Assembly (NCBI GenBank): GCA_030620115.1
Contig: JAUXFG010000015.1
Span: 1 to 38,871, forward strand
Direction: 5' to 3'
DNA: 38,871 bases
Source of the DNA: Candidatus Fermentibacterota bacterium
Lineage (GTDB): Bacteria; JAFGKV01
Part shown: positions 1-38,871 of the stretch, piece after piece
Numbering within the stretch: position 1 is the first letter of the stretch
How the letters are laid out: every line of letters starts with the position of its first letter
Program-made: the position numbers and the translations under genes
Notes under the pieces: generated by a model
The model's input: the letters and a program-made list of their open reading frames with translations, nothing else
What the model was told of the DNA's origin: nothing
The model's database searches: none

Positions 1-1037
1 ATCACTTTGGCAGAGGCTGCCTTTTCTGAACCCACAAACCACGCCCCGTCACGCCGGACGAAATCCACATGGCCCTTTCCCGGTTTCATCGCGCTCACCC
101 GATCAACACTGTATGAGTAGAAAGGAAGCAGATGCCGATCCCGCCAGACATCGATACCCCGAGCCGGCAACGAGAGAAGATCGGGATCTATAGCCATGAC
201 GAAGTCCCTGACACTATTCCGGGCCACCACATGGGCGGGATCTTGTTCATGGACCCGCAAGGTCTCCCCAGGATCGGTGCTGCTGCGCCGGAAGATCCAC
301 GAAGTCTCCGGGCTACCGCCCACCGATCCCATCTCCCCCGGAGAGAATCCTGTCACCACCGGCTCCTGGAGTTTCCGCAATAAGGAGGACACCTTCTCGG
401 CGTCGGCGCGTGCATGCAGAGGAGCCGTTAGCCACCAATCATTTTCACACCGGACGAACCTGATCGTATCGTTGCCCGCATGGTGCTCCACCAGGGACAC
501 GTCGCTTCTCTCCATGCAAAGGAGCCGTCTACTTCTCAGCTGGCCCAACCCTTTGTCCACAGTCCTGAAGATGGAGCCCCCAATGAGCAAGATGGAACCG
601 CGGTCTTCTGTCTGTGCATACCTGGAATCTCCGGCCGGGTTGGTGCGGCCGATTCGCAGCACCGTGTGTGGCAACGCATCACCGGCCAGCGTGATCTCCA
701 AGGCCGGGGGATCGAGACCGTAGTTGGAGAGATCTCCCTCAGCATCAAACGATCGCTGGGCGCTGATCTCCTCCAAGCCGGAGAGGAGTTCATCAATGGC
801 TGCGTGATCCGCCAGGTCATGGAGAGGGGAGACGATCTCCCAGCCGCCTCCCTTGCGGGCCGCGCGGACCGTCTCGTCGGAGCGTGCGATCTGCAGGGTT
901 TCGACATCTGCTCGTGAGAACTGAAGCAGCCTGTTCTCTTCCGTCTGTGGCTCCCGGTCGACGAGCTGTCCCACATGTATCAGGACAGCGAGAGCAAGCG
1001 TGATTAGCAGTAGGATCATCAAGGCACGACCACTCAC
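1..1037 (-). CDS. DUF4340 domain-containing membrane-anchored protein (partial, C-terminus outside window)
   Basis: The minus-strand frame is open from a GTG at 1037 to the window edge (about 345 codons). The GTG has a GGAGGAGG ribosome site nine bases upstream and lies six bases after the stop of the GldG-like gene. The product begins with a hydrophobic anchor (about residues 5-20, rich in L, I and A), followed by a soluble part with repeated beta-rich segments such as LQIARSDETV and WWLTAPLHARADAEKVSSLL. This repeating layout is typical of DUF4340 proteins, which commonly follow GldG-like genes in ABC-2 export operons. The product probably acts at the periplasmic face with the GldG-like protein. 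The substrate is unknown and the C-terminus is missing. Confidence 0.75.
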   Translation of the reverse strand, partial: MSGRALMILLLITLALAVLIHVGQLVDREPQTEENRLLQFSRADVETLQIARSDETVRAARKGGGWEIVSPLHDLADHAAIDELLSGLEEISAQRSFDAEGDLSNYGLDPPALEITLAGDALPHTVLRIGRTNPAGDSRYAQTEDRGSILLIGGSIFRTVDKGLGQLRSRRLLCMERSDVSLVEHHAGNDTIRFVRCENDWWLTAPLHARADAEKVSSLLRKLQEPVVTGFSPGEMGSVGGSPETSWIFRRSSTDPGETLRVHEQDPAHVVARNSVRDFVMAIDPDLLSLPARGIDVWRDRHLLPFYSYSVDRVSAMKPGKGHVDFVRRDGAWFVGSEKAASAKV

Positions 1038-1043
1038 CTCGCG

Positions 1044-2570
1044 CTACCTCCTCCGCAACCAGACGATGAGCCCCGGCAGTAGAACTGCGCCCGGCATCAC
1101 CAGGACCACCAGATAGAAGATGCTCCTGGCCGCCTGAGCGCTCAGCATCATCGCTCCTCCCCGGACTTCCTTTGGGCGGATTCCGATGAGCTCCTCTCGT
1201 TGCGCAAGCCATGAGAGACAGTTCATGAAGAGATCCCCATTGGCGGATATGCGCAAGAAGCCGTTGGAAGCGAAATCGATATCGCCTGCAACCACCATCC
1301 GTCCAGGAATTGCCGATGAGGTATCCCCGAGATCAGAACGGTCCCAACTGATGGCGGCCAAAACACAGAGAGGTCCTTCCGTGTCCATGCCCGGCTCGAA
1401 GGAGATCTCAGGCGCGTCCAGAGAGCCTGTCTCGCCCCAACTCGCTTCGCTTGTAGTGGCGATGCACGTGGCTTCGATACCCTGGGGCAGGGAATCAGCC
1501 AGAGAGAGTGACCGACAGAGAGGAAAAAAGGTCGCCGCCGAGAAATGTTGTGTAATGGCGTGGTTTTCCTCATAATGGGCAACCAGCGGGACCACCTCAC
1601 TCATGCCAAACAAGCTGCCGATACCGCTGGCATCCAGAATGACGTCGCTTCGGGGTTCCACGCCCCATGGTCGGAGAAGTCCTTCCAGGCCGGGTCCCGG
1701 ATGTGGCTCCAGACATACGAACAGGTTGCCGCCCCGACGCACGAAAGCGAGCAAGCTATCCATTTCTGTGGGAAGCAATGGCGTGGTAGCGCCTGCGATG
1801 AGAAGAACGTCGCTGACGGACGGCAGCCCGTCTCTCAGCAGCAGTGTCTCTTCCGTGCGGTAGCCCTCATCCTGCAATAACGCGGCAAGCTGGCTGAGCC
1901 CCTCCTTATCTTCTTCCTCAACGCGCCGCTCCCCATGCCCGGTAAGGAATCTCACCCATGTGGTTTCTTCACTCATGAGACGTGCCAGTGCCGACGTGAA
2001 ATCGTTCTCCGTGGCCGAGGTCACGCGTTCGTGCCGCGTACCCATGGTGAAGACCATGGCGCCGTAATCACGAATCTTGTACTCCAGAGCCTTTTCGGGA
2101 TGTCTATCCGGATCGGTGAACTGGAAGAAGAATCGCCTGGACGAAGCGGCATACTCGGTGAGGAGGTCTCTGGCATCCTGGCCTTCACCTTCAGGGAAAA
2201 AGGCCAGTACCTGCACTTTCTCTGGCAAGGAAGCGAGTACTCGCTTCGTCTGTTGGGAAAGGCTGAACCGTCCTGAGCGGGTGACATCCCATCGTAATGT
2301 GTAGCGGGCACCGAGCACATTGAGCAGAACAAGAATGACAAGAACCAGCAGCATACCCATTCCCAGGGTTGCGCTGCCGAAGAAAACGCGGGCTTGGCTC
2401 CTTTTGAGCGTCAGAAGAGAGGAAAGCGGCCACGCGACCAAAAAAACAACCCCAAGAATCACCAGCAGATCCGGGACCGAACTCGATACCGATGGAATCA
2501 TGGAGAGGAGGAGGCCCACTGCCAACGCCACCACACCAATCACCGATACGTATCTTGCAATCTTTCTCAT
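1044..2570 (-). CDS. GldG-like auxiliary protein of an ABC-2 transport system
   Basis: 508 residues. Two membrane helices lie near the N-terminus (about 8-27 and 33-52), a third at about 67-88 and a last one at about 481-503. Between them is a large extracytoplasmic domain. After the third helix comes the segment WDVTRSGRFSLSQQT, typical of the GldG/ABC_transp_aux family, then a DUF4350-like sugar-isomerase-type fold (for example ISFEPG and LLIAG stretches). In gliding Bacteroidetes GldG pairs with GldF and GldA. Many non-gliding bacteria have the same trio with unknown cargo. The start lies three bases after the permease stop, and a DUF4340 gene follows immediately, so the four genes form one operon. 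Confidence 0.85.
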   Translation of the reverse strand: MRKIARYVSVIGVVALAVGLLLSMIPSVSSSVPDLLVILGVVFLVAWPLSSLLTLKRSQARVFFGSATLGMGMLLVLVILVLLNVLGARYTLRWDVTRSGRFSLSQQTKRVLASLPEKVQVLAFFPEGEGQDARDLLTEYAASSRRFFFQFTDPDRHPEKALEYKIRDYGAMVFTMGTRHERVTSATENDFTSALARLMSEETTWVRFLTGHGERRVEEEDKEGLSQLAALLQDEGYRTEETLLLRDGLPSVSDVLLIAGATTPLLPTEMDSLLAFVRRGGNLFVCLEPHPGPGLEGLLRPWGVEPRSDVILDASGIGSLFGMSEVVPLVAHYEENHAITQHFSAATFFPLCRSLSLADSLPQGIEATCIATTSEASWGETGSLDAPEISFEPGMDTEGPLCVLAAISWDRSDLGDTSSAIPGRMVVAGDIDFASNGFLRISANGDLFMNCLSWLAQREELIGIRPKEVRGGAMMLSAQAARSIFYLVVLVMPGAVLLPGLIVWLRRR

Positions 2571-2573
2571 CGC

Positions 2574-3341
2574 CTACCTCCCATGCCGCGCTGCCAGAAG
2601 CTGGGCAGACAGAAAGAGAGGGAAAAAGATCAGACTCAGCAAGAAAACAATGTGTTTGGTATCAATGATTCCTTTGGCAAACTCCTCGTAATGAGAGAGC
2701 ACCGAGAGGTACTCAAGCACGTTGGAGAGAGTACCCTCCGTCACAATCGATGCCCAGTTCACCACCCATAGGAGGAGAAGGAAACCAAAGGTGGCCACGG
2801 CTGCCACGATCTGGTTCTCACTTGCTGCTGAAGCCAAGAGTCCACAAGAGACAAATGCCGACCCCAAGAGAAAAAGCCCTAGTACCGAGGTCAGCATGGG
2901 CCCTGGGTCGGGGTCGCCGATGAGCAGGCAAATGAGGGGATACGCAAAGGAGAGAAGCGCGAGCACGCCAATCATGCCCACGGCAGCCAGGAACTTGCCC
3001 AAAATCACATGCCACGGGGAAACCGGCGCGGTGAGAAGAAGCTCTGCCGTGCCGCTTTTCCGTTCCTCTGCCACGAGTCTCATGGTAATCATAGGAATCA
3101 CCATGAGCAGGATCAGGCTGAGATTCATGGAGAACGGGCGCAAAACCATGTCATTGATGTTTATCTCGCTCTCGGGATACCCATACTGTGCCAGTTGGAA
3201 CGATACCATGCTGAAATGCGAGATCATGACGTAGAAGAAAAAGCCCCCGATGAGAAGAAAGACCGTGATGATCACATAGGCCATAGGGGAAAGGAAGTAT
3301 CCCTTGAACTCCTTCAAGAAGATTGTACCAATCTTACTCAT
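2574..3341 (-). CDS. ABC-2 type permease, GldF-like
   Basis: 255 residues with six predicted membrane helices. It opens with a short cytoplasmic segment, then FKGYFLSPMAYVIITVFLL, typical of the ABC-2 permease family. The motif MRLVAEERKSGTAELLLTAP (about residues 86-105) is the conserved cytoplasmic loop of GldF/NosY-type permeases that contacts the ATPase. The ATG overlaps the TGA of the upstream ATPase gene (ATGA), which suggests translational coupling. It forms the membrane channel of the exporter with the ATPase at 3338-4276 and the GldG-like protein downstream. Confidence 0.88.
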   Translation of the reverse strand: MSKIGTIFLKEFKGYFLSPMAYVIITVFLLIGGFFFYVMISHFSMVSFQLAQYGYPESEININDMVLRPFSMNLSLILLMVIPMITMRLVAEERKSGTAELLLTAPVSPWHVILGKFLAAVGMIGVLALLSFAYPLICLLIGDPDPGPMLTSVLGLFLLGSAFVSCGLLASAASENQIVAAVATFGFLLLLWVVNWASIVTEGTLSNVLEYLSVLSHYEEFAKGIIDTKHIVFLLSLIFFPLFLSAQLLAARHGR

Positions 3342-4276
3342 TGCCGCTCCTCCCGGGTGAGTTCCAAGAATACATCCTCCAGGCTGGTTCCGCTGGGCAA
3401 GAGACTCCTCAGGCCCCAGCCCTGTTCCACTATGGCCTGGACCAGCCGTTCCCGAAAGAGCGGCTCGGCAGGGATACGCAGCTCGGCGACATTTATCCCT
3501 TGGTCATCTGCGGTGAGAGTGACCAACTCCGTATTCTGGAGCGCGTTGAGGAAAGCGCGTACGTCATCCTCAGGGCCCCGAACCTCCAGCTTCACGGGAA
3601 GTGCACCCTCCATCCTCGAGATCAGACCTTGGGTCGTATCTTGGGCCACCACCGTGCCTTGATGGATGATCGCGATCCTGTCGCATGTGGCGCCGACTTC
3701 CGACAATATGTGCGAGCACAGTATGACCGTGTGATCTCGACCAAGCTCTTTGATGAGCTTCCTCACTTCGTGGATCTGTTTGGGATCAAGGCCGACCGTG
3801 GGTTCATCCAGAATCACGACCTTTGGATCATGCACAATGGCCTGGGCGAGTCCGATTCGTTGCCGGTACCCCTTGGAAAGCCCTTTGATAAGCCGATGTT
3901 GTACAGAGCCGATTTCACATCGCTCGATCACCGAATCAAGAGCGGCATGTCGCCTCTCCTTGGGCACCTCCTTGAGTGCCGCCATATATTCGAGGAATGC
4001 CCTGGCCGTCATCTCCGTGTACAATGTCACATTCTCTGGGAGATACCCGATTGAGCGCCTCACATCCATTGACTGCCCGGGTATATGATACCCTGCCACT
4101 GATACGCTTCCCTCGTCTGGGGAAAGAAACCCTGTCAAGATCCGCATGGTGGTCGTTTTGCCTGCAGCGTTCGGTCCGAGGAAGCCGAGGATCTCATGTC
4201 GCTGTACACAAAAATTCACCCCGTGGAGCGCCTCAACTTCACCGAATCGCTTGTGAAGATCCTTCACATCTATCAT
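3338..4276 (-). CDS. ABC transporter ATP-binding protein, GldA/CcmA-type
   Basis: About 312 residues. Walker A is GPNAAGKTT (about residues 34-42), the signature is LSKGYRQR, Walker B is VVILDEPT followed by VGLDP, and the switch histidine is in LCSHILSEV. The C-terminal 80 residues form the extra domain usual in ABC-2 exporter ATPases. The ATG at 4276 is preferred because GAGG lies five bases upstream. A GTG at 4282 in the same frame would leave no room for a ribosome site. It powers the GldF/GldG-like membrane partners encoded immediately downstream. The gene starts 42 bases after the dedA stop. Confidence 0.9.
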   Translation of the reverse strand: MIDVKDLHKRFGEVEALHGVNFCVQRHEILGFLGPNAAGKTTTMRILTGFLSPDEGSVSVAGYHIPGQSMDVRRSIGYLPENVTLYTEMTARAFLEYMAALKEVPKERRHAALDSVIERCEIGSVQHRLIKGLSKGYRQRIGLAQAIVHDPKVVILDEPTVGLDPKQIHEVRKLIKELGRDHTVILCSHILSEVGATCDRIAIIHQGTVVAQDTTQGLISRMEGALPVKLEVRGPEDDVRAFLNALQNTELVTLTADDQGINVAELRIPAEPLFRERLVQAIVEQGWGLRSLLPSGTSLEDVFLELTREERQ

Positions 4277-4317
4277 CGTCACCTCATCTGTTGAGCAGCA
4301 TGATTGTGGGTAATGGT

Positions 4318-4947
4318 TTATGGGGACCTCGGGTGGTCCCCCGTGGCTGTGGTACGCCGAGCGCGTGATCTGCGCCAGGTCAGGTAGATGAATATCAGCG
4401 CCAGCGCGGCCAGCGCCAAACCCGCCTTGCTGATGAATGAAATGACCTCAAGCCAGTACATCCCCACGGAGTAACCACCAGCCACAAGTATGGTCTGCCA
4501 CATGATGACGGCTATCGCCACGGCCCATGCAGCCCGGCCGAACCGCATCCGGGCAAGCCCGGCGGCCAGGATGATCAAAGATCGAACGCCTGGTATGAAC
4601 CGAGAGAGGATCACGATAATAGTACCCCGTTCTCGAACCAGGGATCGCGCCCGATCCATGGAACTCGATCGGGACAGCCAGCCCATGAATCCACTACGGG
4701 GGGTATCAGCCCACGTACGGCCGAGAGCCCACAACAGGAGTGCCCCGAGATAGCTCCCGAGGATTGAAAGCACCAGAACAAAAACAAGCGCGCGCTGCTG
4801 CCTGGCAGCGGCAAAACTGCAGAACACGATTACCGTATCTCCTGGATAAGGAGGGAATATTGTCTCAACAAATGAAGAGATGAATAGGATGTAGTAGATA
4901 TGATCGAGAGGAATGCTATCTATGAACCGAAGAACCTGATCCTGCAC
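4318..4947 (-). CDS. DedA family inner-membrane protein
   Basis: 209 residues with the SNARE-associated (DedA/VTT) fold. It has an amphipathic N-terminus, then FVETIFPPYPGDTVIVF, the conserved re-entrant loop with the key acidic and proline residues. RFIPGVRSLIILAAGLARM, the second conserved loop with its functional arginine, follows. The C-terminus is a membrane helix with a basic tail. DedA proteins are linked to undecaprenyl-phosphate or phospholipid flipping and to proton-dependent homeostasis. That would fit the isoprenoid and polyprenyl-sugar genes next door, although this link is inference. The GTG start shares one base with the ispF stop (TAGTG). Confidence 0.88.
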   Translation of the reverse strand: MQDQVLRFIDSIPLDHIYYILFISSFVETIFPPYPGDTVIVFCSFAAARQQRALVFVLVLSILGSYLGALLLWALGRTWADTPRSGFMGWLSRSSSMDRARSLVRERGTIIVILSRFIPGVRSLIILAAGLARMRFGRAAWAVAIAVIMWQTILVAGGYSVGMYWLEVISFISKAGLALAALALIFIYLTWRRSRARRTTATGDHPRSP

Positions 4948-5414
4948 TATTCAACAATGGCAACAGCAATGGCCGCCGCGCCCTCTCCTCTTCCGATGGC
5001 CCCTAATCCTTCCTGTGTGGTTGCTTTTACTGAAACGGATTCTCTCTCAATACCAAGCGCTGAAGAAATCTCGGCACGCATGGCCTCACGAAAGGGTGCG
5101 ATTTTGGGTTCCTCCAAGATGACGGTGGCGTCTACCTGCCTGATGGACAAGCCCCGTGCCGCGACCAACCTTTGCACATGGCTCAGAAGTGTGGGGCCGC
5201 GTACGCCCTTCCATTTCGGATCATTGGGCGGGAAATGCTCGCCGATATCTCCATGCGCGGCAGCGCCGAGGACCGCATCCGCTATGGCATGGCAGAGCAC
5301 GTCCCCATCGGAATGTCCCTGAAGGCCTTTGGGGTAATCCAGCTTGATCCCCCCGAGAAAAAAGGCCCGGCCTGCAACGAATGCGTGGACATCATAACCA
5401 AGACCAATCCTCAT
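4947..5414 (-). CDS. ispF: 2-C-methyl-D-erythritol 2,4-cyclodiphosphate synthase
   Basis: IspF converts CDP-ME 2-phosphate to the cyclic diphosphate in the MEP pathway. The N-terminus MRIGLGYDVHAF carries the metal ligands Asp8 and His10, and His42 follows in DGDVLCHAIADA, matching E. coli numbering when the ATG at 5414 is used. That ATG is seven bases after GGAGG. An in-frame ATG at 5420 is too close to the ribosome site. HGDIGEHFPPNDPKWKG and the C-terminal ATTQEGLGAIGRGEG are the other family motifs. Length is 155 residues, normal for IspF. The gene overlaps the 3' end of ispD by 23 bases. Confidence 0.96.
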   Translation of the reverse strand: MRIGLGYDVHAFVAGRAFFLGGIKLDYPKGLQGHSDGDVLCHAIADAVLGAAAHGDIGEHFPPNDPKWKGVRGPTLLSHVQRLVAARGLSIRQVDATVILEEPKIAPFREAMRAEISSALGIERESVSVKATTQEGLGAIGRGEGAAAIAVAIVE

Positions 5415-6138
5415 CCTCATTCCTCCTAGCGGTCAGCCATGGGGCCAAGGCTCGCGCCATATCCAAATCATCCTGCGTCGTAATCTTGAAACAGAATACG
5501 CTTCCCTTCACCATACAGGGTGGGGCTCCCAGGAGTTCCGCGCCAACCGCTTCATCAGTGGGCGAGGCTCCTTCTGTCTCGGGCGCATCGAGGACGCGCT
5601 GGAGAAGCTCCCTAGAAAATGCCTGGGGTGTCTGTGCCCGATACAGAACGGATCGATCGACCGTTCTCTCCACCATGGTGCCACTGCTGCTTCTCTTGAG
5701 AGTATCCACCACGGGGAGAACGGCCAGCGATGCCGATGATTCCGCCGCTGCCCACGCCACGGCTCTCAATACCGAGAGTGGAAGAAAAGGTCGCGCGGCG
5801 TCATGCACCACCACAATACGGGTCTCGGCGGGGACATGTCGCAGCCCCGCGGCCACGGAATCTCGCCTCCGTGCTCCTCCTTGACACACCACTATCGTAC
5901 TGCCCGTCTGTGTGGGGACTGATCGTCGGACAGCCCCCACACATGCCTGGGGCACTACCACCACTACACCGTGGACACCTGCTGCCAAGAACGATTCCAA
6001 TGCAAATGAGTAGAGCGGCTTTCCGCCTAGCTCCCTGAACTGTTTCGGCGTGGCCTGTCCCAGGCGGATGCCCATCCCTCCGGCTGCCAGGATGGCCCAA
6101 GTCCCTTTCGGGATTCCCCGGCGTACCCCATCCCGCAT
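5392..6138 (-). CDS. ispD: 2-C-methyl-D-erythritol 4-phosphate cytidylyltransferase
   Basis: IspD joins MEP to CTP. The CTP-binding loop is AILAAGGMGIRLGQATPKQF (about residues 15-34). VVVHDAARPF carries the conserved Asp for metal binding, and YRAQTPQAF is the substrate-binding motif near the C-terminus. Length is 248 residues, slightly long because of a 14-residue basic N-terminal extension. The ATG at 6138 has AGGAGG eleven bases upstream. It is the first gene of the ispD-ispF-dedA-ABC run, after a 223-base gap containing repeats. Confidence 0.96.
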   Translation of the reverse strand: MRDGVRRGIPKGTWAILAAGGMGIRLGQATPKQFRELGGKPLYSFALESFLAAGVHGVVVVVPQACVGAVRRSVPTQTGSTIVVCQGGARRRDSVAAGLRHVPAETRIVVVHDAARPFLPLSVLRAVAWAAAESSASLAVLPVVDTLKRSSSGTMVERTVDRSVLYRAQTPQAFSRELLQRVLDAPETEGASPTDEAVGAELLGAPPCMVKGSVFCFKITTQDDLDMARALAPWLTARRNEDEDWSWL

Positions 6139-6361
6139 CGTCTACATCCCCTCCTGTGCTAGCGAAGCTGCGCCTTGGACCGACGAGCGATGATGCCATA
6201 GCCCATTGATCGAGGCGCAGCGATACCGGTTGCTTGATGCTTGATGCTGGATGCTGGATACCCCCTTCCCGCAAGCAGGATCAAGCATCACCTCGCAGCT
6301 AACCCACAAACGTCGCTGTAAACTTGACTCGTTTGTCAAGTCTCCAACCTATTGAAGACAG
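6139..6361. repeat. Intergenic gap with GATGC short tandem repeat
   Basis: The gap between ispD and the upstream glycosyltransferase gene holds no gene I can support. At about 6230-6260 there is a run of alternating GCTTGAT and GCTGGAT heptamers (four or five copies). A related piece, GGATGCTTGATGCTGGA, is found at about 37068-37084, so this is a dispersed low-complexity element. The ispD promoter probably lies in this gap, but I see no convincing -35/-10 pair. Confidence 0.5.
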
Positions 6362-7750
6362 CTAGTGGGCATAATGAATGAGCGAAAGCACGTTGGCCGC
6401 CAGCGCCAGAAGAAGCCCGCCGCCCAAAGGAATCGATCTCCTATTCCATCCGAGGAGTGCGATCCACCCCAATTGCAGCAGGTAGACAATCGGTGCAACG
6501 CACGGCATGAGAAACCGGCCCTGTGGATGCGGAAAATCAATGTTATACCGGTACACGCCCACGAGGAGAAGGAAGAACGCCAACCCAAGAAGGCCGATCT
6601 CTCGCCTGATGGCCCCAGGGAGTTGCCACCGGATCTTCGCAACAGCTGGTACAAGAAGCGCCGCCACGGCAAGCGCCAACAAGAGCTTCGCGAGAAACCC
6701 GCTCACCAAGGGTGACCACGCGCTGAACCACGGCACCGCCAAGGGCCAACCCAAGAAGGCCACGACTCCACCACCCAGAAGCGCCCCCGCCAATCGACCG
6801 TACCGGCTCGACCAGCGAGCCGCCATCAAACCGGCAACGCCCGGGGCCACAGTCATGGCCAAGAGGATATACACGGATGGGGACGCTGTCTGGCGGGCGG
6901 CCGGCCCAAACGCCGCCCAGAACGATCGCCATAACTCCACCGCCACGGCGTAGAGATACTCCGGTGTGATGCGAGCCCTTCGCACCAGCGCCATGGCGGA
7001 AGCCATCTGCTGCTGCCAACCCAGCGGATCTCCGTAGAGAAGCCAGTTTCGCCAGAACCACCATCCTGTCAAAAGAAGCAGGACCAGGAAAAGGCGTCCC
7101 GAAAGCCGGATCACTTCCTCCAACGACAACCTTTTCTCAGTGAGAAGCCGCATCCACGCGATGAGGAGGTATGGAATAAGAAACAGCCCTGAGAGCTTGC
7201 TCAGCACTGCAGCGGCTACGAATCCGCCCATCCACCACGAGCGAGCGCCACGCCACCTCCGAGGCTCCACGCCAAGATACAGGACAACCGCCACGGCGAG
7301 CTGCACCATGGCGCCATTATTGACAGTCGCCGAAAGGTAGGAGAACATGGGTAACAGCCCCGCAGTGGCTGCCATGCTCGCGGCCTCGAGCCTGCGCCCC
7401 GGAAAAAGCCTGAGGGCGATACCGTAGTATGCCAATACACTTCCAAAACCCATGAGAAGGGAGAGCCATCGTAATCCCCAACCAAGCCCCAAGACAGGAG
7501 ACGCCAGGGCGGCAATCATGTAGTAGAGGGGTGGTTGATGCCCCTCCGCCGATCCGACTTGAGATGAAAAGCTAAGCACTGGAAAGGAGCGTTCTTCTAC
7601 AAGCACCTTCACATAACCGACGTGAGCCTCTTCATCGGGTCCATGGCCCGGTGGAAGAGATATGATCCATGCGGCGCCCAACACAAATGGCAGAAGAAGA
7701 AGCAGACCAGGAAGGATCTTCCTCGTCGCGGCATCACCTCTCCAGTGCAT
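6362..7750 (-). CDS. GT-C-like membrane glycosyltransferase (ArnT/PMT-like or DUF2142-like)
   Basis: 462 residues with 10-12 membrane helices over the whole length. After the first helix comes GHGPDEEAH (Asp39, Glu40), the acidic motif of the first periplasmic loop that GT-C enzymes use for catalysis and metal binding. QPPLYY, further on, is typical of PMT-like proteins. Such enzymes take a sugar from a polyprenyl-phosphate donor and add it to an acceptor at the periplasmic side. It is the last of three similar membrane proteins in the operon below ftsY and the GT2. Family assignment rests on topology and the PDE motif. Acceptor and sugar are unknown. Confidence 0.7.
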   Translation of the reverse strand: MHWRGDAATRKILPGLLLLLPFVLGAAWIISLPPGHGPDEEAHVGYVKVLVEERSFPVLSFSSQVGSAEGHQPPLYYMIAALASPVLGLGWGLRWLSLLMGFGSVLAYYGIALRLFPGRRLEAASMAATAGLLPMFSYLSATVNNGAMVQLAVAVVLYLGVEPRRWRGARSWWMGGFVAAAVLSKLSGLFLIPYLLIAWMRLLTEKRLSLEEVIRLSGRLFLVLLLLTGWWFWRNWLLYGDPLGWQQQMASAMALVRRARITPEYLYAVAVELWRSFWAAFGPAARQTASPSVYILLAMTVAPGVAGLMAARWSSRYGRLAGALLGGGVVAFLGWPLAVPWFSAWSPLVSGFLAKLLLALAVAALLVPAVAKIRWQLPGAIRREIGLLGLAFFLLLVGVYRYNIDFPHPQGRFLMPCVAPIVYLLQLGWIALLGWNRRSIPLGGGLLLALAANVLSLIHYAH

Positions 7751-7773
7751 TGCAGTCCTCCTGGAAGCGGGAA

Positions 7774-9033
7774 TCAGTCATGGATCGAGCTTCTCTTTGG
7801 GAGCGGCTCATCATGCCTGGCTAACCAGGCGAGATGAAGAAGGCATGCGGTAAGCACGGTACGGAATGCACCCACCAGTACCCCGCCAAGCTTGAGCCTA
7901 TCCAGGAGTTCCATGGGATGAGGCCAACTATCAAACCTAGAAGGTGAGAGCACGGAGAAAAGCAGGACCGATGCTTCGCGATCGAACTGGAAGGTATAGA
8001 ACATCACGCAGACCGCCATGAGCCACGTCAAGGGAACTACCCGATTCCTCGATACCCGCTGAAGCGCAAGAAAGGGTACTGCCCACACGATCCACTGGGG
8101 GTGGAAATAGGTGGATGCGAAAAACCAGTACATCAGCCACGCGCCCCATCGCCACATATCATTTGCTCCGGCAGGACGAGAGGCATCAATAGAAGTCAGA
8201 TAAAGAAGGGCTACGCCCAGCGGAAAGAGGTAGATGACGTCTGCCTGCAGCAATGGCACATACGCCGCGAACAGGAATTTCCTGTGCGGCATGGTAAGCA
8301 GACTCAACAGTTCCGCGCTGTCCCGGAACGCCGCCCATGAGCTCGCCTGTAGAAACTGCAGAACCAGCACCGCGGCGAGAGGAATAACCACCATGGCACA
8401 CAGAGAGAGCCGCTCTCTCTTCCCCGACGGCACGAGCCATAGGTAGAGCGGCACGAGAAGGACGGCGTAGAATCGAAGCAGTGTAGCGAAAACAAGAGCT
8501 ATCAATCCGAGCATGGGCCGCCCACGTGAAAGCGCAAGAATGCAAAGGAGAATGAGAAGTACCGGGAAGCTCTCATACCTTCCATACAGGTGTACGCCGT
8601 AAAGGATGAGTGGGTTGAAAAGCCAGTAGAGAGCCAACGATTTCCTCGAATCAGGCGCCACCATCAGCAAGAGCACGTAGAGCGCGGCCAGTTCGGCAAA
8701 AAGGTAGGGGACCTTCAGCAGTATCAAGAAGACCCACGCATGAGGATGGCCGGCAAGAGCCCTCCAGCCTGTCTCATAGTCAAAGGGCTGGATCCAGAGA
8801 CTCTCAGGGATAAGATGGGCCAAACGAAGCAGCCAGAGCCACACAACATGCACGATGTGCGCAAGAAACTGATTGTGCTCGATAGCCTTTCCATGGTACA
8901 CCGCTTCATGAGCTCGCCAGTAGATGGAGTAGAGATCCCCGTGGAAGCCGATGCCCATGAGAAGCAGCCGTAGGGCGCCTGCAGGCACGAGCCACCATCT
9001 CGGAATGCCGAAAGACTTCATCGCGCTCACCAT
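7774..9033 (-). CDS. GT-C-like polyprenyl-phosphate mannosyltransferase-type membrane protein
   Basis: About 419 residues with many membrane helices. The segment LFNPLILYGVHLYGRYESFP, followed by LRFYAVLLVPLYLW, resembles the DUF2029/PIG-M-like mannosyltransferases, where an N-P-x-x-I...GR-x-E/D motif is common. The frame is open further upstream to 9504, but that part reads like an antisense-frame shadow of the next gene. The ATG at 9033 overlaps the TGA of the upstream gene (ATGGTGA) and gives a normal hydrophobic N-terminus. An ATG at 9021 is an alternative. It probably transfers a lipid-linked sugar in the same pathway as its two GT-C neighbours. Confidence 0.68.
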   Translation of the reverse strand: MVSAMKSFGIPRWWLVPAGALRLLLMGIGFHGDLYSIYWRAHEAVYHGKAIEHNQFLAHIVHVVWLWLLRLAHLIPESLWIQPFDYETGWRALAGHPHAWVFLILLKVPYLFAELAALYVLLLMVAPDSRKSLALYWLFNPLILYGVHLYGRYESFPVLLILLCILALSRGRPMLGLIALVFATLLRFYAVLLVPLYLWLVPSGKRERLSLCAMVVIPLAAVLVLQFLQASSWAAFRDSAELLSLLTMPHRKFLFAAYVPLLQADVIYLFPLGVALLYLTSIDASRPAGANDMWRWGAWLMYWFFASTYFHPQWIVWAVPFLALQRVSRNRVVPLTWLMAVCVMFYTFQFDREASVLLFSVLSPSRFDSWPHPMELLDRLKLGGVLVGAFRTVLTACLLHLAWLARHDEPLPKRSSIHD

Positions 9034-10622
9034 ATCGTGCTGGGTGACAACCAATCGAAATTGTTCCATAGCCTGACAATCACGTACAAATTGTAGGCAA
9101 TAGCGAGGGCAACCACAACCCCGATCACTCGTCTCATGCGCTTCCCCAGGTGACTGAGCATTGAAGCGGCGACCCCCGTCATGGGAACTATGGTAAGCAT
9201 GAGGTGCTTTGTTTGCCGCCAATCCGTCACCGAAGCGAGGACCCACCCCAGCACCGCCCAGAGGGAGAGAAAACGAAGTCGTCCGCCTTTCCACACACCC
9301 CAGAGTACTCCGACCACTCCAAGCAGCAAGAGTGGCGGTGTGAGATTCCTCGCCCATTCCGCCCACAGTCCACCGATTCCCGGATACCATGCCCCGCCAG
9401 CGCTCCCCAGTGAGAGATCCTGGAACAAGAACCGGTCTCGGAAATCGTAATAGACATGATCTCGGAGGAAGGTGGACCAGTCCACGAGCGCACCGTATGT
9501 CCACCAGAGTGCCGTGCCCATGGCAGCGCCCCGGAGCCAGGGTTGTCTTAACGCCCGGAAAAGACCGGTCTTTCCCTGGATCACAAGATAGACGGCATAG
9601 AGCGCAGGCACGAAGAGCATCTTCTGGTTCGTGAGAGCCAAAAGCATGCCGGTGAACAGCAGCGCTCTGGAAGAGCGACCTTCGCGCCCTAAAAGCAGCA
9701 GGGCCGAAAGGGCCAAGAGGACCGTACTCGGCGCCGTGAACCCGGCATACCCGGCCCGAATCACCACTTCCGGGAGTGTCAGATAGACAAATCCTGCGCC
9801 CAATGCCAAGGTGGCCGAAGCGCCCAATGTCAAGGCAAGATGAGAGAGGAGCAGCGGTGCGATGGCCCCATAGAGGATCGGCAGAAGGCGCGTTGCCCGT
9901 ACCAGACCAAGATTCATATCAAAACACTCGACATCCCTCTTGCGAAACCTCTTGATCGCCCAATGTGCCTCATCACGGAGCTCGACTATTCTGCCGCTCT
10001 GCCAGTAGAAGTATGCCGGTTCAAGCCAGTCCAGGAGCAAGAGACATGCCCCTGCCTGGAGATGATACAGCGGCGGCTTGGAGAAGATGAAAGCGAAGTG
10101 CGTCTCGGTTCCATATGGTTTCCCGTGCTGAAGGTACCCATATGTGGGATTCGCGATCACCATGTCTTGATCCTGCTGCGGAGGAACGATCCACATGGCC
10201 GAGGCATACGTCACCAGGAGACCCGCGGCAAAAAGCGCCAGCACCCTTCTGTCGAGACCAACAAGGGCGTGGATCAATCGACTGCCGAGTTGCCCCACAT
10301 GTCCTGGCCGGGCAACCGTGGCCACCAGCAGCAGAAACCATAAGAAGACCCACGCATGCCAAGAGCATAGATGGAGATCCGAGAGCCGTGCACCGATCAA
10401 CCCCAGGAGCAGAATACCACTGCTGACCGCAGCCGCTTCGGCCCAATATGCCCACGACAAGCGGCGGGGCAGTTTGATGAACAGCAACCCGGGGAACAGC
10501 AAAACCAAACCGGGGATCAAGATGGCGGTGGGGATGCCGAAAGGGACGTAGCGTGAGCACGCGTACGCCAGCCCCAGGGCGACGTGGCTTGCCAGGACGG
10601 CGCTCAGGCGGTTCACCGCCAC
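9027..10622 (-). CDS. GT-C-like membrane glycosyltransferase (PMT-like)
   Basis: 531 residues with about 12 membrane helices and a long first extracytoplasmic loop. Acidic residues after the helix at about 150-170 (VPPQQDQDMVIANP) and the following PPLYHLQAG segment match the layout of PMT/ArnT-like proteins. The start is a GTG at 10622, one base after the stop of the GT2 gene. A second GTG lies at 10616. The stop overlaps the start of the next GT-C gene, so translation is likely coupled. Donor is probably the polyprenyl-phosphate sugar made by the GT2 at 10624-11346. Acceptor is unknown. Confidence 0.7.
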   Translation of the reverse strand: MAVNRLSAVLASHVALGLAYACSRYVPFGIPTAILIPGLVLLFPGLLFIKLPRRLSWAYWAEAAAVSSGILLLGLIGARLSDLHLCSWHAWVFLWFLLLVATVARPGHVGQLGSRLIHALVGLDRRVLALFAAGLLVTYASAMWIVPPQQDQDMVIANPTYGYLQHGKPYGTETHFAFIFSKPPLYHLQAGACLLLLDWLEPAYFYWQSGRIVELRDEAHWAIKRFRKRDVECFDMNLGLVRATRLLPILYGAIAPLLLSHLALTLGASATLALGAGFVYLTLPEVVIRAGYAGFTAPSTVLLALSALLLLGREGRSSRALLFTGMLLALTNQKMLFVPALYAVYLVIQGKTGLFRALRQPWLRGAAMGTALWWTYGALVDWSTFLRDHVYYDFRDRFLFQDLSLGSAGGAWYPGIGGLWAEWARNLTPPLLLLGVVGVLWGVWKGGRLRFLSLWAVLGWVLASVTDWRQTKHLMLTIVPMTGVAASMLSHLGKRMRRVIGVVVALAIAYNLYVIVRLWNNFDWLSPSTIW

Positions 10623-10623
10623 G

Positions 10624-11346
10624 CTATCGCCTGAAGCGCAGCTTGGAGAATCTCAGCCGGAGAATGCCATGGATATCTTCGGACACTGCAGCCTTGATTC
10701 GAACGGTACTCCTCGGATCCTCCACCCACTTCACCGGGATCTCCTTGAGGCGATAGCCATTCTTCTCCGCCAATACCAGCATCTCCGTGTCGAAGAACCA
10801 CTTGGTCCCCTGTATCCGCGGCACAACCTCCGTCACGAAATCCCTGGTGGCAGCTTTGAAACCACACTGCGCGTCGCGGAAATGCACATTGAGGCAGATT
10901 CGAAGAAGCAGGTTGTACCCCCGCGAAAGAATCTCCCGGGCCGGGGACCGTTCTATCTCCGCGGCTGGGTGCAGCCGGCATCCGGTGGAGAGGTCGTATC
11001 CCTCCTCCAGTGATCCTACGAGCTCTTCAAGCGCCTCAAGATCAGTGGACAGGTCGACATCCATGTAGCAAAGAATATCCGCGTCAGAGGCGCTCCATAC
11101 CTGTCGCAAAGCGCGGCCCCGCCCCTTCTCAGGAATCCATACGTACTTCACCTGAGGGAACTCGGCCGCCAACCGCTCTGCGATCATGGGGGTTCCATCT
11201 ATGGATCCATTGTCCGCCACCACCACCCGCCATTGAAAACGAGGGAGGGTTTGCACATGTGACAGCACACGCCGAACGCTCTGTTCAAGGTCACGTTCTT
11301 CGTTGTATACGGGGATCACGATATCAACCGTGGACATTCGATTCAT
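10624..11346 (-). CDS. GT2 family glycosyltransferase, polyprenyl-phosphate sugar synthase type
   Basis: About 240 residues with a GT-A fold. VDIVIPVYNEERDLEQSVRR is the nucleotide-sugar-binding start, VVVADNGSIDGT carries the first aspartate, and CYMDVDLSTDLEAL is the DxD motif. CRLHPAAEIERSPAREILSR and FRDAQCGFKAATRDF are typical of dolichyl/undecaprenyl-phosphate glucosyl- or mannosyltransferases. There is no C-terminal membrane helix pair. The ATG at 11346 or 11337 is preferred over the upstream GTG at 11367. It would make the lipid-linked donor used by the three GT-C proteins that follow in the same operon. Confidence 0.88.
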   Translation of the reverse strand: MNRMSTVDIVIPVYNEERDLEQSVRRVLSHVQTLPRFQWRVVVADNGSIDGTPMIAERLAAEFPQVKYVWIPEKGRGRALRQVWSASDADILCYMDVDLSTDLEALEELVGSLEEGYDLSTGCRLHPAAEIERSPAREILSRGYNLLLRICLNVHFRDAQCGFKAATRDFVTEVVPRIQGTKWFFDTEMLVLAEKNGYRLKEIPVKWVEDPRSTVRIKAAVSEDIHGILRLRFSKLRFRR

Positions 11347-11388
11347 GTTGCTTCCGCTCCCGGTCACTGTCTGCCCCCTACTGTGCGA

Positions 11389-12330
11389 TCATTGCGGCGC
11401 CAGCATTGCCTCGACGAAACGTTCGGGGGAAAACGGCTCGATATCATCGATTCCCTCTCCCACGCCAAGCCATCGAACAGGGAGGCCAAGTTCACGAATG
11501 ATAGGGACAACCACACCGCCCTTGGCCGTCCCGTCAACTTTCGCAAGAAAAATGCCGTCAAGCTCCAGGACTTCATGAAACAGCCGTGCCTGTGAAACTG
11601 CGTTCTGTCCTACCGTGGCATCCAATACCAGAAGGGACTCGTGCGGCGCGCCGCTGTGGGCCTTGTTCACTACACGCCGAATCTTGGCAAGCTCGTTCAT
11701 GAGATTGACTTTCGTATGCTGCCGGCCAGCCGTGTCCAGCAATACCACCGAATGGCCACGGGCCTTCGCCGCGGTCACTGCATCAAAGGCGACGCTGGCC
11801 GGATCCGCGCCTGGCTTCTGTGCCACCAGATCCGCCCCGGCCCGCTGTGCCCAGATGGCCAACTGCTCCACCGCCGCCGCGCGAAAGGTGTCCGCCGCGC
11901 CCACCATGACCCGGTGACCTTCTTTCGCATAGTGGCGAGCGAGTTTTCCCAGCGACGTGGTCTTCCCTGAACCGTTCACCCCTGCGATAAGGACCACATA
12001 GGGTGCAACGCGCTCCTCCGGTTCCGCCAGGGGAGGAGGGACAGGCGCGCGCATCAGATCGAGCAACTGCTTTCTAATGACCCCCACAAGCTCTTCCAAA
12101 GACGGTCCGGGGGACGTGCGCAGGTATTCTTCCAACCTGTCTCGAATGATGACTGCCGCCTCCACGCCCACATCAGCCTCGATCAAGCGCTGCTCCAACT
12201 CCTCAAGAGCATGCTCCCGTTCGGCTCCTCGTGTAGTGCGGAGCCGTTCCAGCCCTCTACCGAGTACCTCTCTTGTCCTTCTGAGACCGCCGCGCAGTCT
12301 ACCAAATGCACCTGTCACCATGTTCCGCAC
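11389..12330 (-). CDS. ftsY: Signal recognition particle receptor FtsY
   Basis: 313 residues. An alpha-helical N domain (about 1-95, with ERLRTTRG and EEYLRTSPG stretches) is followed by the SRP GTPase NG domain. G1 is GVNGSGKTTSLGKLA (about 117-131), AADTFRAAAVEQL is the insertion-box start, VVLLDTAGRQHTKVNLMNEL is G3, and DGTAKGG with LGVGEGIDDIEPF closes the domain. The acidic A domain found in E. coli is absent, so it is a short FtsY. It docks ribosome-SRP complexes at the inner membrane. The stop lies about 40 bases before the GT2 start, so it heads that operon. Confidence 0.96.
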   Translation of the reverse strand: MRNMVTGAFGRLRGGLRRTREVLGRGLERLRTTRGAEREHALEELEQRLIEADVGVEAAVIIRDRLEEYLRTSPGPSLEELVGVIRKQLLDLMRAPVPPPLAEPEERVAPYVVLIAGVNGSGKTTSLGKLARHYAKEGHRVMVGAADTFRAAAVEQLAIWAQRAGADLVAQKPGADPASVAFDAVTAAKARGHSVVLLDTAGRQHTKVNLMNELAKIRRVVNKAHSGAPHESLLVLDATVGQNAVSQARLFHEVLELDGIFLAKVDGTAKGGVVVPIIRELGLPVRWLGVGEGIDDIEPFSPERFVEAMLAPQ

Positions 12331-12919
12331 CTACATCTATGCCAACATCCAATGTCGAAGAGGGGCTCTTCCATTGTATGTTCGATGTTGGACGTGCGAT
12401 GTTCAATTCCTCACAAGTCTGCAAATCGGCAACCCGCGTCCCGCGGGACAGTAAAATCGTATTCTCGGTCACCAGCCATGATCGCCGGTGACTATGCAGA
12501 GGAAACTTGCCACTCATCATAGGAATCGCAAGGCCCTTTATGATCTTCAAAAGGGTTATCCCGGACTTCTCACCGGCTTTCGTCGCGAAGCGGTGGAGTT
12601 GGCGGTGGCTGTCCCGCACCCAACGCTTTGGGTGCGGGATGAGAAATGCGGGTTATAGGTTATCCCGGACACCCTTCTCACAAGAGAGATTCCACCGCGT
12701 GATTGCGGCGATTGCGAGAATGGAATGAGGGAAGACTGGCTCCCATCGATGAAACGGACACAAGACTGCCTCGCGCAGTCTCGTTGTTCTACGACTGCAA
12801 TTGTACAACGAAGTAGGACAAGATTCCTCGCCCCCGTGAACCCAAAGTAGATTCCGTCGATCTATACTGCGAACCTCCTGCCTGCAGTAGTCATGAATCT
12901 GTGGAAGTATGAGCCGCTC
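12331..12919. other. Intergenic region between divergent ftsY and mucR, mostly repeats
   Basis: No gene is supported here. Short open frames (for example 12507-12728 plus) are produced by a dispersed repeat. About 12555-12680 holds a copy of repeat family A in minus orientation, with the hairpin pair CCCGCACCCAA / TTGGGTGCGGG. At about 12769-12812 there is a separate inverted repeat, TCGTTGT...ACAACGA. Promoters for both ftsY and mucR must lie in this region. Confidence 0.5.
12555..12680 (-). repeat. Dispersed repeat family A, copy 1
   Basis: Read on the minus strand this copy contains a strong hairpin (CCCGCACCCAAAGCG with TTGGGTGCGGG), then GACAGCCAC, and then GCGACGAAAGCCGGTGAGAA followed by a CGGGNTAA-like end. 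The same order of blocks occurs at about 31893-31970, 33593-33693, 37525-37588 and 38361-38445. All copies are intergenic. Confidence 0.75.
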
Positions 12920-12947
12920 TTGACATGAGGAACTATCGACATATAGA
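12920..12947 (+). promoter_or_regulatory. Candidate sigma70 promoter for the MucR-like gene
   Basis: TTGACA at 12920-12925 is followed after 16 bases by TATAGA at 12942-12947. The -35 is perfect and the -10 matches four of six. Transcription from here would give a 5' leader of about 120 bases before the MucR-like ATG. A second TTGACA at 13023-13028 lacks a good -10. Confidence 0.35.
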
Positions 12948-13073
12948 TTCGGCGTCTATCATCTTTTTTCGTACATTGACTGTCTGATGTTCATGTAGAT
13001 GGAGAGCAAGAAACCCCCGTATTGACACAGGCAGTCCGGATGCCACAAGCACTCTTATTGAGGAGGAAATGAT

Positions 13074-13517
13074 ATGGCAAAGACCATGGTTGAAATGGCA
13101 GCGGAGATTGTTGGAGCCCAGGCGGCTTCGGGCAGGATGTCACCGGAGGAACTCTCAAACTCCATCCACAGAGTGTATGATTCATTGGTGGAGGTTCAGA
13201 GAAAAGAGAAGCTGGCGGAGACGGAGCCGGAAGACGTTAGCGGACTGGGGCAGCTTCGGGCTCGACCGGAAAAATCGATTACTCGCGCGCACGTCATCTG
13301 TCTCGAGTGCGGGATGAAGTTCAAGCAGCTCACGGCCAGACATCTGGCGACCCACGGCGTGTCTCCCGCGGATTACCGCGCCAAATGGGGCTTCACCAAG
13401 AGACAACCCCTTGTCGCCAAGCAGCTTTCTGCCCAGCGTCGCAAGACGGCACTGGACAACAAGCTTGGTGAGCGTCTCGCAGAGGCTCGCCGTCAACGTT
13501 TGGCAGAGAGAGGCTAA
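13074..13517 (+). CDS. MucR/Ros-family zinc-finger transcriptional regulator
   Basis: 147 residues. The N-terminal helical part (MVEMAAEIVGAQAASGRMSP) resembles the oligomerising region of MucR/Ros proteins. The central zinc finger is CLECGMKFKQLTARHLATH, with two cysteines and two histidines in the prokaryotic C2H2 pattern, followed by GVSPADYRAKWGF, the family hallmark. The C-terminus is basic. In alphaproteobacteria such proteins bind AT-rich promoters and control surface polysaccharide, motility and virulence genes. Here it stands alone, with a strong GAGGAGG site upstream. A role in controlling the nearby glycan genes is possible but unproven. Confidence 0.92.
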   Translation: MAKTMVEMAAEIVGAQAASGRMSPEELSNSIHRVYDSLVEVQRKEKLAETEPEDVSGLGQLRARPEKSITRAHVICLECGMKFKQLTARHLATHGVSPADYRAKWGFTKRQPLVAKQLSAQRRKTALDNKLGERLAEARRQRLAERG

Positions 13518-13692
13518 CCCTCCGGTTCCCGCGGGCAGAGGCCTGAGCCAAGCTTTGCTCCGAAAGAGGAACAACAGGCGAGAGTGAGGACCAGCCTCGC
13601 AAGGGAGGCCTCTTTCTCGTCTGAAGTGGATGTATCCTCCCGGTACATGCGACCATGGGAGGAGTCCCAAAAATCGAATGAACCGCTCCAAG
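13518..13692 (+). other. Long 3' region of mucR, possible structured RNA
   Basis: No open frame here looks real. The stretch between the mucR stop and the terminator-like hairpin is about 175 bases and contains several short complementary segments (for example GGGAGGCC and GGCCT). It could be a long 3' untranslated region or a small RNA. I do not recognise a known RNA family. Confidence 0.3.
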
Positions 13693-13732
13693 CCGGTCTT
13701 CGGAACTTGCTTCCGGAGACCGGTTTGTCTTT
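13693..13732 (+). terminator. Rho-independent terminator-like hairpin downstream of mucR
   Basis: A 13-bp stem (CCGGTCTTCGGAA pairing with TTCCGGAGACCGG, one wobble pair) closes a five-base loop CTTGC and is followed by TTTGTCTTT. This is a strong intrinsic terminator shape in the direction of mucR. It lies about 175 bases after the mucR stop and upstream of tatD. Confidence 0.75.
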
Positions 13733-13893
13733 AATTGCTGAACGTGAGGTCGTATCCTGTTGGCGATCTCTCTATTCGGGGTCGAGGAGTATTTCCGATT
13801 TCTGGTTCTTGCCCCTGCATCCGGAGCCCTTCCTTATGGGACGCGAGGTGGCTGCGGAGAACACTCATTTTCATAGGAGATCCGGAGGGCTGA

Positions 13894-14676
13894 ATGGCTC
13901 GCAGAACAGTCTACGCAGACGCACATTGCCATCTTGATCAACTCGAAGATGCGCCAAAGGAGATCGCTGCCGCCAAGAAGCTCGGTGTGAAGCGTTTCCT
14001 TTCCAACAGCGAGGATCTGGCCTCCATGAAACGTAACCTCGCGCTGGCTCGTGAATTCCCGGGCGTGGTACTCCCGGGGTTGGGCATTCATCCGGCGGAA
14101 TTGGTAGGCCAGGATGACAAAACAGTTGCGGCGGAGCTGGATTTCATCAAGGCGCATGTAGAATCTGCCTCGTTTCTCGGTGAGATCGGCCTTGATTTCC
14201 TGCATGCCGCCACTCCAGTCCAACAGGATCGACAGAAGAAGATCCTCATCGAGCAGTTCGAGGTTGCGGCGGCGGCCGACCTCCCCGTGGTCATCCATTC
14301 CCGCCGTGCACAGCGCCCTGCCATGAACGCCGCGTTTCGATATGTAGAAACATACGGCCGGCCGGTTCTTCTGCACTGGTTTACTCAATCGGTCAAATTG
14401 CTGCTCGAGGTGAATCGCCGACCAGGGATCTATATCTCGGCAGGCCCGGCAGTGCTTTTCAATGCAGGAGCTCGCAAGGTCGTTGCCCATGCCATACTCG
14501 ACCGGTTGCTGGTTGAGACCGATGCCCCCGTGCCGTTCGACGGCGAACCAGCTCGACCATCATGGATACCCCGAGTGGTGGAAACGATTGCAAGCATCTT
14601 CCGGATATCACCCGAAGACCTGGCAAAACAACTGAACAAGAATCTTGATCGCTTCTTAGGACTCGCGCAGAAATAA
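13894..14676 (+). CDS. TatD family metal-dependent hydrolase
   Basis: 260 residues, the usual TatD length. Metal-ligand motifs appear in order: ADAHCHLDQL at the N-terminus, LGIHPAEL, GEIGLDF with the bridging glutamate, VVIHSRRA, LHWFTQSVK and VETDAPVPF with the last aspartate. TatD enzymes are 3'-5' exonucleases or related phosphohydrolases of the amidohydrolase fold. GGAG lies upstream of the ATG. The last codons and the stop lie inside a dispersed repeat also seen near 37290-37327. Confidence 0.9.
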   Translation: MARRTVYADAHCHLDQLEDAPKEIAAAKKLGVKRFLSNSEDLASMKRNLALAREFPGVVLPGLGIHPAELVGQDDKTVAAELDFIKAHVESASFLGEIGLDFLHAATPVQQDRQKKILIEQFEVAAAADLPVVIHSRRAQRPAMNAAFRYVETYGRPVLLHWFTQSVKLLLEVNRRPGIYISAGPAVLFNAGARKVVAHAILDRLLVETDAPVPFDGEPARPSWIPRVVETIASIFRISPEDLAKQLNKNLDRFLGLAQK

Positions 14677-14740
14677 GTTCGTAGTTATGGCACACAGATA
14701 TGCCGCAGATTGGGTCTCCCCCATGTAGGGGCATGCCGTG
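14659..14740 (+). repeat. Dispersed repeat family E, overlapping the tatD stop
   Basis: The segment starting at the last tatD codons (GGACTCGCGCAGAAATAAG), then TAGTTATGGC, then CCCATGTAGGGGCATG, matches the reverse complement of about 37190-37327 in the same block order. The distal copy carries an extra palindromic insert around GGTTACGCTATGCTAACC. Confidence 0.6.
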
Positions 14741-15023
14741 CCCACCGGAGGCGTGGTATAGGCATCGCCCGAGTTCCGCGTACTGCGCGGGATACGCGAC
14801 GGCGGGACAAAGATGAGATGCGAGAATGTACAGGTTAGTCCTGGACAAGCCCTCAAGCGTGGGATAGCTTGAGGGCTCGGAAATTACACGATTCCCGAGA
14901 ATGGAATGTTAGGAGAGGGATCTCGGAGAAGAAGGAGCAGAGCCTTTTCCCTTCCAACCGATTGTTCCATCACTCCAGTGCCCCAATTGCGGCCTCCATC
15001 CCATAGGAGATGAGGAGGAGGAG
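14741..15023. other. Intergenic region before the ACT-like gene, with a hairpin
   Basis: No gene is supported. An 11-bp perfect stem, AGCCCTCAAGC at 14848-14858 with GCTTGAGGGCT at 14867-14877, closes an eight-base loop. It has no T run on either strand, so it is not a typical intrinsic terminator. The end of the region holds the GGAGGAGGAG ribosome site of the next gene. Confidence 0.45.
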
Positions 15024-16868
15024 ATGCTTCTAGACCAAGCCCACTGTCCGGAGACGCCGGGGCCGGATCGAGACGAACTGGTGACTATACGGAAAGCCCG
15101 CGCATTCTTCCCCCAGGCCAAGGAATTGGCGCTGCTGCGCAGAGCATGCAATACCTGGAGAACCAAGAAGACTGGCGTTGCGCTGGAGATTGACCTGTTC
15201 CCGCCCAAAATTCCCTGCCGCTTCCGGAAAATCTGTGCCATCACCGTGGTATCCGACGACTGGCCTGGCATGGGTGAGACATGCCTTGGCATTGTGCACG
15301 AGCGCGGCTGGAATGTCCACTATGCCCAAGGCATGGTTCTCCAGGAAAACGACCAAGACCTGGGCGTGTTCATCATGGCAATCGGCATTGAATCGGATGA
15401 GGGGCTCCGGCAAATATCCGCGGAGCTCAAGGACATTGAGTCGGAGTTGCTGAGCCTGAGCATTGGAAGGCGTGCGAAAATGCTGCTCATCGCCAAGGAA
15501 GCGAAGAAGCTGGCGCTCCTGAGCAAAGTGGTTGAGGAATTGGCCAAGCTTTCCAGCGGCAAAGAGCTCCAAGAGATCATCGCGCCCATGGGAGAATCGA
15601 CAAAGTTCTTTGCGGCACGGACAGATGAGTACATGCATGCCTGGTCACCGGCGGTGCTGGCATATCAGATCACCACGAACTATGGATTGCTCAAGAAGGT
15701 GCGAGCATCCGGTGGTTTCGGTGTGATCCGAGTAGAGAACTGCCAGGCAGCAAACGAAACAAGAACGTGTATCACCGTGGTGGGCCTCGTACGGGACATA
15801 TCGGTGGAAGAGACGCTCCGGGTCGTGGGTGAGCGCCTGGGGTTCCATGAGCAATACCATTTGATTGAGTTTACGACCCAGGATGGACTCAACCTGGTCC
15901 GCTTGGAAATTGGGCAGGCTGGAGGCCGGGAGCTTTCGGTTGCCCAGGTCAAAGAACTCGAGCTCAGCCTCAAAGAAATGCTCTCGGGCCAGCGGGTTGC
16001 CTGGGCACACAGAATCGAGTCCAGGGGAGGCTTCGAGCAGTATGTCAGAGCAATCATACCATTGCTCCTGAAAGAACATGCAGCCACCGGGCTCCCTCAA
16101 GTATATATGTCCCCCACGTCACGCGAGAAGACCGTGGCGAGTTTCAAGGTGATCTTTGTTTATTCTACGCCCGTCGGCCAAACCGCACCGTCGATACGCC
16201 TCCCAGAGTTGTTGCAGGTACTGCCCGGTGTCCAGGTCGTCTCGTCATCGAGTCCAAGGATCATGGGGGATCAGCGTCTGTTCGTCATGAACATCAATGT
16301 TGATCTCACCAAATTCAAGGATACCGAGGACATCTATCACACATTGCGAAAGCAGGTTCACGAGGTCTTCTCGGAATTCCGTGATTTCGATGAGGGAATG
16401 CGCCTCGGTGACATGACGAAGCTCAAGGAAATCGAGGATGCGCTCTCCGGGTATGACCTACGAATCGTGAGTAGGATCTACTACGCCATCGATGATTTCT
16501 CGCGGCTCAGCATGAGCCGGGATGAAATCGTCCGCCTTCTTCGGCTTGGACTGTCGGCTCTCTCTGAACTGGATGCGCGAACCGAACCCGATCCCTCGCC
16601 CGTGATCTATGATGAACGACTCAAGAATCATCATGGAGAGGTGATCTCGGCGCTGTTGGCAATCGTCTCGCCCCAGGGACGGGGTATCCCGAGCTGCATT
16701 CGAGAATTATCATCGCAGGCCCAGGTCACCGTCAGTCAGATCCGGCATGGCGACGGCGAGCTCCTCTTGTGCCGCATCACGGGCATGGGAGGAAATCCTC
16801 CCGATGAGTCCGCGATACAGGATGTCCTCCAGTGTATTGCGGGGATGCAGTGTCACGACTGGCACTAA
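15024..16868 (+). CDS. Large protein with ACT-like regulatory segments, function unknown
   Basis: 614 residues with no signal peptide or membrane helix, so probably cytoplasmic. Residues about 68-125 (KICAITVVSDDWPGMGET, then an alternating hydrophobic strand-helix pattern) look like an ACT-type ligand-binding domain, and ITVVGLVRDISVEETLRVVG at about 250-270 begins a second such segment. Between them lies a helical, lysine-rich part. No catalytic motif of a known enzyme is visible. ACT-like repeats occur in sensors such as GlnD and in regulatory regions of large dehydrogenases, but I cannot assign it to either. A GGAGGAG site directly precedes the ATG. The following gene begins 50 bases after the stop. 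Confidence 0.7.
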   Translation: MLLDQAHCPETPGPDRDELVTIRKARAFFPQAKELALLRRACNTWRTKKTGVALEIDLFPPKIPCRFRKICAITVVSDDWPGMGETCLGIVHERGWNVHYAQGMVLQENDQDLGVFIMAIGIESDEGLRQISAELKDIESELLSLSIGRRAKMLLIAKEAKKLALLSKVVEELAKLSSGKELQEIIAPMGESTKFFAARTDEYMHAWSPAVLAYQITTNYGLLKKVRASGGFGVIRVENCQAANETRTCITVVGLVRDISVEETLRVVGERLGFHEQYHLIEFTTQDGLNLVRLEIGQAGGRELSVAQVKELELSLKEMLSGQRVAWAHRIESRGGFEQYVRAIIPLLLKEHAATGLPQVYMSPTSREKTVASFKVIFVYSTPVGQTAPSIRLPELLQVLPGVQVVSSSSPRIMGDQRLFVMNINVDLTKFKDTEDIYHTLRKQVHEVFSEFRDFDEGMRLGDMTKLKEIEDALSGYDLRIVSRIYYAIDDFSRLSMSRDEIVRLLRLGLSALSELDARTEPDPSPVIYDERLKNHHGEVISALLAIVSPQGRGIPSCIRELSSQAQVTVSQIRHGDGELLLCRITGMGGNPPDESAIQDVLQCIAGMQCHDWH

Positions 16869-16917
16869 CGCACACTTCCTTGTCCGAGACTCCACTCGTC
16901 ATACACACCCCTGATCA

Positions 16918-17886
16918 GTGAACTGGCGTTTCTCCTGGTATCTGAAGAGGCTTCCTGGAAAGTCTCCTCCCCACTACCTCAATTTGGAACCGACGAATCG
17001 GTGCAACCTTTCGTGCATCTGGTGCGTGGCTTCATCGGCTCGACCGCAGGGGTTCCTCGAGCTTGCGCTGGCCCAACGCGTGCTTGATCAGGCTGCTTCC
17101 GCGGGTGTACGGGAGATCCGCTTTTTTCTTGCAGGCGAACCGTTGCTTCATCCCAAGATCCATGAGCTGGTCTCCATGGCCAAGATCCGGAAGCTCAGGA
17201 CCGTGATTCACAGCAATGCAATGCTTCTCACCCGAGAGAAGAGCAAAGCCCTGATTTCCGCCGGTCTCGACGAAATCTCATTCAGCGTGAACGGCCTCAC
17301 TCATGAGGAAATCAGTCAAAACCAGCCCGGCGCCGAGCTTGATGTGATGGTTTCGCACATCCACGACTTCCTGACGCAAAAACGAGACACAAGCTCTTCT
17401 TTTCCCTTGGTTATCCTCCAAATCATACAGCATCCCACTGAATTGGGAAAACCGCTGGACCGAGACAGGATAAAGGCCTTGTTTGGTGAGCCTGGCCCCG
17501 ATCGGATTCTCCGCCTTGCCCCCCATTCCTGGGCCGGCCAGCTTTCCGGCGATGCCGCGGCTGCGCGAGGAACGCGATATCATCCCTGTCAGCCTCTCTG
17601 GCAGGGCATGAGCGTGGCGTGGGATGGACGAGTGTTCCTCTGCTGTGGAGATCTGAACGGCAGGGTGGTAATTGGTGACCTCAGACAAGAGCAGCTCATG
17701 GATGTATGGAACGGTCAACGATTGAACAAAATAAGACAACACGTGGTAAAGAATGATCGGAGCGCACTTGCTCTCTGTTCCGGATGCGATGCCCTCTGGT
17801 GGCACACGCATCCTCTGAGCCATGACCTAAGAAGAGCCGGCTGGAGAGTGCTCGGCAGGGTTCTCCACAAGACCAAGGGATTTTGA
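16918..17886 (+). CDS. Radical SAM protein with SPASM-type C-terminus
   Basis: 322 residues. The cluster motif CNLSCIWC (Cys29, Cys33, Cys36) follows LNLEPTNR, and FFLAGEPLLHP is the GGE-like SAM-binding segment. The C-terminus holds SPASM-type cysteines in HPCQPLWQGM, VFLCCGDLNG and ALCSGCDALW, which would bind an auxiliary cluster. The start is a GTG with no clear ribosome site. The next gene begins 14 bases after the stop, behind a GAGAAGGAG site. Such proteins often work on peptides or on cell-surface precursors. The substrate is not known. Confidence 0.88.
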   Translation: MNWRFSWYLKRLPGKSPPHYLNLEPTNRCNLSCIWCVASSARPQGFLELALAQRVLDQAASAGVREIRFFLAGEPLLHPKIHELVSMAKIRKLRTVIHSNAMLLTREKSKALISAGLDEISFSVNGLTHEEISQNQPGAELDVMVSHIHDFLTQKRDTSSSFPLVILQIIQHPTELGKPLDRDRIKALFGEPGPDRILRLAPHSWAGQLSGDAAAARGTRYHPCQPLWQGMSVAWDGRVFLCCGDLNGRVVIGDLRQEQLMDVWNGQRLNKIRQHVVKNDRSALALCSGCDALWWHTHPLSHDLRRAGWRVLGRVLHKTKGF

Positions 17887-17899
17887 GAAGGAGAATTCA

Positions 17900-19726
17900 A
17901 TGAAGGAACAGATCCGCCGGGTTCTCTGTCGCTTCCAGGGTGGAGCCACTCCTGCGCTTCGTGGATCATCTTCCGCCTTCTGGATGATATGCGCAGCGCT
18001 CTCGCTTCTCGCCTGTTCCGACAAGAAGGGCCCTCGCCTGGTAATCCTGGGGCTTGACGCAGCGAACTGGGTATCCATGGAACCTCTTCTGGAGGAGGGG
18101 CTTCTCCCCAACCTCTCTCGACTCATTCGAGAGGGCGCCGCGGGCTCATTGTCTACTTTTATTCCCACCGCTTCCCCAGCCATTTGGACCACTATTGCCA
18201 CCGGCCAGTCTCCCGACAAGCATGGTATCGCTTTTCGCGTGCTCCAGATAGGAGAAGGGAAACCCGGGGAGGAGATGCTCGCCGCTATCAGCTCTGATGA
18301 GCGGGAGGTCAAGGCGCTGTGGAACCTCTTCACGGATTACGGCATCCAGAGTGCATTCATCGGCTGGTGGGCAACATGGCCCGCGGAAAAGATCCTTGGA
18401 TATGTGGTTTCTGACAAGGTGTATGAACCCCGGCTCAAACGGACCACATTCCCGACGGATCTTCGCAACAAACTTGCCCGGCAGGGTCTGCTTGAACAAG
18501 GATTGCCGCCCGAGCAGAAGGCTTGGTTTCGAAGGTTGCGGGGTGAGTTCAATGCATGGCGTCAAAACGTGGAAGAGGGAAGAACGCGGTGGACGGGGAC
18601 TGCCCCAAACGTAAAACGTTACTTCCAAGATCTCGAGGAGAAACTCCAAGCATACCGCCGAATAATGGCATTGGACTACCGCACAGAGCTGATTACGCAT
18701 CACCTGATGGATACTGATCCACCCGTCGAAGTCATTGCACCGTATTTCTGGTACATGGATATCTGCCAGCACATATTCTGGAAATACTGGAAGCCGGAAG
18801 GCTTCGACATCGACGAGAAAGAATTGGAGATCTTCGGAAAACTTGTTCCCCACTACTACGAGTTCATTGATGAGGTCGTCGGCAGGATCCTCGATCATGC
18901 CGGTCGCCATGCTATGGTTGTTGTCGTTTCAGACCATGGCATGGAAAGCTACTACTCGGACGCGTATGTCAACGATCTCTTCGATGTCGAAGGCGTGCTT
19001 GTCGACCTTGGCTGGTCGACCCGCGGTGCGGACAGGCGCCCGGATCTTGCACGATCAAAGGCTTATGTGAAGGCTGGGTCTCGACAGATGCGCCTCATCA
19101 ACCTCTCGGTGCAGGGACGTGAGCCGCACGGCAAAATCCAGGAGAAGGATCGGGCAGCGATGGTGGAGACGTTGGCCGAACAGCTCAAATCACTCAAGAC
19201 ACGGGCCTCTTCGAGACCTCTCTTCAACGAGGTGAGGATCCTGGGTGATTCGGAACAGAGCTATTCCACAGGCGGCTTTGTCTACTATGTCTTCGAACGC
19301 GCGGATCTCGCCTTGACTCTTAATAATCATGTGGATCTCGATGATTCCTTGAATGTCGCGGGAAAGGTCTTTCCATTGTCCCGTTGGAACAAGTGGCGCC
19401 CGTCGATCACGGGGCATCATTCCATGGCGCCCGCAGGCATCGTCATACTCAAAGGAGCTCCCTTTCAACGAGGCGCACGCCTTGAGAATGCGCGGGTCCA
19501 CGATGTTACTCCCACGATCATGGCCGCCTTTGGCCTCCCGGTGGCGGAGGATCTTGAAGGAAGAGTACTTGCCGAGGGCTTTAGGCAAGCGTTCTTCGAG
19601 AACAGCCCCGTTATCTCGATTCCCGGCTATGGCGCCAGGGCCGCCTTTGTAAAAGAGGGCATTCTGGAGGGCAGTGCGGACGACGCGCTCATCCAGCAGT
19701 TGAAGGCAATCGGCTACATACGGTGA
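17900..19726 (+). CDS. Alkaline-phosphatase-superfamily lipoprotein (type I phosphodiesterase-like)
   Basis: 608 residues. A hydrophobic stretch ends in the lipobox LLAC with Cys39, so the mature enzyme is probably a lipoprotein. LVILGLDAANW (Asp53) is the first metal motif. IPTASPAIWTTIATGQSPDKHG is shown here in two parts (IPTASPAIW and TGQSPDKHG) and carries the nucleophile region. VVVSDHGMESYY and ITGHHSMAPAG supply the later metal ligands. The fold is that of type I phosphodiesterases and phosphoglycerol transferases. It lies between two radical SAM genes and upstream of a GT2, so it may trim or transfer a phosphate group on a surface lipid or glycan. Confidence 0.85.
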   Translation: MKEQIRRVLCRFQGGATPALRGSSSAFWMICAALSLLACSDKKGPRLVILGLDAANWVSMEPLLEEGLLPNLSRLIREGAAGSLSTFIPTASPAIWTTIATGQSPDKHGIAFRVLQIGEGKPGEEMLAAISSDEREVKALWNLFTDYGIQSAFIGWWATWPAEKILGYVVSDKVYEPRLKRTTFPTDLRNKLARQGLLEQGLPPEQKAWFRRLRGEFNAWRQNVEEGRTRWTGTAPNVKRYFQDLEEKLQAYRRIMALDYRTELITHHLMDTDPPVEVIAPYFWYMDICQHIFWKYWKPEGFDIDEKELEIFGKLVPHYYEFIDEVVGRILDHAGRHAMVVVVSDHGMESYYSDAYVNDLFDVEGVLVDLGWSTRGADRRPDLARSKAYVKAGSRQMRLINLSVQGREPHGKIQEKDRAAMVETLAEQLKSLKTRASSRPLFNEVRILGDSEQSYSTGGFVYYVFERADLALTLNNHVDLDDSLNVAGKVFPLSRWNKWRPSITGHHSMAPAGIVILKGAPFQRGARLENARVHDVTPTIMAAFGLPVAEDLEGRVLAEGFRQAFFENSPVISIPGYGARAAFVKEGILEGSADDALIQQLKAIGYIR

Positions 19727-20805
19727 CTAAAGTCTCCCGCGGTCGGTTGCTTCGAGCCGGTGCACTCCATCTGCAAAGGAATCTGCTGGCAACCCTTTCT
19801 ACGCGCCGAACTACACCTCTCGGTCCCCCGCTCTACCTGGCGTTGGGCATCACAAAGCGGTGCAACTCGAAATGTTTGTACTGCGACCTCTGGCGCGCGG
19901 ATTCCACGGCTGAACTTGGGATCCATGAGTGGACGGCAATCATCAATGAGGCGGCAGCCTGGGTGGCGCCGGCCCATGTCTCCATTGCAGGCGGTGAGCC
20001 ATTCCTCCGCCCGGATCTTGGCGCCATCGTTCTGGCAGCACACGAGGCTGGTCTCTTGCCTTCGGTTGTCACCAACGGTACTCTCCTGCCGCCGCACAGA
20101 ATCAAAGAGGTGGCCTCGTGGCCCCTGGCATCGCTGACCATCTCTATTGACTCGCTCTCTCCGGAGCCCCATGACCGTATTCATGGCCTGCCGGGCACGC
20201 ACCACAAGGCCATGGCTGCGTTGAGAGGTCTCCTCCAGCGGGGCATGGGGCCCCGGCTGCGGGTTGCCGCCGTGATCACGGGCTTCAACATTCACGATCT
20301 TTTACCCCTTGCGCAATGGGTATTCGACCAGGGAATCGGCGGCTTCACTGTGCAACCATTGGGGGAGCCGTTCGAGCGCACCCGCGACCCCTCCTGGTAT
20401 GAAAAGTCACCGCTCAGACTGACCGACCCCCAGGACGTAAAGCCTCTGGTCGAGAGCCTGAAACAGTTAAAAACCAAAGGATGCCCCGTCATGAATCCCG
20501 CCAGACAACTGGATGCACTCCCCGTTTATTACGAGAATCCGGAGCGGGGGCTCTTCCTCCCGTGTCGTGTCGGCAGCACTACCTTGGGGATCGGCCCTGG
20601 CGGCGATCTTCGCTTCTGCCCGTACCATCCACCCTTTGGTCAGTGGGGTGCAGGCCCCCTCCGCGATCAATGGGTCAGCGCCACCGCGGCTTCAGCCCGC
20701 ACCAAGATCCTGAAATGCGCCCGAGGCTGCAGCATCATGAACTGCACTTTCAACCCAACTCTGGGGGAGCGTGTTGTCCGTTGGAAGAGAGCTTTGGCCT
20801 GGTGA
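19723..20805 (+). CDS. Radical SAM protein, HpnH/MoaA-like
   Basis: 360 residues. The cluster motif CNSKCLYC (Cys47, Cys51, Cys54) is followed by SIAGGEPFLRPDLG, the SAM-binding GGE segment, and by TISIDSLSPEPHDRIHG, a typical radical SAM strand. Extra cysteines lie near the C-terminus (FLPCRVGS, LRFCPYH, LKCARGCSIMNC), suggesting an auxiliary cluster. The GTG start overlaps the upstream TGA (GTGA), so the gene is coupled to the phosphodiesterase-like lipoprotein. Substrate unknown. It is not the same family branch as the SPASM protein at 16918. Confidence 0.88.
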   Translation: MTKVSRGRLLRAGALHLQRNLLATLSTRRTTPLGPPLYLALGITKRCNSKCLYCDLWRADSTAELGIHEWTAIINEAAAWVAPAHVSIAGGEPFLRPDLGAIVLAAHEAGLLPSVVTNGTLLPPHRIKEVASWPLASLTISIDSLSPEPHDRIHGLPGTHHKAMAALRGLLQRGMGPRLRVAAVITGFNIHDLLPLAQWVFDQGIGGFTVQPLGEPFERTRDPSWYEKSPLRLTDPQDVKPLVESLKQLKTKGCPVMNPARQLDALPVYYENPERGLFLPCRVGSTTLGIGPGGDLRFCPYHPPFGQWGAGPLRDQWVSATAASARTKILKCARGCSIMNCTFNPTLGERVVRWKRALAW

Positions 20806-21808
20806 AGTGAGACACCCATTGTTTACCGACGAGAGGACACTTCCTTCGCTGGATGGCGAACCGAAACTGAAACTGTCGATACTCATCGTGAATACCAATA
20901 GCAAGGAGCTTCTTCTTGCGTGTCTCCAATCGATCTACGCCACCGTACGTGCCATCCCCTACGAGATCATCGTGGTCGACAATGCATCTACCGACGGATC
21001 GGTTGAGGCCGTGCGCGACCGGTTCCCCAAGGTGCTTCTTATTGAGAACGACTACAACAACTGGTTCACCGGGGGAACCAACCAGGCAACACTCGCCAGC
21101 ACGGGCGAGTATCTGCTCTGCCTCAATCCCGATACGATCTGTCATGAAGAGGCCATCGATGCCCTGGTGACCTTCCTCGATGACCACCCCAAGGTTGGTG
21201 TCGTCGGCCCGAAACTACTGAATGGCGACGGAACGCTCCAGCCTTCGTGTCGCAACTTCCTGACGAACCGGCGCTTGGTGCTGCAGCACTTCTTCCCTTG
21301 GCGAAAAACGCCAAATGCTTGGCGGAAGAGGACGGTTCTCGAATACTGGGACCACGACGAGACCACAGAAGTCGATTGGCTGATCGGCGCGTGTATCCTT
21401 GTACGACGAACTGCCGTGGAGTTGGTGGGCCTCAAAGACGAGGGCTACCCTATCTTCCATGAGGAAACGGACTGGTGTTACCGCCTCAAACAAGCGGGAT
21501 GGGAGACTTGGTTTCTCCATCATGCCCAGATCGTTCATTTCGGGAGCCAAACAGTGGGAAAACTGTGGGGGCGCGGGCTTGTCTTGGAGTTCTACAAGGG
21601 CAAGCACCGTTTCATCAGAAAGCATTACGGGAATACCGCGCTGCTCTTTCATCGTATGCTCATCTCTTGCCTGCTCCTTGCGAGGCTTGTGAAATCCTCG
21701 CTTCTTGGAGCCCTACCTATGGGTACTATGCACAGGGAACAGATCCCAATCCTGCTGCAGGCCATAGCCCTTCAACTGGGCGCCTATCGCAGAAGGCGGG
21801 TCGAGTAA
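20771..21808 (+). CDS. GT2 family glycosyltransferase (rhamnosyltransferase-like)
   Basis: 345 residues. The GT-A domain has SILIVNTNSKELLLACLQSI, VVDNASTDGSVEAV, NTGGTNQA-like WFTGGTNQATLAS and LCLNPDT, the DxD-equivalent. VGVVGPKLLNGDGTLQPSCR and GACILVRRTAVELVG, then HEETDWCYRLKQAGW, are the acceptor-site signatures of WbbL-like rhamnosyltransferases. The C-terminal 60 residues are hydrophobic and may bind the membrane. The GTG at 20771 overlaps the upstream gene by 35 bases. A GTG at 20807 is a possible alternative. Confidence 0.88.
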   Translation: MLSVGRELWPGEVRHPLFTDERTLPSLDGEPKLKLSILIVNTNSKELLLACLQSIYATVRAIPYEIIVVDNASTDGSVEAVRDRFPKVLLIENDYNNWFTGGTNQATLASTGEYLLCLNPDTICHEEAIDALVTFLDDHPKVGVVGPKLLNGDGTLQPSCRNFLTNRRLVLQHFFPWRKTPNAWRKRTVLEYWDHDETTEVDWLIGACILVRRTAVELVGLKDEGYPIFHEETDWCYRLKQAGWETWFLHHAQIVHFGSQTVGKLWGRGLVLEFYKGKHRFIRKHYGNTALLFHRMLISCLLLARLVKSSLLGALPMGTMHREQIPILLQAIALQLGAYRRRRVE

Positions 21809-21816
21809 GGAGAAGC

Positions 21817-22953
21817 ATGGGCACAGATTCCTATCTCAAGGCGGTGGAACGCGTACTCAGTGAACTTCCCAGGGAACAGGTGGATCAACTTGTGGAGGTA
21901 TTGGCAAAGGCGCGAACCCTCCGCCGCCAGGTTTTTCTTATGGGAAATGGCGGATCGGCAGCCACCGCTTCACACATTGCCTGTGACCTTGGCAAAGGAA
22001 CGGTCAGACCCGACAAGAAGCGCTTTCGCGTTACCGCGTTGACCGACAACGTACCACTCATGACTGCCTGGGCAAACGACACGTCGTACGACATGGTTTT
22101 CGTGGAGCAGCTCTCGGGGTGCATCCAGCCGGGAGACGTCGTGATTGCCCTCAGCGGAAGCGGCAACTCGCCGAATGTCCTCAAAGCCATCGAGTATGCG
22201 GCGTCAGCCGGCGCAACTACTGTTGGCCTCACAGGGTATGATGGAGGGCGCCTGGCCCGATTGGTCGACCACGCGGTGATCGTTTCGGATAACTGCATGG
22301 AGAGAATAGAAGATGTTCACCTGGTGCTCGGCCATGCCGTGGCCGCCGCCCTGAGAGACATCATCGCCCAAGAGCCTGTGCCCAGCAGAGATCGGGTGGT
22401 CTTTCTCGACAGGGATGGTGTCATCAATCAACTGGCGCCGGACAATGGATACGTCACTTCTTGGGAGGATTTCCGATTCCTTCCCGGGGCTCTCGATGCC
22501 ATTGCTCGACTCACAAGAAGTGGATTCCGCATTGTGGTAGTCACCAATCAAAGCTGTATCGGCCGGGGCCTTGCGACCCATGAAGATATCCGACTCATCC
22601 ACAGAATCATGGAGGAGAGAATAGAGGAAGTCGGCGGAAGAATAGAAGCGGTGTACTATTGTCCGCATAAGCCTGATGACGGCTGTTCGTGCAGAAAACC
22701 AAAACCCGGCCTTTTTCTTGCCGCGCAGGAAGACCTTGGTATCGATCTCGTGCAATCCATAGTGATTGGGGATAGCCTATCAGACCTGCAGGCAGTGGAG
22801 AAAATCCACGGGACGTCTCTCCTTGTCCGCACGGGCCACGGTTCTGACACAATGGCGCAACTCGGACCGGGGGTAGTGCAACCATCGGCCATCGCCCATG
22901 ACGTGGGCGAGGCGGCAGAATGGATCCTTGAGAAGAGAGCCCCGCCGGGATAA
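21817..22953 (+). CDS. Fused sedoheptulose-7-phosphate isomerase and heptose bisphosphate phosphatase (GmhA-GmhB type)
   Basis: 378 residues. The N-terminal half is a SIS isomerase domain: GNGGSA at 43-48, TDNVPLMTAWANDTSY, SGSGNS at 113-118 and the EDVHLVLGH helix. The C-terminal half is a HAD phosphatase of the GmhB type: FLDRDGVIN with Asp198 and Asp200, VVTNQSCIGRG, the zinc site CPHKPDDGCSC (Cys282, His284, Cys290, Cys292), and IGDSLSDLQAV. The pair would convert sedoheptulose 7-phosphate to a heptose phosphate for LPS or glycan sugars. The ATG at 21817 has AAGGAGAA upstream. An open frame starting further upstream overlaps the GT2 and is not used. Confidence 0.9.
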   Translation: MGTDSYLKAVERVLSELPREQVDQLVEVLAKARTLRRQVFLMGNGGSAATASHIACDLGKGTVRPDKKRFRVTALTDNVPLMTAWANDTSYDMVFVEQLSGCIQPGDVVIALSGSGNSPNVLKAIEYAASAGATTVGLTGYDGGRLARLVDHAVIVSDNCMERIEDVHLVLGHAVAAALRDIIAQEPVPSRDRVVFLDRDGVINQLAPDNGYVTSWEDFRFLPGALDAIARLTRSGFRIVVVTNQSCIGRGLATHEDIRLIHRIMEERIEEVGGRIEAVYYCPHKPDDGCSCRKPKPGLFLAAQEDLGIDLVQSIVIGDSLSDLQAVEKIHGTSLLVRTGHGSDTMAQLGPGVVQPSAIAHDVGEAAEWILEKRAPPG

Positions 22954-23027
22954 CCTCGCATCTCTCCCCGGGTACCAATACATTTGCGGGTTCGTAATTG
23001 AAACCATGACCATATCAGGAGGATTGA

Positions 23028-23948
23028 ATGTTGCAGAAGGATCTTCTTTCCATTGATCGCATGACAAAGGAAGACGTTGCCGACCTGCTGAAGGCGGCCC
23101 ACGAGATGAAGACACTCTACAAAGGGGGAGGGACGGTCGACTCCCTCAAGGGCAAGGTCCTTGCCATGCTCTTCGCAAAGCCAAGCCTTCGAACCCGAGT
23201 GAGTTTTGAGGTCGCTGCCGTGCAACTGGGAGGCCATGCCATGTACATCACCCATGGCGAGGTGGGGCTCGGCAAACGAGAAGCGGTTTGTGACGCGGCA
23301 CGGGTTCTTTCCCGCATGGTGGATGGCATCATGATCCGGACCTTTGCCCAAAGCGAGGTGGAGGAGCTCGCTGCACATGCCTCGGTACCGGTCATCAATG
23401 GACTCACCGACCGGTACCATCCTTGTCAGGTGCTTGCCGATCTCATGACCGTTGAGGAAGCATTCGGAAGCCTTGAGGGCATCCGAATCACCTATATCGG
23501 GGACGGGAACAATGTCGCGCACAGCCTGATCCACGGCGCAAGAAGAACCCCGATCCACCTCACTCTGGTGACGCCAGAGGGCTACGAGCCCAACAAGGAG
23601 CTCGTGGATGCAGGCAAGACGGAGATCGGTGATCGTCTCCGGGTGCTCCATGATGCCACAGAGGGAGCCAAAGGCGCTCATGTCATCTACACCGACGTGT
23701 GGGCTAGCATGGGCCAGGAATCAGAGCGACAGAAGCGGCTGAACGATTTCGCGGGATATCAGGTACAGGAAACGCTCCTGGAGAAGGCTGATCCCGGCGT
23801 CAGGGTGATGCACTGTTTGCCGGCACATCGGGGAGAAGAGATCACCGACGAGGTCATGGACGGCGCCCATGCACTCATGTTTGATCAAGCGGAGAACCGT
23901 CTTCACCTGCAGCGGGCATTGCTCCACATACTCATGGGAGCGCAGTGA
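23028..23948 (+). CDS. argF: Ornithine carbamoyltransferase
   Basis: 306 residues. The carbamoyl-phosphate motif SLRTRVSFEVA is a close form of the family STRTR, the second ornithine-binding signature is VWASMGQE, and HCLPAHRGEEITDEV carries the catalytic cysteine. DGNNVAHSLIHGARR is also conserved. The enzyme makes citrulline from ornithine in arginine synthesis. AGGAGGATTG precedes the ATG. The stop overlaps the GTG of the next gene (GTGA). No other arginine gene is nearby. Confidence 0.95.
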   Translation: MLQKDLLSIDRMTKEDVADLLKAAHEMKTLYKGGGTVDSLKGKVLAMLFAKPSLRTRVSFEVAAVQLGGHAMYITHGEVGLGKREAVCDAARVLSRMVDGIMIRTFAQSEVEELAAHASVPVINGLTDRYHPCQVLADLMTVEEAFGSLEGIRITYIGDGNNVAHSLIHGARRTPIHLTLVTPEGYEPNKELVDAGKTEIGDRLRVLHDATEGAKGAHVIYTDVWASMGQESERQKRLNDFAGYQVQETLLEKADPGVRVMHCLPAHRGEEITDEVMDGAHALMFDQAENRLHLQRALLHILMGAQ

Positions 23949-25315
23949 ACAGGGCAGCCGTCTACTCGCTCCTTCTTGGCCTCCTGGTAAACTCGTGTGC
24001 CAAGCGGGGAGCGCCGGGCGGGGGGCCAAAGGACGAGACCGCTCCCTTTGTGGCGATTTGGGCTCCCGTACAAGGACGGGCCGACGTGGATCCCGAGACT
24101 TGGGTGGAGCTGACCTGGAACGAACCCGTGGACCGGGGGAGTGTGGAAGAACGGCTCCACATCAGCCCTGACACCATGCTTGTCCAGCGCTCCTGGAAGG
24201 GACAGACATTGCGTCTCCGGCCCCAAAGCGGTTGGATGGAAGACCAAACCCACTGGGTCTGTATCGGCCATGGAGTGCTCGATCGTCACGATCTATCCAT
24301 GGAAGAACCATTTGTTTTGTGGTTTTCCACAGGAGATTCCATGCCGCCCACCAGCGTGGAAGGAGAGGCCGTATTGGCGGGCGGAGGGTCGCCGGCCCAG
24401 GCGGCATTGATCACTGCTTCAAACGACCGGAACACCTTGCGGTGGCTGGTCACCTCATCACGCACGGGTTCCTTTCTTCTGCAAGGTCTTGATCCGGGAA
24501 CATGGCACATCACCGCGCTCTTGGATACTGATGGCGACGGCGCCTATGCCCGGGGTGCTGAACCATGGGCCGAGCATATCCTCGAACTCGTGCCCGATTC
24601 GCTCTGCTCCGTGAAGTTGGTACTTGCCATCGAGGATACGATTCCTCCCCTTGTGGTCGATGTCCGGGCTCTGCATAGCACCCTTGTCCGGGCAGCGTTC
24701 ACCGAACCCGTATGCGGCATTGCCGACACGACGTTATCCGTCACGGATAGTACGGGAATACCCTATGAGATCGCCTCGGCATACTCCCCGGATGCGCACC
24801 CGGAGCTCATCAACATCTACCTCTCCCGCGCCATGAAGGATGACGAGATGCGACTCTCTGTGAACGCCGTGCAAGATACGGTAGGTCTCGTTTCGGCCGA
24901 TACTCTGCTCTCGTTTCTTGGTACGAGTCTGGCCGACACGGTGGCGCCTTCCGTGGAACATCTCTGGTATGCGGATTCGACGTTTTCACAAATCTCCATC
25001 GTGTTCAGTGAGGCGGTTCTCCCCACAGAGGCACAAGAGGCATTAAGAATCGCGGATCTTGACAGTCTGGACCGAATTGCCGGTATGATCTCCTGGCCCG
25101 ATCCTTCGGTCTTGGTCTGGATGTCCACCGATAGCCTCCGGCATTCGAACCGATATCTGCTAAGCCTTTCAGACTCGATCCATGACTTATCGGGAAACAT
25201 GCTCCGTAATGCTTTTCACGTCCGAACACCTCCATCCTCTGACTCTCACATTCCCCCATGGGAACCGCGCCCACGCCTTCGTGGACAAGGTCCCGGGTTG
25301 GTATCATCTCAATAG
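23945..25315 (+). CDS. Ig-like domain lipoprotein, function unknown
   Basis: 456 residues. A signal peptide ends in LLVNSC (Cys18), a lipobox. GGGPKDETAPF follows, a feature of Ig-like (SbsA-type) lipoproteins in the FCB group. Beta-rich repeats follow, with WVELTWNEPVD, ALLDTDGDGAYARGAEPW and YLSRAMKDDEMRL segments that look like stacked Ig-like domains. It is probably exported to the cell surface or periplasm. It overlaps argF by four bases. No enzyme motif is seen. Confidence 0.75.
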   Translation: MNRAAVYSLLLGLLVNSCAKRGAPGGGPKDETAPFVAIWAPVQGRADVDPETWVELTWNEPVDRGSVEERLHISPDTMLVQRSWKGQTLRLRPQSGWMEDQTHWVCIGHGVLDRHDLSMEEPFVLWFSTGDSMPPTSVEGEAVLAGGGSPAQAALITASNDRNTLRWLVTSSRTGSFLLQGLDPGTWHITALLDTDGDGAYARGAEPWAEHILELVPDSLCSVKLVLAIEDTIPPLVVDVRALHSTLVRAAFTEPVCGIADTTLSVTDSTGIPYEIASAYSPDAHPELINIYLSRAMKDDEMRLSVNAVQDTVGLVSADTLLSFLGTSLADTVAPSVEHLWYADSTFSQISIVFSEAVLPTEAQEALRIADLDSLDRIAGMISWPDPSVLVWMSTDSLRHSNRYLLSLSDSIHDLSGNMLRNAFHVRTPPSSDSHIPPWEPRPRLRGQGPGLVSSQ

Positions 25316-25484
25316 GTCTGTGCGACAACGCATCACCATCATGAATTCATCCGCTGGAGGGCCACGCTCCGTCGTGGCCGCCTATGCCGCATACCTCGGA
25401 CGCGATGGAACGCGTCCCTCCATCATAGAAAGCAGGAACGGGAGAAGGTTGGATGCACTGGCCTATTGAGAACCCACCTGGATT
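25316..25484. other. Short gap between the Ig-like lipoprotein and ispH
   Basis: I see no gene I can support. A 42-codon frame from 25341 to 25469 exists but has no ribosome site and no recognisable homologue. The stretch contains a run GGCCACGCTCCGTCGTGGCC that can form a short hairpin. Confidence 0.35.
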
Positions 25485-26666
25485 ATGATCAATCCGCTTC
25501 GGCGCAGCCCTCTCATCGCCAAGTTTCGTGCAGAGTCCCGCATGTCGGTGGGACAGACGGATATTCTTCTCGCCTCACGTTTTGGGTTCTGCTTGGGCGT
25601 TCGACGTGCGCTGGTCCAGGTGGGGCAAGCGTGGGAGAAACATTCGGGGCCGGGCAGGCTCTTCGTGCTCCACGAGATCATCCATAACCCCACCGTTTGT
25701 CGGTGGTTGCACGCGCAAGGTCTGGTCTCTCTCGACCCGAGTACGCCACGATGGTGGGCTGACCTCCGAGAGCAGGACACGGTAATTGTGTCGGCTTTCG
25801 GAGCCACCGTGGAAGAGGAAGCACACTTGGCCGACGCAGGCGTTGCGGTAGTGGCAACAACCTGCCCAAGCGTCACCAAGGTGTGGCGGCAGGTATCGAT
25901 CTATGCACGCGATGGTTTTACCACGGTTCTCCATGGCAGGTACGATCATCCGGAGACCCAGGCAACGCTCTCCCGGGCGGAGGCGAGAGGCGGGCCCTAC
26001 GTGGTAGTGAAGGATAAAGCGGAGGCGGAGGAACTCGCCCAGCTCATCGCCCGGGGAAGTGGCGCCATGCCGGAGGAGAAATCGCTTTCCCAAACGACAT
26101 CCGCGGGATTTGATCCGGCCCATGACCTCACGCGCATCGGTCTCGCAAACCAGACCACTATGCTCGCGGGAGAATCCATGGAGGTTGCCGCGATCCTCCG
26201 CCATGCCATGGAGATACGGTACGGATCAGGGCATGTGGAGAATCATTTCAGAACATATGGGACGATCTGTCGCGCAACCCAGCAGAGACAGGATGCCGCA
26301 GCGGCCCTTGCCCGGGAGCAGCCGGACCTGGTGGTGGTAGTGGGCGGCCATAACAGCAGCAACACACGTCACCTTGCCGAACTGATCGCCACCAAGGGCC
26401 GGGTTATGCACATCGAAGGTCCCGACGCCATCGAATCCCTCCGGCGCGTGACCTATCAGCCCGCCGGAAAGAACAAAAAGGCCCATGCGAGCATCGCCTG
26501 GCTCAAGGAACATCCCAAGCGGCGGATTGGGTTCACCGCAGGCGCATCAACACCGGATGCGGAGCTGGGGGAGACCATCGCGAAGCTTGTATGGCTGCTT
26601 GAGGAAGATCTTCCGGAGATTATGGATGATGAGCTGCGGCTTTCGGAGAAGGGTTATCGCTGTTGA
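25485..26666 (+). CDS. ispH: 4-hydroxy-3-methylbut-2-enyl diphosphate reductase
   Basis: 393 residues, the long form of IspH (LytB) compared with about 310 in E. coli. Three cluster cysteines lie in FGFCLGVRRA, ATTCPSV and YGTICRATQ. HEIIHNPTV, HGRYDHPETQ and the C-terminal TAGASTPDAEL are other conserved blocks. IspH makes IPP and DMAPP in the last MEP step. It is on the other strand and about 20 kb away from ispD-ispF. Upstream of the ATG there is only weak ribosome-site similarity, and another in-frame ATG lies 19 codons downstream. Confidence 0.93.
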   Translation: MINPLRRSPLIAKFRAESRMSVGQTDILLASRFGFCLGVRRALVQVGQAWEKHSGPGRLFVLHEIIHNPTVCRWLHAQGLVSLDPSTPRWWADLREQDTVIVSAFGATVEEEAHLADAGVAVVATTCPSVTKVWRQVSIYARDGFTTVLHGRYDHPETQATLSRAEARGGPYVVVKDKAEAEELAQLIARGSGAMPEEKSLSQTTSAGFDPAHDLTRIGLANQTTMLAGESMEVAAILRHAMEIRYGSGHVENHFRTYGTICRATQQRQDAAAALAREQPDLVVVVGGHNSSNTRHLAELIATKGRVMHIEGPDAIESLRRVTYQPAGKNKKAHASIAWLKEHPKRRIGFTAGASTPDAELGETIAKLVWLLEEDLPEIMDDELRLSEKGYRC

Positions 26667-26940
26667 AGCGAAGGGTCATCCAACTTGAGAACACCAGGGG
26701 GCTCAAGACGAGCCACATGGCCAACAGCAGCGCCGTGACCCCAAGGCTCCTGATTACGACATAGCTCCCGAAGCCGACGACCAGCGTGACGTACGCGACG
26801 CCGAACGCGGCGAGATGGAATCTCCTTGCATCCACGTACAGCGCGGCCCTACACCATCGGCATGTGTAGCGCTGACCCGGTTCCCAGGTGAATACGGCGG
26901 AGAGGGAGGGCCTCCTGGAGCACGACGGGCAGAGTGCCAA
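26620..26940 (-). CDS. Small zinc-ribbon membrane protein, function unknown
   Basis: 106 residues. CPSC at residues 4-7 and CRWC at about 27-30 form a likely zinc ribbon. Two hydrophobic segments follow (FGVAYVTLVVGFGSYVVI and TALLLAMWLVLSPLVF), so it is a two-helix membrane protein. The start is a TTG at 26940, one base after the upstream SH3 gene, with GGAAGG five or six bases before it. The 3' end overlaps the ispH 3' end tail to tail by 47 bases. Confidence 0.6.
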   Translation of the reverse strand: MALCPSCSRRPSLSAVFTWEPGQRYTCRWCRAALYVDARRFHLAAFGVAYVTLVVGFGSYVVIRSLGVTALLLAMWLVLSPLVFSSWMTLRFNSDNPSPKAAAHHP

Positions 26941-26941
26941 A

Positions 26942-27280
26942 TCAGCCTTCCTCTATGTACACGTCCCTGATCCACCCTAACTGCATGCTTTCCGGCACCT
27001 GGACCTGGAACCAGTCGCCATCGCGCCCAAAACACCGCAATGCCGTGCCAACGGGGACCTTGGCTACCCGGGGGCTGTCCCCCTGTGGCGCCAGCCGGAT
27101 ATTGGCATAGGTTCTTCCCTTTTTGGCCAGCACCGTGATGGTGTACACGCTGGGCTCGCGCTCCTCTTCGGTCATCTCTTGTGTCTGTCCGGCGAACGTG
27201 CCTCCCGAGTGGGTACATGCCGCGATGAGCAAGATAACAAAAAGAAACACAAGAAGGAGTCCATATGAAAATCGGTGCAT
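26942..27280 (-). CDS. SH3b-domain lipoprotein
   Basis: 112 residues. A hydrophobic leader ends in LLIAAC (Cys22), a lipobox. The rest, with VLAKKGRTYANIRLAPQGDS, GTALRCFGRDGDWFQVQVPE and LGWIRDVYIEEG, has the pattern of bacterial SH3 domains, which often bind cell-wall peptides. It likely sits on a membrane surface. The gene heads a two-gene minus-strand unit with the zinc-ribbon protein. Binding partner unknown. Confidence 0.75.
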   Translation of the reverse strand: MHRFSYGLLLVFLFVILLIAACTHSGGTFAGQTQEMTEEEREPSVYTITVLAKKGRTYANIRLAPQGDSPRVAKVPVGTALRCFGRDGDWFQVQVPESMQLGWIRDVYIEEG

Positions 27281-27876
27281 ACCTGCCTCCCGGGAGGATG
27301 TGCTTGTGGGTTCAGGGTTCAGTCCGGCCTCTGATGGCGCCGCGCCATCAGGTTTTTCAAGGCAGAGAGTACAGCAAATATGAAATGTACTCTCAAAGAA
27401 GCATTCAGCGTTCAGCGTTCAGCGTTCAGGGTTGTAAGTTCAGAACTTCGGCAATGACATGTCAACCAGAATGGACGCTTTCCTCGATCTCGCGTAACAT
27501 CTCAATAAATCCGGGCATCCGACATCCTCCCCCTTTGGCAAAGGGGGATTGAGGCCACCGGCTCATAGAGCCTATGGCTCGGTGAGGGGATTTTTCCAAT
27601 ATCGCACGGACTTATTGAGAAACCACGACTATTGGACATACATAACACCATGGCCATTCCCTCTCCTCCGCAACATCTTCGGAATCGGAATCGGCATCGC
27701 TATCGAAATCAGCCACCCAGCTGCTCGTTTTTCTAACCTTCGTCAGACATCTATATTCTCGTGACTGAGGGCTATGTGATCACACCTCAATTCGATTCCG
27801 ATCCCGATCAACTCGTCTTTTTCCGCCTCTATTCATACCCAATGGCATATGTGTCACCCAGACAAGACGCCCTTCC
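27281..27876. repeat. Repeat-rich intergenic region
   Basis: No gene is supported. A TTCAGCG/TTCAGGG heptamer run lies at about 27411-27440, with a smaller GGTTCAGGGTTCAG at about 27308-27322. A hairpin CTGATGGCG at 27331-27339 with CGCCATCAG at 27343-27351 is followed by GTTTTT, terminator-like on the plus strand, though no plus gene ends here. CATCCGACATCC with CCTTTGGCAAAGGGGGA (27516-27550) recurs at 31761-31795. ATCGGAATCGG-type runs occur at about 27669-27700. Confidence 0.6.
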
Positions 27877-28959
27877 TCAATTGCGTGCCAGGAAAACAAT
27901 GGCTCCTACGATCACAAGCGCCACACCTACCGCCAAGGCAATCTTCCACGCGGACCACGGCCGTTCTCCTTGCACCTCCCCGGTCCGTCCATTGATCAGG
28001 AAGCGGTACACTTTGTCCCGATACCGATAAGCGCTGATCCATATGGGCAAAAGGATATGCTTGAACGTGATGTTATCGTGTTGGGTCTTGACCGAATGGA
28101 TGCGCTGGTGATCTCCGCCGATATCAGCCCGGATGGTGTGCCTGATCTGGCCATCCATGATCTCCTTGCCCCGATCGAACCCCGCGGCGAGATCAACCTT
28201 GTATGACTCAGCCTGAAATCCACTGATGTACTCATCCTGGTATAACACGAGGTTCTCGAGATCCCACGGTTCGAGGCTGGCGGTCTTGTCCGGCGGCAAT
28301 GACTCGCTTGCCAAGACCAGCACATCGTCGAATGTGTTCCACACAACACCGCTCACCGGGGCCCATCTCGTTTTCCTGACCTGGCGTGTCCGGGTTACCA
28401 TATTGCCGTTCGAGTCCTTGGTTCGGTACGTCTCAGTCACATAGTAGTCAGTACCCCGCTCACCCGTGTAATGACTTGTGGTGGCGCAGTCGAATGTCCA
28501 ATAGGGAATGTACATCCCCTTGAGGTTCCCCTCGCTCCGGGCGTACCTTTTTAACTTGTTGGGTGCGAATCGAAGCTTCTTGATCCATTGACTGAATCGC
28601 TCGTGTGCCTCCCATTTCGCAACTTTGAACGGCAAGAGGGCCTTTGGCTTGATGATCCTTTGCACATGCGCTTTGTCCATCAACTGGCTGCCGCAGAAGG
28701 GACAATGACTGGTGGTGATATGAGGATCAACGGTAGATTCTGCCCCGCATGACCGGCAAAGTACCGTCCTGCGCTCTACCGTCTCTTCTTCATCCAGGAC
28801 CGAGGTCAAATACTCATTGAAATCCAGTTCCTTTATATCTGCTTCAGATTGTGGGATCTGATTCTCGGCATCACAGTAGGGACACTTGAGAGATGCTGCG
28901 CCCGGGGAGAACTCGAGCATGGCACCGCAGGAGCCACAGGGGAATTGTTTGGCACTCAT
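27877..28959 (-). CDS. Membrane protein with two zinc-ribbon (TFIIB-type) domains
   Basis: 360 residues. The N-terminal ribbon has CGSC at 8-11 and CPYC at 25-28. A second ribbon has CRSC and CPFC at about 67-90. After a middle domain of beta-rich segments (YIPYWTFDCATTSHYTGERG, FLINGRTGEVQGERPW), a single membrane helix lies at the C-terminus (LAVGVALVIVGAIVFLA). Proteins of this type are often encoded beside SPFH/virion-core-like proteins, as here. No catalytic motif is seen. The gene starts 15 bases after the SPFH stop. Confidence 0.8.
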   Translation of the reverse strand: MSAKQFPCGSCGAMLEFSPGAASLKCPYCDAENQIPQSEADIKELDFNEYLTSVLDEEETVERRTVLCRSCGAESTVDPHITTSHCPFCGSQLMDKAHVQRIIKPKALLPFKVAKWEAHERFSQWIKKLRFAPNKLKRYARSEGNLKGMYIPYWTFDCATTSHYTGERGTDYYVTETYRTKDSNGNMVTRTRQVRKTRWAPVSGVVWNTFDDVLVLASESLPPDKTASLEPWDLENLVLYQDEYISGFQAESYKVDLAAGFDRGKEIMDGQIRHTIRADIGGDHQRIHSVKTQHDNITFKHILLPIWISAYRYRDKVYRFLINGRTGEVQGERPWSAWKIALAVGVALVIVGAIVFLARN

Positions 28960-28974
28960 CGTTCAAGCACTGTG

Positions 28975-30096
28975 TTACTCGCCGGCCGGAGGAGACGGAG
29001 GAACCGGGGGCGGCGTCTGTGCAAACAACCCGCCAAGCTCAGCCACTTGCCCCGCAGGCGCCCAGTTGGCCATGCCTTGCTTCCATACCAGCGTCTCTTG
29101 CGTCAGCTGCCCTGATGCTACCTGTTGCTTCAGCACCGCCATGTCGAACGGCCCTGTCTGCTGGCCGCCGACAGCGATGAAGAATTGCACCGTGCCGGGT
29201 ATGGGCGGTGGTCCGGGAGCTGCCTGCGGTGACGCGGCTTGTGGCCCCATGGTTTTTGCCATCTGGTTGGCCATGGCAAAGCCCATGCCCATGCCCATAC
29301 CTGCACCGGCCATGCCGCTGGGATTCTGGGCCGCATCCTTGATGGCGCCTGCCGTTTCGTACTGTGTATAGGCTTGGAGATTGCCGATGGCACGCATGGC
29401 GCCGCCCTTGTCAATGGCTTTCTCTACCTCCTCGGGCAAGCCGATATCCTGCACCTGGACTTCCGTGACCTCAAGGCCGTAATCGCCGAATGGGGGCGAG
29501 ATACGTTCCTTGAGCATATCGCCCAGAATCACGACCTTGCTCTCCAGGTCGAGCACGGGGATACCGAGCTCGGGCATGACCTCCTTGATCCGCATCCCGA
29601 TCTTGCCCTTGAGATTCTGTTCGATCTCCTCGGTGGTAAACGTCCCGTCCGTTCCCACGATCTCTCGGATAAAGACCGCAGGATCCTTGATCTTGATGGC
29701 GTAGAGACCGAATGCCGTGACCCGAACGGCTCCGAACTCTTGGTCCCGCATGGTGCAAGGGCCCGGAGTGCCCCATTTCAGGCTCGTGAACTGCCGAGTA
29801 CTACAGAAGTAGACTTCCGCCTTGAACGGGCTGTTGAAACCGTATTTCCAGCCCTGTAACGTCGTGAGAATCGGCAGGTTCTGTGTGGTCAACGTGTACG
29901 TGCCGGGGGTGAATACGTCGGCCAGCTGGCCTTCGTTGATGAATACGGCCGCCTGGCCTTCCCGCACCACCAGTTTCGCGTCGTACTTGATCTCGTTCCC
30001 ATACCGCTCAAAGCGATGGACCAGCGTATCGCCGGTGGGATCAAGCCACTCAATGATGTCAATGAATTGGCCGCGGAGTTTATCCCAGAGTGCCAT
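28975..30096 (-). CDS. SPFH-domain protein with C-terminal GYF-like domain
   Basis: About 373 residues. The N-terminal half (MALWDKLRGQFIDIIEWLD, VREGQAAVFINEGQLADVFTPG) belongs to the SPFH family often annotated as virion core protein. The middle carries a coiled, Ala/Gln-rich part and a Met/Gly/Ala-rich linker. The C-terminus, from about residue 315, has FFIAVGGQQTGPFDMAVL and LVWKQGMANWAPA, a GYF_2 domain expected to bind proline-rich or peptide partners, then a proline tail. The ATG at 30096 has GGAGG five bases upstream. It probably assembles a membrane-associated scaffold with the zinc-ribbon partner. Confidence 0.88.
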   Translation of the reverse strand: MALWDKLRGQFIDIIEWLDPTGDTLVHRFERYGNEIKYDAKLVVREGQAAVFINEGQLADVFTPGTYTLTTQNLPILTTLQGWKYGFNSPFKAEVYFCSTRQFTSLKWGTPGPCTMRDQEFGAVRVTAFGLYAIKIKDPAVFIREIVGTDGTFTTEEIEQNLKGKIGMRIKEVMPELGIPVLDLESKVVILGDMLKERISPPFGDYGLEVTEVQVQDIGLPEEVEKAIDKGGAMRAIGNLQAYTQYETAGAIKDAAQNPSGMAGAGMGMGMGFAMANQMAKTMGPQAASPQAAPGPPPIPGTVQFFIAVGGQQTGPFDMAVLKQQVASGQLTQETLVWKQGMANWAPAGQVAELGGLFAQTPPPVPPSPPAGE

Positions 30097-30321
30097 CATA
30101 TCCTCCTCGCAGGTGAGCATTCCAGAGCTCGTCGATGTTCATAAAATGTCTGGGCTACATCAATAGACAAGTATACGATGCAGCAATCTATCCATCACCC
30201 CAACGGCGGGGCAACTCCCAAGAATTGGGATCACTCACTCGTATTCCTCCCCAGTCTCTCCCATGGGACCAGTGGGGCAGGCGTCCCTGCCTGCCATCCC
30301 GAAGGGAAAAAGATATGCCGT
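30097..30321. other. Gap between the SPFH gene and the upstream lipoprotein gene
   Basis: About 225 bases with no gene. It contains CAGTGGGGCAGGCGTCC and CTGCCTGCC, an imperfect palindrome of the dispersed type common in this genome. A promoter for the SPFH pair may lie here, but none is clear. Confidence 0.4.
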
Positions 30322-31518
30322 CTATTGAGGAAAACGCGGTCGAACCGGCGTTCGCTTGAAGTCAGATCGGTTGAGATTGACGTCTACATTAGGATCATAG
30401 TGCTCGTCATTCGTATAGATGACATCACCGCCGGGATTCGTCCAGCGATTCTCCCATTGATTGGAACCAGTTTCCACCTCATTGGTGAATGGGTTCACAT
30501 ACTCCTCTTGTTCAGTAAGCGTGAGAAATGTGTCATTATTGATCTCTGCATTGGTCTTGGTTTGGTGATCCGCGATCTCCTGGCCGATTCGGTTGATATC
30601 GCGGATCACATCCGCGGCGATTTGCCCTCGGGTAATCTGTCCTCGGATCTCTCCCGTAACCCACTTTGGATTGAGCCTCACGGATCTCAAGATGATACCT
30701 GCAACCGGTTCCCACTGCACGAACTCATCCGCCGGCGCCCGCGCGAAGAATGTTGACTTGTTCTTCCACCCTCCAGGTATGAGATACCCATAGTCTTCAA
30801 TGCCAGTGAAGAAGGTTTCTCTATATTGAGTGCCTCCTTCTCGATAGGAGACCGTCATTATTGCGACATCATAGGATAGCGCCAGCCCGGGCATCATGGC
30901 GCGTTGGGCATCCTGGAACTGCTTGGCCACCTTCGGGAGTGCACGCTGCTCGACCACTTGAACCGTCTGTGCGTGGGGACGCGCTTTGGGGAATACCACC
31001 CGACTTAGGAACTCGAGCGCAGAGAGCTTCGGCCAGACAGTCATGCCGGCGTAGTTGCTCCCCTGGGGAAACATGCCCATTTGTCCGGCGGGTGAAAACC
31101 TCATATCGATATACATGAGCTCGGGCACCCATTTCATCATCACCGATCCCATCTGATCCTTTTTCAAGGCAAAATCGAGCTTTGCCTCTATGGACTGCGC
31201 GGGGCCGCCCTGGGCCGTTGGATCGATCCGGACAATGCCCCCTTCCACCAACCAGCCCTGCGGAACCAGAAGGTCGAAGGCGCGCTCCCGAGGTTCGGCC
31301 TTTCGCACAAAACGGACCGTGTGTGCTATGCCGCGTTCGCTGGCTGTCGAGGCTTCAAGATGTGTTGTCTGCCTCGCCTGGCCTTGAGCCTCCGAAGGGG
31401 AGCTGCGGGCAGCATCGACCTGGGTGGATGACTCTGATGATTCTCCCTTGGATTCAGTCTGCCCCCCACAGACGAGCAGGAACGGCAGAAAGAACAGGCC
31501 AAGTGTATACTGTCTCAT
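30322..31518 (-). CDS. Exported lipoprotein of unknown function
   Basis: 398 residues from the ATG at 31518, which has AAGGAG seven bases upstream. The leader ends in FLLVCGG, a lipobox (Cys17). A low-complexity Ser/Glu/Gln linker follows, then a mixed alpha-beta domain with VRFVRKAEPRERAFDLLVPQ and FFTGIEDYGYLIPGGWKN. No known enzyme motif is seen. It is on the same strand upstream of the SPFH and zinc-ribbon genes, which suggests a shared envelope function. An in-frame earlier start at 31551 lacks a ribosome site. Confidence 0.65.
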   Translation of the reverse strand: MRQYTLGLFFLPFLLVCGGQTESKGESSESSTQVDAARSSPSEAQGQARQTTHLEASTASERGIAHTVRFVRKAEPRERAFDLLVPQGWLVEGGIVRIDPTAQGGPAQSIEAKLDFALKKDQMGSVMMKWVPELMYIDMRFSPAGQMGMFPQGSNYAGMTVWPKLSALEFLSRVVFPKARPHAQTVQVVEQRALPKVAKQFQDAQRAMMPGLALSYDVAIMTVSYREGGTQYRETFFTGIEDYGYLIPGGWKNKSTFFARAPADEFVQWEPVAGIILRSVRLNPKWVTGEIRGQITRGQIAADVIRDINRIGQEIADHQTKTNAEINNDTFLTLTEQEEYVNPFTNEVETGSNQWENRWTNPGGDVIYTNDEHYDPNVDVNLNRSDFKRTPVRPRFPQ

Positions 31519-31964
31519 TTGGATTCTCCTTGCCGAATCATGGGTTAGCATAGCTTCTCGTGTAACCGTTCAGGGGTTGAAAGGTTGATAGGTTCAGGGT
31601 TCACCGGAAATCCGAACCGTTGAGTCGTGGGATCTGAAAGGTAGCCTTGAATCCCGCTTCCAGCGGGAAACTCTGAACCTGTGAACGCTTACAGATGGCC
31701 CAAGCTGACTTCAGGCAACCCTGAACGGTGAACGCTGAACCCGTGAACGGCTTGTCCGTGCATCCGACATCCTCCACCTTTCGCAAAGGGGAATTCATCC
31801 GATATCTCACGAACTCATTGAGAAGTTACCAACTCCGCACATATTGCGCTATGGAGGGACGTCGGCTTCCAGATACTTCGCTGTCGCTCTGCATCCCGCG
31901 TCAGACGCGGGACAGCCACAGCCAACTACACCGCTTCGAGACGAAAGCCGGTGAGAAGTGCGGG
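31519..31964. repeat. Repeat-rich intergenic region
   Basis: No gene is supported. It contains several TTCAGGGTTCA or TGAACGCTGAAC-type runs (about 31568-31604 and 31721-31750), a second copy of the CATCCGACATCC/CTTTNGCAAAGGGG element (31761-31795) and most of repeat family A copy 2. Its left end would hold the promoter of the lipoprotein gene. Confidence 0.6.
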
Positions 31965-31970
31965 CTAAGG
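31893..31970 (+). repeat. Dispersed repeat family A, copy 2
   Basis: The hairpin CCCGCGTCAGACGCGGG is followed by ACAGCCACAGCCAACT and then ACGAAAGCCGGTGAGAA and GTGCGGGCTAAG. Block order matches the other family A copies. The 3' end of this copy overlaps the last bases of the B12 radical SAM gene. Confidence 0.75.
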
Positions 31971-33500
31971 ATGCAACTGGCGCCGCCATCTCAATGCTAC
32001 AAGAACATGTCCCTTAAGTCGACGCCACCCGTTCTTGAGCGCCACCAGCCGATTGAAAAGGCTCTCGAAATAGGGCCGGTTGAATAGGGAGAGAAAGACC
32101 GGCTTGGAAAGGATTCGTACGATGCCATGGGGAAAACCTCGGGCGAGGAGTACATAGAGGACATTGAGGTAGTTACGGCGGAAAACACGATAGTCCTTCT
32201 GGTACAGAAGCCTCTCTTCGTCTACTATTCCTTCGGATAGCGCCTTCTCCAATAGCTTCGTACCCGGGAACAGTGCTAGCGAATAGAGCTGCAATACAAA
32301 AGGTCTTGGCAGGTCAAGGACCAGTTGAAGGGTCTCAAGTTCGTCCTCTATTGCGGAGAAGGGATTATCCAGAATGATGTCATAGAGAGGAATGATGCGG
32401 CCTTTGTACTTGTTGATGATCTTGGCGGCCTGAGTGACTGTTTCGCGTGAAGACCAAGTGCGTTGATACAGCTCATTTATCCTCTTGCTTCCTGTCTGGA
32501 TCCCGACCTGAAGCAAGAAAAGCCCCGCGTCCGCGAGGTACTTCATTTTTTCGGATGTGATACTCCGAGGGGTGGCCGTACACCGAAATGGGAGAGCTAC
32601 TTCTCTGGTATATGCCTCAAGAAAGTCCCTTATCTCTTCATTCCGTGTGTGAACGAATGTATCATCAGAAAAAAGAATGGCCCGTACAAAAGGAAAGCGT
32701 TCTCTGAATGCTTTGATCTCAGCAATTGCATTGGCATTCGACCGGCGTCGAACGTACGGCTGCCCAGGATAAAGCGCAGCCAACGCTTGATTGCCGCAGA
32801 ATGTGCACTTGTATGGACAACCCCGCGTAATCATGATCTGAAAGGTCGATTGAGCCCGACGGAGAGATCGAGGGCCGTAGTCCAGATAAACCTCAAGTAA
32901 GCCTGGATCCAAATTGACGATCCGCTGTTCTTCACGGCGGGAGATGTATTGATCTTCAAGATCGTAGTCCTGGAAGGGGAGAGTATCGAGATCCTGCAGC
33001 AGTGGGCGAAGCGGCGTCTCCACAATATGCCCATCTGTTTTCGTGTAGATATTCCTGATTCTTGTGGTGGGTTTGTCCTCTTTGAGAGCAATTGCCAACT
33101 CCAGTAGCGCTTCTTCCCCTTCCCCAACGCATACGAAATCTGCGTGCTCCAGGCATTGTTCTGGACGGAGAGTTGGATGAATTCCTCCCCATACGACGGG
33201 AACGCCCAGGCGTTGCACGATCCCGTCTGTGAGATGCCCCATGGAATGATGGTAATTTGTCATCATGGAGATGCCGATGAGAGATGACCCCTCGCACAGC
33301 TCAATCACCTGATCAATAACGTGAGGAGGGAATGTGAATTCCCAATTCGGGGTATCAACCTCTTCACAGAGCAAAACGTTCGATAGGAACAGCATTCGCG
33401 TCGAAACGCCATGTTCTTTGAGATACGACGAAAGCCCGCGCAGACTAAGAGCGGAAATATCAGTAAAGGGACTGATGAGAACAACGTCATAGGATTTCAT
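31965..33500 (-). CDS. B12-binding domain radical SAM protein (BchE-type)
   Basis: 511 residues. An N-terminal Rossmann-like B12-binding domain starts with YDVVLISPFTDISALSLRG and includes VVWGGIHPTLRPEQCLEHAD and ICVGEGEE-like FVCVGEGEEAL. The radical SAM domain has CPYKCTFCGN, then IIPLYDIILDNPF and the LQLYSLALFPGT strand. The ATG at 33500 has AAGGTG seven bases upstream. Members act on hopanoids, lipids, methyl groups or ring systems. The substrate here is unknown. It stands alone between repeat-rich spacers. Confidence 0.9.
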   Translation of the reverse strand: MKSYDVVLISPFTDISALSLRGLSSYLKEHGVSTRMLFLSNVLLCEEVDTPNWEFTFPPHVIDQVIELCEGSSLIGISMMTNYHHSMGHLTDGIVQRLGVPVVWGGIHPTLRPEQCLEHADFVCVGEGEEALLELAIALKEDKPTTRIRNIYTKTDGHIVETPLRPLLQDLDTLPFQDYDLEDQYISRREEQRIVNLDPGLLEVYLDYGPRSLRRAQSTFQIMITRGCPYKCTFCGNQALAALYPGQPYVRRRSNANAIAEIKAFRERFPFVRAILFSDDTFVHTRNEEIRDFLEAYTREVALPFRCTATPRSITSEKMKYLADAGLFLLQVGIQTGSKRINELYQRTWSSRETVTQAAKIINKYKGRIIPLYDIILDNPFSAIEDELETLQLVLDLPRPFVLQLYSLALFPGTKLLEKALSEGIVDEERLLYQKDYRVFRRNYLNVLYVLLARGFPHGIVRILSKPVFLSLFNRPYFESLFNRLVALKNGWRRLKGHVLVALRWRRQLHP

Positions 33501-33812
33501 AAACAATCACCTTAGTTCTATCCGTTCAGTCCGCGTCACGCGGCATCTTTGTTCGGTACTGCCGACGTGATGTGACAAATCCCTCCTCGTGATCCCGCGT
33601 TCGCCGCGGGGGGAAGAAATGCGGGCTTAGCCCAAGCTTCTCACCAATCCTGCGGCGGGTTCGCTTCGAAAGCCGGTGAGAAGTCCGGATTAGGCGGGTT
33701 TCGAACCCGGCTTTGGACTCAAAACAGGGATAAGAAGGAGATCTTTTTGAAATTTGCAAGAGATCGGTGTGAATATGAGGATATCTTGGAAGAACCCTTC
33801 TGGGGGCCAAGT
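33501..33812. other. Intergenic region with a repeat family A copy
   Basis: No gene is supported. About 33593-33693 holds repeat family A copy 3 (CCCGCGTTCGCCGCGGGGGG, then GCGGGCTTAG and TTCGAAAGCCGGTGAGAAGT). The rest continues to the left terminal repeat of the transposase element. Confidence 0.5.
33593..33693 (+). repeat. Dispersed repeat family A, copy 3
   Basis: It shows a hairpin, then AAATGCGGGCTTAG, then a second block CGAAAGCCGGTGAGAAGTCC and GGATTAGG, similar in order to the copy at 12555-12680 (reverse orientation there). Confidence 0.65.
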
Positions 33813-33831
33813 GGGGTCAGGCATTGCTAAC
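33813..33831 (+). repeat. Left terminal inverted repeat of the transposase element
   Basis: The 19-bp sequence begins GGGGTCAGGC and ends GCTAAC. It contains the transposase stop codon (TGA read on the minus strand). It pairs perfectly with the copy at 34802-34820. Confidence 0.85.
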
Positions 33832-34773
33832 GGCGAATTGAGATTTACTCTTCACGTCATTGATACGATCGTGTAGTGTTCTATCCCGATTCATCCTGTT
33901 CCGTAATCGAGCCGCGCCCGCGCTCAGGGTCGAGCTGTCCCGCTGAAATACTTTCGCCGCTTCTGCAATCGTGATCTCAGGGTGCTCCTGTACTATCAGC
34001 CCGATAACCGACCGCGCCTCTGACGCCAATCGTCCCCTTCCCGGTGCCAAAAGCTCGTCCTGTGCTATCCCGTATGCTTTGCATACGCCATCAATGATCC
34101 CGTCGAGTGTTATCCGTGTCCCTTTCATGCCATCTTCGGCTTCCTGCACTCGCTCGATGAAACTCTCATTTCCGATGAGTCGACCGTCAGACTGCGCCGG
34201 ACTGAACTCAGACTTGGCTGCGTCACTATCCAATCCACCCAAAACGAATCGGTGGAACCGTTCTCGTGCTTCTCCTTCTCGGTCTGCAAACCGAGCCAAA
34301 ACCAACCCCTCTGTGAGCCAGGGCAGTGTATCGTCTCCTCTGTAGAATCGATGGCTGCTCCAGCGATATGATTCCGGTCTTTTCATGATACCGGCTCGCA
34401 CAGGATTGAGATGAATGTAGCTCACCAATTGAAGCAGATAGGAGTCGACATCTACCAAATTTGTCTTGTACCGCCCCTGAAACAGATGACCAACTCGTTG
34501 GTGGCGCCTGTTGAACCACTGGGTATACCGGAACGTGAGATTCTGCATGATGCGGGAGAGTGGCCGTTCTCCCACCTGGATCGCGATATGGATGTGGTCG
34601 TCGAGCAGACAAAACGCGTGAACGCGGTACCCAAATCGCTCGGTCCCTTCTTGCATCAAAAGACAAAATCTTGTCCGGTCTACGTCATCATAGAACACAT
34701 CATCCTGGGCGTTCCCCCGCAGGATGACATGATACAAGGCCCCTTGATAGTGGATTCGTGGTTTACGTGACAT
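33817..34773 (-). CDS. REP-associated tyrosine transposase with DnaA-like C-terminal domain
   Basis: 318 residues from the ATG at 34773. The Y1 domain starts MSRKPRIHYQGALYHVILRG, and the metal-binding motif is DDHIHIAIQ, a His-x-His form. LVSYIHLNPVRAGIMKRPESY is the second conserved block, where the catalytic tyrosine is expected. The C-terminal 90 residues, with LASEARSVIGLIVQEHPEIT and IAEAAKVFQRDSSTLS, form a DnaA-like helix-turn-helix. RAYTs bind REP hairpins and are usually single-copy housekeeping transposases. The last codons and stop fall in the left terminal repeat. Confidence 0.88.
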   Translation of the reverse strand: MSRKPRIHYQGALYHVILRGNAQDDVFYDDVDRTRFCLLMQEGTERFGYRVHAFCLLDDHIHIAIQVGERPLSRIMQNLTFRYTQWFNRRHQRVGHLFQGRYKTNLVDVDSYLLQLVSYIHLNPVRAGIMKRPESYRWSSHRFYRGDDTLPWLTEGLVLARFADREGEARERFHRFVLGGLDSDAAKSEFSPAQSDGRLIGNESFIERVQEAEDGMKGTRITLDGIIDGVCKAYGIAQDELLAPGRGRLASEARSVIGLIVQEHPEITIAEAAKVFQRDSSTLSAGAARLRNRMNRDRTLHDRINDVKSKSQFAVSNA

Positions 34774-34801
34774 GCTGTCCAATATACATACTCACATCGC
34801 T

Positions 34802-34820
34802 GTTAGCAATGCCTGACCCC
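34802..34820 (-). repeat. Right terminal inverted repeat of the transposase element
   Basis: Reverse complement of the left 19-bp repeat. It begins 29 bases upstream of the transposase ATG and directly abuts the fragment of the disrupted phosphotransferase-like gene. Confidence 0.85.
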
Positions 34821-34981
34821 AATCGGCACTCCTTGTCTATACCGCCCGGAATGTTCCGTCGCTTCAGGATGTACCGATCCCCAGACGTCACCGTCACCGC
34901 CGTGGCACTTCCCCAATAGGAGTCAATCGGTTCGTTCGAGACGACGTCGCCTATATCCCAAGATGCGAGCAAGTCCTTCAT
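34821..34981 (-). pseudogene. 5' fragment of a phosphotransferase-like (APH/kinase-like) gene
   Basis: An ATG at 34981 opens a frame reading MKDLLASWDIGDVVSNEPID, then VTSGDRYILKRRN, similar to the start and the lysine strand of aminoglycoside-phosphotransferase-like kinases. After about 50 codons the frame runs into the right repeat of the RAYT element. I see no continuation on the far side of the element, so the gene is truncated. Assignment to the family rests on a short stretch only. Confidence 0.45.
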
Positions 34982-35020
34982 TTGTTTTCTGTGTCCAATC
35001 GCCGCGGCGCCAGTCGCCGG

Positions 35021-35076
35021 GAACGTGAAATTCAGCGGCGCGGCTTGTCCGCGTCCGCTGGAGTATCTTGTTGGCC
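35021..35076 (-). other. attC-like palindromic site 2 (between vapC and the kinase fragment)
   Basis: On the minus strand the site reads AACAAGATACTCCAGCGG, then CCGCGCCGCTGAATTTCACGTT. The arms AAC...CAGCGG and CCGCTGAATT...GTT pair with unpaired bases on one arm, the shape of integron attC sites. It starts a few bases after the vapC stop. R-box ends are degenerate. Confidence 0.4.
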
Positions 35077-35078
35077 TT

Positions 35079-35462
35079 CTACTTCGTGTAGGCTGGCCTG
35101 AGGCCCTTAAGCATAGGGTAGTGTTTGGTGTTGAGGGTTTTCAGCTCCGCGTTCTCGGCTTGAGCGGTAGCAGCCAAGATGGCATCTGCAAGGCCGACGC
35201 CGTGTGACTTGGCATAATCACGCTTGTAGAGCCCTCCAGTCTTCGCGATCGCCGCATCTACAGGGATAACACGAAAGAGTGAGATGAAATCCTCCAAAAC
35301 AACTTGTTCTGCATCTCCCTTCACTCCAGCGTATAGTTCCGCAACGACGATGGATGACAGGACAATTAGATCAGATTTGGCGTTTACCAAGGCCAGCGCT
35401 TTGCTGTGGCCGCGGAGGAAGTCAACAAGAACATCTGTGTCGAGAAGGATTGACTTTGCCAT
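35079..35462 (-). CDS. vapC: VapC-like PIN-domain toxin
   Basis: About 127 residues from the ATG at 35462. The PIN fold is plain: ILLDTDVLVDFLRG with the first acidic residue, IVVAELYAG with a conserved glutamate, and GLADAILAATA with the last acidic pair. Such proteins are ribonucleases that cut tRNA or rRNA. The ATG is two bases after the antitoxin stop. An upstream in-frame start at 35480 lies inside the antitoxin gene. It is followed by an attC-like site. Confidence 0.9.
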   Translation of the reverse strand: MAKSILLDTDVLVDFLRGHSKALALVNAKSDLIVLSSIVVAELYAGVKGDAEQVVLEDFISLFRVIPVDAAIAKTGGLYKRDYAKSHGVGLADAILAATAQAENAELKTLNTKHYPMLKGLRPAYTK

Positions 35463-35464
35463 GA

Positions 35465-35698
35465 TCAGTTCCTGTCCCATTCGGCTCGCGTTGCCTTGAA
35501 GTCAGGAAGATCCGTACGATTCTTCCAGATTCCGGCAGCCTCGCGTAATACCACCTCCCGTCGACTGCGGCCTGATTGATCGATGAGGCGATTGACGGCC
35601 TCTCGAATGAGCTCGCTCTGTTTTTTCCCCGCGGTCTTGGAGATAGCAGCCAGTTCGTCACGTTGGTGCTCTGTCAGGTATATCTGCGTTCGTATCAT
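35465..35698 (-). CDS. vapB: VapB-like ribbon-helix-helix antitoxin
   Basis: 77 residues. The N-terminal RHH motif MIRTQIYLTEHQRDELAAIS gives DNA binding, followed by a helix KKQSELIREAVNRLID and a toxin-binding C-terminus with IWKNRTDLPDFKATRAEW. GGAGG lies six bases upstream of the ATG. It sits first in the operon and probably represses its own promoter at 35728-35755. Confidence 0.9.
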   Translation of the reverse strand: MIRTQIYLTEHQRDELAAISKTAGKKQSELIREAVNRLIDQSGRSRREVVLREAAGIWKNRTDLPDFKATRAEWDRN

Positions 35699-35715
35699 GC
35701 GACACCTCCAATGCT

Positions 35716-35734
35716 GTATACACCAGTATTATAC
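35716..35734 (-). promoter_or_regulatory. Candidate operator palindrome overlapping the vapBC -10 box
   Basis: On the plus strand the stretch begins GTATAC and ends TATAC, giving arms GTATA and TATAC around a central CAGTA. It covers the -10 of the vapBC promoter, as expected for RHH autoregulation. Confidence 0.45.
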
Positions 35735-35755
35735 ATCATTTTCATTCCCTGTCAA
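35728..35755 (-). promoter_or_regulatory. Consensus sigma70 promoter of vapBC
   Basis: Read on the minus strand, TTGACA (35755-35750) is followed after 16 bases by TATAAT (35733-35728). Both boxes are perfect. The start of vapB is about 30 bases downstream, with a good ribosome site. Confidence 0.8.
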
Positions 35756-35823
35756 GACCAACGGTTCGAGTTCAGCGGACCGAACCCCGCAGGGGTGAGG
35801 GTCCGCTTGAGCGAGTTGTTCAA
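35756..35823 (-). other. attC-like palindromic site 1 (upstream of vapB)
   Basis: On the minus strand AACAACTCGCTCAAGCGGACC is paired with GGTCCGCTGAACTCGAACCG TT-type arm, with an extra unpaired A in the first arm. The ends are TTGAAC-like and GTTGGTC. This is the arrangement of integron attC sites (AAC...CAAGCGG / CCGCTGAA...GTT). It lies between the parDE-like and vapBC pairs. Confidence 0.45.
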
Positions 35824-36049
35824 GTAAGCCGCTTCGCGGCAGTTTGGTTTCCCTCTTTCATGTAGTATACTTGCCGTTGACACCCGCCGAAGTCCGATTC
35901 CGAACCTTTACCTTTTGAACTAGCATATACCTTGCCGGGGCGGCTTGGCGACCACATCTCTTGCCACGCTCCGCGGCTTCATGAACCAGGAATTAGAAGC
36001 GAGCACTCGCTTCGCGAGACTCGGGTCTAATCCTTATCTTGTTCGGCTT
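35824..36049. other. Region between vapBC and the parE-like gene
   Basis: No gene is supported. GAATTAGAAGCGAG at 35990-36003 with its counterpart CTCGGGTCTAATCC at 36020-36033 forms a long imperfect stem, with an inner CTCGC/GCGAG pair. It follows the parE-like stop and may act as a terminator or a degenerate recombination site. The rest has no clear feature. Confidence 0.4.
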
Positions 36050-36316
36050 CTATTCGTTGTCATCATCTCGCAGCATCACCATTGCCCCATGGATTACTGC
36101 AATGACATCAATTTGATCTGATTTGATGTGATATATGATTCTGTATGGACCGACAAAGACTTCTCTGATTTGATCAATGTCATATTCTGGGACACGACGG
36201 CCAGACAGCGGAAACGCCCCTATCTGTTGCGATTTCCTTGTGATTCGATCAACTGTGCGAAGTGCATATATGGCGTCCAAATGTCCCTCTGCCGTTTCTG
36301 TCCAATGTATTTTTAT
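36050..36316 (-). pseudogene. ParE/RelE-like toxin, start codon lost and apparently shortened
   Basis: The frame opens at ATA (36316-36314), preceded directly by a stop, then KIHWTETAEGHLDAIYAL, RTVDRITRKSQQIGAFPLSG, VPEYDIDQIREVFVGPYRII and AVIHGAMVM. It is a ParE-like toxin, but the usual ATG is ATA. One base change (G to A) in an ancestral ATGA overlap would keep the antitoxin stop as TAA and destroy the toxin start. Compared with relatives as I recall them, about ten residues after DAIYA seem missing. A TTG at 36280 is an unlikely substitute start. Confidence 0.65.
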
Positions 36317-36501
36317 TCAGGGAGTCCGTATTTCTTTCTGATCTCATTTACATCTTTTATTCTGCCTGCGTTGCTGTCTTCCAGTCCCTTCTCAATGGCT
36401 TCACGCACATAAATCTCGTGCATCAAGTCATCCCACGTCGCATCAGCCGGCAGTTGATCGACCAGCCTATGAGCATCTTCTTTTCTGACTACGGTGGACA
36501 T
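36313..36501 (-). CDS. ParD/PHD-like antitoxin partner of the ParE-like toxin
   Basis: 62 residues from the ATG at 36501, which has AGGAGG eight bases upstream. MSTVVRKEDAHRLVDQLPAD and DDLMHEIYVREAIEKGLEDS followed by VNEIRKKYGLPE form a small helical antitoxin of the kind that precedes parE. The stop TAA overlaps the ATA of the toxin frame. It is preceded upstream by an attC-like palindrome. Confidence 0.85.
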   Translation of the reverse strand: MSTVVRKEDAHRLVDQLPADATWDDLMHEIYVREAIEKGLEDSNAGRIKDVNEIRKKYGLPE

Positions 36502-36547
36502 ACATGTGCCTCCTCTTGCCGATTCGCAATCAATGATTGAGTTCTTG

Positions 36548-36691
36548 CCGAATGTGTGCGAGCTCAGCGGCGCCCGGACGTGGCGGAGCAAGCTTGCATG
36601 CGGAGTCCTGGGAGGGTGTCCGCTCGAGCGAGTCGTTCGGCGGCACAAGCCGCCGGGCAACTCGCTTGCGAAGCAGCTCGCACACATTCGG
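36548..36691. other. attC-like palindromic site 3 (upstream of the parDE-like pair)
   Basis: A perfect 17-bp inverted repeat, CCGAATGTGTGCGAGCT at 36548-36564 and its complement at 36675-36691, encloses further complementary blocks, including GAGCGGACA and GCCGCTGAG on the minus strand. The inner part matches the CNAGCGG / CCGCTGA pattern of the other two sites. It may be one large attC or two adjacent ones. Confidence 0.4.
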
Positions 36692-37312
36692 ACGGCAGCG
36701 CAGCCGACGTCCGAACCTTGATTATAGGACGGTTCTGCCTACAAATATCCACATACATAATGCGCTGCAGAGGAGAAGGCAACAAGTTCTTGGGGAAATT
36801 GAGCGGTCTTGGCTTGACTCAGAGCGTTGACGAGTAGAGCCAATAGCTAGCGATATATGGTCATTAAATGAAATAACAGAGAGATAGCATGACCAGATCA
36901 CTTATTGCTTCGTTCAATTCAAATCCGAGATGGCCGAGTGGTACTGCATCCAAGTGCTTCGGAATTGGATGGTAGAGGAGAGCGATATTGCTCATTTCTT
37001 GCGATGGGTCCGAGCGTTCTTCGCTGCATAAGAGAGCTCCGCTTTGAACCATGTCTGATGGCATTTGCTGGATGCTTGATGCTGGAAGGAAAGGACGGAT
37101 CAAGGGTCCCGTCTACGCTTGACCGCGCCGTGACAAATCACCGTGGCGACCTGTCTCGGCGAAGCTCGAAGAGCGAAGACGGAAGCCGGATGGGCATGGC
37201 ATGCCATGCCCCTACATGGGCGAGGTCTGGGAGCGTCAGGAAAGGGATGGGGGATTGTCGGGTTACGCTATGCTAACCCGACCTACGGGATACTGCGCCA
37301 TAACTGTGATCT
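36692..37312. other. Region without recognised genes, repeat-containing
   Basis: Open frames here lack ribosome sites and family features. A GATGCTTGATGCTGGA element (about 37068) and the palindromic pieces GGCATGGCATGCC and GGTTACGCTATGCTAACC (about 37195-37280) are repeats. The segment to about 37327 matches the reverse complement of the tatD-end repeat at 14659. Confidence 0.5.
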
Positions 37313-37327
37313 TATTCTTGCGCGAAT
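37190..37327 (-). repeat. Dispersed repeat family E, second copy with palindromic insert
   Basis: Read on the minus strand it starts AGGATTCGCGCAAGAATAAG, then AGTTATGGCGCA, an insert with GGGTTAGCATAGCGTAACCC, and ends CATGTAGGGGCATGGCATGC. The order matches the copy at 14659-14740 except for the insert. Confidence 0.6.
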
Positions 37328-37587
37328 CCTTGGCTATGTCTCGCCCTTTCAGGGCTGAGGGGTTTTACTTCTGTGCCTGTGCCCCAGGGCTACGCCCTGT
37401 CGGGCTTTCCCTGGGCTGGTATGTCAAGCCCCTTCAGGGCACATTGCGAGAATGGCTATATCGACTGACGGACAGAGTATACGGCATCGGGCTACGCGCT
37501 GGCAGAGCCGGGGTCCTCGATCGTCCCGGGACAGCCGCAGGCATCTATGGCCTCTCGCGACAAAATCGGATGAGAAGTCCGGGTTAA
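37313..37587 (+). repeat. Direct repeat B, copy 1 (left of arsC)
   Basis: About 275 bp. It contains CGCGAATCCTTGGCTATGTC, CCTTTCAGGGCTGAGG, CCCCAGGGCTACGCCC, CCCTTCAGGGCACATTGCG and then a family A-like end. It is nearly identical to 38168-38443 apart from small changes and the family A hairpin. Confidence 0.9.
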
Positions 37588-37588
37588 G
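37525..37588 (+). repeat. Dispersed repeat family A, copy 4
   Basis: It shows CCCGGGACAGCCGCAGGC, then TCTCGCGACAAAATCGGATG and AGAAGTCCGGGTTAAG. It is the degenerate end of direct repeat B copy 1. Confidence 0.65.
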
Positions 37589-37690
37589 ATGCGACATCTG
37601 ATGAAATTCTTCTTCGGGAACATCACACCTTTTCGTGGACGGGAAAATGGGCAGCAAAGAATAGTCTAGTAAATCTATGGATTTACTAGA

Positions 37691-38143
37691 CTATTCATCT
37701 ATCTGCTTCAGGATGGCCTGGATTTCATGGGCGAATGCCCGGATCTCGTCGCGGATGCGACGGTAGTGTTGAAGAGCTTCATCCTCGTTATGCGCGCGCG
37801 CAGCAAGCGCCGGGGGATCATCGAATCCGCGGTGGAGCATGGTCGTTTTGCGTGGAAAGATCGGGCACGTTTCCCTGGCGTGGCCGCAGAGGGTAATGAC
37901 ATAGTCGAATTCCACATCGAGTAGTTCTTGCACGTCTTTTGAACGCTGGTCCGAGATATCAACGCCAGCCTCCGCCATTACTATGATGGCCCTCGGATCC
38001 ACGCTTTTTGCCACGATGCCCGCGGAATATGCCTCCACCAGGTCACCCATGAGACGACGCGTCCACCCTTCTGCCATCTGGCTCCTGCAGGAATTCCCGG
38101 TGCAGAGAAAGAGTATCTTCGGATTCAGTTGCTTCTCTTGCAT
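37691..38143 (-). CDS. arsC: Arsenate reductase, thioredoxin-coupled (low-molecular-weight phosphatase type)
   Basis: 150 residues. The P-loop is FLCTGNSCRSQM, with Cys14 as nucleophile and Cys19. Cys86 and Cys93 in ITLCGHARETCP match the Cys82-Cys89 relay of thioredoxin-linked ArsC. PRAIIVMAEAGVDIS is the typical middle part. It reduces arsenate to arsenite. No arsR or arsB is nearby, so it may be an isolated cargo gene. It lies between two direct B repeats of about 275 bp. Confidence 0.92.
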   Translation of the reverse strand: MQEKQLNPKILFLCTGNSCRSQMAEGWTRRLMGDLVEAYSAGIVAKSVDPRAIIVMAEAGVDISDQRSKDVQELLDVEFDYVITLCGHARETCPIFPRKTTMLHRGFDDPPALAARAHNEDEALQHYRRIRDEIRAFAHEIQAILKQIDE

Positions 38144-38167
38144 GGCACTCGTCCCCTATTGGCGCGC

Positions 38168-38443
38168 TATTCTCGCGCGAATCCTTGGCTATGTCTCGCC
38201 CTTTCAGGGCTGAGGGATTTTCCTTCTGTGCCCCAGGGCTACGCCCCGTCGGGCTTTCCCTGGGCTGGTATGTCAAGCCCCTTCAGGGCACATTGCGAGA
38301 ATGGCTATATCGGCTGACGGACAGAGGCTACGCCCTGGCAGAGCCGGGAGCCTTGGTCGTCCCGCACCCAAAGCGTTGGGTGCGGGACAGCCACAACCAT
38401 TTCTCCCGTCTCGCGACGAAAGCCGGTGAGAAATGCGGGTTAA
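38168..38443 (+). repeat. Direct repeat B, copy 2 (right of arsC)
   Basis: Near-identical to 37313-37587. The copy includes TTCAGGGCTGAGG, CCCCAGGGCTACGCCCC, GTATGTCAAGCCCCTTCAGG and ACGCCCTGGCAGAGCCGG, followed by the family A hairpin CCCGCACCCAAAGCG. Confidence 0.9.
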
Positions 38444-38445
38444 GC
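38361..38445 (+). repeat. Dispersed repeat family A, copy 5
   Basis: It shows the hairpin CCCGCACCCAAAGCG with TTGGGTGCGGG, ACAGCCACAACCATTTC, CGACGAAAGCCGGTGAGAA and ATGCGGGTTAAGC. It is the clearest copy and the right end of direct repeat B copy 2. Confidence 0.8.
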
Positions 38446-38599
38446 ATGAGATGTGACACAACAGCAACGAAGGAACCTGGCCGGATGCTCCCCGGTGCGC
38501 AGTGGACGCGTGGACCCCACATGGATATCTTCCCTCGCGATTCTTCACCAGCTATCGTGATTTCGGTACTGCATGAATATCGCCCGGCCCCATGCCCGG

Positions 38600-38632
38600 G
38601 CAACCCTTGAACCCTGAACGGTGAACCCCTAC
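38600..38632. repeat. TGAAC-type short repeat
   Basis: The stretch GGCAACCCTTGAACCCTG then AACGGTGAACCCC matches a run at about 31718-31750. It lies just before the OmpA-like gene. Confidence 0.6.
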
Positions 38633-38646
38633 AAGAGAGGAACCCA

Positions 38647-38871
38647 ATGTACGCCACAAAGAAACTCCTTACCCTCGCAATGAGCGTCATTCTCTTATCG
38701 GCGACATCCTCATTCGCTCAGACGGACGATGTGGATGGCAGCAGCGACCACCCGCTTATTTCACGTTATTCCGGGTCGTACATTATCGGCTATGAGACGC
38801 GAGATTACGACGAGCTCGTGCTGCCATTAGGAAAGCAGATAATGGATCCGGAAAGCGGGAAAAGAACCTTC
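38647..38871 (+). CDS. OmpA-family or related outer-membrane protein (partial, C-terminus outside window)
   Basis: The ATG at 38647 has AGAGGA upstream. The first 25 residues (LLTLAMSVILLSATSSFA) form a signal peptide, with cleavage likely after SFA. The mature start SSDHPLISRYSGSYIIGYE and YDELVLPLGKQIM resemble the N-terminal domain of OmpA-like porin/OOP family proteins. The rest is cut off at the window end. Confidence 0.6.
   Translation, partial: MYATKKLLTLAMSVILLSATSSFAQTDDVDGSSDHPLISRYSGSYIIGYETRDYDELVLPLGKQIMDPESGKRTF

Follow-up and report, generated by a model that had tools for sequence, protein, structure and literature searches.

We identified a ParE-superfamily toxin-antitoxin module of type II whose toxin gene has, in all likelihood, been inactivated recently by two lesions, next to an antitoxin gene that has stayed intact. 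The module lies on the minus strand of the window, that is, the whole 38,871-nucleotide stretch of Candidatus Fermentibacterota DNA analysed here. One lesion is the loss of the toxin start codon, with ATA in its place; the other is the deletion of 30 bases that lay between short direct repeats, which takes away the tip of a structural hairpin. With its frame, stop codon and ribosome-binding site intact, the antitoxin could presumably still be made by the cell. Little or no toxin would be produced, since the ATA start should lower its synthesis, and whatever is made should, judging from the model, be without the hairpin. Toxicity has probably been lost. Either lesion may have come first.

The antitoxin gene (36313..36501, minus strand) is an intact frame of 62 codons, ATG to TAA, whose 62-residue product is MSTVVRKEDAHRLVDQLPADATWDDLMHEIYVREAIEKGLEDSNAGRIKDVNEIRKKYGLPE. 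A Shine-Dalgarno-like AGGAGG (36509..36514, minus strand) precedes its ATG in the sequence GGCAAGAGGAGGCACATGT-ATG, and the frame aligns with those of 15 relatives at 55-87% identity and free of gaps. The ParE-like toxin remnant (36050..36316, minus strand) is open over 88 codons, from the first codon ATA to the stop TAG at 36052-36050. It matches Pfam PF05016 (ParE_toxin) over nearly the whole profile at 54.2 bits (cut-off 23), as do 10 of 10 intact relatives tested (best E 1e-19), and is 63-88% identical to intact relatives when only shared columns are counted. The arrangement is that of a type II module: a small antitoxin gene lies immediately ahead of the toxin gene and overlaps it, and the pair is conserved in relatives. 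Profile searches also examined the antitoxin for a ParD-like identity and a ribbon-helix-helix DNA-binding domain. A Pfam search, ParD models included, gave no match; NCBIfam RelB_ParD_antitoxin matched weakly, in the C-terminal half only and at 16.6 bits, below the cut-off of 60; and the best PDB hit of the antitoxin profile (E 0.04) was a CopG-family protein, again restricted to the C-terminal part. Neither a further copy of the antitoxin nor a second copy of the pair able to supply toxin was found in the genome, and the locus had no match in a defence-system library. Another PF05016 match in the genome, at C116:37508, belongs to a different module, which has an antitoxin-like frame of its own upstream, and was rejected as a second copy.

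A one-genome-per-species scan gave 24 loci of this family, and later searches brought the collection to 35 distinct intact pairs in all. The first-pass annotation had proposed that the toxin ATG was lost by a base change at 36314 that kept the antitoxin stop, and comparison with these relatives bears this out: the position and the letters are right, and the toxin starts with ATG in 30 of the 35 intact relatives, with GTG in 5 and with ATA in none. On the minus strand the antitoxin/toxin junction reads CTCCCTGAATAAAAATACATTGG, and the ATA (36314..36316, minus strand) overlaps the antitoxin stop TAA (36315-36313). In most relatives with a readable junction the antitoxin TGA overlaps the toxin ATG, a few having GTG or a slightly shifted overlap; the ATGA overlap that had been supposed is the usual state. 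The remnant thus lacks the standard start codon of a translatable gene. AUA reportedly supports weak translation initiation in E. coli, so "no toxin made" should not be taken strictly. Additionally, an in-frame TTG at codon 13 (36278..36280, minus strand), with GAGGG upstream, is a candidate start and the only ATG, GTG or TTG ahead of codon 79 in the remnant frame. Putative initiation there would yield a 76-residue protein without beta1 and the beginning of alpha1.

The second lesion removed exactly 30 bases, or ten codons, in frame after DAIYA. The ten residues (YIAxDSxxYA-like, for example of the YIAQDSPEYA type) are present in all 35 intact relatives and absent from the window's toxin. This confirms and sharpens the earlier estimate of about ten missing residues, and no relative has the same shorter N-terminal region. 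On one side of these 30 bases the closest relatives carry TATGC or a near copy, and on the other TACGC/TATGC; in the window only one repeat copy, TATGCA (36263..36268, minus strand), remains at the deletion junction, which falls between 36263 and 36262 as placed by codon alignment with the closest relatives L002, L123, L122 and L004. Short direct repeats do flank the deletion, as had been suggested, but they encode YA...YA and not IYA...IYA. The arrangement is the one expected of slippage or another short-repeat deletion.

The deleted residues 19-28 run from the last part of alpha1 through the turn into the first part of alpha2 and make up the tip of the alpha1-alpha2 hairpin. AlphaFold2 predicted the intact relative L002 with a pLDDT of 88.0 and helices at 7-21 and 25-42, and the solved folds nearest to this model are ParE toxins (6x0a, TM 0.82; 5cw7/5czf, 0.80; 5ceg). 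The window's remnant was modelled with a pLDDT of 66.6, helices at 7-11 and 15-28 and a broken hairpin, and its TM-score to the same target was 0.59 versus 0.82 for the L002 model; both models come from shallow alignments (10-13 sequences), which makes the comparison indicative only. The L002 model has its N-terminal alpha1-alpha2 hairpin packed on an antiparallel sheet; the remnant is short of ten residues at the tip of this hairpin. In the solved M. tuberculosis ParE2, the hairpin consists of beta1/alpha1 plus alpha2 and the antitoxin is bound in its groove (PMC10899793), and in solved ParE structures the hairpin is part of both the core and the antitoxin-binding groove (PMC10899793, PMC8706911). 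Because the deleted segment belongs to this core and groove, it is very likely, as far as modelling can indicate, that the deletion alone would have abolished the function of the window's toxin. Toxicity in the ParE family commonly comes from inhibition of gyrase. Since the hairpin tip is missing and the model is poor, we regard the window's toxin as the remnant of a ParE gene and not as a working member of the family.

Relatives of the pair are spread over several phyla. The closest are of gammaproteobacterial type: L002, from an endosymbiont of Lamellibrachia, with 85% nucleotide identity in the toxin, and L123, whose genome came from the same order-level search, with 81%. A tree groups the window's copy with these two (support 99/90). 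The pair was absent from both companion genomes among the three genomes of the window's phylum examined, the window's own included, and it is likely to have reached this genome by horizontal transfer. Every residue in codons 2-82 of the remnant also occurs in some intact relative (n=35). About 55% of random single-base changes would show as a stop or an unseen residue, and the absence of any such change bounds neutral divergence since the lesions at about 2.2%. Because all other residues compared occur in intact relatives, the damage to the toxin is, on the sequence evidence, recent.

The open frame of the remnant, with no other unusual residues, would also fit a kept function of the shortened protein. 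It might still be made, from the AUA by termination-reinitiation at the overlapping antitoxin stop or from the TTG at codon 13, and have retained a non-toxic role, for example as a co-repressor that binds the antitoxin. This seems very improbable to us. The 88-codon frame is open, codons 2-82 hold no residue unseen in the intact relatives, GAGGG stands just upstream of the TTG, and pN is far below pS against L002 (0.064 versus 0.473; dN/dS was left out for relatives beyond L002, where synonymous sites are saturated). However, the signal of constraint goes back to the long period that preceded the lesions, the time since loss being bounded only at about 2.2%; the groove through which ParE binds its antitoxin is formed largely by the hairpin broken here (PMC10899793, PMC8706911); and the model of the remnant is poor.

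The window's locus is not alone in its damage. Antitoxin-anchored searches of four genome groups yielded 52 loci (E 1e-20 or better) that had sufficient sequence downstream; 30 of them have an intact toxin and 22 (42%) a damaged or missing one. The antitoxin frame is intact at 21 of these 22; at L099 both genes are damaged. The lesions mostly differ from locus to locus and include in-frame stops (L083, L091, L128), frameshifts (L118, L120, L121, L125, L134), a stop plus a frameshift (L097), and truncations or large deletions (L088, L089, L093, L131, L132, and a deletion common to L129 and L039), and similarity to the toxin is nil or a trace only at L045, L057, L082, L087 and L127. When two of these groups were searched from the toxin instead, every intact toxin of the clade that was found had an intact antitoxin upstream, and the one broken antitoxin met from the toxin side (L013) adjoins a toxin that is also broken. 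At L021 (around locus positions 1800-2220), the antitoxin frame breaks off at residue 58 and continues into the toxin from about residue 21, as though the two genes had been fused by a deletion.

By gene length, the probability that all 22 lesions would fall in the toxin by chance is 2e-5, a somewhat generous figure given that both genes are broken at L099, that L039 (the same place as L024) and L129 share one deletion, and that an antitoxin-anchored search favours intact over broken antitoxins. Some of the surveyed genomes were first found through the toxin, which biases the sample towards intact toxins, and draft assemblies may add false frameshifts, though several lesions lie on megabase-size contigs (L128, L129, L131, L132). 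Toxin-first decay is common in this family, and the window's locus is one more case.

Assembly quality also bears on the window itself, where one or both lesions might be errors of a draft, metagenome-like genome. The locus is known from a single genome in 296 contigs, and the gene is free of other damage. We nevertheless consider such errors highly unlikely, because the toxin has two separate lesions and the antitoxin is free of them, an in-frame 30-base deletion with terminal repeats is a biological signature and an unusual type of error, and like toxin lesions occur on the megabase contigs of the relatives just named. Genuine inactivation of the toxin remains the better account.

By the established reasoning on toxin-antitoxin modules, losing the antitoxin first would be lethal, whereas losing the toxin first is not. 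Toxin-first decay probably reflects this lethality, and because the two orders of loss differ in this way, the one-sided decay can be explained without any role for the antitoxin. Selection might additionally have kept the antitoxin, as an anti-addiction gene or a regulator, and thereby favoured loss of the toxin, a reading that would add to our best explanation and that we consider unlikely. An intact antitoxin frame stands beside a broken toxin at 21 of the 52 loci, the antitoxin is still there at the five loci where the toxin is nearly gone, and anti-addiction is a published model (PMC2654758, PMC7354431). However, passive decay in which the toxin breaks first yields the same pattern, and searches for relatives of the antitoxin on plasmids, in phages and in viruses, against which it could act, found none. 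For the toxin, there were no plasmid relatives at 60% identity or above, the best among the matches listed reaching 37-42%.

The deletion common to L024 and L129, which belong to two species, extends from the toxin start to about residue 66 and allows the evolution of an antitoxin without its toxin to be followed. Between the two antitoxins there are 7 nonsynonymous and 4 synonymous differences, close to the neutral expectation of about 8.7 and 2.3, and this one pair gave no significant signal of purifying selection after toxin loss. The suggestion in the first-pass annotation that toxin loss is a plausible route to a safe orphan antitoxin agrees with how common toxin-first decay is in the family, but this pair shows no significant constraint on the antitoxin. 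It is also conceivable, but quite unlikely, that the antitoxin family has repeatedly turned stand-alone, with a selected job for the antitoxin and the window's locus as a very recent convert. That job would be regulation, or neutralising the toxins of related modules, from this widespread family, that enter the cell.

The window's locus is most closely allied to modules of the parDE / paaA2-parE2 type (PF05016; PDB 6x0a, 5cw7, 8c26). It resembles them in sequence family, in the predicted fold of intact relatives and in that the antitoxin gene precedes the toxin gene, the two overlapping by a short ATGA in most relatives; it differs in that its toxin lacks a standard start codon and the alpha1-alpha2 hairpin tip and its antitoxin matches no Pfam ParD model. 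Decayed modules have been reported elsewhere. Caulobacter crescentus carries a parE pseudogene beside an orphan ParD gene, and the YacB toxin of Shigella flexneri is frameshifted (PMC7354431); in both, as probably here, the toxin is inactivated, and the antitoxin gene is left. The ccdO157 module of E. coli is likewise degenerating (PMC2654758). These cases involve other families and other lesions, whereas the window combines a start codon loss with an in-frame slippage deletion. Many orphan antitoxins of the Klebsiella pneumoniae complex, which like the window's have no working partner, were judged remnants of intact modules (review PMC7354431), but the window's toxin remnant is still recognisable at full length except for the deletion. 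The locus is thus a case of ordinary decay, of a kind already published; a family-wide decay count was not found in a small literature search.

Several features were observed around the module. A 20-mer, AAC(A/G)ACTCGCTC(A/G)AGCGGAC, flanks it with one copy on either side, both oriented alike, and the window has no further copy (expected 0.03). One copy, the attC-like arm AACAACTCGCTCAAGCGGAC, lies downstream of the toxin remnant (35801..35820, minus strand), and the second lies upstream of the antitoxin (36618..36637, minus strand). We record both as leads: the 35801-35820 copy and its downstream part fold as an attC-like hairpin (z -3.1), and the toxin-antitoxin pair may belong, or once have belonged, to an integron-type cassette. 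Just upstream of the antitoxin, a 17-base perfect inverted repeat (36548-36564 / 36675-36691; CCGAATGTGTGCGAGCT / AGCTCGCACACATTCGG) lies in a stretch with a very strong single-stranded DNA fold (z -7.4). Directly downstream of the module is a second toxin-antitoxin pair (35079-35698, minus strand), a PIN-domain (VapC-like) toxin and a ribbon-helix-helix antitoxin, with both frames open. A Y1 (IS200-like/REP-associated) transposase with a DnaA-C-like tail (33817-34782, minus strand) is flanked by a 37-base inverted repeat whose arms (33806-33842 / 34791-34827) are 86% complementary. A direct repeat of about 270 bases (37313-37589 / 38168-38445), with pieces about 75-96% alike and a spacing of about 855, encloses a gene of the low-molecular-weight phosphatase family (ArsC-like; 37691-38143).

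Taken together, the window's locus is a young example, showing two lesions but no additional wear, from a family that allows toxin-first decay to be counted. Counting of this kind is a simple means of asking for how long chromosomal modules remain addictive, and whether the antitoxins left behind are retained or just survive longer than their toxins.
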